Below, piece after piece: positions 1-61,174 of a DNA stretch of 61,174 nt. Position 1 is the stretch's first letter. Each line of letters begins with the position of its first letter. The notes under the pieces were generated by a model. The model was not told the origin of the DNA. It saw only the letters and a program-made list of their open reading frames with translations, and searched no databases. Where the stretch lies: the NCBI GenBank assembly GCA_903831455.1, contig CAIKXV010000059.1, positions 1-61,174 on the forward strand, written 5' to 3'. The translations under genes and the position numbers were made by a program. The DNA comes from an uncultured Pseudomonadota bacterium. GTDB lineage: Bacteria; Pseudomonadota; Gammaproteobacteria; Burkholderiales; CAIKXV01.

Positions 1-1
1 C

Positions 2-1252
2 ATCCATACCTTCCTCGCCACTTCGCGCATCCACATGGAGAAGAAGCTCCGCATGGAGCCCTCGCAGGTGCTCGAACAGGCGGCCAGCGCGGTTCGGTTC
101 GCCCGCGGCTTCACCGACGACGTCGAGTTCTCGCCCGAGGACGCCGGCCGCTCGGACATCGACTTCCTCTGCCGCGTGCTCGAAGCGGTGATCCGCAACG
201 GCGCGACCACCATCAACATCCCCGATACGGTCGGCTACACGATGCCCGAGCAGTTCGGCGCGCTCATCCGCACCCTGCGCGAGCGCGTGCCGGGCGGCGA
301 CCGCGTGGTCTGGTCCACCCACTGCCACAACGACCTCGGGCTGGCGGTGGCCAACTCGCTCGCCGGCGTGCTCAACGGCGCACGCCAGGTCGAGTGCACG
401 ATCAACGGCCTGGGCGAGCGCGCGGGCAACGCGGCCCTCGAGGAGGTCGTGATGGCGGTACGCACGCGCCAGGACGTGTTCGGCTGCGACACCCGCATCG
501 ACACCACCCAGATCGTGCCTGCGAGCCGCCTCGTGGCGGGCATCACCGGCTTTGCGGTGCAGCCCAACAAGGCGGTCGTGGGCGCGAACGCCTTCGCGCA
601 CGAATCGGGTATCCACCAGGACGGCGTGCTCAAGAGCCGCGAGACCTACGAGATCATGCGTGCGCAGGACGTGGGCTGGAACACCAACCGGATCACGCTG
701 GGCAAGCTCTCCGGGCGCAACGCCTTCCGCACCCGTCTCCAGGAGCTGGGGATCGAAGTGGGTTCCGAGGAAATGCTCAACGCAGCCTTCAGCCGCTTCA
801 AGGAACTGGCCGATCGCAAGGGCGAGATCTTCGACGAGGACCTGCACGCGCTGGTCTCGGACGAAACGGTCACCCCCCAGTCCGAGCACTACAAGCTGTT
901 GTCGATGTCGGCGCACTCGGAAACCGGCGAGCCGCCGCGGGCCTCCGTGACGCTCTCGATCGGCGGGCGCGAGGGGCGGGCACAGACGACCGGGAGCGGC
1001 CCGGTGGATGCCGTTTTCAGGGCGGTGGAATCGCTGGTGAACAGTGGCGCCTCGCTCCTGCTCTACTCGGTGAACAACATCACCAGCGGGACCGAGGCCC
1101 AGGGCGAGGTGACCGTGCGGCTGGAGCTGGGCGGACGCGTGGTCAACGGCGTGGGCGCGGACACCGATATCGTGGTCGCCTCGGCCAAGGCCTATCTCAA
1201 CGCGCTCAACCGGCTGCAGGCGAGCATCGAGCGGACCAACCCGCAGCTGTAG
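2..1252 (+). CDS. leuA: 2-isopropylmalate synthase, 3' part (5' end outside window)
   Basis: Commits 2-ketoisovalerate and acetyl-CoA to leucine synthesis in the cytoplasm. The frame is open from base 2, and 416 residues are visible against about 510-570 for the family, so the N-terminal part of the TIM barrel with the first metal-binding Asp is missing. The visible part opens with IHTFLATS, carries the metal-binding HCHNDLG segment, and ends with the LeuA allosteric domain ([11 protein letters not shown] onward), where leucine feedback acts in this family. The internal ATG at base 35 is not the start, because conserved LeuA sequence precedes it. A hairpin follows the stop. Confidence 0.96.
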
Positions 1253-1261
1253 TCCTCGTGG

Positions 1262-1282
1262 ACGCCCGGCGCCGCCGGGCGT
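1262..1282 (+). terminator. GC-rich hairpin after leuA
   Basis: A perfect 9-bp inverted repeat (ACGCCCGGC, GCC loop, GCCGGGCGT) begins 10 bases after the leuA stop. There is no T-run, so it may be a weak terminator or an mRNA 3'-end stabiliser. It lies between leuA and the converging DUF2069 gene and could serve both. Confidence 0.35.
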
Positions 1283-1405
1283 GCATGCGGGCCGCGGAGT
1301 CCGGCTCGCCGGGTCCGGGCAACCCCCGGACCGCAGCGGGGACGCGGCCCTCGCCCCGCGGGACCGGCGACGCGGATCCGATGTCCGGTCCGCGGGCGTG
1401 CCCGA

Positions 1406-3442
<2,037 letters not shown>

Positions 3443-3464
<22 letters not shown>

Positions 3465-4120
3465 TCGGCCGGCAGGCCCGGTACGGTCGGCCGCGTCGAT
3501 TCGGCGACTTGCAGCGGCGCCCTCGGGTCGTACTTCCAGCTGGATACCCAGGCGCGCACCACGAGGTTCGGATACTCGGGCCGTCCGAGGCTGCCGTTGT
3601 ATCGACCCAGCGCGCGGAACAGGTTGCCCTGTTCGATGTCGAGGTAGTGGCGCAGGATCACGCATCCGTAGCGCAGGTTGGTGCGAAGGTGGAACAGGTT
3701 GTGCTCGGGGCCGCCGATCACGTCCGTCCAGAAAGGCATCACCTGCATGAATCCGCGCGCACCTGCGCTGGAGACCGCGTACTTGCGAAACGCGCTCTCG
3801 ACCTGGATCAGGCCCAGCACGAGTTGCGGGTCCAGTCCCGCGCGCGTGGACTCGTAGTGCAGCGTGAGCAGGAACTCCCGGCGCAGTGCCTCGTCGGGCA
3901 TGCGCCGGGCGAGCCTGGCCGACATGTCGGCCAGCCAGTGCGTCGCCTCGGCATCGCTCGCGAACGCATGCACCGGAACCGCCGCGTCGCTCACCGCGCG
4001 CGACAGCGAGGCGCGGACCGTCGCGGCCAGCGGCTCGTAGCGCTGGGCGCCCGCGCGGGCCCCCGCCGCCTGCAGGCTGGCGAGCGCCGCCGCCGCCCCG
4101 AGGACGGCGCGGCGGTTCAC
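3443..4120 (-). CDS. Lytic murein transglycosylase (SLT / GH23 fold)
   Basis: Cleaves the MurNAc-GlcNAc bond in peptidoglycan with formation of 1,6-anhydroMurNAc. The 225-residue product has an N-terminal signal-like hydrophobic stretch ([21 protein letters not shown]) and a C-terminal SLT domain with [20 protein letters not shown], where E is the catalytic acid, then GFMQVMPFW and RYNGSLG. The GTG start overlaps the proS stop (GTGA), so it is coupled to proS. The proS-transglycosylase order is common in Burkholderiales. Its products feed recycling by AmpD, encoded at about 19.5 kb. Confidence 0.9.
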
Positions 4121-5835
4121 CGCGCAGCCAGCCGGGCGCACAGCTCGTCGGCCGCGGTGGCGAGCGGCACCACCGTCGCCTGCGCGTCGCGCCGCCCCTT
4201 GTATTCGCACTCGCCGCGAGCCAGTCCGCGATCGCCGATCACGAGGCGGTGGGGCACGCCGATCAGCTCGAGGTCGGCGAACATGGCGCCCGGGCGCTCG
4301 TCGCGGTCGTCCAGCAGCACGTCGACCCCGCGCGCCTGCAGCTGCGCGTACAGGCCGTCGGCCGCCTCGCGGACCGCCGCGCTCTTCGCGTAGCCGATGG
4401 GTGCGATGGCGACCTGGAAGGGCGCGATGGCCTCGGGGAAGACGATGCCGCGCTCGTCGTGTCCCTGCTCGATGGCCGCCCCGACGATGCGGCTGACGCC
4501 GATGCCGTAGCACCCCATCTCCATCGGCCGGCTCTGGCCCTGCTCGTCGACGAAGCTCACCCCCATCGCGGCGGAGTAGCGGGTGCGCAGCTGGAAGATG
4601 TGGCCGACCTCGATGCCGCGGCAGATGTCCAGCACCCCCGCGCCATCGGGGCTGGGGTCGCCTGCCACGACGTTGCGCAGGTCGTGCACGCCGGCCGAGG
4701 GTTCCGGCAGGTCGCGTCCGAAGTCCACGTCGACCCAGTGCTCGCCTGCGGTGTTGGCGCCGCACGCGAACCCGCCCATCGCCGCCACGCTGCGATCGGC
4801 GTAGACCGGGATCGCGGGATCGATGCCCACGGGCCCGATGTAGCCCGGCACGCAGCCCAGCGCATCGACGATCTCGGACTCGGTCGCCAGCCGCATTCCG
4901 GCCAGCCCGGGCAGCTTGTCGGCCTTGACCTCGTTGAGCGTGTGGTCGCCGCGCAGGAGCAGCAGCGCGAAGCGGCCTTCGGCGACCACGGCGATCGTCT
5001 TGACCAGTCGATCGAGGCCGATGCCCAGGCCGACGGCCACGGCCTCGCAGGCGGTGAGGCCGGGAGTGGACACCCGGCGCATCGCCGCCCCGGGGGCAGG
5101 ACGGGCCGCGGCGGGTGCGATCGCCTCGGCCAGCTCGACGTTGGCCGCATACCCGGAGTCCGGGCACCAGGCGATCGCGTCCTCGCCCGAGTCGGCCAGC
5201 ACGTGGAATTCGTGGGAGCCGGTCCCGCCGATCTGGCCGGTATCGGCCGCGACGGCGCGGAACGCGAGCCCGAGCCGGGTGAAGATCCGGCAGTAGGTCT
5301 CGTGCATCCGTTCATAGGTGCGCTGGAGGCAGGCCGCGTCGGCGTGGAAGGAGTAGGCGTCCTTCATGACGAATTCGCGCGCGCGCATCACCCCGAAGCG
5401 GGGACGGATCTCGTCGCGGAACTTGGTCTGGACCTGGTACAGGTTCACGGGCAGCTGGCGGTAGCTGCGCAGGTCGCGGCGCACGCAGTCCGCCACCACC
5501 TCCTCGTGCGTGGGGCCGACGCAGAACTCGCGCTCGTGGCGATCGCGCAGGCGCAGGAGTTCGGGGCCGTACTTCTGCCAGCGCCCGGACTCCTGCCAGA
5601 GTTCCGCGGGTTGCACCGCGGGCATCAGCAGTTCGACCGCGCCGGCGGCATCCATTTCCTCGCGCACGATGCGTTCGACCTTCCGCAGCACGCGCAGGCC
5701 CAGCGGCATCCAGGTGTAGATGCCGCGCGCCAGCGGCTTGACCAGCCCCGCCCTCAGCATCAGGCGGTGGCTGGGCAATTCGGCCTCGGCCGGGGCTTCC
5801 TTGAGCGTGGCAAGATAGAAACGTGAGGTTCGCAT
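4117..5835 (-). CDS. proS: Prolyl-tRNA synthetase
   Basis: Class II aminoacyl-tRNA synthetase charging tRNA-Pro. The 572-residue product has the bacterial length, including the inserted YbaK-like editing domain (about residues 225-385). Class II motif 2 is seen in [21 protein letters not shown], motif 3 in [17 protein letters not shown], and the C-terminal anticodon-binding domain in IAPIGYAK onward. The start [15 protein letters not shown] is the usual N terminus. It is followed directly by the transglycosylase gene. One of its substrates, tRNA-Pro(CGG), is encoded at 15.6 kb. Confidence 0.97.
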
Positions 5836-5952
5836 CGCGGCATCCGGTGCCGGTCGCGCAAGGTGCGGCGCCGGTCTGGGAGAGAACTTGGATAGGCCGG
5901 ATTCTAGGGGGCTTTGCGCCCGGTGGGCAGGCGTGGTGCGGGTGGACGCGGC

Positions 5953-6741
5953 ATGAGCCGCGCGAACTGGCTGTCGCGCTGGGTCGCACGACCGGTCCGC
6001 CCGCGGGTGCGCGTGGAGGACGAGGACGGCGTCCGGCGGCTCTACATCGGCAGCGACGTCGTGCAGAGCGCGATGCGGCTGGCCGACCCCGATGCGCTGG
6101 AACTCGCCTACACCCGCGCGATGCTCGTGCCGCTGCTGTTCAGGCCCGAGCCCCGTCGCATCGTGCTGATCGGCCTCGGAGGCGGTTCGCTGGCGAGGTT
6201 CCTGCTGCGCGCGCTGCCCGCCTGCCGGCTGGTGGCGGTGGAGCCGGACGCGGAGGTCATCGACGCGGCGCGCCGGCACTTCCACCTGCCCCACGACCCC
6301 CGGCTGCGGATCGTCGAGCAGGACGGCGCCGAGTACGTGACCGGTTGCGCCTCGGGCAGTGTCGACCTGCTGCTGGTCGACGCGTTCGACGCGCATGCGC
6401 AGGTCGAGGCCTGTGCCGGCACCGCCTTCCTCGCCGATGCGGGTCGCGTGCTCAGCGCGGAGGGGGCCTGCGCGGCCAACCTGTGGAACCACGCGCCTTC
6501 GTATCCGGCCTACCGGGATCGCTTCCTGAATGCGTTTCGCGGCCGCGGCATCCTGCTGCCGGCGCCGCGCCCGGGCAACCTGGTGGCCGTCGGGCTGGCG
6601 CGGCCGGGCGGGGACTGGCGCTGGAGCGCGCTGGCGGCCCGCGCTCGCGCGCTGCGCGCCCGCCACGGAGTCGAGTTCCCCGATTTCGTCGACGGGTTGC
6701 GCGCGGCCAATCCGTATACGGCGGATCGATTGCTGATGTGA
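5953..6741 (+). CDS. Spermidine-synthase-like protein (Rossmann methyltransferase fold)
   Basis: A 262-residue protein with the SAM/dcSAM-binding glycine motif [13 protein letters not shown] (about residues 67-79), an acidic residue at the end of the next strand (VAVEPDAEV), and the [14 protein letters not shown] segment, all typical of spermine/spermidine synthase relatives. It lacks any visible aminopropyl-acceptor signature and has no SpeD-like neighbour, so true spermidine synthase activity is not supported. The start [10 protein letters not shown] was chosen; an in-frame TTG lies 39 bases upstream. It is divergent from proS. Confidence 0.7.
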
Positions 6742-6994
6742 CCGTCGGACGACGGTGGCCCCTTGTTTGCAGTGCGCAAGTCATGAAAAAATCGTTGCAC
6801 GTTCATGTCCGGAACCCGCGCCGGATCCGGACGCGTGCGGCCGGCCTCGGGCTCCCGGGGGCCGGGCGTGCGCCATGTCCACCGACGACTCGTCCGCTTC
6901 CCCGGCCCGTGCCCATCGACCCCGTTCCCCTTCCCGTCTCAGCCTCCCCGACGCCTCGACCGTTGGCGGGGGGCGCAACCCCGCGGGGGGCAGC

Positions 6995-7567
6995 ATGATC
7001 GACCGCGACGGTTACCGGCTCAACGTCGGCATCGTGCTGAGCAACACCCGCAACCAGGTGTTCTGGGGAAAGCGTGTCCGGGAGGACGCGTGGCAGTTTC
7101 CCCAGGGGGGCATGAAGCGCGGGGAGACGCCGGAGCAGGCGATGTATCGCGAACTCGAGGAGGAGGTCGGCCTCCAGGCCACCCACGTGCGCATCCTCGG
7201 GCGGACGCGGGAGTGGTTGCGCTACGACGTCCCCGAGCAGTGGGTGCGGCGCGATACGCGGGGGCTCTACCGCGGGCAGAAGCAGATCTGGTTCCTGCTG
7301 CGGCTGGTCGGTCGCGACAGCGACGTACGCCTGCGCGCCAATGACAAGCCCGAGTTCGACGCCTGGCGGTGGAGCGACTACTGGGTGCCGGCCCAGTCGG
7401 TGGTCGAGTTCAAGCGCGAGGTGTACCACAGCGCGCTCACCGAACTGTCACGCTACCTTCCGCGGCCGACCGAGGCCGGACGGATCCGGCATCTCCGGGT
7501 GGTGCACACCACGGGCATCCGCGGAGGCCCCGCGGCCAGCACCCGGGTCCCCACGCCCGAACGGTGA
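6995..7567 (+). CDS. rppH: RNA pyrophosphohydrolase RppH
   Basis: Removes pyrophosphate from 5'-triphosphorylated mRNA and so triggers RNase E-dependent decay. The 190-residue product starts [15 protein letters not shown], as in all RppH proteins, with the Nudix box [23 protein letters not shown] at residues 37-59 and the conserved [10 protein letters not shown]. The C terminus after residue 160 is a divergent tail. The frame is open for about 80 codons upstream with low-complexity composition, which I read as untranslated leader. It lies beside proS in the usual betaproteobacterial neighbourhood. Confidence 0.94.
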
Positions 7568-7719
7568 GCGAGCCCCGCCGGTAACATCGGCCGGCCGCGC
7601 GGACAAGTCGATCGAGCCGCGCGCGGGAAGGGATGGCGTGATCCAATACGCCTGTGAGGACGGGCGTGCGATGGGCTCGCCCTCCACGCTCAACGACGGT
7701 TCCACCCAGGAGAGACAAG

Positions 7720-8139
7720 ATGGCGCTCAAAGGCTCCAAGACCGAAGAAAACCTGAAGGCTGCGTTCGCGGGCGAGTCCCAGGCGAACCGCCGCTACCTG
7801 TACTTCGCGGCCAAGGCCGACGTCGAGGGTCAGAACGACGTGGCCGCCGTGTTCCGTTCGACCGCTGAAGGCGAGACCGGCCACGCCCACGGGCACCTCG
7901 AGTACCTCGAGCAGTGCGGCGATCCGGCCACCGGCCTGCCGATCGGCTCCTCGCGCGACAACCTGAAGGCGGCCATCGCCGGCGAGACGCACGAGTACAC
8001 CGACATGTACCCGGGCATGGCCAAGACCGCCCGGTCCGAGGGCTTCGACGAGATCGCCGACTGGTTCGAGACGCTGGCCAAGGCCGAGCGCTCGCACGCC
8101 AACCGGTTCCAGAAGTCGCTCGACGCGCTGGCCGACTGA
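7720..8139 (+). CDS. Rubrerythrin-type diiron protein, no rubredoxin domain
   Basis: A ferritin-like four-helix diiron protein of the rubrerythrin family, which act as NADH-dependent peroxidases or O2/peroxide scavengers in the cytosol. The 139 residues contain the expected ligands: E in [14 protein letters not shown] and H in [11 protein letters not shown] in [13 protein letters not shown], and E and H in AERSHANRF. The C-terminal rubredoxin domain of classical rubrerythrin is absent, so it needs a separate electron donor. A good ribosome site (AGGAGA) sits upstream. It is followed by a strong terminator and then the Fe-S protein and DUF3501 genes. Confidence 0.92.
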
Positions 8140-8152
8140 GTTCGCTCAGGCA

Positions 8153-8177
8153 GGGCAGGCTCCGCCGGAGCCTGCCC
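8153..8177 (+). other. Perfect 11-bp hairpin after the rubrerythrin gene
   Basis: GGGCAGGCTCC and GGAGCCTGCCC flank a GCC loop 13 bases past the stop. There is no T-run here, but it lies just before the intrinsic terminator and probably protects the rubrerythrin mRNA 3' end or acts with the terminator. Confidence 0.5.
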
Positions 8178-8190
8178 GTGGTGATCGCAG

Positions 8191-8224
8191 GCCACGCGCG
8201 GGAACGCGCGTGGCTTGTTCTTTT
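8191..8224 (+). terminator. Rho-independent terminator after the rubrerythrin gene
   Basis: A 10-bp perfect stem GCCACGCGCG / CGCGCGTGGC with a GGAA (GNRA) loop is followed by TTGTTCTTTT. It ends the rubrerythrin transcript before the Fe-S protein gene starting at 8276. Confidence 0.88.
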
Positions 8225-8275
8225 GGCGGCCGCGGCATCCGCGAGGCCCGCCCCGTCCATCCGCAGGTGTCCGAC

Positions 8276-9637
8276 ATGACCGTACGCGAAGGCAGCCTCG
8301 AGGCGCCCACCCGCCACCCGATCGACTGGAAGAATCCCGAGTTCTGGGATCGCGCCGCGCTCGACCACGAACTCGAGCGGGTGTTCGACATCTGCCACGG
8401 CTGTCGGCGCTGCGTGAGCCTGTGCGGGGCCTTCCCGAAGCTGTTCGACCTCGTCGACGAGAGCCCGACGCTGGAAGTCGACGGAATCCCGAAGGCGAAG
8501 TACCAGGAGGTCGTGGACCAGTGCTACCTGTGCGACATGTGCTACATGACCAAGTGTCCGTACGTGCCCCCGCACCCCTGGAACCTCGACTTCCCCCATC
8601 TCATGCTGCGTGCGAAGGCGGTCAGCTTCAAGGAGAAGGGTGCGACGTTCCGCGACCGCCTGCTGTCCTCGACCGACACGCTGGGGCGCTTCGCGGGCAT
8701 CCCGATCGTCACCCGGGCGGTCAACGCGCTGAACGACACGGCCCCGGTGCGTGCGGCCATGGAAAAAACCCTCGGCGTGGATGCCAAGGCCTGGCGCCCG
8801 CAGTACGCCACGCAGACCTTCCGCTCCTCGGCGGCTGCCTCGGCCGACCTCGCCACCGCACGCGCGGGCGAGCGTACGCCGGGCAAGGTGGCGATCTTCT
8901 CGACCTGCTACGTCAACTACAACGAGCCTGGCATCGGCCATGACCTCCTGGCGGTCCTTGCCCACAACGGCGTGCCCTGGCAGGTCGTCGAGAAGGAGGC
9001 CTGTTGCGGCATGCCCAAGCTCGAGCTGGGCGACCTGGATGCCGTGGCTGCCCTGAAGGAGGTCAACATCCCCCCGCTGGCGCGGCTGGCCCGCGACGGC
9101 TGGGCGATCCTGTCGGCGATCCCGTCCTGCACGCTGATGTTCAAGCAGGAGCTGCCGCTGATGTTTCCCGACGACGCGGACGTCCAGGCGGTGCGCGAGG
9201 CGATGTGGGATCCGTTCGAATACCTCGTGGCCCGTCACAAGGACGGGCTGCTGGACACCGGTTTCAAGGTGCCGCTGGGCAAGGTGTCCTACCACGTCCC
9301 CTGCCACGGACGGGTGCAGAACATCGGCCGCAAGACCGAGGAGTTCCTGAAGCTGGTGCCGGGCACGCAGCTCAATACCGTCGAGCGCTGCTCCGGTCAT
9401 TCGGGTACCTGGGGCGTGAAGAAGGAGTACCACGCGCAGGCGATGAAGATCGGCAAGCCGGTGTTTCGCGCGATGGCCAAGGACGCGCCCGACTGGCTGA
9501 GTTCCGATTGCCAGCTCGCCGGGCACCACATCGCGCAGGGCATTGCCGAACTGGACACCGGCGCGCCGGCGCCCGGCAGCGCGCCGGCGCGGGTCGCGCA
9601 CCCGATTTCCCTGATCCGCATCGCCTACGGGATCTGA
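8276..9637 (+). CDS. GlpC/HdrD-like (Fe-S)-binding oxidoreductase
   Basis: A 453-residue soluble protein with two [4Fe-4S] ferredoxin motifs near the N terminus ([11 protein letters not shown] at about 40-50 and [13 protein letters not shown] at about 83-95), followed by two CCG-type domains: [11 protein letters not shown]...ACCGMP near the middle and CHGRVQNIG...[10 protein letters not shown] near the C terminus. This resembles GlpC and heterodisulfide-reductase-like subunits that pass electrons between carriers. No flavin or membrane domain is present. Its place between rubrerythrin and DUF3501 suggests it reduces the rubrerythrin, but that is inference. Confidence 0.88.
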
Positions 9638-9727
9638 ATCCGGGCCGCGTGCGGGATCGTCCGCGCACGCAGCCATCCGGTCGGTCGGGACCGTGGGGTC
9701 CCCGACGTTCTCTCACGAGGAATTCCC

Positions 9728-10312
9728 ATGCCGCAACTGAGCATCGACGATCTGATGAGTCTCGAGACCTACGCGCGCTCGCGCAAGGACTTCCGCGCGA
9801 AGGTCATCGCCCACAAGAAACCGCGCTCCGTCACCCTGGGGCCGAACGTGACGTTGCTGTTCGAGGATGAACTCACCATCCGCTACCAGATCCAGGAGAT
9901 GCTCCGCACCGAGCGCATCTTCGAGGAGGAGGGCATCCTCGACGAACTGTCGGCCTACAATCCGCTGATCCCCGATGGCTCGAACTGGAAGGCGACGATG
10001 CTGATCGAGTACCCCGATCCCGCCGAGCGCGCCCGCGAACTCGCGCGCCTGAAGGGCGTCGAGGATCGGGTCTGGGTGCAGGTGGAGGGTTCCGCCCGCG
10101 TGTACGCGATTGCCGACGAGGACCTCGACCGCGAGAACGAGCAGAAGACTTCGTCCGTGCACTTCCTGCGGTTCGAGCTCGATGCGGCGATGGTGAGCGC
10201 GGCGAAGGCCGGGGCTGCGATCGCGATGGGCATCGACCACCCGGTGTACCAGGCGACGCTCGAGGAAGTGGCCGATGCAACGCGCAACTCGCTGGTCTGC
10301 GACCTTGCCTGA
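9728..10312 (+). CDS. DUF3501 family protein
   Basis: A 194-residue cytosolic protein of the DUF3501 family, recognised by LSIDDLMSLETYARSRKDFR, VTLLFEDELTIRYQIQEMLR and NWKATMLIEYPD. The family has no assigned biochemical role. In many proteobacteria it sits directly after a rubrerythrin and a GlpC-like Fe-S protein, as here, so all three probably work in one peroxide or redox response. The start MPQLSIDDL follows GAGGAATTCCC, a reasonable ribosome site. Confidence 0.86.
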   Translation: MPQLSIDDLMSLETYARSRKDFRAKVIAHKKPRSVTLGPNVTLLFEDELTIRYQIQEMLRTERIFEEEGILDELSAYNPLIPDGSNWKATMLIEYPDPAERARELARLKGVEDRVWVQVEGSARVYAIADEDLDRENEQKTSSVHFLRFELDAAMVSAAKAGAAIAMGIDHPVYQATLEEVADATRNSLVCDLA

Positions 10313-10874
10313 TCGTCGGTGGGTGGCCGCCTGCGCCCTCGCGCTCGCGGCCCTGTCGGGACCCGGGGCCTCGGCGCCCGCCCGCGCGCAGGGCGCACCG
10401 GCGGCGCCGGCGCAGTCCGTCGTCGTGGCCGGGCGGGACGATGCGGAGATTCGCATCGAACTGCCCGCCCATCCCGCGGATGCCGACCTGGTGGCGCTCC
10501 CGCCCGGGCCGCGCGCCGACCTCCGGTTCATGGTCGACGCGCGCTCGATTCGAGTGCAGCCCGGGGGAGAACTGCTCTACACGTTCGTGGTGATCGCGCC
10601 CTCGGGCTCGCGCAGCGTGTCCCACGAACAGATGCGCTGCGAAAGCCGCGAATGGCGGCTGCTGGCGGTCGCGGGCACCCCGCCCGGCAACGCCTCGCCC
10701 CGCTGGACGCCGGCCCGGCAGCCGCGCTGGCGGCTGCTGCCGGACGGCGATGCATTCGGCCAGCGAGCCGTGCTGCACAAGGACATCTTCTGTCCCGGGC
10801 GCGTGGCGGTGGCCGACGCTCGCGAGGCGGTGGCGGCGCTCAGGGCCGGGATGCATCCCCGCGCGAATCCCTGA
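10275..10874 (+). CDS. CNP1-like periplasmic protein
   Basis: About 199 residues with an N-terminal signal peptide (hydrophobic core ACALALAALSGPGAS, probable cleavage after ARAQ) and a C-terminal domain containing DLRFMVDARSIRV, LLYTFVVIAPSGSRSV, CESREWRLLA and HKDIFCPG, which matches the CNP1-like family known mostly from betaproteobacteria. Function is unknown. The ATG at 10275 overlaps the DUF3501 gene by 38 bases; an in-frame TTG at 10305 would give a more compact signal peptide. In relatives this gene lies between proB and rppH; here two other operons intervene. Confidence 0.78.
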   Translation: MQRATRWSATLPDRRWVAACALALAALSGPGASAPARAQGAPAAPAQSVVVAGRDDAEIRIELPAHPADADLVALPPGPRADLRFMVDARSIRVQPGGELLYTFVVIAPSGSRSVSHEQMRCESREWRLLAVAGTPPGNASPRWTPARQPRWRLLPDGDAFGQRAVLHKDIFCPGRVAVADAREAVAALRAGMHPRANP

Positions 10875-10912
10875 ACCCGCGGCCTTCCGCGGACCCGCGG
10901 CGGCAAGCCGCC

Positions 10913-11401
10913 TCAGCAGTCGCCGAGCCGCCTGGCCTGGACGCTGTACGTGGTCGGCTGCGGCTTGGCCGGATCGACGGCGATCTCGTGGCGCATCGTG
11001 CCGGAGAAGCGCGTCGCGGAGAACTCGAAGGTCGCCTGCGCACTGGCAAGACCGTCCTTCGTACAGGACAGCGACCAGGTCACGCGCGGCCCGCTCTGGC
11101 GCAGCGATGTGGTCGTGCAGCCCCTTGCGGGCGGGAGGATCGTGTCGCTGATGAACGCGACCGGATCGGCGGCCTGGGCATCCCCGAAGCACACCTTCAA
11201 CCCGGTCACCATGCGCGGCTGCCCCGTACCCGGCGGCCCGGTCAGCACCGGCGAGCGCGTGTCGACCAGCAGTTCGTAGATACCCGGCTGGATCGGGGTG
11301 CCGACGCGCTGCGCGTGCGAGGGGGCGGCCGCAACCGCGACCAGCAGCCCCATCGCGAGCGGGCTCGCCGGGAACCGACCGAGCACGGATCGGACGTTCA
11401 T
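10913..11401 (-). CDS. DUF3617 family secreted protein
   Basis: A 162-residue protein with a signal peptide (SPLAMGLLVAVAAAPSHA) and a DUF3617-like body: QPGIYELLVDTRS, LKVCFGDAQA, GCTTTSLRQSG, WSLSCTKDG and a terminal Cys. The four cysteines suggest disulfides in the periplasm. Function is unknown. The start MNVRSVLGRF was chosen as the ATG closest to the signal peptide. It converges with the CNP1-like gene and stands next to proB with no obvious link to it. Confidence 0.75.
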   Translation of the reverse strand: MNVRSVLGRFPASPLAMGLLVAVAAAPSHAQRVGTPIQPGIYELLVDTRSPVLTGPPGTGQPRMVTGLKVCFGDAQAADPVAFISDTILPPARGCTTTSLRQSGPRVTWSLSCTKDGLASAQATFEFSATRFSGTMRHEIAVDPAKPQPTTYSVQARRLGDC

Positions 11402-11471
11402 CGGGCAACGCGGCATCGGCGAGGAGTGTTGTCGTGACGTCTGCATGACGGACTGCAACCGGGGGCGGCCA

Positions 11472-14024
<2,553 letters not shown>

Positions 14025-14058
14025 GGTGTGCTCCTGTCTGTATTCGGAAAGCCGCGCG

Positions 14059-14379
14059 TCAGGCGGCGATCGCGTCGATACGCACCCGGGTATACGACTG
14101 GCGGTGCCCCTGGGTACGACGGTAGCCCTTGCGGCGCTTCATCTTGAAGATGCGGATCTTCTCGCCGCGCCCTTCGCCCACGACCGTTGCGCGGACGGTC
14201 GCGCCGGCGAGCAGCGGCTGGCCGACGCTGACCTGGTCGCCGTTGGCGACCATCAGGACGCGGTCGAGCGAGACTTCGCTGCCGACGGGGACGCCCAGTT
14301 TCTCGACGTCAAGCTGGTCGCCGACGCTCACGCGGTATTGCTTGCCGCCGGTCTGGATGACCGCGTAGGAAGTGCTCAT
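14059..14379 (-). CDS. rplU: 50S ribosomal protein L21
   Basis: 106 residues with the L21 features [17 protein letters not shown] and [16 protein letters not shown] near the C terminus. It is the first gene of the rplU-rpmA(-obgE-proB) operon, with a near-consensus promoter about 30 bases upstream. Confidence 0.98.
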
Positions 14380-14409
14380 GGTGGAGTGCTCCGATCAAAC
14401 GAACCCGAA

Positions 14410-14438
14410 ATCATACCCGGAGCCCCGCGGTTCGTCAA
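14410..14438 (-). promoter_or_regulatory. Sigma-70 promoter of rplU-rpmA
   Basis: On the minus strand TTGACG (14438-14433) and TATGAT (14415-14410) are separated by exactly 17 bp, close to consensus. The expected start of transcription lies a few bases before the rplU ribosome site. Confidence 0.87.
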
Positions 14439-14479
14439 AGACCGGCGCCTGTCCCGGGCGGTCGGGGCGTCCCGTGTGG

Positions 14480-14488
14480 TGATATGCT
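14480..14488 (+). promoter_or_regulatory. Candidate extended -10 promoter of ispB
   Basis: TGATATGCT is an extended -10 element (TGn plus TATGCT) about 50 bases before the ispB ATG. No good -35 is visible. It is divergent to the rplU promoter. Confidence 0.45.
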
Positions 14489-14538
14489 TCGCGCCCGCCG
14501 CGGGTGGTCCGCGAGCCCCCGGCCGCCGCCCCGTCCGC

Positions 14539-15507
14539 ATGCCCAACGACGCCGTTCCCCGCCTGATCCAGGCCGACCTCCAGGCCGTCGAGTCCCTGAT
14601 CGCCGAGCGCCTGAGTTCAGAGGTGCCGCTGATCCGGGAGGTCGCGGCCTACCTGGTCGGAGGTGGGGGCAAGCGGCTGCGCCCGGCGCTGGTGCTGCTG
14701 GCCTCGGGCGCCTGCGGTTATCGCGGGCCGGCGAGGCTGGAGATCGCCGCCGTGGTCGAGTTCATCCACACGGCCACGCTGCTGCATGACGACGTGGTGG
14801 ACGAGTCGTCTCTGCGACGCGGCCGGGCGACCGCGAACGCCCGCTTCGGCAACGCCGCATCCGTGCTCGTGGGCGATTTCATCTACTCGCGTGCCTTCCA
14901 GATGATGGTGGGCGTGCGCGACCTGCGCGTGCTGGAAATCCTGGCCGACGCGACCAACGTGATCGCCGAGGGCGAGGTGATGCAGCTGCTGGGCACCCGC
15001 AACCCCGACCTGACCGAGGCCGAGTACCTGCGCGTGGTGCGCTCGAAGACGGCCAAGCTCTTCGAGGCCTCTGCCCGGCTGGGCGCGGTGCTGGCCGGTG
15101 CCGCGCGCGAGGTGGAGGAGGCGCTGGCTGCCTACGGGATGCACCTGGGCACCGCCTTCCAGCTGATCGACGACGTGCTCGACTACTCCGGCGAGCGCGA
15201 GGCGATCGGCAAGAATCTCGGCGACGACCTCGCCGAAGGCAAGCCGACGCTGCCGCTGATCCATGCGCTCGCGCACGCGGGCGCCGCCGATCGGGCGCTG
15301 CTGCGCGAGGCGATCGAGCAGGGCAGCCTCGAGCGTCTTCCCGAGGTGATGCGCGTGCTGCAGTCCTGCCGGTCGCTCGAACACGCGCGGCAGCGGGCGT
15401 CCGAGGCGGCGGCCTGCGCGCGCGATGCCCTGTCACCGCTGGGGGATTCGGCGTTTCGCGAATCTCTGATAGACTTCGCCGCCTTCTCGGTCGGGCGCAG
15501 CGCCTGA
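14539..15507 (+). CDS. ispB: Octaprenyl diphosphate synthase (polyprenyl synthase)
   Basis: Chain-elongating prenyltransferase supplying the side chain of ubiquinone. The 322 residues hold both aspartate-rich motifs: LLHDDVVDESSLRRG (about residues 82-96) and FQLIDDVLDYSG (about 207-218), plus GGGGKRLRPALV for diphosphate binding. The ATG before NDAVPRLIQADL was chosen because it matches the family's N terminus. Divergence from rplU is the usual arrangement in beta- and gammaproteobacteria. Chain length (C40) is inferred from relatives. Confidence 0.93.
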   Translation: MPNDAVPRLIQADLQAVESLIAERLSSEVPLIREVAAYLVGGGGKRLRPALVLLASGACGYRGPARLEIAAVVEFIHTATLLHDDVVDESSLRRGRATANARFGNAASVLVGDFIYSRAFQMMVGVRDLRVLEILADATNVIAEGEVMQLLGTRNPDLTEAEYLRVVRSKTAKLFEASARLGAVLAGAAREVEEALAAYGMHLGTAFQLIDDVLDYSGEREAIGKNLGDDLAEGKPTLPLIHALAHAGAADRALLREAIEQGSLERLPEVMRVLQSCRSLEHARQRASEAAACARDALSPLGDSAFRESLIDFAAFSVGRSA

Positions 15508-15582
15508 CGGGGCCTGGGCAGGGGGTCGTCGCCGACGATCGCGTGCTGCAGGTGCCGCCAGCGAGGTCCGGTTGCGGAGCGT

Positions 15583-15659
<77 letters not shown>

Positions 15660-15784
15660 GGCACAACGTCCGACCCGCGGCAGGCGCGGGGTCGGTCGCC
15701 GCGAGGCGTGGCCGCCGCTCGCGCGCGGGCTTGCGTGGCGGTCCGGTGCACGCACCGAGGGCGTGCCCATCCTGGAGGTGAGCC

Positions 15785-16321
15785 ATGGCCCGCGTGCCCT
15801 ACGCCGACGACTCTGCCCATCCGGAACTCGCCGGACGCATCCGCGACCAGCGCGGTGGCACGCTGCTCAACCTGTACCGGATGCTGCTCAACAGCCCGCC
15901 GGTTGCCGAGGGCTGGCTGTCCCTGCTCACCGCCGTGCGGCAGCAGTGCGCGTTGCCGGCCCTCTACCGCGAACTGGTGATCCTGCGCGTCGCGGTGCTC
16001 AACGACGCTCCCTACGAGTTCGGCGTCCACGTGCCCTTCGCGCGCCGCGAGGGCATGACCGACGAGCAGATCGAGGCGCTGCGTGTGCTGCCGGCGGGCG
16101 CGCAGGCCGAGTCGACGGCCGCGTTCGATCCCGTGATGGGCGCCGTGCTGCGCTACGTGGATTCGATGACGCGCGAGATCCATGTCCCCGACGACATCTT
16201 CCAGTCCGTATCCGCGCACTTCCCCACGCGCGAGATGGTCGAACTCACGGTGACCGTGGCCGCCTACAACATGGTGTCGCGCTTCCTCGAGGCGCTGCAC
16301 ATGGATCCGGAGCCCGCCTGA
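15785..16321 (+). CDS. Carboxymuconolactone decarboxylase-fold (AhpD-like) protein
   Basis: 178 residues with the helical CMD/AhpD fold: LLNLYRMLLNSPPVAEGWLSLLTAVR, LPALYRELVILRVAVLNDAPYEFGVHVPFARREGMTDEQIEALR, and VELTVTVAAYNMVSRFLEAL. The CxxC peroxidase motif of AhpD is missing, so thiol peroxidase activity is unlikely; a decarboxylase or other role is possible. A GGAGG-like site precedes the ATG. It is upstream of the PP0621-pilS genes but probably unrelated in function. Confidence 0.78.
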   Translation: MARVPYADDSAHPELAGRIRDQRGGTLLNLYRMLLNSPPVAEGWLSLLTAVRQQCALPALYRELVILRVAVLNDAPYEFGVHVPFARREGMTDEQIEALRVLPAGAQAESTAAFDPVMGAVLRYVDSMTREIHVPDDIFQSVSAHFPTREMVELTVTVAAYNMVSRFLEALHMDPEPA

Positions 16322-16336
16322 CGCGGCGCGCCGGCC

Positions 16337-16546
16337 GTGCTCAAGTACCTGCTCCTGCTCGCGGTGGTCGCCGTGGCGTTCGCCTACGTGGTCGCCCGCG
16401 CGCGGTCGGCGCGCCGCCGTCGCGACGAGCCCCCCGTGCAGGCGACGGTGCGCTGCGACCGATGCGGTGTGTACGTGCCTCAGGCGGCTGCGGTGCGCGT
16501 GAACGGTCGGGCGTACTGCTGCGTGGAGCACGGGCGGTCGCGGTGA
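16337..16546 (+). CDS. PP0621 family small membrane protein
   Basis: 69 residues: one N-terminal transmembrane helix (LKYLLLLAVVAVAFAYVVA), a basic linker, and a compact zinc-ribbon-like tail with CDRCGVYVP and YCCVEHG. This matches the PP0621 family that often precedes the pilS sensor gene. The GTG start overlaps nothing upstream; its stop overlaps the pilS GTG (GTGA), so it is translationally coupled to pilS. Role unknown. Confidence 0.82.
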   Translation: MLKYLLLLAVVAVAFAYVVARARSARRRRDEPPVQATVRCDRCGVYVPQAAAVRVNGRAYCCVEHGRSR

Positions 16547-18167
16547 ACGCACGGCCGCCGACGGTCGAGGCGGCGCCGTCCGCCCCGCCGGGCGCGCCCC
16601 CGGCGCGCGAACGGGCGCTGTGGCGTTCGCTGTCCTATCTCGCCGCGTACCGCGCAGCCGTGCCGGTCATCCTGCTGGTCGCCAGCGTGCTGGGCGACAG
16701 CCCTTCGGCCGTCGACAGCGCCTCCGCGCCGCTGTTCAACGGCGTGCTGGCCGCCTATTTCGCGCTGGCGGTGGCGGGTCTGTTCGCCGCGCGGTCGCGC
16801 TGGCCGGTGCTCGACACCCAGCTCACGCTGGGTGCGATCGCCGATGCGGCCTGCATCACGCTCGCGATGCATGCGAGCGGTGGCATCCAGGGGGGGCTGG
16901 GCCTGCTGCTGCTGCCCTCGCTCGCGGCCACCGGGCTGATCGGTCGCGGGCGCATGGTGCTGTTCTATTCCGCGATCGCAGCCCTCGCGGTGCTCGGGCA
17001 GGAGGCCTACCGGACCCTCGGCCCGGATGCCGGCCAGCCGCAGTTCTTCCAGGCCGCGCTGCTCGGGATCGGATTCTTCGCCACGGCCTGGCTCGCCCGT
17101 TCCCTGGCCCGATACGCGGTGGCGAGCGAGCGCCTGGCCGCGCAGCGCGGCGTCGACCTGGCGGATCTGGCGGCAGTCAACGAACTGGTCGTGCGCGAGA
17201 TGCAGGACGGCGTCGTCGTGGTCGACGACGAGGGACAGGTGCGCCAGATGAGCGCGCGGGCGGCCGCGCTCCTGGGCGTGTCGCCGCCTGCCGCGGGGTT
17301 TCCCCTGTCGCTCGCCGCGGACCTGCCTGCGCTGGCCGAGGCGCTGCTGGCGTGGCGGCTCGATCCGCGCCGGCTGCCGCCGCCGATCGCGGTCCGGGAG
17401 TCCGGGCGCCTGCGCCAGGTCGGGGTGCGCCCGGTGCCGGCGGGTCCGGAAGCCTCGGCGCGGGCCGTGGTGTTCCTCGAGGACCTGGACCGCGTGCAGC
17501 GCGAGGCCCGCGAGCTCAAGCTGGTGGCGCTGGGCCGGCTGACCGCCGGCATCGCGCACGAGATTCGCAACCCGCTGTCGGCGATCAGCCATGCCGCCGA
17601 ACTGCTCGAGGAGGAGGAGCCGGGAGGGCCTGACGCCCGGCTGCTGCGCATCATCCGCGACAACAGCGCGCGCATCGGCTCGATGGTCGACGAGGTGCTC
17701 AAGCTCAACCGGCGCGACCGGGTGCACGCCGAATGGGTGGAACTCGACGGCTACCTGCAGACCTTCGCCGCCGATTTCTGCGCGGGCGAGCGCATTCCCG
17801 ACGGCCTGCTCGCGATCGAGTCCGGCGGTGCATGCACGGTGCGCTTCGACCGCAGCCATCTCAACCAGATCGTCTGGAACCTGTGCCGCAACGCGCTGCG
17901 CCACGGCAGTGGCCACGAGGGCAGCGTGAGGCTGGTGGTGCGCGAGGCCGGCGGCGGCTTCGCATGGCTGGACGTGGAGAACGACGGCCCCGGGGTCTCG
18001 CTCGAGGCGCGGGCCCACCTGTTCGAGCCGTTCTTCACCACGTCGAACCAGGGCACGGGCCTCGGTCTATACTTGTCGCGAGAACTGGCCGACGCGAACG
18101 GCGCGACGCTCGAATGCGCCAGCCCGGCTTCACCGACACGGTTCAGGCTGCAGTGCAGGACGGTGGC

Positions 18168-18171
<4 letters not shown>
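16543..18171 (+). CDS. pilS: PilS-type sensor histidine kinase
   Basis: A 542-residue kinase with an N-terminal membrane domain of about six helices (residues 25-200), a PAS-like segment (ELVVREMQDGVVVVDDEGQVRQM), a HisKA domain with GIAHEIRNPLSAISHAAELL (phosphoacceptor H) and an HATPase domain with NQIVWNLCRNALRHG, DVENDGPGV and GTGLGLYLSRELA. In the family it senses membrane pilin and controls PilR to regulate type IV pili. It is coupled to PP0621 upstream and pilR downstream. No pil structural genes are in the window. Confidence 0.92.
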
Positions 18172-19511
<1,340 letters not shown>

Positions 19512-19515
19512 CCCG

Positions 19516-20082
19516 GTGCGAGGCGGGGAAGACCTCGTCCCGGATGCGTCGGGCTGGGTGGCTGCGGCACGTTGCGTGCCCTCGCCCAACAGCGACGAGC
19601 GCCCGGCCGCCGAGGAGATCGACCTGCTGGTGGTGCACGGGATCAGCCTGCCGCCCGGGCAGTTCGGGGGCGGGGCGATCGAGGCGCTGTTCACCAATCG
19701 GCTGGACTGCGACGAGCATCCGTACTACGCGGGGCTGCGCGGGCTGAGGGTCTCCGCGCACTTCCTGATCCGCCGGGACGGCGAGCTGCTGCAGTTCGTC
19801 TCCTGCGATCGGCGGGCCTGGCATGCGGGCGTCTCGCGTTTCCGGGGGCGCGAGCGGTGCAACGATTTTTCCATCGGGGTGGAGCTCGAGGGTACGGACG
19901 AACACCCGTACGAGGCCGCCCAGTACGCCAGGCTCGCCGATCTCGTCCGCGGCTTGCGCCGGCGCTACCGGCTCGAGCACCTGGTCGGCCACAGCGACAT
20001 CGCGCCGGGCCGCAAGACCGACCCCGGGCCCGCGTTCGACTGGGAGGCGCTGCGCGCGCGCCTCTCCGAGGCTCGCGCCTGA
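19516..20082 (+). CDS. ampD: 1,6-anhydro-N-acetylmuramyl-L-alanine amidase
   Basis: Cytosolic zinc amidase that cleaves anhydromuropeptides during cell-wall recycling and thereby keeps AmpC-type inducers low. The 188 residues contain the zinc ligands in LLVVHGISLPPGQF, RRAWHAGVS and GHSDIAPGRKTDPG, with HPYYAGLRGLRVSAHFLI typical of AmpD. The GTG start is 4 bases after pilR. It has the usual betaproteobacterial position between pilR and nrdA and acts on products of transglycosylases such as the one at 3.4 kb. Confidence 0.93.
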   Translation: MRGGEDLVPDASGWVAAARCVPSPNSDERPAAEEIDLLVVHGISLPPGQFGGGAIEALFTNRLDCDEHPYYAGLRGLRVSAHFLIRRDGELLQFVSCDRRAWHAGVSRFRGRERCNDFSIGVELEGTDEHPYEAAQYARLADLVRGLRRRYRLEHLVGHSDIAPGRKTDPGPAFDWEALRARLSEARA

Positions 20083-20094
20083 GCGGACGCGACC

Positions 20095-20988
20095 GTGCTG
20101 GCCTTCCACACCGACCGCTACGCCCTGCCGCTGCCGCCGGGGCATCGATTCCCGGCCGACAAGTACGCGCGGCTGCGCTCGCGCGTCGAGGCCGAACTGC
20201 CGACCGGTGCGGTGACCCTGCGCGAGCCGCCGGCCGCCACCGACGAGCAGATCCTGCGTGCCCATACCGCGCGGTGGTTGCGGGCGGTGGCCAGCGGCGA
20301 CCTGCTGCGCGAGGAGCAGCGAGACCTCGGCCTGCCGTGGTCGGTGGGGATGGTGGAGCGGGCGCGCCGCTCGGCGGGGGCGACCCTGGAGGCCTGCCGC
20401 GCCGCGCTGGCCTCGGGCATCGCCGTCCATCTCGCCGGCGGCACCCATCACGCGCACGCCGATCGCGGCGGCGGGTTCTGCGTGTTCAACGACGCGGCGA
20501 TCGCACTGCGCGCGATGCTGGCCGAGGGTCTGGTCCGGTCCGCGGTGGTGATCGACTGCGACGTCCACCAGGGCGACGGCACCGCGACGATCCTGGCCGG
20601 CGACGCCCGGACGCGGACGTTCTCGATCCATGGCCGAGCGAACTATCCGTTCCGCAAGGCGACCAGCGACCTGGACATCGAACTGGAGGATGGCACCACC
20701 GACGAGGCCTATCTCGAGGCACTCGACGGCGCGCTCGCCCGGTTGCCCGGGTTGGTCGGGGCGGACCTGGCGATCTACCTCGCAGGCGCGGACCCGTGGC
20801 GGGACGATCGCCTCGGGCGGCTCGCGCTGAGCAAGGAGGGCCTGGCCGAGCGGGACCGCCGCGTGCTCGCGCGCTGCGCCCGCGCCGGGGTGCCGGTCGC
20901 GGTCTGCATGGCCGGGGGTTACGCGCGCGACATCGAGGACACGGTGGACATCCACGTGACCACGGTGCGCATCGCCGCCGGACTCTGA
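20095..20988 (+). CDS. Histone deacetylase-fold amidohydrolase
   Basis: 297 residues of the arginase/deacetylase fold with all zinc-site motifs: GGTHHAHADRGGGFCVFND (active-site His pair), VIDCDVHQGDG (Asp-x-His) and YLAGADPWRDDRLGRL (Asp). The short length and the terminal GGYARDIEDTVDIH resemble the HDAC11-like/class IV bacterial proteins. Bacterial members deacetylate polyamines, acetyl-lysine proteins or small molecules; the substrate here is unknown. The GTG start lies 12 bases after ampD, so both may share a transcript. Confidence 0.88.
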   Translation: MLAFHTDRYALPLPPGHRFPADKYARLRSRVEAELPTGAVTLREPPAATDEQILRAHTARWLRAVASGDLLREEQRDLGLPWSVGMVERARRSAGATLEACRAALASGIAVHLAGGTHHAHADRGGGFCVFNDAAIALRAMLAEGLVRSAVVIDCDVHQGDGTATILAGDARTRTFSIHGRANYPFRKATSDLDIELEDGTTDEAYLEALDGALARLPGLVGADLAIYLAGADPWRDDRLGRLALSKEGLAERDRRVLARCARAGVPVAVCMAGGYARDIEDTVDIHVTTVRIAAGL

Positions 20989-21053
20989 GCGGCGCGTCGT
21001 GCGCCGCAACGAGGCGCGATCCCGCGGATTTCCGGGGTGCAAGCCGGCCGAAT

Positions 21054-21069
21054 GCGCAAGCGCTTGCGC
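21054..21069. promoter_or_regulatory. 16-bp perfect palindrome upstream of nrdA
   Basis: GCGCAAGCGCTTGCGC is a perfect dyad located 52 bases upstream of the nrdA -35 element. Position and symmetry suit a dimeric regulator. It does not resemble the AT-rich NrdR box. Confidence 0.4.
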
Positions 21070-21120
21070 GCTGCACAAGCGCGGGCGCCAGGGTCGTTCC
21101 GGCGACGCTTCACGCCAGCC

Positions 21121-21148
21121 TTGACGCACCGACCGAAACCCCTAGAAT
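21121..21148 (+). promoter_or_regulatory. Sigma-70 promoter of nrdA-nrdB
   Basis: TTGACG (21121-21126) and TAGAAT (21143-21148) with a 16-bp spacer. The predicted start near 21155 leaves a 5' leader of about 187 bases before the nrdA ATG. Confidence 0.8.
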
Positions 21149-21160
21149 TGGGTGCGCGGG

Positions 21161-21234
21161 CACGTGGGGCCACCAGATGTTGTGGTCGCCCGCGCAAGGA
21201 TTGCGTCGGGAGGAGGGGCACGTCCCAGATGTTG
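21161..21234 (+). repeat. Repeated CCAGATGTTG elements in the nrdA leader
   Basis: CCAGATGTTG occurs at 21173-21182 and again at 21225-21234, each preceded by a CACGT element within 11 bases. The 52-base spacing and location in the leader suggest either a small duplication or a regulatory element. The rest of the 353-base gap (20989-21341) shows no gene. Confidence 0.4.
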
Positions 21235-21341
21235 ATCGGGGCGCGCGGGGGCATCGGTACCTTCCGGGCCGGTGCGGCGATCGAAATGCATGCAGGTACG
21301 CGTGGGCGACTCGAGCCGGCGCGTGCGCACTGGAGAGTGGA

Positions 21342-24215
21342 ATGCAGCAAGCAGCCAGCGAACTGACGACCCAGGTGCCGGTGATCCCGGTGGCCGTAGC
21401 CGATCCGGCGCTCGCGCCGACCGATGCGCGCCATGCGCAGTACAAGGTGATCCGACGCAATGGCGCGGTAGTGGGTTTCGAGCCCTCCAAGATCGCCATC
21501 GCGATGACCAAGGCATTCCTGGCGGTCGATGGTTCGCAGGCGGCGGCGTCGGCGCGGGTGCGCGACCAGGTCGGCCAGCTCACGCACATGGTCGTCGAGG
21601 CCCTGATGCGGCGCCAGCCCGGGGGCGGCACCTTCCACATCGAGGACATCCAGGACCAGGTCGAACTCGCCATGATGCGGTCGGGCCTGCACGAGGTGGC
21701 GCGTTCCTACGTGCTCTATCGCGAGCAGCGTGCGCGCAACCGCGCCGAACTGCGGCGATCGCAGTCCGAGGAGGGCAGCGCATCGGCAGGTCCGGTCATG
21801 AGGGTCCGGCGTGGCGATGCGATCGAACCGCTGGACTTCGCGTGGCTGCGCGGGCTGCTCGAGGAGGCCTGCCAGGGGCTGGCCGAGACCAGCGCCTCGA
21901 CCATCCTCGACCAGACGCTGCGCGACCTGTACGACGGGGTGCCGATCGACGAGGTGCGCAAGTCGGCGATCCTGTCGGCGCGCGCGCTGATCGAACAGGA
22001 ACCCGGCTACAGCTTCGTCACCGCGCGGCTGCTCCTCAATGATCTGCGCATCGAGGTCCTGGGCGAGGAGCGCACGCACGCGCAGATGCAGGGTGAGTAC
22101 GCGAGCGCGCTGCCTCGCCTCGTTCGCGAGGGTATCGCGGCCGGACTGCTCGACGAGCGACTGGGCCAGTACGACCTCGAGCGCCTGGGTCGCGCGCTGG
22201 TGGCCGACCGGGACCACAAGTTCGACTACCTCGGCCTGCAGATCCTCTACGACCGCTACTTCCTGCACATCCAGGAGCGGCGCATCGAGCTCCCGCAGAC
22301 CTTCTTCATGCGGGTGGCGATGGGCCTGGCGCTGGGCGAGATCGATCGCGAGGCGCGCGCCATCGAGTTCTACAACGTGCTCTCGTCGTTCGACTACATG
22401 AGCTCGACGCCCACGCTGTTCAACTCGGGTACCCGCCACAGCCAGATGTCGTCGTGCTACCTGACCACGGTCTCGGACGACCTGGACGGGATCTTCGAGG
22501 CGATCAAGGAGAACGCGCTGCTGCAGAAGTTCGCCGGCGGGCTGGGCAACGACTGGACGCCGGTGCGCGCGCTCGGCTCGCACATCCGCGGCACCAACGG
22601 CAAGAGCCAGGGCGTCGTCCCCTTCCTGAAGGTGGTCAACGACACCGCCGTGGCGGTCAACCAGGGCGGCAAGCGCAAGGGTGCGGTGTGCTCCTACCTG
22701 GAGAGCTGGCACCTGGACATCGAGGAGTTCCTCGAACTGCGCAAGAACACCGGCGACGACCGTCGACGGACCCACGACATGAACACGGCCAACTGGATCC
22801 CGGACCTGTTCATGAAGCGCGTGATGGAGGGCGGCGAGTGGACGCTGTTCTCGCCCGCCGACGTGCCCGACCTGCACGACAAGTTCGGTGCGGACTTCGA
22901 GCGCGCCTACCTGCGCTACGAGCAGAAGGTGGCCGAGGGCGAACTGCGGCTGTTCAAGAAGGTCGCGGCCGTCCAGCTCTGGCGCAAGATGCTGTCGATG
23001 CTGTTCGAAACCGGGCACCCCTGGATCACCTTCAAGGACCCGTGCAACATCCGCTCGCCGCAGCAGCACACCGGCGTCGTGCACAGCTCGAACCTCTGTA
23101 CCGAGATCACGCTCAACACGGGCGACAGCGAGATCGCCGTGTGCAACCTGGGGTCGGTCAACCTCAAGGCGCACCTGCGCGACGGGCGGCTGGACCACGA
23201 CAAGCTCAAGGCGACGATCACCGTTGCCATGCGCATGCTCGACAACGTGATCGACCTCAACTACTACGCGGTGGGCAAGGCACGCAACTCGAACATGCGG
23301 CACCGCCCGGTCGGCCTGGGCATCATGGGCTACCAGGATTGCCTGCACGAGCTGCGCATCCCGACCGCTTCCGAGGACGCGGTCGAGTTCGCCGACCGGT
23401 CGATGGAGGTCGTCGCCTACTACGCGATCCAGGCCTCCAGCGACCTCGCGGCCGAGCGGGGGTGCTACGCGTCCTACCGGGGCTCGCTCTGGGATCGCGG
23501 CATCCTGCCGATCGACACGCTCAAGATGCTGCGCGAGCAGCGCGGGGGCTACGTCGAATGCGACGAGTCGACCACGCTCGACTGGGATGCGCTGCGTGCG
23601 CGCGTGGCTCGCCAGGGCATGCGCAACTCCAACACGATGGCCATCGCGCCGACGGCGACCATCGCCAACATCACCGGCGTGTCGCAGTGCATCGAGCCGA
23701 CGTTCCAGAACCTGTACGTCAAGTCCAACCTGTCGGGCGAGTTCACGGTCGTCAACGAGTACCTGGTCCGCGACCTGAAGAAGCTGGGCATGTGGGACGA
23801 GGTCATGATCGCCGACCTCAAGTACTTCGACGGCAGCCTGGCGCGCATCGATCGCGTGCCGCCCGAGCTGCGGGCGCTCTACGCAACCGCCTTCGAGATC
23901 GACCCTCGCTGGCTGGTGGAGGCCGCGGCCCGCAGGCAGAAGTGGATCGACCAGGCACAGTCGCTCAACATCTACATGGGCGGCGCATCGGGCAAGCGGC
24001 TCGACGACACCTACAAGCTGGCGTGGCTGCGCGGGCTCAAGACCACCTATTACCTGCGAACCATGGGGGCCACCCACGCCGAGAAGTCCACCATCGCGGC
24101 CGGACAGCTCAATGCGGTCCCGGTGAGCGGCGGGCTGTCCGCGCAGGCGGCCGCCGAGCCGGCGGAGCCCAAGTTCTGCGCGATCGATGACCCCGAATGC
24201 GAGGCCTGCCAGTAG
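21342..24215 (+). CDS. nrdA: Ribonucleoside-diphosphate reductase, alpha subunit (class Ia)
   Basis: Reduces NDPs to dNDPs. The 957-residue product has an N-terminal ATP-cone (YKVIRRNGAVVGFEPSKI), then a second, degenerate-looking ATP-cone (MRVRRGDAIEPLDFAWL) before the barrel, as in Pseudomonas-type NrdA of similar length. Catalytic residues are visible: SSCYLTT (redox Cys), SNLCTEI with the thiyl Cys at about residue 586 and the Asn/Glu pair, VCNLGSVNL (second redox Cys), and a C-terminal CAIDDPECEACQ Cys tail for re-reduction. The ATG follows GGAGAG. nrdB lies 64 bases downstream. Confidence 0.97.
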   Translation: MQQAASELTTQVPVIPVAVADPALAPTDARHAQYKVIRRNGAVVGFEPSKIAIAMTKAFLAVDGSQAAASARVRDQVGQLTHMVVEALMRRQPGGGTFHIEDIQDQVELAMMRSGLHEVARSYVLYREQRARNRAELRRSQSEEGSASAGPVMRVRRGDAIEPLDFAWLRGLLEEACQGLAETSASTILDQTLRDLYDGVPIDEVRKSAILSARALIEQEPGYSFVTARLLLNDLRIEVLGEERTHAQMQGEYASALPRLVREGIAAGLLDERLGQYDLERLGRALVADRDHKFDYLGLQILYDRYFLHIQERRIELPQTFFMRVAMGLALGEIDREARAIEFYNVLSSFDYMSSTPTLFNSGTRHSQMSSCYLTTVSDDLDGIFEAIKENALLQKFAGGLGNDWTPVRALGSHIRGTNGKSQGVVPFLKVVNDTAVAVNQGGKRKGAVCSYLESWHLDIEEFLELRKNTGDDRRRTHDMNTANWIPDLFMKRVMEGGEWTLFSPADVPDLHDKFGADFERAYLRYEQKVAEGELRLFKKVAAVQLWRKMLSMLFETGHPWITFKDPCNIRSPQQHTGVVHSSNLCTEITLNTGDSEIAVCNLGSVNLKAHLRDGRLDHDKLKATITVAMRMLDNVIDLNYYAVGKARNSNMRHRPVGLGIMGYQDCLHELRIPTASEDAVEFADRSMEVVAYYAIQASSDLAAERGCYASYRGSLWDRGILPIDTLKMLREQRGGYVECDESTTLDWDALRARVARQGMRNSNTMAIAPTATIANITGVSQCIEPTFQNLYVKSNLSGEFTVVNEYLVRDLKKLGMWDEVMIADLKYFDGSLARIDRVPPELRALYATAFEIDPRWLVEAAARRQKWIDQAQSLNIYMGGASGKRLDDTYKLAWLRGLKTTYYLRTMGATHAEKSTIAAGQLNAVPVSGGLSAQAAAEPAEPKFCAIDDPECEACQ

Positions 24216-24279
24216 CAGGCGCCTGCCTTCACTGAACCCGCGGGCGGCCAACCGCCGGCCCGCACGATAGGACAACAGC

Positions 24280-25410
24280 ATGCTTCAGTTCGACGACGAA
24301 TCCACCCTTTCCATGCCCACGCCGCAGCCGATGCGACCGACTCCCTCGGTGGCGCCGGTACAGGTGCCGGCATCCCAGCCGGCCGCTTCGGCCCGCCGGG
24401 TATCGGCCGACGACAAGCGGGTGATCAACGGCCAGACGGACGTGAACCAGCTCGTCCCGTTCAAGTACGAGTGGGCCTGGAAGAAATACCTCGATGCCTG
24501 CGCGAACCACTGGATGCCCCAGGAAATCCAGATGAGCCGCGACATCGCGTTGTGGAAGGATCCGAACGGGCTGACCGAGGACGAGCGCCGCGTCGTCAAG
24601 CGCAACCTGGGCTTCTTCGTGACGGCCGATTCCCTCGCCGCCAACAACATCGTGCTGGGAACGTACCGGCATATCACGGCGCCGGAATGCCGCCAGTACC
24701 TGCTGCGCCAGGCCTTCGAGGAGGCGATCCACACCCACGCCTACCAGTACATCGTCGAGTCCCTCGGCCTGGACGAGAGCGAGGTGTTCAACGCCTACCA
24801 CGAGATCGCCTCGATCCGGGACAAGGACGAGTTCCTGATCCCGTTCATCGACACGCTGACCAACCCCGAGTTTCGTACCGGCACGCCCGAGAACGATCAG
24901 AAACTGCTCAAGAGCCTGATCGTGTTCGCCTGCATCATGGAGGGCCTGTTCTTCTACGTGGGCTTCACCCAGATCCTCGCGCTCGGACGGCAGAACAAGA
25001 TGACCGGCGCCGCGGAGCAGTACCAGTACATCCTGCGCGACGAGTCCATGCACTGCAACTTCGGCATCGACCTGATCAACACGGTCAAGGCGGAGAATCC
25101 CCACCTCTGGACCCCGGCGTTCCGGGACGAGATCCGTGCGCTGATGAGCCGTGCGGTCGAACTCGAGTACCGCTACGCCGAGGACACCATGCCCAGGGGC
25201 GTGCTCGGCCTGAATGCGCCGATGTTCAAGGAGTACCTGCGCTATATTGCAAACCGGCGCTGCCAGCAGATCGGACTGGACGCGCTGTTCCCGGGTGCCA
25301 CGAACCCGTTCCCGTGGATGAGCGAGATGATCGATCTCAAGAAGGAACGGAACTTCTTCGAGACTCGCGTCATCGAGTACCAGACGGGCGGTGCGCTCTC
25401 CTGGGACTGA
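24280..25410 (+). CDS. nrdB: Ribonucleoside-diphosphate reductase, beta subunit (diiron-tyrosyl radical)
   Basis: The 376-residue radical-generating partner of NrdA. Diiron ligands are D117 ([12 protein letters not shown]), E148 and H151 (EEAIHTHAY), E221 (MEGLFFYVG), E255 and H258 ([10 protein letters not shown]). The radical Tyr is present as Y155 in the E-xx-H-xxx-Y pattern, so this is a normal tyrosyl-radical class Ia enzyme and not a Phe variant. The N-terminal 45 residues are Pro-rich and variable. The C terminus [11 protein letters not shown] probably docks to NrdA. Confidence 0.97.
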
Positions 25411-25458
25411 GCCCGGCAAGGAATGGTTCTCGCGTTGACCTGAATGGAGCGATCGACG

Positions 25459-26253
25459 ATGGCTCGAAAGTCGGCGAAATCCGCGTCTGCGGCGGGTAAC
25501 CGGCGCGGCGGGGCGAAGGCGCGAGGCGGCTCGTCATTGACCCGCTCGGGGGGCGCGACACCGGCTTCCCGGTCGCCCGCGGGCGGGAAAGCGTCCTCCA
25601 GGGCTGCGGCGAAAAAAGCGGCGCCGAAGTCCACGGCGAGGAAAGCAGCGCCGAAGACCGCGGCGAGGAAGGCCGCGCCAAAGTCCACGGCGAAGAGGGC
25701 GGCGCCGAAGTCCACGGCGAAAAAAGCGGTACCGAAGACCGCGGCGAAGAGGGCGACGCCGAAGACCGCGGCGAAGAAGGCCGCGCCGAAGACCACGGCG
25801 AAGAAGGCGACGCCGAAGACCACGGCGAAGAAGGCGACGCCGAAGACCACGGCGAAGAAGGCGACGCCGAAGACCGCGGCGAGGAAGGCCGCGCCGAAGA
25901 CCACGGCGAAGAAGGCTGCGCCCAAGGCCGCGGCGACGGCTCGTACCCGCCCAGCCGTGGATACGTCGGTCTCGAGTTCGTCGCCGTCGAAAAAGCCTGC
26001 ATCGCGGACTCAACCCTCGTCGTCCGGGAAAGTCCTGGCTTTGGCAGGCAAGGGGCAGGCCGCCGCGCCAAAAAAGACAGCCCCGGGGCCGACGAATGCG
26101 ACGGCGACGAAAAGGCCTGATACCGGTATCCCTGCAGCGAAGCCCGCGACGGCAACCACAGAGTCCACCACGATCAGTCCCGCTTCAGCCCCCGCAGCAC
26201 CCCGGCCGGTTACCGTGCCGGGTGCCTGGCCATTCCCGATTTTCGGGCGCTGA
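25459..26253 (+). CDS. Histone H1-like Lys/Ala/Pro-rich repeat protein
   Basis: A 264-residue strongly basic protein. The middle (about residues 51-159) is twelve near-identical 9-residue units of the form AKKAxPKTx, resembling the tail of eukaryotic H1 and of Bordetella/Burkholderia H1-like proteins; such tails bind DNA without sequence specificity. The C-terminal 100 residues are Ser/Thr/Pro-rich and end in GAWPFPIFGR. I chose the ATG at 25459 because GGAG (25446-25449) fits it; an in-frame ATG at 25444 would add five residues. It lies 48 bases after nrdB, as in many Burkholderiales. Confidence 0.85.
   Translation: MARKSAKSASAAGNRRGGAKARGGSSLTRSGGATPASRSPAGGKASSRAAAKKAAPKSTARKAAPKTAARKAAPKSTAKRAAPKSTAKKAVPKTAAKRATPKTAAKKAAPKTTAKKATPKTTAKKATPKTTAKKATPKTAARKAAPKTTAKKAAPKAAATARTRPAVDTSVSSSSPSKKPASRTQPSSSGKVLALAGKGQAAAPKKTAPGPTNATATKRPDTGIPAAKPATATTESTTISPASAPAAPRPVTVPGAWPFPIFGR
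25609..25935 (+). repeat. 27-bp tandem repeats inside the H1-like gene
   Basis: About twelve in-frame copies of a 27-bp unit encode AKKA(A/T/V)PK(T/S)(T/A). Neighbouring copies are nearly identical at DNA level around 25790-25870, so copy number is likely to vary by slippage or recombination without frameshift. Confidence 0.9.
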
Positions 26254-26531
26254 CCTGCGGGGACATTCGCCTGTCCACCATGCCGGGGACATCGCCCGTC
26301 GGGGCGCGATCCGGTCGGTGGACTTGTTTCGTGCTGCTTCCGTCAGCCCGGAGGGCTGCGCGCAAAGAATAGCAGAGCGTGCCCGAGGCGCCTACGCGCG
26401 GTATCGGACAGCCGGGGTTATGCTCGCAGGGCTTTGTTTCAAAAAGACTATTTTTTCTTCTCCCCGATCTGGACGCGATCGATCCATAACCCCACGAAAC
26501 AGTCGGGAATCAGAGTCGTTCTACGATTGAA

Positions 26532-27209
26532 GTGCCTGTTTTCACGAAAGGTTCGGCCGGCCGAGTCGATGCACCGACTGCCGACCCCGAGGCGGTGGTG
26601 GGCAGGCTCCGCTCCACCCGCCGCGCGGTGCTGGGTGCGATGGCAGGCCTGCTGATCGCGCCCCCTCCCATGTCGGCAGCGCCTCCGTCCGTGCCCCGCG
26701 GTGCCGAGCGCCGGATCGCCGCGTTTCCCGATACCGCGTCCGTCGAGGGCTGGCGTCCGATCGACGATCGCGTCATGGGCGGACGCTCTCGATCATCCGC
26801 GACATGGTCGAGGGACGAGGCCCTGGTCTTCTCCGGCGAACTGTCGCTCGAGCAGGGCGGGGGCTTCGCCTCGCTGCGACGGGAACTCGGTTCGGCTGAC
26901 CTTGGCGGCAGTACCGGGCTCAGGCTCGTGGTACGCGGTGACGGGCGGGATTACCGCATCAATCTTCGTGATCGCGCGCTCGCCATGGCGGCCGACGAGG
27001 GAACGCAGCACCGTGCGCTGTTCAGGGCCGACGGGAGCTGGGCGGTGCGCTGGTTGCCATGGAGCGCGTTCGTCGCCTCGAGGCGAGGACGCCTGGCGGT
27101 CGACGCGCCACCGCTGGACATCCGCTCCATCGCGAGCGTGGGCCTGATGACCGCATTCCGCGACCCGGGCCCGTTCCGGCTGGAGGTGCGCAGCATCGAG
27201 GCGGCCTGA
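26532..27209 (+). CDS. CIA30 family (complex I intermediate-associated protein 30-like)
   Basis: 225 residues with the CIA30/NDUFAF1-type beta-sandwich signatures EGWRPIDDRVMGGRSRS and LVFSGELSLEQGGGFASLRR, and SVGLMTAFRDPGPFRLEVRSIE at the end. The N terminus has STRRAVLGAMAGLLIAPPP, a twin-arginine-like or Sec signal, so it may be exported, unlike the mitochondrial assembly factor. The GTG start at 26532 is one choice; GTG at 26595 would remove 21 residues and leave the signal intact. Bacterial function is unknown. Confidence 0.75.
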   Translation: MPVFTKGSAGRVDAPTADPEAVVGRLRSTRRAVLGAMAGLLIAPPPMSAAPPSVPRGAERRIAAFPDTASVEGWRPIDDRVMGGRSRSSATWSRDEALVFSGELSLEQGGGFASLRRELGSADLGGSTGLRLVVRGDGRDYRINLRDRALAMAADEGTQHRALFRADGSWAVRWLPWSAFVASRRGRLAVDAPPLDIRSIASVGLMTAFRDPGPFRLEVRSIEAA

Positions 27210-27254
27210 GCAAGGCGGGGCACGAGGTTCGACTCGCGCCCCGCCCAGGCCTGC

Positions 27255-27578
27255 TCAACCTTTCAGGCAGCTGCTCATGAAGGCCTTGCGATCGTCGCCC
27301 TTCAGTTCCTTCGCCCCGGCCTGACGATTGCATTCGCCCATGCGCTCCTGGGGCGAGAGCTTGGCCGGTGCGGACGCCGCCGGCACTTCGCCCTTCAGGC
27401 AACTGCTCATGAATTTCTTGCGGTCGTCGCCCTTGAGTTCCTTGGTGCCCGCCATCTTGTTGCAGGACGCCATCAGTTCCTGCTGCTTGGTACGGCCATC
27501 CTCGGCTGCCTGCACGGGCATCCAGGACAGCACCGACAGAAGGGCGGCAGCGACCGCCCCGGTCATGATCACGCGCAT
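27255..27578 (-). CDS. PsiF-repeat periplasmic protein
   Basis: 107 residues: a signal peptide (MRVIMTGAVAAALLSVLSWMPVQAA) and two PsiF repeats, each with a C-N-x-x-A-G-x-K-E-L-K-G-D-D-R-K-x-F-M-S-S-C-L-K-G pattern (residues 39-62 and 83-106). Each repeat carries two Cys. PsiF in E. coli is phosphate-starvation inducible; function is unknown. A strong GGAGG site precedes the ATG. Confidence 0.88.
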   Translation of the reverse strand: MRVIMTGAVAAALLSVLSWMPVQAAEDGRTKQQELMASCNKMAGTKELKGDDRKKFMSSCLKGEVPAASAPAKLSPQERMGECNRQAGAKELKGDDRKAFMSSCLKG

Positions 27579-27659
27579 GGTCTTCGTCCTCCGTTGCGGC
27601 CACGCCCGGACGCGGGCGATTCAGCCGTAACGGGACTATGCCACAGCAGCGATACCGGA

Positions 27660-28700
27660 CTATCGCCCTGCATTGGCGGCATCCAGCACTCGCGCCGCAA
27701 GCGCCCGACCGGATAGCCATGCGTCCTCGATACGTCCGCCGCCGGCCCAGTCGCCGCAGGCGCCGGCACGCGCCGCGGCATCCAGCAGGCTGCGCTCCGG
27801 GAGGGTCGGCAGCGCATCGTCGGGACGCGCGTAGCGCCAGCGATGCGCCCGCACGGCAGGTGCCGGTGCGGTGATCCCCGACCGCTCGCGGAACGCCTCG
27901 AGCAGCCGCGTCGCGGCGTGGGCCGGGTCGTCCTCGAGGTGGTCACGGCTCCACGCGGAGGTTGCATGCACGACCCACCGGAAGCCCGGCGGGCGGCCGG
28001 GGCGCGAGGCCTCGCGGGCGGCCCATGCCACCCGGGGATCATCGACGAAGGCGGCGTCCCAGCCGGTGTCGGGGTGGGGCTGGAAGTCGACCATCAGGGC
28101 CCAGCACGGGACCATGGTGCGTGCCGCGACGTCGGCCGCGAGCGACGGGACCTCCGCGAGCAGGGCCGCGCTTTGCGGCGAGGGGGCGGCGCAGACCAGC
28201 CAGTCCCAGCGCTCCGGCAGGCCGCGGGGCGCTGGCCCCGGCGCGCAGGCCGCGTCGAGCCGCCAGCCCGCCGGGTCCCGCGCAGCGCGCACGATGGTGC
28301 ACTCGAAGGCCAGGTCGAGTCCTCGGGACAGGGCGCGGCCGAGTGCGGACATGCCGGGAACCCCGACCTGCCGCTCGCGGGCGGCGGCGTCGATCGGGGT
28401 CGCTCGCGAGCCCTCGAGGCTCACGACGCGCGCCGACCACGGCGCCACGACCGCATCGGCTGCCCAGGCCGCCACCGTCCGGCCGAAGGTGGCGTCGCGC
28501 ACGGTGAAGTACTGCGCGCCGTGATCGAAGCTGCCCGAGTCGCTGCGTCGGGTCGCCGAACGGCCACCGGGACCACGCGACTTCTCGAACACCCGCACCC
28601 TCCAGCCGGCATCGGCCAGCGCGCGAGCGCAGGCAAGCCCGGCGATACCGGCTCCGATCACCGCCGCGGAGGGCGAGGAAGCGAGGGGGGGTGGGTTCAT
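27660..28700 (-). CDS. Renalase-like FAD-dependent oxidoreductase
   Basis: 346 residues with an N-terminal FAD-binding Rossmann motif VIGAGIAGLACARALADAGWRVRVFEKSRGPGGRS, followed by FDHGAQYFTVRD and a C-terminal CGDWAGGGRIEDAWLSGRALA, the pattern of the renalase/COG3380 group. Such proteins oxidise reduced nicotinamide isomers or amines; the substrate here is unknown. The ATG overlaps the stop of the upstream gene by ATGA, so the two are coupled. Confidence 0.8.
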   Translation of the reverse strand: MNPPPLASSPSAAVIGAGIAGLACARALADAGWRVRVFEKSRGPGGRSATRRSDSGSFDHGAQYFTVRDATFGRTVAAWAADAVVAPWSARVVSLEGSRATPIDAAARERQVGVPGMSALGRALSRGLDLAFECTIVRAARDPAGWRLDAACAPGPAPRGLPERWDWLVCAAPSPQSAALLAEVPSLAADVAARTMVPCWALMVDFQPHPDTGWDAAFVDDPRVAWAAREASRPGRPPGFRWVVHATSAWSRDHLEDDPAHAATRLLEAFRERSGITAPAPAVRAHRWRYARPDDALPTLPERSLLDAAARAGACGDWAGGGRIEDAWLSGRALAARVLDAANAGR

Positions 28701-29284
28701 GTGCAGGCATCCTCTCCGGGATCGGGGCGGGGTTGCGGGTCGAATCCGAAACGCGCGGCCGGCGGGATCGAGCCGAGCGCGGCGAGCGGAAGGGCGTGTT
28801 CGCCGATCCACAGGCGCGCACCGACGGCCGCCGGATCGCACCAGCCCGCCTCGTCCAGGGGGGCACCCGAACCGTCGCACGCCCCAGCGCAGGCGGCGGC
28901 GAGATCCCGGTCATCGACGAGCCCCACGCCGGACTCGAACTCGACCAGCAGGCTGCCCTCCGCGGTGAGCCATGCGCTTCGCGGGGCACCTACCGGCCGG
29001 TCGGCATGGGTACGCAGCGCGAGCGACGTTCCCGGTGGCCCGTCGAGCGCCAGCACCCAGGGGCAGGCGTCGAGATCCACGAACACGCGCTGCGGTCCGT
29101 TCTGGAAGTACCAGCGCCCTCGCTCATCGGCGAGGTAGTTGCGCCCGATGAACGCCGCGGTGGAGGCGTGCACGACCGGCTCGCCGCGGATGCGCCAGCG
29201 ACCGCGGCGATCGAGTCGCAGCCATCCGTAGACGGCGGGTACGTTCGGCCAGCGCTGCATGGCTTGCGCGACTAGGGCATCCAT
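28697..29284 (-). CDS. Conserved protein of unknown function
   Basis: 195 residues, no signal peptide or membrane helix. It starts MDALVAQAMQRWPNVPAVYGWLRLDRRGRWRI and has AFIGRNYLADERGRWYFQNGPQRVFVDLD, then an acidic second half with Trp- and Asp-rich segments. I recognise this as a betaproteobacterial conserved family but cannot give it a function. It is the first gene of a coupled pair with the renalase-like oxidoreductase. Confidence 0.65.
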   Translation of the reverse strand: MDALVAQAMQRWPNVPAVYGWLRLDRRGRWRIRGEPVVHASTAAFIGRNYLADERGRWYFQNGPQRVFVDLDACPWVLALDGPPGTSLALRTHADRPVGAPRSAWLTAEGSLLVEFESGVGLVDDRDLAAACAGACDGSGAPLDEAGWCDPAAVGARLWIGEHALPLAALGSIPPAARFGFDPQPRPDPGEDACT

Positions 29285-29368
29285 GGCGACACTCTAGCGG
29301 CTGGCCGCCGCGCCGGCGTGTCGGGCGAGGTTGCCCGCACCGGTCGGCAGCCCCCCGAGGAGCCCAGC

Positions 29369-29683
29369 ATGCCGGAATCGAATCCCGGACCCGCCGACTT
29401 CATGGAGTGGTTGCGCAAGGTGTGGTCGCCCGAAACCTATGGCCTGAATCCCGCGGGGCCGGGCACCGGACCCTTCTCCGGAATGCCCGGGGTGCCGTCG
29501 TGGTTCGCGCCCACGGCCGACCCGCGCGAGGTCGAGCGCCGCATCGCCGACCTGCAGGTGGTCAGCCAGTGGCTGCGGACCAACCTGTCGATGCTCGAGA
29601 TGACCATCCGCACGCTGGAGATGCAGAAGTCTGCGCTCGAAGGCCTGGCGAGCGCTTCGGGCGCAGCCCGGCCGACCGAGTAG
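29369..29683 (+). CDS. phaM: PhaM family polyhydroxyalkanoate granule regulator
   Basis: 104 residues with the PhaM N-terminal pattern (DFMEWLRKVWSPE...GPFSGMPGVPSWFAPTADPREVERRIADLQVVSQWLRTNLSMLEMTIRTLEMQ). In Ralstonia, PhaM activates PHA synthase and anchors granules to DNA through a basic Lys/Ala tail. Here the protein ends at about residue 104 without that tail, so DNA attachment may be lost or carried by another protein such as the H1-like one. The ATG follows GAGGA. Confidence 0.8.
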   Translation: MPESNPGPADFMEWLRKVWSPETYGLNPAGPGTGPFSGMPGVPSWFAPTADPREVERRIADLQVVSQWLRTNLSMLEMTIRTLEMQKSALEGLASASGAARPTE

Positions 29684-29693
29684 GGGCAGCGCG

Positions 29694-30014
29694 ATGCAGT
29701 TCCCGCAGATCCCCAGCCTGCCGCCGGCTGCCACTGCGCGGACCGATGTCGCGCCCGTGCAGCCGGCGCGGCCGCTCACCGCGATCGAGGGCGGGACGCC
29801 AGCCGCGTCCGACTCGTCCGTGCAGGCACAGGGCGCGCCCCAGCCCAACCCGGATGCACCTCCCCGGAGGCAGCAACCGTCGCGCAGGTCGGGCGCCGAT
29901 CGGCGCCAGCGCAACGCACCGGTGCTGCTCGACACGCGCAGCGGCCGCGACCGGCGCGTGCGCCGGCGTCGCGCGGAGGACCCGCCGCCCAGCGGGGTCG
30001 ATCTCTCCGCCTGA
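29694..30014 (+). CDS. Small Pro/Arg-rich protein of unknown function
   Basis: 106 residues, low complexity, no signal peptide. The N-terminal half is Pro/Ala-rich; the C-terminal half contains RRSGADRRQRNAPVLLDTRSGRDRRVRRRR, a basic motif with a conserved look. It starts 10 bases after phaM and is probably cotranscribed. Function is unknown; nucleic-acid or granule binding is only a guess from its charge. Confidence 0.5.
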   Translation: MQFPQIPSLPPAATARTDVAPVQPARPLTAIEGGTPAASDSSVQAQGAPQPNPDAPPRRQQPSRRSGADRRQRNAPVLLDTRSGRDRRVRRRRAEDPPPSGVDLSA

Positions 30015-30040
30015 TGGCGGCTGCGGATCGCCGCCGCGAC

Positions 30041-30589
30041 TCAGTGCAGTTGCTTGGGGCGGGTATGCGGCTGGGTGGCCGTGGCCACCGCGGTCTCCCC
30101 GGACGCCTGCTTGCGCTGCCAGTCCTCGGCGAACAGGCGGTTGATGACGGCGGCGACCTGCGAGACATCCTCGGCACCGAACTGGCGGCCGAGCAGGTTC
30201 GAGACTTCCTCGACCATCAGGCGACGCTGGAGGTCGTGGATGGCCTTGGGCGTGGGGCCGACGAACATCAGCTGCACCTCGTCGCCCTTGTCGTGGAAGT
30301 AGGTGATCTCGATGGTGGCCGCCTCTTCCGAAAGGGGGCCGAGCGCGGCCAGCGCATCGCCCAGCACGCCCTGGAAATTGCGCCCCACGTCGCCGGTCCA
30401 GCAGACCTCGAGCACGTAGCGCTTGCGGTCGAACACGATCCCCGGCTCGTCCTGCTCGAGGCTGCGGGCCTCCTTCATCGAGGCGACATCGAGATAGTCG
30501 AGCCAGGGCCGCAGCGCGCCCTCGACCTGACCGGCGGTGACGCCTTCGACCAGCACGATGCTGCCGTGCACATGGACTTCGGTACGCAT
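30041..30589 (-). CDS. Conserved cytosolic protein of unknown function
   Basis: 182 residues starting MRTEVHVHGSIVLVEGVTAGQVEGALRPWLDYLDV, with IEITYFHDKGDEVQLMFVG and a helical C terminus. No membrane or export signal. It resembles a betaproteobacterial conserved family (possibly DUF6806, number not certain). It lies 52 bases downstream of the FAH-family gene on the same strand. Confidence 0.6.
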   Translation of the reverse strand: MRTEVHVHGSIVLVEGVTAGQVEGALRPWLDYLDVASMKEARSLEQDEPGIVFDRKRYVLEVCWTGDVGRNFQGVLGDALAALGPLSEEAATIEITYFHDKGDEVQLMFVGPTPKAIHDLQRRLMVEEVSNLLGRQFGAEDVSQVAAVINRLFAEDWQRKQASGETAVATATQPHTRPKQLH

Positions 30590-30641
30590 GGGCTTGCTCC
30601 CTGGAGCGGCAGGCGACGGTGGTGTCGCCCGACGAGGACCT

Positions 30642-31562
30642 TCAGTGCGCGACGGCGACGATCGGGTTGCGCAGGACGCCGATGCCCTCGACCTCGGTTT
30701 CTAGGATGTCGCCGGGCTTGAGGAATTCGGGAGGCGTGCGCGCGTAGCCCACGCCCTGGGGGGTTCCGGTGGAGATCACGTCGCCCGGCTCGAGCGTGAG
30801 CCCGAGCGACAGTTCGGCGATGAGGCGCGGCAGCTTGAAGTACAGGTGCTGCGTGCTGGACTGCTGCTTGAACTGCCCGTTCACCCGCGTGCTGATCGCC
30901 AGTGCTTCGGGCGCGAGCGCATCGGCCGTGACGATGACCGGACCCATCGGGCAGGAGCCGTCGAGGCTCTTTCCCTTGAACCACTGGTTGCCGTGGTAGC
31001 GCTGCATGTCGCGGGCGGTCACGTCGTTGACGACCGTGTAGCCGAACACGTGGGACATGGCCTCCGCCTCCGGGATGTTGCGGCCCCGGCGTCCGATCAC
31101 CACCGCCAGTTCGCACTCCCAGTCGATCTTCTCGCTGACCCTGGGGTCGAACGGAATCGGGTCCGTCGGCCCGTTGATCGAGTTCGCGGCCTTGGTGAAG
31201 AACGCCGGGTGCTCGGGCAGGTCGACCGGCGTCTTGCGGTGGGCGGCGCCCTCGTTGAAGTGGTCGAGGTAGTTCCAGCCCACGCAGTAGACGTTGCGCG
31301 GCAGCCGGGGAATCGGTGCGCAGACGTGGACCGAGGCGAGCGGCAGCTTCGTTGCCGAGGCCTGCCCTGCCAGCGAGCGCAGCGCCGTCAGTCCGGCCTC
31401 TCCGCTCTCGATGAGGGACAGCATGCTGTCGGGCGAGAAGGGCAGCGCGAGTCCGGCGGCGCGCGCGGTGGCGGCGACGTCGACCACGCTGCCCGAGGCT
31501 TCGTCCAGCACGCCGAGGGTCGTGGGGGCTGAGGCCTGCGGGCGGTAGGTGAGGATCTTCAT
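30642..31562 (-). CDS. Fumarylacetoacetate hydrolase family protein
   Basis: 306 residues with the FAH C-terminal catalytic domain: NVYCVGWNYLDHFNE, PAFFTKAANSINGPTDPI, DWECELAVVIGRRGRNI (metal ligand E residues), YTVVNDVTARDMQ, and LEPGDVISTGTPQGVGYARTPPEFLKPGD. The group hydrolyses or decarboxylates 2-oxo-acid products of aromatic catabolism. Its exact substrate cannot be told, and no catabolic operon surrounds it. The start MKILTYRPQ is standard. Confidence 0.9.
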   Translation of the reverse strand: MKILTYRPQASAPTTLGVLDEASGSVVDVAATARAAGLALPFSPDSMLSLIESGEAGLTALRSLAGQASATKLPLASVHVCAPIPRLPRNVYCVGWNYLDHFNEGAAHRKTPVDLPEHPAFFTKAANSINGPTDPIPFDPRVSEKIDWECELAVVIGRRGRNIPEAEAMSHVFGYTVVNDVTARDMQRYHGNQWFKGKSLDGSCPMGPVIVTADALAPEALAISTRVNGQFKQQSSTQHLYFKLPRLIAELSLGLTLEPGDVISTGTPQGVGYARTPPEFLKPGDILETEVEGIGVLRNPIVAVAH

Positions 31563-31637
31563 GCTCGGGCGGTTTTCCAGGTGGGGTGGAGACGATGGCC
31601 CGGGGCTCGCGGGGCGCGGCCTCGGGTCGTGGCAGTG

Positions 31638-31659
31638 GCATGGCGCGAGCGCGCCATGC
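31638..31659 (-). terminator. Perfect 10-bp hairpin after the proline iminopeptidase gene
   Basis: GCATGGCGCG and CGCGCCATGC are separated by AG, beginning 4 bases beyond the pip stop codon on the minus strand. There is no T-run, so it is at best a weak intrinsic terminator or a Rho/3'-stability element. Confidence 0.4.
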
Positions 31660-31662
31660 GGT

Positions 31663-32637
31663 TCAGCCGGCGAGTTGCCGCCTGAAATGTTCGGTGGCGC
31701 GCACCAGTTCCGCGCGGATGCCGGGTTCCCAGGCGGAATGGCCGGCGTCCGGCACGACGATGTAGCGCGCCTCGGGCCATGCCCGATGCAGGTCGTCGGC
31801 GCTCACGATCGGGCAGACCGCATCGTAGCGTCCCTGCACGATCACGGCGGGCAGGTGGCGGATGCGGTCGATGCGGTCGAGCAGTGCGTTCTCCGGCAGG
31901 AAGATGCGGTTGACGAAGTAGTGGGCCTCGATGCGGGCGAGCCCGAGCGCCACGGTGTCGCCGGCGAAGTAGGACACGGTCTCCGGGCTGGGCAGCAGCG
32001 TGGAGCAACTGCCCTCGTAGACGCTCCACGCGCGGGCCGCAGGCAGATGGACGGCGGGCGAGGGATCGGTCAGGCGCCGATGGTAGGACGCCAGGATGTC
32101 GTTGCGCTCGGCGGGCTCGAGCGGCGCGACGAACGCCTGCCAGGCCTCCGGGAAGAGCGTGCGCAGCCCGTACAGGAACCAATCGATCTCCGGGCCGCGG
32201 CAGAGGAAGATGCCGCGCAGGACCAGGCCCAGGCAGCGGTCGGGGTGCGCCTCGGCGTAGGCGAGCGCAAGGGTGCTGCCCCACGAGCCGCCGAAGACGA
32301 GCCAGCGCTCGATGCCCAGGTGGGTGCGCAGCCGCTCGAGGTCGTCGACGAGGTGTCCGGTGGTGTTGTCGCGCAGTTCGCCGTGGGGCAGCGAACGGCC
32401 CGAACCACGCTGGTCGAGGACCACGATCCGGTAGAAGGCGGGGTCGAAGAAGCGCCGGTGTTCGGGGGAACTGCCGGCGCCCGGGCCGCCGTGGAGGAAC
32501 ACCACGGGTACGCCCGCGGGGTTGCCCGACTGCTCCCAGTACATCTGGTGGAGGTCGTCGAGTCGCAGCAGGCCGGTGGAGTAGGGCTCCAGCGGCGGAA
32601 ACAGGTCGCTGCGGACGGGATCTCGGTGATCGGGCAT
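31663..32637 (-). CDS. pip: Proline iminopeptidase
   Basis: Alpha/beta hydrolase that removes N-terminal proline from peptides. The 324 residues contain the oxyanion motif HGGPGAGSS, LDQRGSGRS, the nucleophile elbow GGSWGS (Ser), the catalytic Asp in QGRYDAVCP and His in PDAGHSAWE. The start MPDHRDPVRSDLFPPLEPYSTG matches family length. It diverges from flhB. Confidence 0.94.
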   Translation of the reverse strand: MPDHRDPVRSDLFPPLEPYSTGLLRLDDLHQMYWEQSGNPAGVPVVFLHGGPGAGSSPEHRRFFDPAFYRIVVLDQRGSGRSLPHGELRDNTTGHLVDDLERLRTHLGIERWLVFGGSWGSTLALAYAEAHPDRCLGLVLRGIFLCRGPEIDWFLYGLRTLFPEAWQAFVAPLEPAERNDILASYHRRLTDPSPAVHLPAARAWSVYEGSCSTLLPSPETVSYFAGDTVALGLARIEAHYFVNRIFLPENALLDRIDRIRHLPAVIVQGRYDAVCPIVSADDLHRAWPEARYIVVPDAGHSAWEPGIRAELVRATEHFRRQLAG

Positions 32638-32768
32638 CGACGGGGCAGTGCGTGCGGCAGGGGACTGGGCCGAGGAAGTTAGCACGATCCCGCGCTTGGT
32701 GCCCGAGGCGACGGCGCGAGCCGGGCGCTGGTCGGGCGAGGCGGGCGGGTGTCGCCGCTCGGCCCGCG

Positions 32769-32777
32769 TGCTACCAT
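32769..32777 (+). promoter_or_regulatory. Candidate extended -10 promoter of flhB
   Basis: TGCTACCAT (TGn plus TACCAT) ends 21 bases before the flhB ATG. No good -35 or sigma-54 element was found in the 161-base gap, so this is the best available guess for the flhBAFG-fliA-motCD operon. Confidence 0.35.
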
Positions 32778-32798
32778 CGATAAACGGCTCATCCGACC

Positions 32799-33992
32799 AT
32801 GGCGGAAGACCAGCAGAGCGACCTCGAAAGAACCGAACCAGCAAGCCCGCGGCGCCTCGAACAGGCTCGCGAGCAGGGACAGGTCGCCCGTTCGCTGGAA
32901 CTCACCACCTTTCTCATGCTGGTGGTCCCCGGCGCACTGCTGCTCACGGCCGGCTCGGGCATGGTCGAGGGACTGCAGGTGCTCGTGCGCCAGGCGTTGT
33001 CCCCCGACCGGATCGTGATGACCGATCCGGCGGCCGCCCTCGCGCAGCTGCGCGACCTCTTCCTGCATGCGTTGTGGGTGGTGGCGCCGCTGCTGGCCGC
33101 CAGCCTGCTCGTCGCGCTGTTCGCCCCGATGCTGCTGTCGGGCTGGCTGTTCAGCCCGCAGGCGCTGGAGCCGCGCGCGAGCCGCATAAGCCCGCTCGCC
33201 TGGCTCGGGCGGACCTTCTCCTGGCACGGCGCCGTCGAGCTCGCCAAGGCGGTGCTCAAGACGGTGCTGCTGGGCACTTTGCTGGTGATGGTGCTGTGGG
33301 ACCAGGCCGAGGCTTTCGCGCGCCTGGCCGCGCAGCCGCTGACCGCGGCGCTCGGCGACCTGGTCGAACTGATGCGCGCGGCCTTCGTCGCGGTGATGCT
33401 CGGGTTGCTGCTGGTGGTCGTGATCGACGTGCCCTTCCAGCTGTGGCAGCACGCGAAGCAACTGCGCATGACCAAGGAGGAAGTGCGCCAGGAGGCGCGC
33501 GAGACCGAGGGCAGCCCCGAACTGCGCGGGCGCATACGGCAGGTGCAGCGCGACATGGCCCGGCGCCGCATGATGGCCGAGGTGCCGCGTGCCGATGTCG
33601 TGGTGACGAACCCGACGCACTACGCGGTCGCGTTGCGCTACCAGGAGGGCCGCATGCGCGCCCCGCAGGTGGTGGCCAAGGGGGCGCGCGAAGTGGCCGA
33701 CCGGATCCTCGAACTCGCGCGCGAGAACGCCGTGCCGGTGCTGCAGGCCCCGCCGCTCGCCCGCGCGCTGCATCGGCACGCCGAACTGGGCGAGGCGGTG
33801 CCGGCCGCGCTCTACGGCGCCGTGGCCGAGGTGCTGGCGTGGGTCTACCAGTTGCGCCTTGCGCGCGACTACGGGGTCGCGGCCCCGGTACAGCCGCGGG
33901 AACTGGATGTCCCGGCCGATCTCGATCCCGGACCGGATCCGGATGACGAGTCGGACTCCCCGGCCTCCGCGCCAGCGCTGGCCGCGGGCTGA
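32799..33992 (+). CDS. flhB: Flagellar export apparatus protein FlhB
   Basis: Inner-membrane export switch of the flagellar type III system. The 397 residues start with a short hydrophilic cytosolic segment, then four transmembrane helices (about 35-55, 90-118, 148-168 and 190-212), then the cytosolic domain with the self-cleaving motif NPTH at 271-274 followed by YAVALRY. An acidic Pro/Asp-rich tail follows. It is the first gene of the rightward flagellar operon; flhA starts 13 bases downstream. Confidence 0.96.
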   Translation: MAEDQQSDLERTEPASPRRLEQAREQGQVARSLELTTFLMLVVPGALLLTAGSGMVEGLQVLVRQALSPDRIVMTDPAAALAQLRDLFLHALWVVAPLLAASLLVALFAPMLLSGWLFSPQALEPRASRISPLAWLGRTFSWHGAVELAKAVLKTVLLGTLLVMVLWDQAEAFARLAAQPLTAALGDLVELMRAAFVAVMLGLLLVVVIDVPFQLWQHAKQLRMTKEEVRQEARETEGSPELRGRIRQVQRDMARRRMMAEVPRADVVVTNPTHYAVALRYQEGRMRAPQVVAKGAREVADRILELARENAVPVLQAPPLARALHRHAELGEAVPAALYGAVAEVLAWVYQLRLARDYGVAAPVQPRELDVPADLDPGPDPDDESDSPASAPALAAG

Positions 33993-34005
33993 GGGCACCT
34001 GAGCC

Positions 34006-36114
34006 ATGGCCCTGCCTCCCACCCCGCCCGCCGCGATCGCCACCGGCCTGCCCGCCGGCGGCGGGATGGCGCTCAACCGGCTCGCGGCCCCGCTGCTCAT
34101 CGTGCTGGTGCTGGCGATGATGGTGCTGCCGCTGCCGACGCTGCTGCTCGACCTGCTCTTCACCTTCAACATCGCGCTGTCGGTGATCGTCCTGCTGGTC
34201 GCGCTCTACGCGCTGCGCCCGCTCGAGTTCTCGGTCTTCCCGACCATCCTGCTCATCACCACGCTGCTGCGCCTGTCGCTCAACGTCGCCTCGACGCGCG
34301 TCATCCTGCTGGAGGGGCACACCGGCCCGGATGCGGCCGGGCAGGTGATCGAGGCCTTCGGCCACTTCCTGATCGGCGGCAACTACGCGGTCGGCCTGAT
34401 CGTGTTCGTGATCCTGGTCGTGATCAACTTCGTGGTGATCACCAAGGGCGCCGGCCGCATCGCCGAGGTGGCCGCGAGGTTCACGCTCGATGCGATGCCC
34501 GGCAAGCAGATGGCCATCGACGCCGATCTCAACGCCGGGCTCATCCGCGAGGACGAGGCGCGGCGGCGGCGCCAGGCGATCGCCGAGGAGGCGGACTTCT
34601 ACGGCTCGATGGACGGCGCGTCCAAGTTCGTCCGTGGCGATGCGGTGGCCGGCATCATCATCGTGGTCATCAACATCCTGGGCGGACTGGCCATCGGGAT
34701 CCTGCAGCACTCGATGAGCTTCGGCGATGCCCTGGAGGGGTACGTGCTGCTGACGATCGGCGACGGACTGGTCGCGCAGATCCCCGCCCTGGTGATCTCG
34801 ACCGCCGCGGGCATCGTGGTGAGCCGGGCCGGCAGCGAACAGGACCTGTCGGCGCAGTTCATCTCCCAGATGTTCAACCGGGCGCCGGTGCTCTACATCA
34901 CGGCCGGCATCATCGGGCTGGTGGGCCTGATCCCGGGCATGCCGAACCTGGCCTTCCTCGCCATCGCCGGGGCGATCGCCGCGGCTGGCTACTACGCGGA
35001 CCAGCGCACCCGCGCGGCCGCCGCCGCGCCGCCGCCACCACCGCCCGCCCGCCCGGAGGCCGCCGAGGTGGGGTGGAGCGACGTCGTCCCCGTGGACATG
35101 CTGGGCCTCGAGGTCGGTTATCGGCTGATTCCGCTGGTCGATCGCACGCAGGACGGAGAACTGCTCAAGAGGATCCGCGGCATCCGCAAGAAGATCGCGC
35201 AGGACATCGGATTCCTCGTGCCTGCGGTGCACATCCGCGACAACCTCGAACTGCGTCCGAACGCGTATCGCGTCCTGCTCAAGGGCGTGGATGCCGGCAG
35301 CGGCGAGGTCTTCCCGGGCATGTTCCTCGCGATCAACCCCGGGCGGGTGCTGGGCAGCGTGCAGGGCACGGCGACTCGCGATCCGGCGTTCGGATTGCCG
35401 GCCACGTGGGTGGAGGCCGGCGCGCGCGACCAGGCCCAGAGCCTGGGCTACACCGTGGTCGATGCCGGGACGGTCGTCGCCACGCACCTGTCGAGCGTGA
35501 TCCAGACGCACGCGAGCGAACTCCTGGGGCGCGAGGAGACCCAGGCGTTGCTCGACCACGTGGGTCGCGATGCGCCGCGCCTGATCGAGGATCTGGTGCC
35601 GAAGGTGCTGCCGCTGACCGTGGTGCAGAAGGTGCTGCAGAACCTCCTCGCCGACGGCGTGCACATCCGCGACATGCGCAGCATCCTCGAGACGCTGGCC
35701 GCCCACGCCGCCCGCACCCAGGATCCGGAGGAGCTGACCGTCGAGGTTCGGATCGCGCTCGGACGCGCGATCGTGCAGTCGGTGTTCGCCGCGGCCACCG
35801 AGCTGCCGGTGATCGCGCTCGACCCGGCGCTCGAACAGATGCTCACCCAGATCACCCAGGGCGTCGCCCGGGCCGGCGAGGGCGCCGGACTGGAGCCGGC
35901 GCTTGCCGAGGGGTTGCTGCAGCAGGCGGCGAGCCTCGCGCAGGCGCAGGAGCAGGGCGGGCAGCCGGCGGTACTGCTCGTGGCCCCCGCGCTGCGCGGG
36001 TTGCTGTCCCGATTCCTCCGGCGTGCGGTTCCGCAGTTGAAGGTGATCTCGCAGTCCGAGGTGCCTGACAATCGTACGGTGCGCGTAGTGGCCGTGCTCG
36101 GGGGACGCGCATGA
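34006..36114 (+). CDS. flhA: Flagellar export gate protein FlhA
   Basis: 702 residues: about eight N-terminal transmembrane helices containing the FHIPEP-family signatures (FSVFPTILLITTLLRLSLNVASTRVILLEGHTG, and ARFTLDAMPGKQMAIDADLNAG), a linker rich in Pro/Ala (about 335-350), and the cytosolic nonameric ring domain (VDMLGLEVGYRLIPLVD onward) that docks export chaperones. The stop overlaps the flhF start (ATGA). Confidence 0.97.
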   Translation: MALPPTPPAAIATGLPAGGGMALNRLAAPLLIVLVLAMMVLPLPTLLLDLLFTFNIALSVIVLLVALYALRPLEFSVFPTILLITTLLRLSLNVASTRVILLEGHTGPDAAGQVIEAFGHFLIGGNYAVGLIVFVILVVINFVVITKGAGRIAEVAARFTLDAMPGKQMAIDADLNAGLIREDEARRRRQAIAEEADFYGSMDGASKFVRGDAVAGIIIVVINILGGLAIGILQHSMSFGDALEGYVLLTIGDGLVAQIPALVISTAAGIVVSRAGSEQDLSAQFISQMFNRAPVLYITAGIIGLVGLIPGMPNLAFLAIAGAIAAAGYYADQRTRAAAAAPPPPPPARPEAAEVGWSDVVPVDMLGLEVGYRLIPLVDRTQDGELLKRIRGIRKKIAQDIGFLVPAVHIRDNLELRPNAYRVLLKGVDAGSGEVFPGMFLAINPGRVLGSVQGTATRDPAFGLPATWVEAGARDQAQSLGYTVVDAGTVVATHLSSVIQTHASELLGREETQALLDHVGRDAPRLIEDLVPKVLPLTVVQKVLQNLLADGVHIRDMRSILETLAAHAARTQDPEELTVEVRIALGRAIVQSVFAAATELPVIALDPALEQMLTQITQGVARAGEGAGLEPALAEGLLQQAASLAQAQEQGGQPAVLLVAPALRGLLSRFLRRAVPQLKVISQSEVPDNRTVRVVAVLGGRA

Positions 36115-37625
36115 TCGTCCGCCGCTTCCAGGCCGCGTCCACCCGGGAGGCCTTGCGCGAGGTACGCGAGGCGCTGGGGCCGGATGCGCTGATCCTGTCC
36201 AATCGACGCCTGCCCTCCGGCGGCGTGGAGCTGGTGGCGATGAGCGAGTCCACCCTCGACGCGGCGACCTTGCCCTCGCCGATCCCCGCGCGGGCGGAGC
36301 CGCCCGCGCACTGGCAGGCGATCGATGCCTACCAGAAGGCGGCGCGTGCGGTCGACGATACCCCCGCCCCGTTCCCGCCCCGAGCCGTCGGGGCGCCCGG
36401 TCCGTTCCCGGCGCGATCCGTCGAGGCTCCCGCGCCGGTCGTCGGGCGGCTGGCCCCTGCGCCGGCCGCGGATCTGCCCCAGGTGCTGCGACGACCGGAC
36501 GGTCGTGCCGCGCGCATGCCCTTCGCCGCGGCGGCCCCGTCCACGCCGCCGTCGAACACGTCCGGGGCGACGCCGCCGGGGCGGCTCGTAGCGCCGGCCG
36601 CAGCCCCGGCGGCGGCGGACGCGCCGTCCGCGGCGCTCCCCGATCCCGTCGACACGATCGCCCCCGCGATGGCGGACCTGGCCGCCGAGTTGCGCTCGCT
36701 GCGTTCGCTCGTCGAGCAGCAGCTGGGGGGGTTCGCATGGGCCGACCAGGCACGCCGCTCGCCCGAGCAGGTCGAGGTGCTGCGTCGGCTTCTGGCCGCA
36801 GGCCTGAGCAGCGGGCTCGCGCGCGAACTGGCCGCCAGCGCGGCCGAGACCCTGCGCGACCTGCCCGGCAACGGCACCGCGGTCGATGCGCTCTGGCGGC
36901 AGGTGCGCAGCCTGCTGCTCGAGCGGCTGCGCGGGCTGTGCGAGTCGGGCGACACCAGCGGGCGCGGCGGCGTGTTCGCGCTGGTGGGCCCCACCGGTGT
37001 GGGCAAGACCACGACGGTGGCCAAGCTCGCCGCGCGTTGCGTGATCGCGCGCGGAGCGGCGAGCACCGCGCTGCTCAGCACCGATGGCTTCAGGGTGGGG
37101 GCGCTCGACCAGTTGCGCATCTACGGGCGCATCCTCGGGGTTCCGGTGATCGCGGTGCGCGACGAGAACGAGCTCGAGGCGACGCTGCGCGAGGTGGGCT
37201 CCCGGCACCTCACGCTGATCGACACCGTGGGCATGAGCCAGCGCGATCGCCGGATCGCCGAGCAGGTCGCGCTGCTGTGCGGCGAGGGACGGCCGGTGCA
37301 GCGGGTGCTCCTGCTGTCGGCCGCGGCCTCGGGCAGCACGCTGGAGGACGTCGTCCAGCGCTATGGCGGCGCGGGGCTGGCCGGCTGCGTGCTCACCAAG
37401 ATCGACGAGGCCCTGTCCCTCGGTGGCGTCCTCGACGTGGTGCTCAGGCACGGGCTGCGCGTGCTGTTCGTGACCAACGGACAGCGGGTGCCCGAGGACC
37501 TGCACCTGCCCAACCCGCTCTACCTGGTCGATCGTGCGCTGCGGGGCCGCGAGGGCGAGAATCCGTTCGTCCCCACCGACGAGGATTTCCCGCTGGTCGC
37601 CGCCAGTGGTGGGGCCGGTGTCTGA
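36111..37625 (+). CDS. flhF: Flagellar SRP-like GTPase FlhF
   Basis: 504 residues: an N-terminal B-domain (MIVRRFQAASTREALREVREALGPDALILSNRRL), a long Pro/Ala-rich spacer (about 70-180), and the NG GTPase domain with P-loop VGPTGVGKTTTVAKLAA, LLSTDGFRVGALDQL, LIDTVGMSQRD and LTKIDEALSLGG. In the family it fixes flagellum number and polar position. Its presence with FlhG argues for polar flagellation. It is coupled to flhA and flhG by overlaps. Confidence 0.95.
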   Translation: MIVRRFQAASTREALREVREALGPDALILSNRRLPSGGVELVAMSESTLDAATLPSPIPARAEPPAHWQAIDAYQKAARAVDDTPAPFPPRAVGAPGPFPARSVEAPAPVVGRLAPAPAADLPQVLRRPDGRAARMPFAAAAPSTPPSNTSGATPPGRLVAPAAAPAAADAPSAALPDPVDTIAPAMADLAAELRSLRSLVEQQLGGFAWADQARRSPEQVEVLRRLLAAGLSSGLARELAASAAETLRDLPGNGTAVDALWRQVRSLLLERLRGLCESGDTSGRGGVFALVGPTGVGKTTTVAKLAARCVIARGAASTALLSTDGFRVGALDQLRIYGRILGVPVIAVRDENELEATLREVGSRHLTLIDTVGMSQRDRRIAEQVALLCGEGRPVQRVLLLSAAASGSTLEDVVQRYGGAGLAGCVLTKIDEALSLGGVLDVVLRHGLRVLFVTNGQRVPEDLHLPNPLYLVDRALRGREGENPFVPTDEDFPLVAASGGAGV

Positions 37626-38508
37626 TAACGCGCCCGACCAGGCCCAGGGGCTTCGTCGGCTGTTCGGCGGAGCGGGCCTGCGCAGCCTGGTCTTCCTGTC
37701 CGCCTCGTCCGCCCTGGGCCAGACCGCGCTGGCGGCCAATGTCGCGCACCTGCTGGCCCGCCATGGCGGTTCGGTCCTGCTGCTCGACGCGTCCGGCTCG
37801 TCGCGGGCGGCGGCCCGCTGGTTCGCGTCGGTGAGCCGGGGCGATCTCGCCGACGTGCTGGAGGGGCGTCGCGTGCTCGACGAGGTGCTGCTCGCATTGC
37901 CGGGTGGAGCGAGCCTGTTGCCGTGCGGACGCTGGGTGCCGGGATTCCGGCCGATCGGCTGGCTGTTGCCGGATCTCGCCGCGCGCTTCGATATCGTGCT
38001 GGTCGATGTGCCGCCGGACCGCGTGCACGACTGGTGGCCGGTGGCCGCGCATGCGAGTGCGGTGGCGGTCGGCTCCGGGGAGGATGCCCGCTCGCTCACG
38101 GCGGGGTACTCGCTGCTCAAGCGCCTGTCCGGGCGGCTGGGCCGCCAGCAGTACCTCGGGTGGATCGGGCGCGCGGCCTCGAGCGCGACGGCGGCGGTCG
38201 CGGCGGGCCGAATCGTTCGCGCCGCGCGCCGGTTCCTCGACCTCCCGGTGGAGATGGCGATGGCCGTTCGCGAGGACCCGGCGCTCGATCTCGCGCTTCG
38301 CCAGCGCCGGCCGCTGGCCGACGCCTTCCCCGCGTGCCCGGCCGCGGTCGATTTCGCGGCATTCGCCGGCCGGGTCCTGTCCTTGCCCGGATCCGCGTTG
38401 CCGGCAGGGGCCGCCTGGGCGGCGCTGTTCGACGACGACGGGGCCGGACACCCGGATCCGGCTCGCGCGCCCGGGCGGCGCGAACCGGTGTACCCGGCCG
38501 TCTCCTGA
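37618..38508 (+). CDS. flhG: FlhG/FleN-like MinD-family protein with degenerate P-loop
   Basis: 296 residues aligning by eye with FleN/FlhG: LVFLSASSALGQTALAANVAHLLARHGGSVLLLDAS, the LADVLEGRRVLDEVLL segment, IVLVDVPPD (Walker B position), and a conserved C terminus FLDLPVEMAMAVREDPALDLALRQRRPLADAFP. The deviant Walker A KGGVGKT is replaced by SSALGQT, so both P-loop lysines are absent, and the DADLGLAN-type switch is DASGSSRA. ATP binding is doubtful. The GTG start overlaps flhF by 8 bases. In the family it restrains flagellar number and FleQ. Confidence 0.8.
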   Translation: MSDNAPDQAQGLRRLFGGAGLRSLVFLSASSALGQTALAANVAHLLARHGGSVLLLDASGSSRAAARWFASVSRGDLADVLEGRRVLDEVLLALPGGASLLPCGRWVPGFRPIGWLLPDLAARFDIVLVDVPPDRVHDWWPVAAHASAVAVGSGEDARSLTAGYSLLKRLSGRLGRQQYLGWIGRAASSATAAVAAGRIVRAARRFLDLPVEMAMAVREDPALDLALRQRRPLADAFPACPAAVDFAAFAGRVLSLPGSALPAGAAWAALFDDDGAGHPDPARAPGRREPVYPAVS

Positions 38509-38516
38509 GCCGTCCG

Positions 38517-38536
38517 CGCCAGTCGCGGGACTGGCG
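38517..38536 (+). other. Hairpin between flhG and fliA
   Basis: CGCCAGTC and GACTGGCG form a perfect 8-bp stem with a GCGG loop, 8 bases past the flhG stop. No T-run follows. It may tune read-through or mRNA processing before fliA. Confidence 0.4.
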
Positions 38537-38583
38537 CCGCTTGCTGGTAGTATCCGACAGCGATTTCCGCGCCCGACTGCACG

Positions 38584-39306
38584 ATGCCACCGACCGCCTC
38601 AATCGACGACAAGGACGCCCTGGCCAAGGAAATGGCGCCGCTCGTCAAGCGGATCGCCTATCACTTCATGACGCGCCTGCCGGCCAGCGTCGAGGTCGAC
38701 GACCTCATCCAGGCCGGACTGATCGGGCTGCTCGACGCAGCCGACCACTTCGACAGCACCCAGGGCGCCCAGTTCGAGACCTACGCGGTCCAGCGCATCC
38801 GCGGGTCCATGCTCGACGAATTGCGGCAGGCCGACTGGCTGCCGCGCAACGTGCGCAAGAACCTGCGCAAGATCGAGGCCGCCGTCGCCAAGCTCGAGCA
38901 GAAGTTCGGGCGTGCGCCGAGCGAAACCGAACTGGCCGACGAGATGCAGGTGCCGCTGGCCGACTACCAGCACATGCTGGGCGATGCCCGCGGCTCGCAA
39001 CTGCTCCACTACGAGGACTTCCAGCAGTCCGAGGACGGCGATTTCTTCGATTTCTTCCTGGCCGACAACCAGGCCAATCCGCTGGCGATCATCGAGGACA
39101 AGGGGTTTCGCCAGATGCTGGTCGCCTCGATCAGCCACCTGCCCGAACGCGAGAAGCTGGTGATGGGGCTCTACTACGAGAAGGAGCTCAACCTCAAGGA
39201 AATCGGCGAGGTGCTGGGGGTGAGCGAGTCGCGCGTGTGCCAGCTGCACAGCCAGGCGGTCTCGCGCCTGCGTGCGCGCATGCGCGAGTGGACGCAGCGT
39301 ACCTGA
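38584..39306 (+). CDS. fliA: Flagellar sigma factor FliA (sigma-28)
   Basis: 240 residues with region 2 (LVKRIAYHFMTRLPASVEVDDLIQAGLIGLLDAADHFD, QFETYAVQRIRGSMLDELRQADWLPR), region 3, and region 4 helix-turn-helix (NLKEIGEVLGVSESRVCQLHSQAVSRLR). It directs late flagellar and motility promoters and is held by FlgM, encoded about 2.1 kb away, until hook completion. Sigma-28-type elements are seen upstream of flgM. Confidence 0.97.
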   Translation: MPPTASIDDKDALAKEMAPLVKRIAYHFMTRLPASVEVDDLIQAGLIGLLDAADHFDSTQGAQFETYAVQRIRGSMLDELRQADWLPRNVRKNLRKIEAAVAKLEQKFGRAPSETELADEMQVPLADYQHMLGDARGSQLLHYEDFQQSEDGDFFDFFLADNQANPLAIIEDKGFRQMLVASISHLPEREKLVMGLYYEKELNLKEIGEVLGVSESRVCQLHSQAVSRLRARMREWTQRT

Positions 39307-39333
39307 TCGGCGATCGCCTCCGGGACCCGCTGC

Positions 39334-40074
39334 ATGGACAAGGCGAGCATCGTCGGCCTGCTGCTGGGACTGCTCGCCGTGGTCGGCGGGCTGCTGCTGG
39401 AGGGAGGGCATCCCGGCTCGCTGCTGCAGCCGACCGCGTTCGTGATCGTGGTCGGAGGCACCGTGGGTGCCGTGCTGCTGCAGAACAGCCCGGCCCACTT
39501 CGCCGAGGCCATGCGCCTCGCGCGGTGGGTATTCGCGCCTCCGCGCCTCGAGCCCGGTGAACTGATCGCGCGCATCACCGGGTGGAGCCAGGCGGCCCGC
39601 CGCGGCGGGCTGCTTGCGCTCGAGGCGTTCATCGAACAGTCCGGCGACCCCTTCGAGCGCAAGGCCTTGCAGCTGCTGGTCGATGGCGCCGAGCCGCAGG
39701 TGCTGCGCGAGGCGATGGAAGTGGAGATCGACGCCTTCGAGGCGCGGCGACGGGCGGCCGCGCGCGTCTGGGAGGCGGCCGGGGGCTATGCGCCGACGAT
39801 CGGCATCCTCGGCGCGGTCATGGGCCTGATCCACGTGATGGAAAACCTCACCGACCCTGCCCGGCTGGGCGCGGGCATCGCGGTCGCCTTCGTGGCCACG
39901 GTGTATGGGGTCGGACTGGCGAACCTGGTGTTCCTTCCGATCGCCGGCAAGATCCGCATGCACGTGGCCCGCGAGGTGGTGCTTCGCGAGATGCTGGTGG
40001 AGGGGGTTGCCTCGATCGCCAGCGGCGAGAACCCGCGGGCGATCGCGCTGCGGCTGGAAGGCTACGCGGGCTGA
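39334..40074 (+). CDS. motC: Flagellar stator protein MotC (MotA family)
   Basis: 246 residues, four transmembrane helices, with the MotA/ExbB region AGGYAPTIGILGAVMGLIHVMENLTDPARLGAGIAVAFVATVYGVGLANLVFLPIAGKI. The length (about 246 versus 280-295 for MotA) and the pairing with MotD downstream fit the MotCD stator set of Pseudomonas and betaproteobacteria. It starts 27 bases after fliA, with no che genes between. Confidence 0.92.
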   Translation: MDKASIVGLLLGLLAVVGGLLLEGGHPGSLLQPTAFVIVVGGTVGAVLLQNSPAHFAEAMRLARWVFAPPRLEPGELIARITGWSQAARRGGLLALEAFIEQSGDPFERKALQLLVDGAEPQVLREAMEVEIDAFEARRRAAARVWEAAGGYAPTIGILGAVMGLIHVMENLTDPARLGAGIAVAFVATVYGVGLANLVFLPIAGKIRMHVAREVVLREMLVEGVASIASGENPRAIALRLEGYAG

Positions 40075-40089
40075 GGCCCGCGCGCGGGC

Positions 40090-40890
40090 ATGGCACGCCA
40101 CCGCCGTCGTCGATCCGAGGAAGACACCGACCGGCCGGACCGCTGGCTGGTGTCCTATGCCGATCTGATCACCCTGCTGTTCGCCTTCTTCGTGGTCATG
40201 TACGCGATCTCGCAGGTGAGCGAGAGCAAGTATCGCGTGCTGAGCGATGCGCTGGTGCAGGCCTTCCAGAGCCAGGCGCGCCCGGTCGATCCCGATGCAC
40301 AGGCCGACCCGTCGCGCGCGCTGGTCGGCAGCGAGCGCGGTGCGATCGTCGGCGCGGCCCCCAGCCCGGCCGAGGAGCGTGCGCTGCGCGAGGCGCTGGC
40401 GCGCATGAAGGTCCTGGCGGGGGAACTCAAGTCCCTGCTCGATCCGCTGGTCAACCAGGGCCTGGTGCGCGTGAGCGAGACCCGCCAGGGGCTGGTGATC
40501 GAGATCAACGCGAACGCGCTGTTCCGGTCGGGACAGGCCAGCATCGAGCCGACCGCGTCCGAGACGCTGGCCCAGGTCGCGCGCAAGCTGGCCAGCACCC
40601 GCAGCGCGATCCGGGTCGAGGGGCATACCGACGATGTACCGATCGCCACCGCCGCGTTCGCTTCCAACTGGGAACTGTCGGCCGCCAGGGCGGCAGCCGT
40701 CGTCCGGTTGTTCGTCGAGAGCGGTATCCCGGCCTCGCGGCTCACGGCCATCGGGCATGCCGACAACCAGCCGGTCGAGCCTGGCTCCAGCCCCGAGGCT
40801 CGCGCACGCAACCGCAGGGTGACCGTGACGGTCTCCGCTCAGGCCGAGGCCGGGCACACGGGCGCGGTACGACCGGCCCCCGTTCGATAG
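40090..40890 (+). CDS. motD: Flagellar stator protein MotD (MotB family)
   Basis: 266 residues: a basic N terminus, one transmembrane helix with the proton-binding Asp in SYADLITLLFAFFVVMYAIS, a periplasmic linker and an OmpA-like peptidoglycan-binding domain (ANALFRSGQASIEPT, VEGHTDDVPI, LSAARAAAVVRLFVESGI, NRRVTVTV). It forms the ion channel with MotC. It converges on flgN with a gap of only 4 bases. Confidence 0.95.
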   Translation: MARHRRRRSEEDTDRPDRWLVSYADLITLLFAFFVVMYAISQVSESKYRVLSDALVQAFQSQARPVDPDAQADPSRALVGSERGAIVGAAPSPAEERALREALARMKVLAGELKSLLDPLVNQGLVRVSETRQGLVIEINANALFRSGQASIEPTASETLAQVARKLASTRSAIRVEGHTDDVPIATAAFASNWELSAARAAAVVRLFVESGIPASRLTAIGHADNQPVEPGSSPEARARNRRVTVTVSAQAEAGHTGAVRPAPVR

Positions 40891-40894
40891 GCGT

Positions 40895-41380
40895 TCAGGC
40901 CGAACCGAGGGTACGCGCCGGTCCGCCGGTGTGCGATTGTCCGTCCGGGCCGTAGAGCGTCGGCTGCGGGGCGCTGCCCATGGCGGCGAGCAGACGCTGG
41001 TTGGTCTGCAGGCGCGCCTCGATCAGCAGGCCGTTGGCCCGGTTGAGCGACTGGGCCTCGCGCGCGGTATCGAGCAGGGCGCGCCAGGCGGCCGCCAGCG
41101 TGGCCCGCTCGGGTCCGGCCTCGGTCTCGAGCCAGCGGCCCATGCCTTCGCGATCGGTCGGCAGGCCGATCGCGGCAAGATAGCCCACGCGTCGTGCCGC
41201 GAAGGCGTTGAGCGCGGACACGCGCTGTGTCTTCGCCGCGGCGATCTGCACCACGCCGTCGATGTCCCGTGCCTCGAGCGCCCGCGCTTCCTCGCGCAGC
41301 AGCGCCAGGAAATCCCCGAAGGCGCTGGCCTCGGCGTGGAGGTCAGCGATGAAACGCGCGCGTTCCGCGCGGTCGGGCAC
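40895..41380 (-). CDS. flgN: Flagellar export chaperone FlgN
   Basis: 161 residues, mostly alpha-helical, with FIADLHAEASAFGDFLALLREEARALEARDIDGVVQIAAAKTQRV near the N terminus, the FlgN pattern, and a C-terminal SLNRANGLLIEARLQTNQRLLAAM amphipathic helix that binds FlgK and FlgL. The substrates are encoded at 51.7-55.0 kb. It starts 17 bases after flgM. Confidence 0.88.
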   Translation of the reverse strand: MPDRAERARFIADLHAEASAFGDFLALLREEARALEARDIDGVVQIAAAKTQRVSALNAFAARRVGYLAAIGLPTDREGMGRWLETEAGPERATLAAAWRALLDTAREAQSLNRANGLLIEARLQTNQRLLAAMGSAPQPTLYGPDGQSHTGGPARTLGSA

Positions 41381-41397
41381 CGGTGCGCTCCGGCGTT

Positions 41398-41700
41398 TCA
41401 GCCGCGCTGCAGCAGCAGTTCGCGCGCGCTGGACAGGAGCCGGTCGGCGACCACGCCGGAGTCGACCTGGAAGCGACCCTCGGCGATGGCCTGGCGGATC
41501 GACTGCACCTTCTCGCCGTCGACCACCGGCACCCCGGAGAGCACCCCTTCGAGTTCGTTCAGGCGCGTGGACAAGTTGGTGATCGCAACGCTGTCGCTCG
41601 CGGTCGCGGTGCCGGAGGGTGCCGCGGCCGAGGGGCGGTTGGACGACTCCGTCACCCTGCCGATGGGATTCGCACCGGGAATCGAATTGTCGATCTTCAT
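41398..41700 (-). CDS. flgM: Anti-sigma-28 factor FlgM
   Basis: 100 residues: a disordered N terminus starting MKIDNSIPGANPIGRV, a Ser/Ala-rich middle and the helical sigma-binding C terminus (VQSIRQAIAEGRFQVDSGVVADRLLSSARELLLQ). I chose the ATG at 41700 since the AAAGGG site is too close to the ATG at 41706; that alternative adds only two residues. It is transcribed with flgN and preceded by two sigma-28-type elements. Confidence 0.92.
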   Translation of the reverse strand: MKIDNSIPGANPIGRVTESSNRPSAAAPSGTATASDSVAITNLSTRLNELEGVLSGVPVVDGEKVQSIRQAIAEGRFQVDSGVVADRLLSSARELLLQRG

Positions 41701-41713
41701 CTTCATGGACCCT

Positions 41714-41740
41714 TTAACGGCACGTTCCGCGAAAACTTGA
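41714..41740 (-). promoter_or_regulatory. Sigma-28 promoter of flgM-flgN
   Basis: On the minus strand TCAAGTTT, an 11-bp spacer and GCCGTTAA match the FliA consensus TAAAGTTT-N11-GCCGATAA with two mismatches. The -10 lies about 14 bases before the flgM start, so the leader is very short. Confidence 0.8.
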
Positions 41741-41785
41741 GCTCGACGCGCCGGCGTCGAGAACGGTCGGTTGGCGGGCGCGGGT

Positions 41786-41801
41786 TGGCACTCCACCTGC
41801 C
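41786..41801 (+). promoter_or_regulatory. Sigma-54-like -24/-12 element facing flgA antisense
   Basis: TGGCAC-N5-CTGCC has the exact GG-N10-GC spacing and a perfect -24 half. It points right, antisense to flgA, with no gene directly downstream. It may be chance or an antisense-RNA promoter. Confidence 0.25.
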
Positions 41802-41802
41802 T

Positions 41803-41829
41803 TCATCGGCAAATCGCGAAACTCCTTGA
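41803..41829 (-). promoter_or_regulatory. Second sigma-28-like element upstream of flgM
   Basis: On the minus strand TCAAGGAG, an 11-bp spacer and GCCGATGA. The -10 half is a good FliA match; the -35 half keeps the CAAG core. It lies 89 bases upstream of the first flgM element, in the flgA-flgM gap. Confidence 0.5.
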
Positions 41830-41899
41830 GTGTCGCTCGCCCCGGCGCGCACGGCAAGGGCGACATCGCCGTAGGGCCGGTGCCCGCCGGTCGGGCAGG

Positions 41900-42628
41900 C
41901 TACTGGACCTGCACCGAGCCGTCCGGTCGTACCGTGCCGCGGACGGTCTTCCCGGACGCCATCCGTACATCGACCTGCTGTCCGGCCAGCGCATTGCCCA
42001 GTGCACGCCCCTCGGCACTCACGCGCAGGGCGCCCGAGTCGAAACTCACCCGCACCGTCTGCCCCTGGGTGACGGCCCAGGCCTGGCGAAGCTGGTCGGC
42101 ACGCAGGGCGGCCCCACCGGCCACGCCCATCGCGAGCGGGCGGCCGACGGCCTGCGACAGGTCGATCAGTACCGAGGGGGGCAGGGCCCCGAGATCCTCG
42201 GTGCGCAGGCTGACATCCTCGCGAGCGATCACCGTCCCGGCCGACAATGGCCGTGCCGCCACCACGACCTCGGCGACGATGCGCACCGTCACGGATACGA
42301 AGATCTGCCAGGGCTGGGGTTGCAGGCAGCGGACCGACACCGTGCTGCGACCCCACAGACGTCCGCCGGGCGGCAATCCGACCGAAAACTCGTCGCAGGG
42401 GGCCAGCCGCACGCGCTCGTCCAGGGGCGCGACGGTCCACGAGACCTGTCCGGGCAGCCCGCGGGTCTGGTGTTCGACGAAGCGGGAGACGTGCTCGGTG
42501 ACGACCGAGTGGGGGGTGTTCGCCGCGCGCGCAAGGGGCAGGGCGAGCGTCGTCGAGACCAGCGCGAGCCCCCAGGCCTGCAGGAGGCAATCGACCGCGC
42601 GGCGGCGGATTCCGGACATGCGCTTCAT
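41900..42628 (-). CDS. flgA: Flagellar P-ring assembly chaperone FlgA
   Basis: About 242 residues: signal peptide (GIRRRAVDCLLQAWGLALVSTTLALPLARA), then the FlgA/SAF domain with APCDEFSVGLPPGGRLWGRSTVSVRC, VVVAARPLSAGTVIAREDVSLRTEDLG, GRPLAMGVAGGAALRADQLRQ and GQTVRVSFDSGALRVSAEGRALGNA. It acts in the periplasm on FlgI. The start is uncertain: ATG 42628 gives a standard signal peptide, ATG 42667 adds 13 Pro-rich residues. It heads the leftward flgA-flgM-flgN group. Confidence 0.9.
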   Translation of the reverse strand: MKRMSGIRRRAVDCLLQAWGLALVSTTLALPLARAANTPHSVVTEHVSRFVEHQTRGLPGQVSWTVAPLDERVRLAPCDEFSVGLPPGGRLWGRSTVSVRCLQPQPWQIFVSVTVRIVAEVVVAARPLSAGTVIAREDVSLRTEDLGALPPSVLIDLSQAVGRPLAMGVAGGAALRADQLRQAWAVTQGQTVRVSFDSGALRVSAEGRALGNALAGQQVDVRMASGKTVRGTVRPDGSVQVQ

Positions 42629-42795
42629 GGGGGGCGGACGGGGAGTCTGGGGAGGGTCGGGGTTCATGCAGCGGCGTGTCCGACGGCCGCCGCCGGATGA
42701 CGCGCAGCCACCCGCATGCCTGCACTGCACCTAAAGATCGGGGCGGATCCGGACGTTACAGCAGCGTAACCGATGAAGGGTCTGCCTTGAGCGCA

Positions 42796-44649
42796 ATGCG
42801 ACAGTCTGCCGCCACCTCCGACAGTCCGGATACCGCCGTGCGTCCGCCGGGCGCGGGCACGCGCAGCCCGGCCGAAATCGCGCGGGAGACCCTGCGGCGG
42901 CTGGCGGTGAGTCGGCTGCCGCCCACGCCCGAGAATTACCAGAGGGCCTATCTCGAGATCCTCGGTGATGCAGCCCCGGCCGACCCGCGCCGCGACCCCG
43001 ATCCGCTGGATGCCGCGCTTGGGCAAATTCCCCCGGCCCCGGGCGCCCGCGGGGAGGCCGTGCTCGGGCGCCTGCGTCGCTCGGCCCGCTCCCGCGACTG
43101 GGACGCCTTCGCCGAGGAGATCGGCACCCTGGTGCAGGAGACCACCGCCGCCCGAGCCGAGACTGCCGACACGCCCTCGTGGGGGGAGGTGATCGCCGAA
43201 CTCCTGCGCCAGTACGAGCTTCGCCACGCCGGGGTGTCCGCGGCGCAGAAGCGCGACGGCCTGCTGCGGGTGCTGGGCGGGTACGGGCGTTCGCCCGGCT
43301 TGCGTACCCGCCTCGACGCGCTGGTCCGCGGCTGGGCCAGCGCCCCGATGGCGCCCGCGGATGTCGAGGTCTGCGATCCCCCGGTCGACGAGGTCGCGGT
43401 CGCCGGCCATCCGGCCGCCCGCACCGATTCGCCGCGACCGTCCACGCGCACTGCGGCGCTCCTCGGGAGCGTCCTCGCCGAGGTCCTGCGCCGCGAGGTG
43501 GCTGCCCGGTTCGTCGGCGACGCGAACGCCGCGCGCGCGATCGAGACCATCGCCGGGGCCGCCGAGGCGGTGCGCGGCGAGGCCGACGTCGAGCGGGTCG
43601 CCTCCGCGCTGGCGGCGTTTCGCTCCGCGGATTTCGCGCCGCCCGCGGGGGACGCCGCGGTCAACGAGGATCTGATGAGCCTGCTGCGCCTGCTGATCGA
43701 CAACCTCGGGGCGCTGGTCGACGACGACCAGTGGATCGGCGGGCAGGTGCAGGTGATGCGCCAGGTCGTCGCCCAGCCGCCGGGGCCGGCGATGCTCGCC
43801 GAGGCGCGGGATCGTTTCTCCCAGATCGTGCGCCGGCAGGCCGAACTGAAGGCGAGCCTGGCCGAGGCCAAGAGCACCCTGCGCGACATGATCGGGGTGT
43901 TCGTCGAGCGCATGGGCGAGATGTCCCAGAGCACGAGCGACTACCACGACCGCATCGGCGATCACGCGCGCCGCATCGATGCCTCGCAGGACCTGTCCTC
44001 CTTCCGCGGCGCGCTCGACGGGTTGATGGTCGACATGCGCCAGATGCAGGCCGATGCCCGGCGCGCCCGCGACGAGGTGGCGAGTGCCCGCGAGCAGGCC
44101 CAGGCCGCCGAGCAGCGCATCCGCTCGCTGGAGACCGAACTGGAGGGCGTGAGCGGCAAGCTGCGCGAGGACGCCCTCACCGGCAGCCTCAACCGGCGCG
44201 GCCTCGACGAGACGCTCGCACGCGAGGTGGCGCGCGCGGCGCGCTACGGCAACGCGCTCAGCGTCGGCGTGATCGACATCGACAACTTCAAGCGACTCAA
44301 CGACACCTACGGACACCAGACCGGCGATCGGGCACTGATCCACCTCGTGCGGGTCGTGCAGTCGCTGCTGCGGCCGACCGACACGATCGGCCGGTTCGGC
44401 GGCGAAGAGTTCGTGATCGTGCTGCCCGAGACCCCGTCGGACGCGGGTCAGCTGGCGCTCGAGCGCCTGCAGCGGGAACTCACCCGCGAATTCTTCCTCG
44501 CGAACAACGAGCGCCTGCTGATCACCTTCAGCGGCGGGGTCGCGCAGTTGCGCGAGGGCGAGACGGAGCAGCAGCTGGTCGCGCGGGCCGACGAGGCGAT
44601 GTACCGCGCCAAGCAGGCCGGCAAGAACCGCGTGCTCATTGCCGCCTGA
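42796..44649 (+). CDS. Diguanylate cyclase (GGDEF domain)
   Basis: 617 residues. The N-terminal three-quarters is helical, starting with ARETLRRLAVSRLPPTPENYQRAYLEILG, a sequence typical of a family of soluble cyclases, followed by a coiled-coil (about 375-460). The C-terminal GGDEF domain has GVIDIDNFKRLNDTYGHQTGD and the active motif RFGGEEF, with an RPTD I-site five residues before it, so it should make c-di-GMP with product inhibition. No transmembrane segment or EAL domain. It is divergent from flgA and just upstream of flgB; it may tune motility versus attachment. Confidence 0.92.
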   Translation: MRQSAATSDSPDTAVRPPGAGTRSPAEIARETLRRLAVSRLPPTPENYQRAYLEILGDAAPADPRRDPDPLDAALGQIPPAPGARGEAVLGRLRRSARSRDWDAFAEEIGTLVQETTAARAETADTPSWGEVIAELLRQYELRHAGVSAAQKRDGLLRVLGGYGRSPGLRTRLDALVRGWASAPMAPADVEVCDPPVDEVAVAGHPAARTDSPRPSTRTAALLGSVLAEVLRREVAARFVGDANAARAIETIAGAAEAVRGEADVERVASALAAFRSADFAPPAGDAAVNEDLMSLLRLLIDNLGALVDDDQWIGGQVQVMRQVVAQPPGPAMLAEARDRFSQIVRRQAELKASLAEAKSTLRDMIGVFVERMGEMSQSTSDYHDRIGDHARRIDASQDLSSFRGALDGLMVDMRQMQADARRARDEVASAREQAQAAEQRIRSLETELEGVSGKLREDALTGSLNRRGLDETLAREVARAARYGNALSVGVIDIDNFKRLNDTYGHQTGDRALIHLVRVVQSLLRPTDTIGRFGGEEFVIVLPETPSDAGQLALERLQRELTREFFLANNERLLITFSGGVAQLREGETEQQLVARADEAMYRAKQAGKNRVLIAA

Positions 44650-44662
44650 GCGGCGGCGGGTG

Positions 44663-44678
44663 TTGCCGAAGGCGGCAA
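44663..44678. promoter_or_regulatory. Palindrome upstream of the flgB sigma-54 promoter
   Basis: TTGCCG-AAGG-CGGCAA, a perfect 6+6 dyad, plus a third TTGCCG at 44682-44687. It lies about 87-102 bases upstream of the -24/-12 element, the usual distance of an enhancer-binding site. It could alternatively be a weak hairpin ending the cyclase transcript. Confidence 0.45.
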
Positions 44679-44764
44679 TCGTTGCCGTCCGCCGGACCGG
44701 CAGGACTTCGGGAACGTGATTGCAAGTAACTGATCTGAATAGGTAATCGTTCGGCGCGCAGCGC

Positions 44765-44780
44765 TGGCACGGGAATCGCA
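44765..44780 (+). promoter_or_regulatory. Sigma-54 promoter of the flgB operon
   Basis: TGGCACGGGAATCGCA matches TGGCACG-N4-TTGCA with a single mismatch and correct GG-N10-GC spacing. The expected start near 44792 leaves a leader of about 27 bases before flgB. This implies control by a flagellar sigma-54 activator not encoded in the window. Confidence 0.77.
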
Positions 44781-44818
44781 ATACACGGCCTGTCCCCACC
44801 GCAGACAGGGCTGTCCCG

Positions 44819-45223
44819 ATGACCAGCGCGATCGACCGGCACTTCGACTACCGCCTCCAGGTGATGAACCTGCGCGCGGCACGTCAGCAGGTGCTCGCCA
44901 CCAACATCGCCAACGCCGACACGCCGGGCTACCAGGCGCGCGACGTCGATTTCGCGTCCCAGTTGAAGCGCATCCAGTCCGGGGAGTCGCGCGGCGCGCT
45001 GGCGGCCACGCACTCGCGCCACCTGGCGGCGGGCGGCGGCCGTGGCCCGGCGGGACTCGAACTGCGCTACCGCGCCGCCGAACAGCCGTCCGTGGACGGC
45101 AACACCGTCGATCTCAACCGCGAGATGGCGCGCTTCAGCGAAAACGCCATCCGCTACCAGGCCGATCTCGCCTTCCTGCAGTCGCGCGTGAGCGGGCTGC
45201 GCCAGGCGATCAGCGGCCAGTAA
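44819..45223 (+). CDS. flgB: Flagellar proximal rod protein FlgB
   Basis: 134 residues with the rod signature ATNIANADTPGYQARDVDF near the N terminus and the C-terminal helix DLNREMARFSENAIRYQADLAFLQ. First gene of the flgBCDEFGHIJKL operon, behind a sigma-54 promoter. Confidence 0.97.
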   Translation: MTSAIDRHFDYRLQVMNLRAARQQVLATNIANADTPGYQARDVDFASQLKRIQSGESRGALAATHSRHLAAGGGRGPAGLELRYRAAEQPSVDGNTVDLNREMARFSENAIRYQADLAFLQSRVSGLRQAISGQ

Positions 45224-45237
45224 CGGGAGCGCATGAC

Positions 45238-45648
45238 ATGTCGATGGCAGCGGTATTCGAGATAGCCGGCTCGGCGATGACCGCCCAGTCGAAACGGCTC
45301 AACGTGGTGGCGAGCAATCTCGCCAACGCCGACAGCGCGGCCAGCTCGACCGGCGGGGCCTACCGCGCGCGCCAGGTGGTGTTCTCGGCCACGCCGGTCG
45401 GCCGCGACGCCTCGGCCGTGGGCGTGCAGGTCTCGCGCGTGATCGAGGACAGTCGCCCGCCGCGGCTGCAGTACGAGCCGGGACACCCGCTCGCCGATGC
45501 GCGTGGCTACGTGACGCTGCCCAACGTCGATGCGGTGGAGGAGATGGTGAACATGATCTCCGCCTCGCGTGCCTACCAGACCAATGCGGACGTGATGAAC
45601 GCCGCCAAGACCCTGTCGCTGCGCACCATCGCGCTGCTGCAGTCCTGA
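45238..45648 (+). CDS. flgC: Flagellar proximal rod protein FlgC
   Basis: 136 residues: FEIAGSAMTAQSKRLNVVASNLANADSAAS at the N terminus and VEEMVNMISASRAYQTNADVMNAAKTLSLRTIALLQS at the C terminus, both standard FlgC. It starts 14 bases after flgB. Confidence 0.97.
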   Translation: MSMAAVFEIAGSAMTAQSKRLNVVASNLANADSAASSTGGAYRARQVVFSATPVGRDASAVGVQVSRVIEDSRPPRLQYEPGHPLADARGYVTLPNVDAVEEMVNMISASRAYQTNADVMNAAKTLSLRTIALLQS

Positions 45649-45658
45649 GGAGAACGCG

Positions 45659-46333
45659 ATGTCCAGCGTGTTGCCCGCCACCTCCAGCCCCAGCGTGGTG
45701 CCCCGCGCCGACGTGCCCGGCAGCCTGGCCGACGCGACGCCCGAGGCGAGCCAGGATCGCTTCCTGAAGCTGCTCGTCACGCAGATGCGCAACCAGGATC
45801 CGCTCAATCCGATGGACAACGCGCAGGTGACCACGCAGATCGCGCAGATCAGCACGGTCACCGGCATCGACAAGGTGAACAGTTCGATCGCCGGCCTCGC
45901 CGATGCGATGTCCGCCTCCAGCAGCCTGCAGAACGCCAGCCTGATCGGTCGCAGCGTGGTGGTTCCCGGCGAGCGCGTGCGCCTGGCCGAGGGCCCGGCG
46001 AAGCTCGGCGTGGAGCTCTCCTCCGCCGCCGATCGCGCCGCGCTGGTGATCTCCGATGCCGCCGGGGTGCCGGTGCGCACGCTCGACGCGGGCAAGTTGC
46101 CCGCAGGCGTCTCCACCTTCGAGTGGGATGGTCGCAATGACGCTGGTACCCGCCTGCCCGCCGGCGAATACCGCCTGCGCGTGGAGGCCACGCGCGGCAG
46201 CGAGCGGGTGACCGGCTCGTCGCTGGTGGTGGCGACCGTCGACAGCGTGAGCATCGCGGCCGGTCGTTCGCGACTCAACCTCGGTGCGCAGGGCAGCGCG
46301 GACGTCGCGCAGATCCGCCGCATCGATCCCTGA
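45659..46333 (+). CDS. flgD: Hook capping protein FlgD
   Basis: 224 residues with SQDRFLKLLVTQMRNQDPLNPMDNAQVTTQIAQISTV (FlgD N domain) and a C-terminal tudor/FN3-like domain with GVSTFEWDGRNDAGTRLPAGEYRLRVEA. It caps the growing hook and is discarded in the family. Confidence 0.96.
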   Translation: MSSVLPATSSPSVVPRADVPGSLADATPEASQDRFLKLLVTQMRNQDPLNPMDNAQVTTQIAQISTVTGIDKVNSSIAGLADAMSASSSLQNASLIGRSVVVPGERVRLAEGPAKLGVELSSAADRAALVISDAAGVPVRTLDAGKLPAGVSTFEWDGRNDAGTRLPAGEYRLRVEATRGSERVTGSSLVVATVDSVSIAAGRSRLNLGAQGSADVAQIRRIDP

Positions 46334-46415
46334 TTCCTTCCGCATCCGTCCCCCGCCTGAGGCGCGCGACGGCTGCGCGACAGGCCAACCCCTTCCCCAG
46401 AGACAGGAGAACCCG

Positions 46416-47639
46416 ATGAGCTTCCAGACCGGCCTGAGCGGACTGAACAGCGCCTCGCGCAACCTCGACGTGATCGGCAACAACGTGGCCAACGCAGGCG
46501 TGTCCGGATTCAAGAGTTCCCGGGTGCAGTTCGCCGACGTGTTCGCCGCCTCGCTCAACGGCGGCGGTACCGGTCCGGTCGGCATCGGCAGCAAGGTGTC
46601 GACCGTGACCCAGGATTTCACCCAGGGCACGATCTCGGTGACCAACAACCCGCTCGATCTCGCGATCTCGGGGTCCGGGTTCTTCCGCATGGAGCAGAAC
46701 GGCCTGGTCACCTACAGCCGCAGCGGCGAGTTCCGGCTGGACAACGCCGGCTACATCGTCAACTCGCTCGGCTACAACCTGAGCGGGTACGCCGCCGATG
46801 CCACCGGCGCCGTGGTCCGCACGGCCCCGGCCCCGCTGCAGATCTCCAACGCCGACATCCCGCCCACGGCGACCACCGGGTTCGAGGCCGTGTTCAACCT
46901 CGACAGCCGCTCGACGGCGATCACCGCGCCCTTCAGCCCGTCCAACCCTGCGACCTACACCAGCACCACTGCAGGCACGGTGTACGACTCGCTGGGCAAT
47001 CCGCACGAGATCCGGCTGTTCTTCGCACTCACCTCCACCCCGCGCACCTGGGCGGTGTACGGCACGGTGGACGGAGCGTCCACCCCGAACATCACCGGCC
47101 TGCCCGCGACGATCGCCTTCGGCACCAACGGACAGCTCAGCACCGCGATGCCGGTGACCGGCGTGTCGATCCCGGTGGCTGGCGGCGCGGCCAGCCCGCT
47201 CACGGTCTCCTTCGACTTCAGCGGCGCCACCTCCTTCGGTGCCGAATTCGGCGTGACCGAGCTCAACCAGGACGGCTTCACGTCCGGCCGCATCGCAGGC
47301 TTCACCTTCGGCAGCGATGGCCTGATCACCGGCCGCTACACCAACGGCCAGACCCGCACCATCGGCCAGGTCGCACTGACGAGCTTCATCAACCCGCAGG
47401 GCCTGCGCCAGCTCGGCGAGGGCCAGTACGCGGAGACCTCCGCCTCGGGCCTGGCGATCGTCGGGACGCCCGAGTCGGGGACCCTCGGCTCGCTGCAATC
47501 CGGGGCGCTGGAGCAGAGCAACGTCGATCTGACCGAAGCGCTGGTCGAACTCATCACGGCGCAGCGCAACTACCAGGCCAACGCGCAGACCATCAAGACG
47601 CTCGACTCGGTGCTGCAGACGCTGGTCAACCTGCGCTGA
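46416..47639 (+). CDS. flgE: Flagellar hook protein FlgE
   Basis: 407 residues. N-terminal FQTGLSGLNSASRNLDVIGNNVANAGVSGFKSSRVQF, the D1 [15 protein letters not shown] segment, and C-terminal SNVDLTEALVELITAQRNYQANAQTIKTLDSVLQTLVNLR. Length is in the usual range for a hook subunit. The ATG follows AGGAGA. Confidence 0.97.
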   Translation: MSFQTGLSGLNSASRNLDVIGNNVANAGVSGFKSSRVQFADVFAASLNGGGTGPVGIGSKVSTVTQDFTQGTISVTNNPLDLAISGSGFFRMEQNGLVTYSRSGEFRLDNAGYIVNSLGYNLSGYAADATGAVVRTAPAPLQISNADIPPTATTGFEAVFNLDSRSTAITAPFSPSNPATYTSTTAGTVYDSLGNPHEIRLFFALTSTPRTWAVYGTVDGASTPNITGLPATIAFGTNGQLSTAMPVTGVSIPVAGGAASPLTVSFDFSGATSFGAEFGVTELNQDGFTSGRIAGFTFGSDGLITGRYTNGQTRTIGQVALTSFINPQGLRQLGEGQYAETSASGLAIVGTPESGTLGSLQSGALEQSNVDLTEALVELITAQRNYQANAQTIKTLDSVLQTLVNLR

Positions 47640-47662
47640 GCGGCGGCGAGGCAGACACGATC

Positions 47663-47803
47663 ATGGCAACGAACCGGGAAGCGGGTGCCGACACCGTCCT
47701 GCCGGGGCCTGTGGGGGGCCACGCGCAGTCGTCGACCGCCATCGGCGGCGGCATCCGCCTCCCGGTCTTCGCCGGCGCGGTCCGGCAAGCGGAGGTCTTC
47801 TGA
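47663..47803 (+). CDS. Possible 46-residue small protein between flgE and flgF
   Basis: An ATG-initiated frame of 46 codons fills most of the 163-base flgE-flgF gap; its TGA overlaps the flgF ATG (TGATG), a typical coupling arrangement. The product is Gly/Ala-rich (starts MATNREAGADTVLPG, ends GAVRQAEVF), with no recognisable domain. Its ribosome site is weak, while flgF has its own GGAGG, so it may be only leader sequence. Confidence 0.3.
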   Translation: MATNREAGADTVLPGPVGGHAQSSTAIGGGIRLPVFAGAVRQAEVF

Positions 47804-48546
47804 TGGATCGCCTCGTCTACGTCGCGATGAACGGAGCGAAGCAGTCGGTGTCGCGCCAGGCCGCGACCGCCCACAACCTCGCCAATGCATCGACCGACGG
47901 CTTCCGTTCGCTGTACCACGTCGCGCGTGCGGTGCCGGTGCTCGGGCCCGGGACCGCGACCCGCACCTTCGCGGTCGATTCGACCGCGGGCAGCAACTTC
48001 GCCCCCGGCCCGATCGACCGCACCGACCGGGTGCTGGACGTCGCGGTCGAGGGTCGGGGATGGATCGCCGTCGAAGGCCCGGACGGGCGCGAGGCCTACA
48101 CGCGCAGCGGTGCGCTGGAGATCAACGCGAACGGGCAGTTGCAGACCAAGGCGGGCCTCAACGTGATGGGCGAGGGTGGCCCGATCACGATTCCGCCGGA
48201 TTCGCGCGTGACGATCGCCCGCGACGGAACGGTCTCCACCATCCCGACGGTGGGCGCACCGAACATCACCAACACGGTCGGCCGCATCAAGCTGGTCGAC
48301 CCTGCCGAGGCGAGCCTGCAGCGCGGCGAGGACGGGCTGTTCCGGATGCGCGACGGGACCGTCGCCCCGGCCGACCCGAACGTCGCGGTGGCCTCCGGCG
48401 CGCTCGAGCGCAGCAACGTGAACGTGGTGGCGGCGATCACCGAGATCATCAACCACGGTCGCCAGTTCGAGCTTCAGGTCCGGATGCTGCAGAGCGCCGA
48501 CCAGAACGCGCGCTCCGCCGCGCAGGTGCTGGCGATCAGCGCCTGA
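47803..48546 (+). CDS. flgF: Flagellar proximal rod protein FlgF
   Basis: 247 residues: [36 protein letters not shown] at the N terminus, [39 protein letters not shown] in the middle, and a C-terminal [35 protein letters not shown] site lies 7 bases before the ATG. Confidence 0.97.
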
Positions 48547-48583
48547 CGCACCGCCCTATCCCCTCAATCGAGGTAAACGCACC

Positions 48584-49366
48584 ATGATCCGATCGCTGTG
48601 GGTTGCCAAGACCGGCCTCGAGGCCCAGCAGATCAACGTCGACACGATCTCGAACAACCTCGCGAACGTGGCCACCAACGGCTTCAAGCGCCAGCGGCCG
48701 GTGTTCGAGGACCTGCTGTACCAGACCCTGCGCCAGCCCGGCGCCCAGTCGTCGCAGCAGACGCAGGTCCCGTCGGGCCTGCAGCTGGGCACGGGCGTGC
48801 GGCCGGTGGCCACGGCGCGGATCTTCACCAACGGCAACCTCCAGAACACCGGCAATCCGCTCGATCTCGCGATCTCGGGCTCCGGGTTCTTCCAGGTCAC
48901 CCTGCCCGACGGGACGGTCGCCTACACCCGGGACGGGGCGTTGCAGCTCGACAACCAGGGGCAACTGGTCACCTCCAACGGCTACCCGCTGCAGCCGACG
49001 ATCACGATCCCGCCCAACTCGCTCACGATCACCATCGGCTCGGACGGAACGGTGAGCGTGCTCTCCGCGGGCCAGCAGAACCCCACGCAGGTCGGCCAGA
49101 TCCAGCTGGCCAACTTCATCAACCCGGCCGGCCTGCAGAGCCGCGGCGAGAACCTGTACCTCGAGACGGCCGCCTCCGGCACCGCGCAGGCGAACGTGCC
49201 GGGCACCAACGGCCTGGGCACGATCAACCAGAACTTCGTCGAGACGTCCAACGTCAACGTGACCGAGGAGCTGGTGAACCTGATCACCGCCCAGCGCGCC
49301 TTCGAGATCAATTCGCGCTCGATCACCGCCTCCGACCAGATGCTGCAGCGCCTGACCCAGCTCTGA
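48584..49366 (+). CDS. flgG: Flagellar distal rod protein FlgG
   Basis: 260 residues, the exact family length, with [47 protein letters not shown] at the N terminus and [44 protein letters not shown] at the C terminus. Confidence 0.98.
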
Positions 49367-49389
49367 TCGACTCCCCGCCTACCGCCTGG

Positions 49390-50073
49390 ATGACCGACAT
49401 GAACCCCTGCCGACATGCCCTCCCGATGCTGGTCGCCGCGGCGCTGCTGCCCGGCTGCGCCAGCACCCCGCCGACCAGCGTCCACCAGCCGATGAGCGCC
49501 CGCGCCGAGGCGCAGCCGCGGCCGCTGCCGCTCGACGGCGCGATCTTCCAGGACGGCACCGCCCGGCTGCTGCTCTTCGCCGATCGGCGCGCTCGCTTCG
49601 TGGGCGACACGATCACCGTGACCATCGAGGAGCGCCTGCAGGCGAGCAACACCACCTCCAGCAGCGCCGAGCGCACCGGGTCGGTCGAGGCTTCGGTGCC
49701 CACCATCGCGCGCATGCCGGGCAAGAGCTTCCAGGGACTCGATATCGAGGCCAACTCCAGCGTGACGCATGCCGGAAAGGGGGGCGCGTCGACCAACAAC
49801 ATCCTGACCGGCAACATCGCGGTCACGGTGATCGAGGTCCTGCCCAACGGCAACCTGCTCGTCTCCGGCGAGAAACAGGTGTCGATCGGGCACAACACCG
49901 AGTTCGTGCGCTTCTCCGGCGTGGTCAACCCGACCAGCGTGACCGCCGCCAACACCGTCTCGTCGACCCGCGTGGCCGACGCGCGCATCGAGTTCCGGGG
50001 CTCCGGCTACGTGAGCGAAGCGCAGCGGATGGCCTGGCTGTCGCGCTTCTTCATGAACATCCTGCCGTTCTGA
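49390..50073 (+). CDS. flgH: Flagellar L-ring lipoprotein FlgH
   Basis: 227 residues with a lipoprotein signal peptide ending LLPGC (acylated Cys about residue 23), then ARFVGDTITVTIEERLQASN, NILTGNIAVTVIEVLPNGNLLVSGEKQVSI and FVRFSGVVNPTSV, typical of FlgH. It forms the outer-membrane ring. The ATG at 49390 or 49399 may be used. Confidence 0.96.
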   Translation: MTDMNPCRHALPMLVAAALLPGCASTPPTSVHQPMSARAEAQPRPLPLDGAIFQDGTARLLLFADRRARFVGDTITVTIEERLQASNTTSSSAERTGSVEASVPTIARMPGKSFQGLDIEANSSVTHAGKGGASTNNILTGNIAVTVIEVLPNGNLLVSGEKQVSIGHNTEFVRFSGVVNPTSVTAANTVSSTRVADARIEFRGSGYVSEAQRMAWLSRFFMNILPF

Positions 50074-50083
50074 GGAGCCCTCC

Positions 50084-51280
50084 GTGTCCGCTCGCCCGAT
50101 CCGCCTCTCGCCCTTCATGAACCCATCCCGCCCCGGGCGCGACGGCCATGGCCGCGACCCGCACCCGCGCGGTCCCGGCTTCACCCTGCTGTTCGTCGTG
50201 TTCTCCATGCTGGCCATGCTCGCGAGCGGCGCGTTCGCGCAGAGCCGCATCAAGGACCTGGCGACCCTGCAGGGCGTGCGCGGCAACCAGCTGGTCGGCT
50301 ACGGCATCGTGGCCGGCCTCGACGGCAGCGGCGACCAGACCACCCAGACACCGTTCACGGTGCAGAGCATCGTGAGCATGCTGGGACAGCTCGGCGTGCA
50401 GCTGCCTCCCGGCACCAGCCTGCAGCTGCGCAACGTCGCGGCGGTGATGGTCACGGCGACGCTGCCGCCGTTCGCCAGGCCCGGCCAGGCGCTCGACGTG
50501 ACCGTCTCGTCGATGGGCAACGCGCGCAACCTGCGCGGCGGCACGCTGCTCATGACGCCGCTGCGCGGTGCCGATGGCCAGATCTATGCGGTGGCCCAGG
50601 GCAACATCCTGCTCGGCGGGGCGGGCGCATCCTCCGGTGGGTCCAGCGTGCAGATCAACCAGCTCAACTCGGGACGCATCCCGTCGGGGGCGACCGTGGA
50701 GCGTACGCCCGCCACCCCGGTGGGGCAGGGCGAGTTCGTCAACCTCGAGTTGCGCGATGCCGACTTCACGACGGCCACCCGCATGGTGGACACGATCAAC
50801 GCGGCCTTCGGCGAGGGCACCGCGCAGGCGATCGACGCGCGGCATGTCCGCGTGACCGCACCGGCGGAGTCGAACCAGCGGGTGGGCTTCCTCGCCCGCA
50901 TGGAGAACCTGTCGGTCACGCGGGCCGAGGCCTCGCCGCGCGTGATCATCAACGCGCGTACCGGCTCGGTGGTGATGAACCAGCTGGTGACGGTGCTGCC
51001 GTGCGCGGTGGCGCACGGCAACCTGTCGGTGACGGTGAGCTCCGACCCCCAGGTCAGCCAGCCCGGGGCGTTCTCGGGCGGGCAGACCGTCGTCACCGAC
51101 CGGCCGAACATCGAGGTGCGGGCCGATCGCGGCCAGCTCGTGCAGATCCCGGGCAGCGCCACGCTCAACGAGGTGGTGCGTGCGCTCAATGCGGTGGGCG
51201 CCAGCCCCCAGGACCTGCTGTCGATCCTGCAGGCGATGCGTGCGGCCGGGGCGCTGCAGGCCGAACTGGAGATCATCTGA
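50084..51280 (+). CDS. flgI: Flagellar P-ring protein FlgI
   Basis: 398 residues. A long N terminus precedes a signal peptide (FTLLFVVFSMLAMLASGAFAQS); the mature part begins RIKDLATLQGVRGNQLVGYGIVAGLDGSGDQT, as in all FlgI, and ends ALNAVGASPQDLLSILQAMRAAGALQAELEII. The GTG start at 50084 follows GAGGAG; a start at the ATG of MNPSRPG (11 codons later) is also possible. It needs FlgA for P-ring assembly. Confidence 0.96.
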   Translation: MSARPIRLSPFMNPSRPGRDGHGRDPHPRGPGFTLLFVVFSMLAMLASGAFAQSRIKDLATLQGVRGNQLVGYGIVAGLDGSGDQTTQTPFTVQSIVSMLGQLGVQLPPGTSLQLRNVAAVMVTATLPPFARPGQALDVTVSSMGNARNLRGGTLLMTPLRGADGQIYAVAQGNILLGGAGASSGGSSVQINQLNSGRIPSGATVERTPATPVGQGEFVNLELRDADFTTATRMVDTINAAFGEGTAQAIDARHVRVTAPAESNQRVGFLARMENLSVTRAEASPRVIINARTGSVVMNQLVTVLPCAVAHGNLSVTVSSDPQVSQPGAFSGGQTVVTDRPNIEVRADRGQLVQIPGSATLNEVVRALNAVGASPQDLLSILQAMRAAGALQAELEII

Positions 51281-51657
51281 TGGGTCCGATATCCGGCGCC
51301 TCGTCGTCGCTCGATCCGGCCGCGCTGGGCGCGCTGCGCGGGAGCGCGCGCGCAGGCGACGAGCGCACGCTCGAGGCGACCGCGCGGCAGCTCGAATCGC
51401 TGTTCCTGAACCAGTTGCTCAAGGCGATGCGCTCGGCCTCGGACCTCGGCGGCGAGGACGGCGCCAATCCCTTCGAGAGCCGCGACACGCGCCTCTACAC
51501 CTCGCTGCTCGACGAGCAGCTCGCCAATCGCCTCGCGACCCGGCCGGGGATAGGCCTGGCGGACATGGTGATCGCCCAGGTCCGGCGCAGCCGCGAGGCG
51601 GTGGCGCCGGGTGCGGAGACCGGTGCGGTCAAGAATCCGGCCGCGCAGCCGATATAA
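51280..51657 (+). CDS. flgJ: FlgJ rod-binding protein, single-domain form
   Basis: 125 residues holding only the N-terminal rod-cap domain (ATARQLESLFLNQLLKAMRSASDLGG, DTRLYTSLLDEQLANRLATRPGIGLADMVIAQ). The C-terminal peptidoglycan-hydrolase domain found in most beta- and gammaproteobacterial FlgJ (about 300-330 residues) is absent: flgK starts 27 bases after the stop and no hydrolase sequence lies in any frame between. The ATG overlaps the flgI stop (TGATG). A separate lytic enzyme must open the wall for the rod. Confidence 0.93.
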   Translation: MGPISGASSSLDPAALGALRGSARAGDERTLEATARQLESLFLNQLLKAMRSASDLGGEDGANPFESRDTRLYTSLLDEQLANRLATRPGIGLADMVIAQVRRSREAVAPGAETGAVKNPAAQPI

Positions 51658-51684
51658 CCCGAGAGCCCAGGAGTTCAGGACATC

Positions 51685-53595
51685 ATGGCCGGCAGCATCC
51701 TCAACATCGGACTCACCGCGCTCAACGCCGCGCAGGCCGCGCTGGTGACGACCGGCCACAACATCAGCAACGCCGGCACCGAGGGCTTCCACCGCCAGCG
51801 CGTCGGGCTCACCACGCAGACGCCGCAGTTGAGCGGCGGCGGCTTCATGGGGCGCGGCGTCGCCGTGGCCGACGTCGCGCGCATCTACAGCCAGGTGCTC
51901 GATCGCCAGACGCAGGTCGCGCAGTCCCAGGCCTCGTACTACACGGCCTACCAGTTGCAGGTGAGCCGCGTGAACGACCTGGTGGCCGACCCCACCTCGG
52001 GTCTCACGCCGGCGCTCCAGGATTTCTTCCGCGCGGCGCAGGACCTCACGGCCAGCCCGTCGATCACCACCTCGCGCCAGGCCGTGCTGTCCCAGGCTGG
52101 AGCGCTGCTGTCGCGCTTCGGTGCGCTCGACCAGCGTTTCGGCGAGGTGCGCACCGGCGTGAACGCGGAGATCGCCGACACCGCGTCGGAGATCAACTCG
52201 ATCGCCACCCGGATCGCCCAGCTCAACGGACGCATCGCGCAGCTGCGCACCGACAGCGTCTCGCAACCCAACGACCTGCTCGACCAGCGCGACCGCCTGA
52301 TGATGGACCTGAACCGACTGGTGGGCGCGCAGGCGATCCGCCAGGACGACGGATCGTTCAACGTCACCATCGGCACCGGGCAGGCGCTGGTCATCGGCGA
52401 GCGGGTGAGCGCGCTGGCCACGGCCGCCAACTCCGAGGACCCGCGGCAGCTCGACATCGGCTACCGCACGGCGGGCGGCCTTGCACCGATCGACCCGGAC
52501 ATGCTCACCGGCGGCACGCTCGGAGCCCTGCTGACGTTCCGCAGCCAGACCCTCGACGGGGTGCAGAACGCATTCGGTCGGGTCGCCCTCGCACTGGGCA
52601 CGGCGTTCAACGCGCAGCATCGCCTCGGGCAGGACCTCAACGGGGTGGCCGGCGGGGACTTCTTCAGGGTGCCTTCGCCGGTCGTCACGCCGGGCACGGG
52701 CGTCACGGCCGCCGTCGCGGCGACCGTGGTCGATACCGGGGCGATCACCACCAGCGATTATCGGGTGGCCTGGGACGGCAGCCAGTACCGGGTGACGCGG
52801 CTGTCCGACGAGACGGTCAGCGGTCCGTTCGCCACGCTTCCGCAGACGGTCGACGGGCTTTCGATCGCACTCTCCGCCGGGACGCCCGCGGCCGGCGATA
52901 CCTGGCTGGTGCAGCCGACCCGCTACGCGGCGCGCGACCTGCGACTGGCGATCACCGACACCTCGCGCGTGGCGGCGGCCGCACCGGTCGCCGCCTCGGC
53001 GGCCATCGGCAACACCGGGACGATCGCGATCGCCCCGCCTTCGGTCGATGCGGCGACCCAGCCGCCGGTCAACCCGGCGTTGCGCAACACCGTCACGCTC
53101 ACCTTCGATGCCGGGGGAACCACCTTCGACGTGGTGGACGTCACCGCGGGCACCACGCTTGCGAGCAACGTCGCCTACACCAGCGGCATGTCCGTGAACT
53201 ACAACGGCTGGACCACCACGCTCACCGGCGCGGCTCGCGGCGGCGACCAGCTGCAGGTCCAGGCGAACACCGGCGGGCGCAACGACAGCCGCAACGCACT
53301 GCTGCTGGCGGGGCTGCAGACCGCGACGGTGCTCGATGCCGGCAGCAGCACGCTGCAGACGGCCTACAGCTCGATGGTGGGCGACATCGGCAGCACGGCG
53401 CGCGAGATCGAGGTCACCCGCCTCGCACAGGAGTCCATCCTCGCCGAGACCCAGCGGACCCAGCAGTCGCTCTCGGGGGTCAACCTGGACGAGGAGGCCG
53501 CCAACCTCATCCGCTACCAGCAGGCCTACCAGGCCGCCAGCAAGGTGATTTCCACCGCCTCGCGCCTGTTCGAATCGATCCTCGCGATCAGCTGA
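51685..53595 (+). CDS. flgK: Hook-associated protein 1 FlgK
   Basis: 636 residues with ILNIGLTALNAAQAALVTTGHNISNAGTEGFHRQRVGL at the N terminus and VNLDEEAANLIRYQQAYQAASKVISTASRLFESILAIS at the C terminus. The middle is a long Ala/Thr-rich variable domain. Exported with the help of FlgN. Confidence 0.97.
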   Translation: MAGSILNIGLTALNAAQAALVTTGHNISNAGTEGFHRQRVGLTTQTPQLSGGGFMGRGVAVADVARIYSQVLDRQTQVAQSQASYYTAYQLQVSRVNDLVADPTSGLTPALQDFFRAAQDLTASPSITTSRQAVLSQAGALLSRFGALDQRFGEVRTGVNAEIADTASEINSIATRIAQLNGRIAQLRTDSVSQPNDLLDQRDRLMMDLNRLVGAQAIRQDDGSFNVTIGTGQALVIGERVSALATAANSEDPRQLDIGYRTAGGLAPIDPDMLTGGTLGALLTFRSQTLDGVQNAFGRVALALGTAFNAQHRLGQDLNGVAGGDFFRVPSPVVTPGTGVTAAVAATVVDTGAITTSDYRVAWDGSQYRVTRLSDETVSGPFATLPQTVDGLSIALSAGTPAAGDTWLVQPTRYAARDLRLAITDTSRVAAAAPVAASAAIGNTGTIAIAPPSVDAATQPPVNPALRNTVTLTFDAGGTTFDVVDVTAGTTLASNVAYTSGMSVNYNGWTTTLTGAARGGDQLQVQANTGGRNDSRNALLLAGLQTATVLDAGSSTLQTAYSSMVGDIGSTAREIEVTRLAQESILAETQRTQQSLSGVNLDEEAANLIRYQQAYQAASKVISTASRLFESILAIS

Positions 53596-53743
53596 ACGCC
53601 CGATCGGCCCCGGCCGCCGCGGGGCGACCCGTGCGAACACCCCCCGGCGCGCGTCGCCCCCCCCAGCCCCACCGTCGTCCCCCGATCCCGCGCTCCGGCC
53701 TCCTGCCCGGGACGCCTCCCGACCGACCGAGGACCTGCCTGCC

Positions 53744-55045
53744 ATGTCGATCCGCGTGAGCACCACCAACCTGTTCGACCAGGGGCTGTCCGCGATCTCC
53801 GAACGCCAGCGCGGCATGCTCGACCTGCAGCAGCAGGTCTCGACCGGCCGGCGCGTGGCGAGACCCTCGGACGATCCGATTGCCGCCGGGCGCATCCTCG
53901 ATGTCACCCAGTCGCAGGCGGTGAGCGAACAGTTCGTGCGCAACGCCGACGCCGCGCAGTCGGCGCTGTCGCTGACCGAGCAGAACCTGTCGAGCGTGGT
54001 GGGGCTGCTCCAGGACGTCCGTACCGCGGTGGTGGCCGCCGGCAACCCGGCGCTGGGCGATGCGGGGCGTGCGACCCTCGCCGGAGAGCTGCGCGGGCGC
54101 TACCAGGACCTGCTCGGCCTGGCCAACGCGACCGACGGCCAGGGCAACTACCTGTACTCGGGCTATCGCGGGGGTATCCGCCCGTTCAGCGAGACGGCGC
54201 CGGGGCAGGTCCAGTACGCCGGCGACCAGGGCCAGCGCATCATCCAGCTCTCGCCCTCGCGATTCATCGAGGTGAGCGAGTCGGGTACCGACGTATTCCA
54301 GCGCGTGCGAACCGGCAACGGCGCGTTCGTGGTCCAGGCCGATCCGGCCAACGGAGGATCGGCCCGCGTCGGCCCCGGCACCGTCACCGATCCGGCTGCA
54401 TGGGACGCCGCGGCGAACCCCGGACGGTTCACGCTGCGCTTCGACGTGGACTCGGGCGTCGTGCCCGCGGTGACCACCTACGACATCGTCGATGCCGTGA
54501 GCGGCAATTCGTTGCTGACCGGCGCCGCGGCGTCGGCCACCGGGCCCTACGGGCGGACCTACGTGCCGGGTGCCTCCATCGCGCTGCGCAGTCAGGGCGC
54601 GGAACCCGCCTTCGACTTCGGGGCCAACGTGATGGTGGAGGGAGCGCCCGCCGACGGCGACGCGGTCTCGGTCACGCGCAGCGGCAGCCAGGACATCTTC
54701 GCCACGATCAACGAGGCCATCGAGGCACTGGAGACCCCGGTCACCGGTGTCCAGTCGAGCACCCGGCTGGCCAACGCGATCACGCTGGCGATCTCGAACC
54801 TCGACAACGGGATTGGCCGGGTACTGGACGTGCAGACCTCGCTCGGCAGTCGCCAGCGCGAGGTGGAGTCGACGCGATCGACCAGCGCGGACCTCGCCGA
54901 CCAGTACACGGCGGAGGTCTCGCGCCTGCGCGATGTCGATTTCGCGAAGGCGATCAGCGACCTCACCCTCCAGCAGACCCTGCTGCAGGCGGCCCAGCAG
55001 TCGTTCCTGCGGGTGCAGAACCTCTCGCTGTTCGAACTGCTGTAA
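53744..55045 (+). CDS. flgL: Hook-associated protein 3 FlgL
   Basis: 433 residues with MSIRVSTTNLFDQGLSAISERQRGMLDLQQQVSTGRRVARPSDDPIAAGRIL at the N terminus and YTAEVSRLRDVDFAKAISDLTLQQTLLQAAQQSFLRVQNLSLFELL at the C terminus, the flagellin-like ends of FlgL. It is last in the operon; the 148-base gap before it holds no gene that I can support. Confidence 0.96.
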   Translation: MSIRVSTTNLFDQGLSAISERQRGMLDLQQQVSTGRRVARPSDDPIAAGRILDVTQSQAVSEQFVRNADAAQSALSLTEQNLSSVVGLLQDVRTAVVAAGNPALGDAGRATLAGELRGRYQDLLGLANATDGQGNYLYSGYRGGIRPFSETAPGQVQYAGDQGQRIIQLSPSRFIEVSESGTDVFQRVRTGNGAFVVQADPANGGSARVGPGTVTDPAAWDAAANPGRFTLRFDVDSGVVPAVTTYDIVDAVSGNSLLTGAAASATGPYGRTYVPGASIALRSQGAEPAFDFGANVMVEGAPADGDAVSVTRSGSQDIFATINEAIEALETPVTGVQSSTRLANAITLAISNLDNGIGRVLDVQTSLGSRQREVESTRSTSADLADQYTAEVSRLRDVDFAKAISDLTLQQTLLQAAQQSFLRVQNLSLFELL

Positions 55046-55159
55046 CGATCGAGGCGTGCCGATCGCCATCGTGCCGCATGACCACCTGCGCGGCCCGGGG
55101 GGCGCCCGTGCGGTCGGTGCCGCTGCCGCCGCCGTGTGCGCCGCCGAGCGGCGGGTGGG

Positions 55160-56173
55160 CTACCAGGTGTGACCGGCTGCGAGCGAGCGCAACGATGGCA
55201 TGCCGTCGGGCCGATCGGCGTCGAACCAGTCCTCGATCAGCCGGAACGATACCGACAGCGGACGCGGCAGCAGGAAGCTGCCGTCGGCCAGCCCCGCGGC
55301 GATCACCTCGCGGGTGAACCAGCGGGCGTCGTCGAGTTCGTTGCGATCGACGACGATGTCGTCGCTGGCGGCCGTGGCATGGAAGCCCAGCATGATCGAG
55401 CTGGGAAATGGCCACGGTTGCGAGGAGTGGTAGTGCACGGCGTCGCAGATCACGCCCGTCTCTTCCTTGACCTCGCGCGCGACCGCTTCCTCGAGCGTCT
55501 CGCCCGGCTCGACGAATCCGGCCACGGTCGAGAACCGGCCCGCAGGCCAGTCGGGCTTGCGCCCCAGCAGCAGGCGTTCGCCGCGCGAGACGGCGACGAT
55601 GATGGCCGGGTCGGTGCGCGGGTAGACCGAGCGGCCGCAGGCCTCGCGCGTGCACACGCGCGAGTGTCCCGCCTCGACCACCCGGGTCGGGGCCCCGCAA
55701 CTTCCGCAGTGCCGGTGGGTCTGGTGCCAGTGCATCATGGCGCGCGCGTGCGCGAGCAGCGCGGTCTCGCGCGCGGCGAGCAGGGGTGCGGTGTCGCGAA
55801 GATCGAGGAACTCGCCCAGCGACGACAGTCGTGCGTGCAGCGCGTCGTCGCGCGGGCTGACCGCCGCGGCGAAGTAGGCCACGCCTTCGTCCTCGCCCAG
55901 CAGGACGAGCGCGTCGGTGCCTTCGATCAGGTCGGCTGCCTCGCCGGGCGCGAACATGACCGCGTGGGCGAGGTCGCCGGCCTGCACGAGATTGCGGCTG
56001 CGCCACACCGGCAGCACGCGGGTCCGCTCGTCGGCGAGGCGGCTCTCGATCCATCCGGCATCGGTCCGCAGGTGGGTGACCCGATCGATGACGTAGCTGC
56101 ACAAGCCATTCAGCCGGGAACGCGAACGATGGTCGGCTTCGCGCGGATCGTAGGGCAAGGGTTCCATCGGCAT
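55160..56173 (-). CDS. nudC: NADH pyrophosphatase / NAD-cap RNA hydrolase NudC
   Basis: Nudix hydrolase cleaving NADH and removing NAD caps from RNA. The 337 residues contain a zinc-ribbon (HCGSCGAPTR...CTREACG), YPRTDPAIIVAV, the Nudix box GFVEPGETLEEAVAREVKEETGV and the family-specific SQPWPFPSS. The N-terminal domain is longer and divergent. It starts at the ATG of MPMEPLPYD; a second ATG two codons later is equivalent. It converges with flgL. Confidence 0.95.
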   Translation of the reverse strand: MPMEPLPYDPREADHRSRSRLNGLCSYVIDRVTHLRTDAGWIESRLADERTRVLPVWRSRNLVQAGDLAHAVMFAPGEAADLIEGTDALVLLGEDEGVAYFAAAVSPRDDALHARLSSLGEFLDLRDTAPLLAARETALLAHARAMMHWHQTHRHCGSCGAPTRVVEAGHSRVCTREACGRSVYPRTDPAIIVAVSRGERLLLGRKPDWPAGRFSTVAGFVEPGETLEEAVAREVKEETGVICDAVHYHSSQPWPFPSSIMLGFHATAASDDIVVDRNELDDARWFTREVIAAGLADGSFLLPRPLSVSFRLIEDWFDADRPDGMPSLRSLAAGHTW

Positions 56174-56249
56174 AGGATACCCGCAAGCGGGCGCGGGCAG
56201 TCGCCATGCGCCTGCGGTCGCGGCACGCGCCCGCGGCGGGGCGCTGCCG

Positions 56250-57269
56250 TCAGGGGCGGATGCCGGCGGCGCGGATCAGCTTGCGGTGCTGTTCGACCTC
56301 TGCCCGGATGAACGCGGCGAACTGCTCGGGCGTGCTGGCGACCAGTTGCGAGCCTTCGGTCTCGAGCACTTCGCGGAATTCGGGGGTGCTGGCCGCGCGG
56401 ACGGTTGCCGCGTGCAGCCGGGCCACGATCTCCGCCGGCACGCCGGCGGGAACCAGGATGCCGTTCCAGCCGCCGTACTCGAACCCGGGTACGCCGGATT
56501 CGGCCACGGTCGGCAGGTCGGGGAGCGAGGGAAGCCTCTGGGCGCTGGTCACCGCCAGCAGGCGAAGCTTGCCGGCCCGGGCCATCGGTGCGGTGCTCAC
56601 GACCGGCGAGATCGTGAAGTGGGATTCGCCGCCGACGACGCCCGCCACCGATTGCCCGCCGCCCTTGTAGGGCACGTGCACCCACTTCACGCCGGTCATG
56701 GCCATGAACAGTTCGCCGGTCAGGTGGCTGGTGGAGCCGTTGCCTGCCGAGGCCATCATCAATTCGCCGGGTCGCTTGCGGGAGAGCTCGATCAGTTCGC
56801 GCACGCTGCGCACCGGCAGCGACGGGTGGACGGCGACGGCATTGTAGAAGCGCGAGACCAGGCTGACCGGGGTGAAGTCGCGCACCGGGTCGTAGGACAC
56901 CTTGGGATAGATGGCCGGGCTGATGGCCATCGACACCGACCCTCCCACGTAGAGCGTGTAGCCGTCGGCGGGTGCGCGCGCGGCGATTTCGGTCCCGATC
57001 ACGGTGCCGGCACCGCCGCGGTTGTCGATGACCACCGGCTGGCCCAGCGCCTCGTGGAGACGCACCGAAAACGCGCGCGACCAGAGGTCGGTGCCGCTGC
57101 CCGCAGCCCACGGAACGACCAGGCGAACAGGCTTCGCGGGCCAGGCCGGCTGGGCGAGCAGCGGCGTGGCCAGCAGGGACAGCAGAACGAGGACGCCGCC
57201 CCCGATCCCCGCGCGTCGGGGTGCGAGCGCGGCGGCGGGCGGGATGCGCGGGAGAGGGGGAGGGCTCAT
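56250..57269 (-). CDS. Bug/TctC family periplasmic solute-binding protein
   Basis: 339 residues: signal peptide (GIGGGVLVLLSLLATPLLAQP), then the Bug pattern WPAKPVRLVVPWAAGSGTDLWSRAF, VIDNRGGAGTVIGTEIAARAPADGYTLYVG, KWVHVPYKGGGQSVAGVVGG, GVPGFEYGGWNGILVPAGVP. Such proteins bind carboxylates and are extremely abundant in Burkholderiales. No TctA/TctB transporter is nearby, so it is an orphan, as is usual. It may share a ligand with the aldolase-family gene beside it. Confidence 0.93.
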   Translation of the reverse strand: MSPPPLPRIPPAAALAPRRAGIGGGVLVLLSLLATPLLAQPAWPAKPVRLVVPWAAGSGTDLWSRAFSVRLHEALGQPVVIDNRGGAGTVIGTEIAARAPADGYTLYVGGSVSMAISPAIYPKVSYDPVRDFTPVSLVSRFYNAVAVHPSLPVRSVRELIELSRKRPGELMMASAGNGSTSHLTGELFMAMTGVKWVHVPYKGGGQSVAGVVGGESHFTISPVVSTAPMARAGKLRLLAVTSAQRLPSLPDLPTVAESGVPGFEYGGWNGILVPAGVPAEIVARLHAATVRAASTPEFREVLETEGSQLVASTPEQFAAFIRAEVEQHRKLIRAAGIRP

Positions 57270-57378
57270 CGGCGGTTCCTCGATCGTGGTCGGCGCGGGG
57301 CCGTGCGGCGGTCGGTCGCCCGCCTGCGACCCGGCCGGCGCGCGACTGAGTGGGCGCTGGCGAAGGTCGACGGCCCGC

Positions 57379-58377
57379 TCAGGCCGCGCGATCGCGCACG
57401 CGGCTGGCGACCCTGTCGAGCAGCCCGACGCCGGCGAGGTCGGCCTGCATCGCCGCGGTCTCCGCGGCCGTCAACGGCAGCAATGGTGGACGCACCGGCC
57501 CGCCCACCATGCCGATCATGTCGCACCACGCCTTGATCTGCGCGATCGGAATCAGGTGGTGCTGCAGCCAGGGTTCGCGGATCCAGCGCTCGTGCACCTC
57601 GCGCAGCGGGGCGATGCCATCGCGCAGCGCCCCGGCCGCCGCGAAGTCGCCCGCGTACGCCAGCTCCGAGTACTCGCGCATCGGCGTGTAGCCGGGCACC
57701 TGCATCAGGAAGGGGGCTGCCGAGGACATGTGCACGCGCATGCCATGGTCGCGGATCAGCGTCAGGTACTCGGTCTCGGACGGGTGGCTGAGCACGATCG
57801 AATCGCCGATGCGCGCGCGTACCTGCGCGTAATGGGCGATCGGCCGGGAGCACTTGAGTCCGCAGACATTCTCCAGCTCGGCGATGCGCGCGGTGAGGTC
57901 GACCGAGAACTCGACTTCCGAGAACGGCGTGTCGAACATCCACAACCCGATGCGGGTGCGGGCGCTGACGTGCTCGAACCAGCGGAAGAGCGCCTCCTCG
58001 CCTGCGGGCGGGTAGTAGGGGTTGATCACGATGGCGAAGTCCGCGCCCGCCGCCTCCGCGTGGTTGGTGAGCGCCACGGTCTCGTCGGCGCTGTGGTGGC
58101 CGGTGTGAGGGATGGTCAGGCAGTGCCCGCGCGCCTCCTCGACCACGATCTCCACCACGCGCATCCGCTCGGCGGTGGTCAGTGCCCAGAACTCGCCCAT
58201 GGTGCCGGTGCAGAACACCCCGTCGATCCGCAGGTGCTCGATCAGCCAGCGCATGTTGTGCCGCAGGCCCGCCTCGTCGATGCGGTTGTCCGCGGTGAAT
58301 GGCGTGGTGATCGCCGCCCACGTGCCGCGGAAACGCTCGCGTGCCGCGGCCTTGGCCTCGGACCGGGTGTAGTCCAT
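57379..58377 (-). CDS. DapA/NAL-superfamily lyase or aldolase
   Basis: 332 residues of the class I aldolase TIM-barrel family. Schiff-base Lys is K175 in VCGLKCSRP, the Tyr is in VINPYYPP (121-122), and GTMGEFWALT (58-67) replaces the usual GTTGE loop. It is longer than DHDPS (about 290), and lysine synthesis is unlikely; a 4-hydroxy-2-oxo-acid or sugar-acid lyase is more probable. A strong GGAGGAGGGAG ribosome site precedes the ATG. It lies next to a Bug binding protein on the same strand. Confidence 0.85.
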   Translation of the reverse strand: MDYTRSEAKAAARERFRGTWAAITTPFTADNRIDEAGLRHNMRWLIEHLRIDGVFCTGTMGEFWALTTAERMRVVEIVVEEARGHCLTIPHTGHHSADETVALTNHAEAAGADFAIVINPYYPPAGEEALFRWFEHVSARTRIGLWMFDTPFSEVEFSVDLTARIAELENVCGLKCSRPIAHYAQVRARIGDSIVLSHPSETEYLTLIRDHGMRVHMSSAAPFLMQVPGYTPMREYSELAYAGDFAAAGALRDGIAPLREVHERWIREPWLQHHLIPIAQIKAWCDMIGMVGGPVRPPLLPLTAAETAAMQADLAGVGLLDRVASRVRDRAA

Positions 58378-58463
58378 CGCTTCTCCCTCCTCCGGGTCGG
58401 CCGGGTCTCGCGCCGGCGCTCGCGCGCAGTGTACGGTCCGCGCCCGCGTCGCGCCAGCCGCCC

Positions 58464-60071
58464 TCAGCGCCGCAGCCGGCCGCGCCGCCAGTCGCGGAGG
58501 ATCTCCCGCGCCGCGTTGTGGCCGGGCACTCCGGTGACGCCGCCACCCGGATGCGCCCCGGATCCGCACAGGTACAGCCCGCGCACCGGCATCCGGTAGT
58601 CGGCATGGCCGAGCAGCGGGCGCGCGCCGTAGAGCTGGTCGGGCGTCAGCGTGCCATGGAAGATGTCGCCGCCGATCAGGCCGAATTCGCGCTCGAGATC
58701 GAGGGGGGTGCGCAGCTGCCAGCCGATCACCGATTCGGTGAAGCCGGGCGCCGCGCGCTCCACCACCGCGAAGATCCGCCGCACCGTCTCGTCGCGTGCG
58801 CCGTCCCAGCCCCCTGGGACGAGGTGGTCGGGCAGATCGGGTGCGAACTGCTGGCAGAACAGGCTCGCCACGTGCAGCCCCGGCGGCGCGAGCGAGTCGT
58901 CGACCGTGCTCGGGATCAGCATCTCGACGATCGGCTCGCGGGCGAGGCCCTCGCGCCGTGCGTCCATCCAGGCGCGTTCCATGTAGCCGAGCGAGGGCGC
59001 GAGGATGATCCCCGACCGGTGGTGCGGGCCTTCCCCGGGCAGGCAGGTGAAGCGCGGCAACGCGCGCAGCGCGAGGTTCATGCGGACCGTGCCCGAACCG
59101 TTGCGGTGGCCTTCGACGCGCTCGCGCAGTTCGGCATCCAGCGTGCCCGCCGGCAGCAGGTCGCGCAGCAGCCGCTTCGGATGCACGTTCGACACCACGC
59201 AGGCCGCGGCGATCTCGGTGCTGTCGCGCAGCACCACTCCGCTGGCGCGGCCGCGCAGCACGCGCACCTCGGCGACCGGGGAGTCCACCGACAGCTGCAC
59301 GCCCCGTGCGCGGGCCTCCCTCGCCATGGCCTGGGTGATGGATCCCATGCCACCGACGGCGTGGCCCCAGGCTCCGCGCCGCCCGTTCACCTCCCCGAAG
59401 CAGTGGTGCAGCAGCACGTAGCCGCTACCCGGGGCATAGGGACTCGCGTAGTGGCCGACCACCGCATCGAAGCCCAGCGCCGCCTTGAGCGCGTCGGATT
59501 CGAACCAGCCGTCGAGCAGGTCGCCGGCGCTTCGGGTGGCGATGGCGAGCAGGTCGCGCCGCTGCGGCATCGACAGTCGGTGCAGCCGACGGCCGGTGGC
59601 GAGTGCGCGCAGCCAGTCTCCGGGGCCGCCGCCCACGTTGGGCGGCGTCTGCAGCACGAGGTCGCGCAGCACGTCGGCCACCTGCTCGAGTCGCTCGTAG
59701 TAGCGGGGCAGGCGCTCGGCATCGGCCGCCGAGAACTTCGCGACCTCCGCCTGGGTTGCCGCCAGGCCGCCGCCCATGCTCAGGCTGCGACGCTCGTCGA
59801 GCGGGAGGAAGTTGGCGAGCGGCCGCTCCAGCACGCGCAGGCCGTGCTTCGCGAGGTCGAGGTCGCGGATGACCTTCGGATTGAGGAGGCTCACCGTGTA
59901 GGAGAGCGCCGAGTTGCGGAAACCGGGGTGGAACTCTTCGGTGACCGCGGCGCCGCCGAGCACCGGACGGGCCTCCAGCACGCGCACGCGCAAGCCCGCG
60001 GCCGCGAGGTAGCAGGCACAGGTCAGCCCGTTGTGACCTCCGCCGATGACCAGCGCGTCGACCGTCTCCAT
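58464..60071 (-). CDS. PYROXD2-like FAD-dependent oxidoreductase (phytoene desaturase superfamily)
   Basis: 535 residues with the FAD-binding motif DALVIGGGHNGLTCACYLAAAGLRVRVLEARPVLGGAAVTEEFHPGF, the mid-region GAWGHAVGGMGSITQAMAREARARG and a C-terminal GLYLCGSGAHPGGGVTGVPGHNAAREI, typical of the CrtI/PYROXD2 group. No carotenoid genes accompany it, and the substrate is unknown. The ATG follows GGGGAGAG. It precedes the aldolase-like gene on the same strand and may share its pathway. Confidence 0.87.
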   Translation of the reverse strand: METVDALVIGGGHNGLTCACYLAAAGLRVRVLEARPVLGGAAVTEEFHPGFRNSALSYTVSLLNPKVIRDLDLAKHGLRVLERPLANFLPLDERRSLSMGGGLAATQAEVAKFSAADAERLPRYYERLEQVADVLRDLVLQTPPNVGGGPGDWLRALATGRRLHRLSMPQRRDLLAIATRSAGDLLDGWFESDALKAALGFDAVVGHYASPYAPGSGYVLLHHCFGEVNGRRGAWGHAVGGMGSITQAMAREARARGVQLSVDSPVAEVRVLRGRASGVVLRDSTEIAAACVVSNVHPKRLLRDLLPAGTLDAELRERVEGHRNGSGTVRMNLALRALPRFTCLPGEGPHHRSGIILAPSLGYMERAWMDARREGLAREPIVEMLIPSTVDDSLAPPGLHVASLFCQQFAPDLPDHLVPGGWDGARDETVRRIFAVVERAAPGFTESVIGWQLRTPLDLEREFGLIGGDIFHGTLTPDQLYGARPLLGHADYRMPVRGLYLCGSGAHPGGGVTGVPGHNAAREILRDWRRGRLRR

Positions 60072-60267
60072 GCTCTCCCCTCGTGCTTGCCCCTGCAATA
60101 CCACCTGATCGTATCGCCGCCTCGGGCAGGCGTCTCGCACCGTCGGCTGCGACAGGCCTGCGCCGGCGTCTCCGGGCAGCACGCAGGGCGGCGCACTGCG
60201 CTGCGCGCGCGGCGGGCGCCGCCGCAGTCCCCGCGGCGGCAGCGCCAGCGGCACGGGGCCGCGGCGA

Positions 60268-61174
60268 CTAGACCTCGTCGTCGGCGCGCAGGTCCGCGAC
60301 CTCGCCAGTCGGCGTGTACAGGTTCAGCACGGCATCGAGCGGCGCATGGTCCAGCGCGTGCGTGGCGCGCTCGCGCACCTTCGGCTTGGCTCGCCAGGCG
60401 ACGCTCACGCCCGCGAGCGCCATCATGTCCAGGTCGTTGGCGCCGTCGCCCACCGCCAGCACGGCCGAGGGCTCCAGCCCGCGGGCCTCGATACGGCTGC
60501 GCAGTGCGGCGGCCTTCGCGCGCGCATCGACGACCTCGCCGACCACCTCGCCGGTGAGATGTCCATCGACCACGCCCAGCACGTTCGAGCGCGTGTGGTC
60601 GATGCGCAGGCGATCGCGCAGGCGATCGGTGAAGAAGGTGAACCCCCCGGAGACGAGCAGCGTCTCGACGCCCATCCGGCGCAACCGCGCGAGCAGCGTC
60701 TCCGCGCCCGGGGACAGCCGAACGCGCTCGCGCCAGACCGACTCGAGGGCCGAGACGGGCAGTCCGGCGAGCAGCGCGACCCGCCGTCGCAGGCTCGCCG
60801 GGTAGTCCAGTTCGCCGCGCATCGCGGCCTCGGTGATGGCCGACACCTCGGCACGCCGCCCGGCGAAGTCGGCGAGCTCGTCGATGCACTCGATGGTGAT
60901 CAGCGTCGAGTCCATGTCGAAGGCGGCGAGCCGCAGCGCACCGAGATGGCGCGTCGCGGGAACCCATGCGCAATCGATCCGGGCCTGCTGGCAGCGGGCC
61001 GCGAGTTCCGGATGCGGCCGCGCCCCGCGCAGCCGGAAGCCGCTGCCACCCAGCCCTTCGATCGCGCGGGCATCCGTGAGCTGGGCCAGTTCCTTGAGCG
61101 TGCGGGTATGGATCTCCGGCCCCTGCACCACCAGCGCCGGGTCATCCGGGATTTCGGGCGGGTGGCTGGCAGGC
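60268..61174 (-). CDS. serB: Phosphoserine phosphatase SerB (start probably beyond window edge)
   Basis: HAD-family enzyme making serine from phosphoserine. The C-terminal catalytic domain has the nucleophile motif AAFDMDSTLITIECIDELADFAG, LLVSGGFTFFTDRL and AVGDGANDLDMMALAGVSVAW. The N-terminal domain is reduced. The frame is open to the edge; GTG at 61131 would give MVQGPEIHTRT, but upstream codons (ending DDPALVVQGP) look like the conserved first strand, so the true start is probably outside. The 196 bases between this gene and the FAD oxidoreductase hold no gene I can see. Confidence 0.92.
   Translation of the reverse strand, partial: PASHPPEIPDDPALVVQGPEIHTRTLKELAQLTDARAIEGLGGSGFRLRGARPHPELAARCQQARIDCAWVPATRHLGALRLAAFDMDSTLITIECIDELADFAGRRAEVSAITEAAMRGELDYPASLRRRVALLAGLPVSALESVWRERVRLSPGAETLLARLRRMGVETLLVSGGFTFFTDRLRDRLRIDHTRSNVLGVVDGHLTGEVVGEVVDARAKAAALRSRIEARGLEPSAVLAVGDGANDLDMMALAGVSVAWRAKPKVRERATHALDHAPLDAVLNLYTPTGEVADLRADDEV

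Follow-up and report, generated by a model that had tools for sequence, protein, structure and literature searches.

The window, by which we mean the whole 61,174-nucleotide stretch analysed here, is contig C59 of a 4.1-Mb assembly (genome G000) that is 97.8% complete. It carries a flagellar rod/hook operon in which flgB is followed by flgC, flgD, flgE, flgF, flgG, flgI, flgK and flgL, all assigned through Pfam flagellar families. For flgF and flgG, Pfam supports two genes of the FlgF/FlgG type, and the two names were given by gene order. A GGDEF-domain gene lies upstream and ends 5 bases ahead of the first of two inverted-repeat boxes, which in turn precede a sigma-54 promoter match (Table 1).

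Table 1. Features at the start of the rod/hook operon, in window coordinates.
Feature	Position	Strand	Basis or remark
GGDEF-domain (diguanylate cyclase-type) gene	42676-44649	+	PF00990, E 7.9e-42
Degenerate second box CGGCGGGTGTTGCCG	44654-44668	.	9/10 core positions match; lies 19 bp from the perfect box
Palindrome of the original prediction, TTGCCGAAGGCGGCAA	44663-44678	.	Made up of the inner arms of both boxes
Proposed FleR box, perfect copy, CGGCAATCGTTGCCG (CGGCAA-N3-TTGCCG), 15 bp	44673-44687	.	Only exact match in the window
Third TTGCCG half-site	44682-44687		Sequence
Putative sigma-54 (-24/-12) promoter of the flgB operon, TGGCACGGGAATCGCA	44765-44780	+	Sequence and conservation; TCGC variant at -12
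flgB, first gene of the rod/hook operon	44819-45223	+	Pfam Flg_bb_rod

Orthologous flgB was found in 10 of 11 congeneric genomes, with no flgB match in G001. GGDEF C-terminal coding sequence stands upstream of flgB in 8/10 of these loci; the remaining two are truncated at contig ends. Outside the genus, a GGDEF-type C-terminus just upstream of flgB was seen in 13/63 genomes with a FleR match and in 0/41 without one (both sets are defined below).

Some loci were kept apart from the counts. G003 has a second, divergent flgB (44%, L123) and fliE (45%, L134), neither with a box upstream, which are perhaps from a second flagellar system. These two loci and the cut fliE of G004 (L133) are left out of the 10/10 and 9/9 counts given below. 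The FlgB search of contigs gave at least 80 loci with 44-48% identity, by their titles all from Enterobacterales, and these were set aside.

Promoter match and boxes before flgB

The -24/-12 element TGGCACGGGAATCGCA differs from TGGCACG-N4-TTGCW at one position, having TCGC instead of TTGC, and 38 bases separate it from the flgB ATG. Measured against TGGCAC-N5-TTGCW, it has GG at -24 and GC at -12, with one mismatch. By count alone such a match means little: with at most one mismatch, 0.46 matches are expected in the window and 39/100 shuffles contain at least one, so the match before flgB is not significant by itself. With two mismatches allowed, there are 2 in the window compared with 9.67 expected. 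The case for a promoter here is carried by conservation, and not by the motif count.

TGGCACG-N3-ATCGCA is invariant upstream of flgB in all ten congeneric orthologous loci. These loci also keep, together with the putative promoter, a TTGCCG...GGCA...TGCC core, while much of the intervening sequence varies. The TCGC at -12 is present in 10/10; in the fliE promoter, TTGC occupies this position in each of the nine congeneric junctions that were read. Among the sigma-54 matches before flgB in other genomes that carry FleR, 55/57 have T as the second base of TTGC. Of the two exceptions, the site in G304 was mis-picked and gave a spacing of -54; this genome has another promoter at about -51. A sigma-70 promoter was looked for at the site upstream of flgB and none was found.

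The upstream element had been described as a palindrome, TTGCCG-N4-CGGCAA, accompanied by a third TTGCCG half-site. All these parts are present and conserved, but they belong to another register. The right arm of TTGCCGAAGGCGGCAA and the third half-site together make up the perfect box, and the unit that recurs is a dyad, CGGCA-N5-TGCCG, mostly in the form CGGCAA-N3-TTGCCG. In 8/10 congeneric genomes the counterpart of the degenerate box reads (C/T)GGCA-N5-TGCCG.

Exact CGGCAA-N3-TTGCCG is unique in the window and appeared in 0/100 shuffles; with two mismatches allowed, 7 copies were counted against 4.86 expected. This register was chosen after seeing the data, and therefore the weight rests on the comparative tests. 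As for TTGCCG-N4-CGGCAA, two copies with at most one mismatch lie in the window against 0.23 expected, and the exact form is single copy in the genome.

The earlier register was also searched through the genome with two mismatches allowed. It gave 686 places, compared with 267 for the reversed control, which is too many, and it was dropped.

In sum, the one-mismatch -24/-12 element that the original prediction had placed 38 bases before flgB is confirmed. Its wider claim of a complete enhancer-dependent promoter stands in that both the sigma-54 promoter and the sites upstream of it are conserved, and fails on the register of the palindrome.

Activators and boxes at the fleR-fliE junction

Three strong Sigma54_activat matches are present in the genome, namely NtrC (699.5 bits, cut-off 558.6), a PilR-type protein in the window and a FleR-type protein on contig C9. 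Four further AAA+ matches to this family are weak (E 1e-6 to 6e-4). The name of the PilR-type activator comes from the original prediction and from a reading of its sequence. There is one rpoN in G000 and at least one in each of the 11 congeneric genomes; further rpoN-like matches were noted in G003, G004, G007, G009 and G010.

In the FleR-type protein a receiver, an AAA+ and an HTH_8 domain were identified, and it is 55% identical over 96% to annotated P. aeruginosa FleR. Its best NCBIfam model is FlbD, at 427 bits and under the cut-off of 750. It is encoded beside fliE together with a partner kinase: the order on C9 is histidine kinase gene, FleR-type gene, fliE, fliF and fliG, after which another gene begins. 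No FleQ or FlrA was found among the strong Sigma54_activat matches of this 97.8% complete genome, and a FleQ could lie in its unassembled part.

The fliE gene has its own sigma-54 match, TGGCACGCGGATTGCT, which fits 12/12 positions and begins 29 bases past the end of fleR (L111:13028). Two perfect boxes lie inside fleR (L111:12710 and 12730), about 290-310 bp upstream of this match. A sigma-54 match before fliE is found in 9/9 congeneric fleR-fliE junctions, with no fliE match in G008. Paired boxes are present in 8/9, and G003 has GGCC variants instead.

We then searched the 11 congeneric genomes for the pair as GGCA-N5-TGCC-N(4-8)-GGCA-N5-TGCC. It occurs at 16 places in 10 genomes. Eight of these are at flgB and the other eight in fleR ahead of fliE, with no further place in these genomes, and the reversed-pattern control gave 0. 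The pattern misses the flgB pair of G000 itself, because its first box has GGCG. The upstream sites are associated with fleR and common to more than one flagellar promoter (flgB and fliE).

A box inside a gene could reflect the protein. However, across the fleR loci the box is in frame 1 in 14 cases and in frame 0 in 10 (28 of 30 loci were read; L183 and L203 were left out), and FleR linkers without a box differ in length and sequence. A constraint on DNA is therefore the better explanation, and it seems that the DNA rather than the protein is conserved at these boxes. An RQxLP peptide as their cause was ruled out, as the boxes occur in two frames.

Among 25 fleR loci from outside the genus, 12 have a perfect box in the 3' part of fleR or in the fleR-fliE gap; a region of the same length at the beginning of fleR has one in 1/25. 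Only 4/25 of these loci show a strict sigma-54 match ahead of fliE.

FlhDC of enterics and many betaproteobacteria acts on the same rod/hook operon, with another sigma factor and regulator than those proposed here. A FlhD-like (E 8.7e-11) and a FlhC-like protein (E 5.6e-9) are indeed encoded together on C195 (3940-5372, L112), both above Pfam cut-offs, and FlhD-like matches occur in 8/11 congeneric genomes. This pair might control the rod/hook operon and leave the sigma-54 features secondary, an explanation that we regard as very improbable. The FlhC-like open frame has 516 aa and reaches 50 bits where the NCBIfam FlhC cut-off is 216, and the pair adjoins an SXT-type TraD gene (395.6 bits, cut-off 366). 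Moreover, the 97% complete G010 has no FlhC or FlhD match and keeps the promoter and boxes at flgB. The pair is probably a regulator module of a mobile element, presumably resembling the SetCD activators of SXT elements. Over the 53 genomes scanned for both systems, strong FlhC (E <1e-70) was found in 14, FleR in 27 and both in 3.

The original prediction had offered a choice between a FleQ/FleR-type protein elsewhere in the genome and a PilR that links pili and flagella. The first is borne out for FleR, found on C9 directly before fliE, and not for FleQ; nothing was found in support of the second, and the box tracks FleR. The prediction also stood to lose from an flhDC without a flagellar sigma-54 activator, or from a palindrome found at no other flagellar operon. 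Neither is the case here: the genome has the FleR-type activator, with its FlhDC-like pair beside a conjugation gene, and a second copy exists at fleR/fliE as the re-registered box pair.

Association with fleR across the order

Out of 399 genomes of the order, presumably Burkholderiales-like betaproteobacteria, 143 have FleR at E<=1e-100 and 263 have flgB. The 500 bp preceding flgB were compared between 63 genomes with FleR (FleR+) and 41 with no FleR match at this threshold (FleR-), all outside the genus; among the flgB matches listed, these were the first 63 non-genus FleR+ genomes and 41 FleR- genomes.

A perfect box (CGGCA-N5-TGCCG) stands before flgB in 55/63 FleR+ and in 1/41 FleR- genomes, bearing in mind that related genomes are not independent observations in this and the other comparative counts. 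The palindrome in its earlier register is found in 10/63 FleR+ genomes. Mononucleotide shuffles give an expectation of 0.2% for the box, and the mirrored dyad occurs in 1/63 and 1/41, respectively. Sigma-54 matches of at least 10/12 have a similar distribution, with 57/63 FleR+ and 1/41 FleR-. Fisher's p for box and FleR is 1.4e-19 by genome and 2.4e-6 by family (box in 15/16 FleR+ and 1/14 FleR- families), values that are descriptive, because families are not independent and some are in both groups.

There are exceptions on both sides. A perfect box is missing ahead of flgB in eight of the 63 FleR+ genomes, and in family f29 the box is found in 0/4. G307 has box and promoter before flgB, yet no FleR match at E<=1e-100.

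The paired form is less informative at this scale. It was found in 51/399 genomes (reversed control: 8), and the 48 loci listed outside the genus divide into 6 in fleR before fliE, 2 before flgB, 5 at other sites of flagellar clusters and 35 with no match to the flagellar queries. Beyond the genus, then, the paired form lacks specificity, and the single-box test at flgB was used instead. The five other sites, L164 (G280), L239 (G052), L240 (G248), L175 (G214) and L222 (G155), lie at the start of flgE, within fliE (twice), and in the gap from flgG to flgI or immediately ahead of flgI.

Other sigma-54 activators of the genome have to be weighed as well. The PilR-type protein and NtrC both have AAA+ and HTH_8 domains, and the PilR-type gene is on the same contig as flgB, about 26 kb off. 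Binding of the sites by one of them would link pili or nitrogen status to flagella. Against this, the box tracks FleR in the above comparison and sits in fleR next to fliE, which is indirect evidence. In addition, the C-terminal helices of both proteins are unlike the (S/A)ERTLR-K(L/M) helix of FleR, an expression that fitted 24/30 FleR loci and did not fit 6/30. We give this explanation only a slight chance.

The distance from box to promoter was taken from the box centre to the -24 G in 64 loci, with promoters sought in the last 110 bp at a score of at least 9/12 and only loci with both elements included. The values cluster near 61-63, 70-73, 82-84, 93-99 and 112-115 bp; outside the clusters are single values of 86, 90, 118, 139 and 201 bp and two of 102 bp. 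Taken over 30 genera, each entering with a single value, the Rayleigh length comes to 0.58 at 10.5 bp and 0.61 at 10.75-11. None of 20000 jittered sets, with shifts of at most one turn, equals the value at 10.5. Such a periodicity would be expected from a face-of-helix constraint on activator and polymerase. The genus of the window itself is off the main phase, with 86 bp in G000 and 97-99 bp in the other nine.

The same inverted repeats could act as RNA, either as a terminator hairpin of the GGDEF gene or as an attenuator hairpin in a read-through transcript. A box is a possible hairpin, and the transcript here outscores most of its shuffled versions in folding (z -2.25, 8/200 as good). On the other hand, a terminator-like site was looked for in the box region and none was found, TTTT follows within 12 bases in only 7 of 55 flgB boxes, and Rfam has no match at the site. 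Boxes inside the fleR coding sequence and a spacing by helical repeat are not expected of an RNA element either, and we consider such a role highly unlikely.

Proposed regulation and known systems

Taken together, the comparisons point to FleR acting at the boxes. In this explanation, to which we assign as a whole a probability of about 84%, the stretch before flgB would be where the rod/hook operon has its sigma-54-dependent promoter, and FleR would activate the rod/hook and MS-ring operons from the boxes, its effect there being activation.

FleR, encoded by fleS-fleR on C9, would bind one or two of the 15-bp boxes through its Fis-type helix-turn-helix. At flgB, the boxes would hold it some 85-105 bp ahead of the -24 element, from where it would contact the RpoN-holoenzyme by looping, and its AAA+ domain would drive open-complex formation. 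The fliE-fliF-fliG operon would be served by the box pair inside the coding sequence of FleR itself. Activation is likely at fliE, given the sigma-54 match of the genus, and repression may occur there by analogy with FlbD: in the available text of PMC3930126, Caulobacter FlbD is reported to repress early fliF via ftr4 and to stimulate middle genes.

FleS would phosphorylate FleR. In P. aeruginosa, expression of flgB-E is reported in the available text of PMC8335546 to depend on FleR and not on FleS, and therefore this step may not hold.

P. aeruginosa is the closest parallel in gene content, with a homologous FleR, the common order fleS-fleR-fliE-fliF-fliG and a 12/12 sigma-54 match upstream of flgB. 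The same available text reports that FleR recognises the flgBCDE promoter and is required for expression (PMC8335546). Unlike the genome studied here, where none was found, P. aeruginosa has fleQ before fleS. The available part of PMC8036289 describes a FleQ tier for early genes, whereas here boxes also stand before fliE.

The box itself is not shared. CGGCA-N5-TGCCG was not found before flgB in P. aeruginosa or Aeromonas caviae, both of which have fleR homologues, and the sole perfect box in the 35-kb P. aeruginosa stretch is not at a flagellar promoter. It is therefore not a universal FleR/FlrC site. Its absence there concerns the binding site and says nothing about the regulator. Upstream of P. 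aeruginosa flgB (L347, about 32605-32790) there are several TTGCC half-sites, including CTTGCCGGCAAG, with other spacings. As a related signal these are only suggestive.

In Vibrio cholerae, FlrB/FlrC corresponds to FleS/FleR as a two-component sigma-54 activator of the rod/hook (middle) genes, an activation reported in the available text of PMC3930126 and PMC7064773. FlrC acts after FlrA, which drives the early genes with RpoN. Caulobacter FlbD resembles the proposed FleR in being a flagellar sigma-54 activator at defined sites (ftr), and it works with FliX. The ftr consensus was not found in the available text of PMC3930126, and the likeness is drawn from the description of the system, not from the sequence of its sites.

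Control of rod/hook genes by FleR or FlrC is already known in Pseudomonas and Vibrio from the available text of PMC7064773, PMC8335546 and PMC8036289. No FleR or FlrC binding site, that of V. cholerae FlrC included, was found in the available text of the open-licence literature, and neither were the consensus of the box and its location within fleR. FleR control of flgB is known elsewhere.

More tentatively, and with the odds somewhat against it, FleR could have become the sole sigma-54 flagellar master in this lineage, with neither FleQ nor a flagellar FlhDC. Its targets would be the rod/hook operon and the MS-ring operon, the latter driven from an enhancer within the fleR gene. If true, the usual hierarchy of early and middle genes would be flattened, and the assembly checkpoint of FleR would lie inside a feedback loop. 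This raises the question whether FleR in species without FleQ controls the MS-ring genes themselves, given the view that MS-ring assembly turns on two-component systems of this kind.

For the order as a whole, these results propose a concrete FleR operator in a large bacterial group, from which regulons could be read from sequence. The box would also help to tell FleR-run from FlhDC-run flagella in the order.
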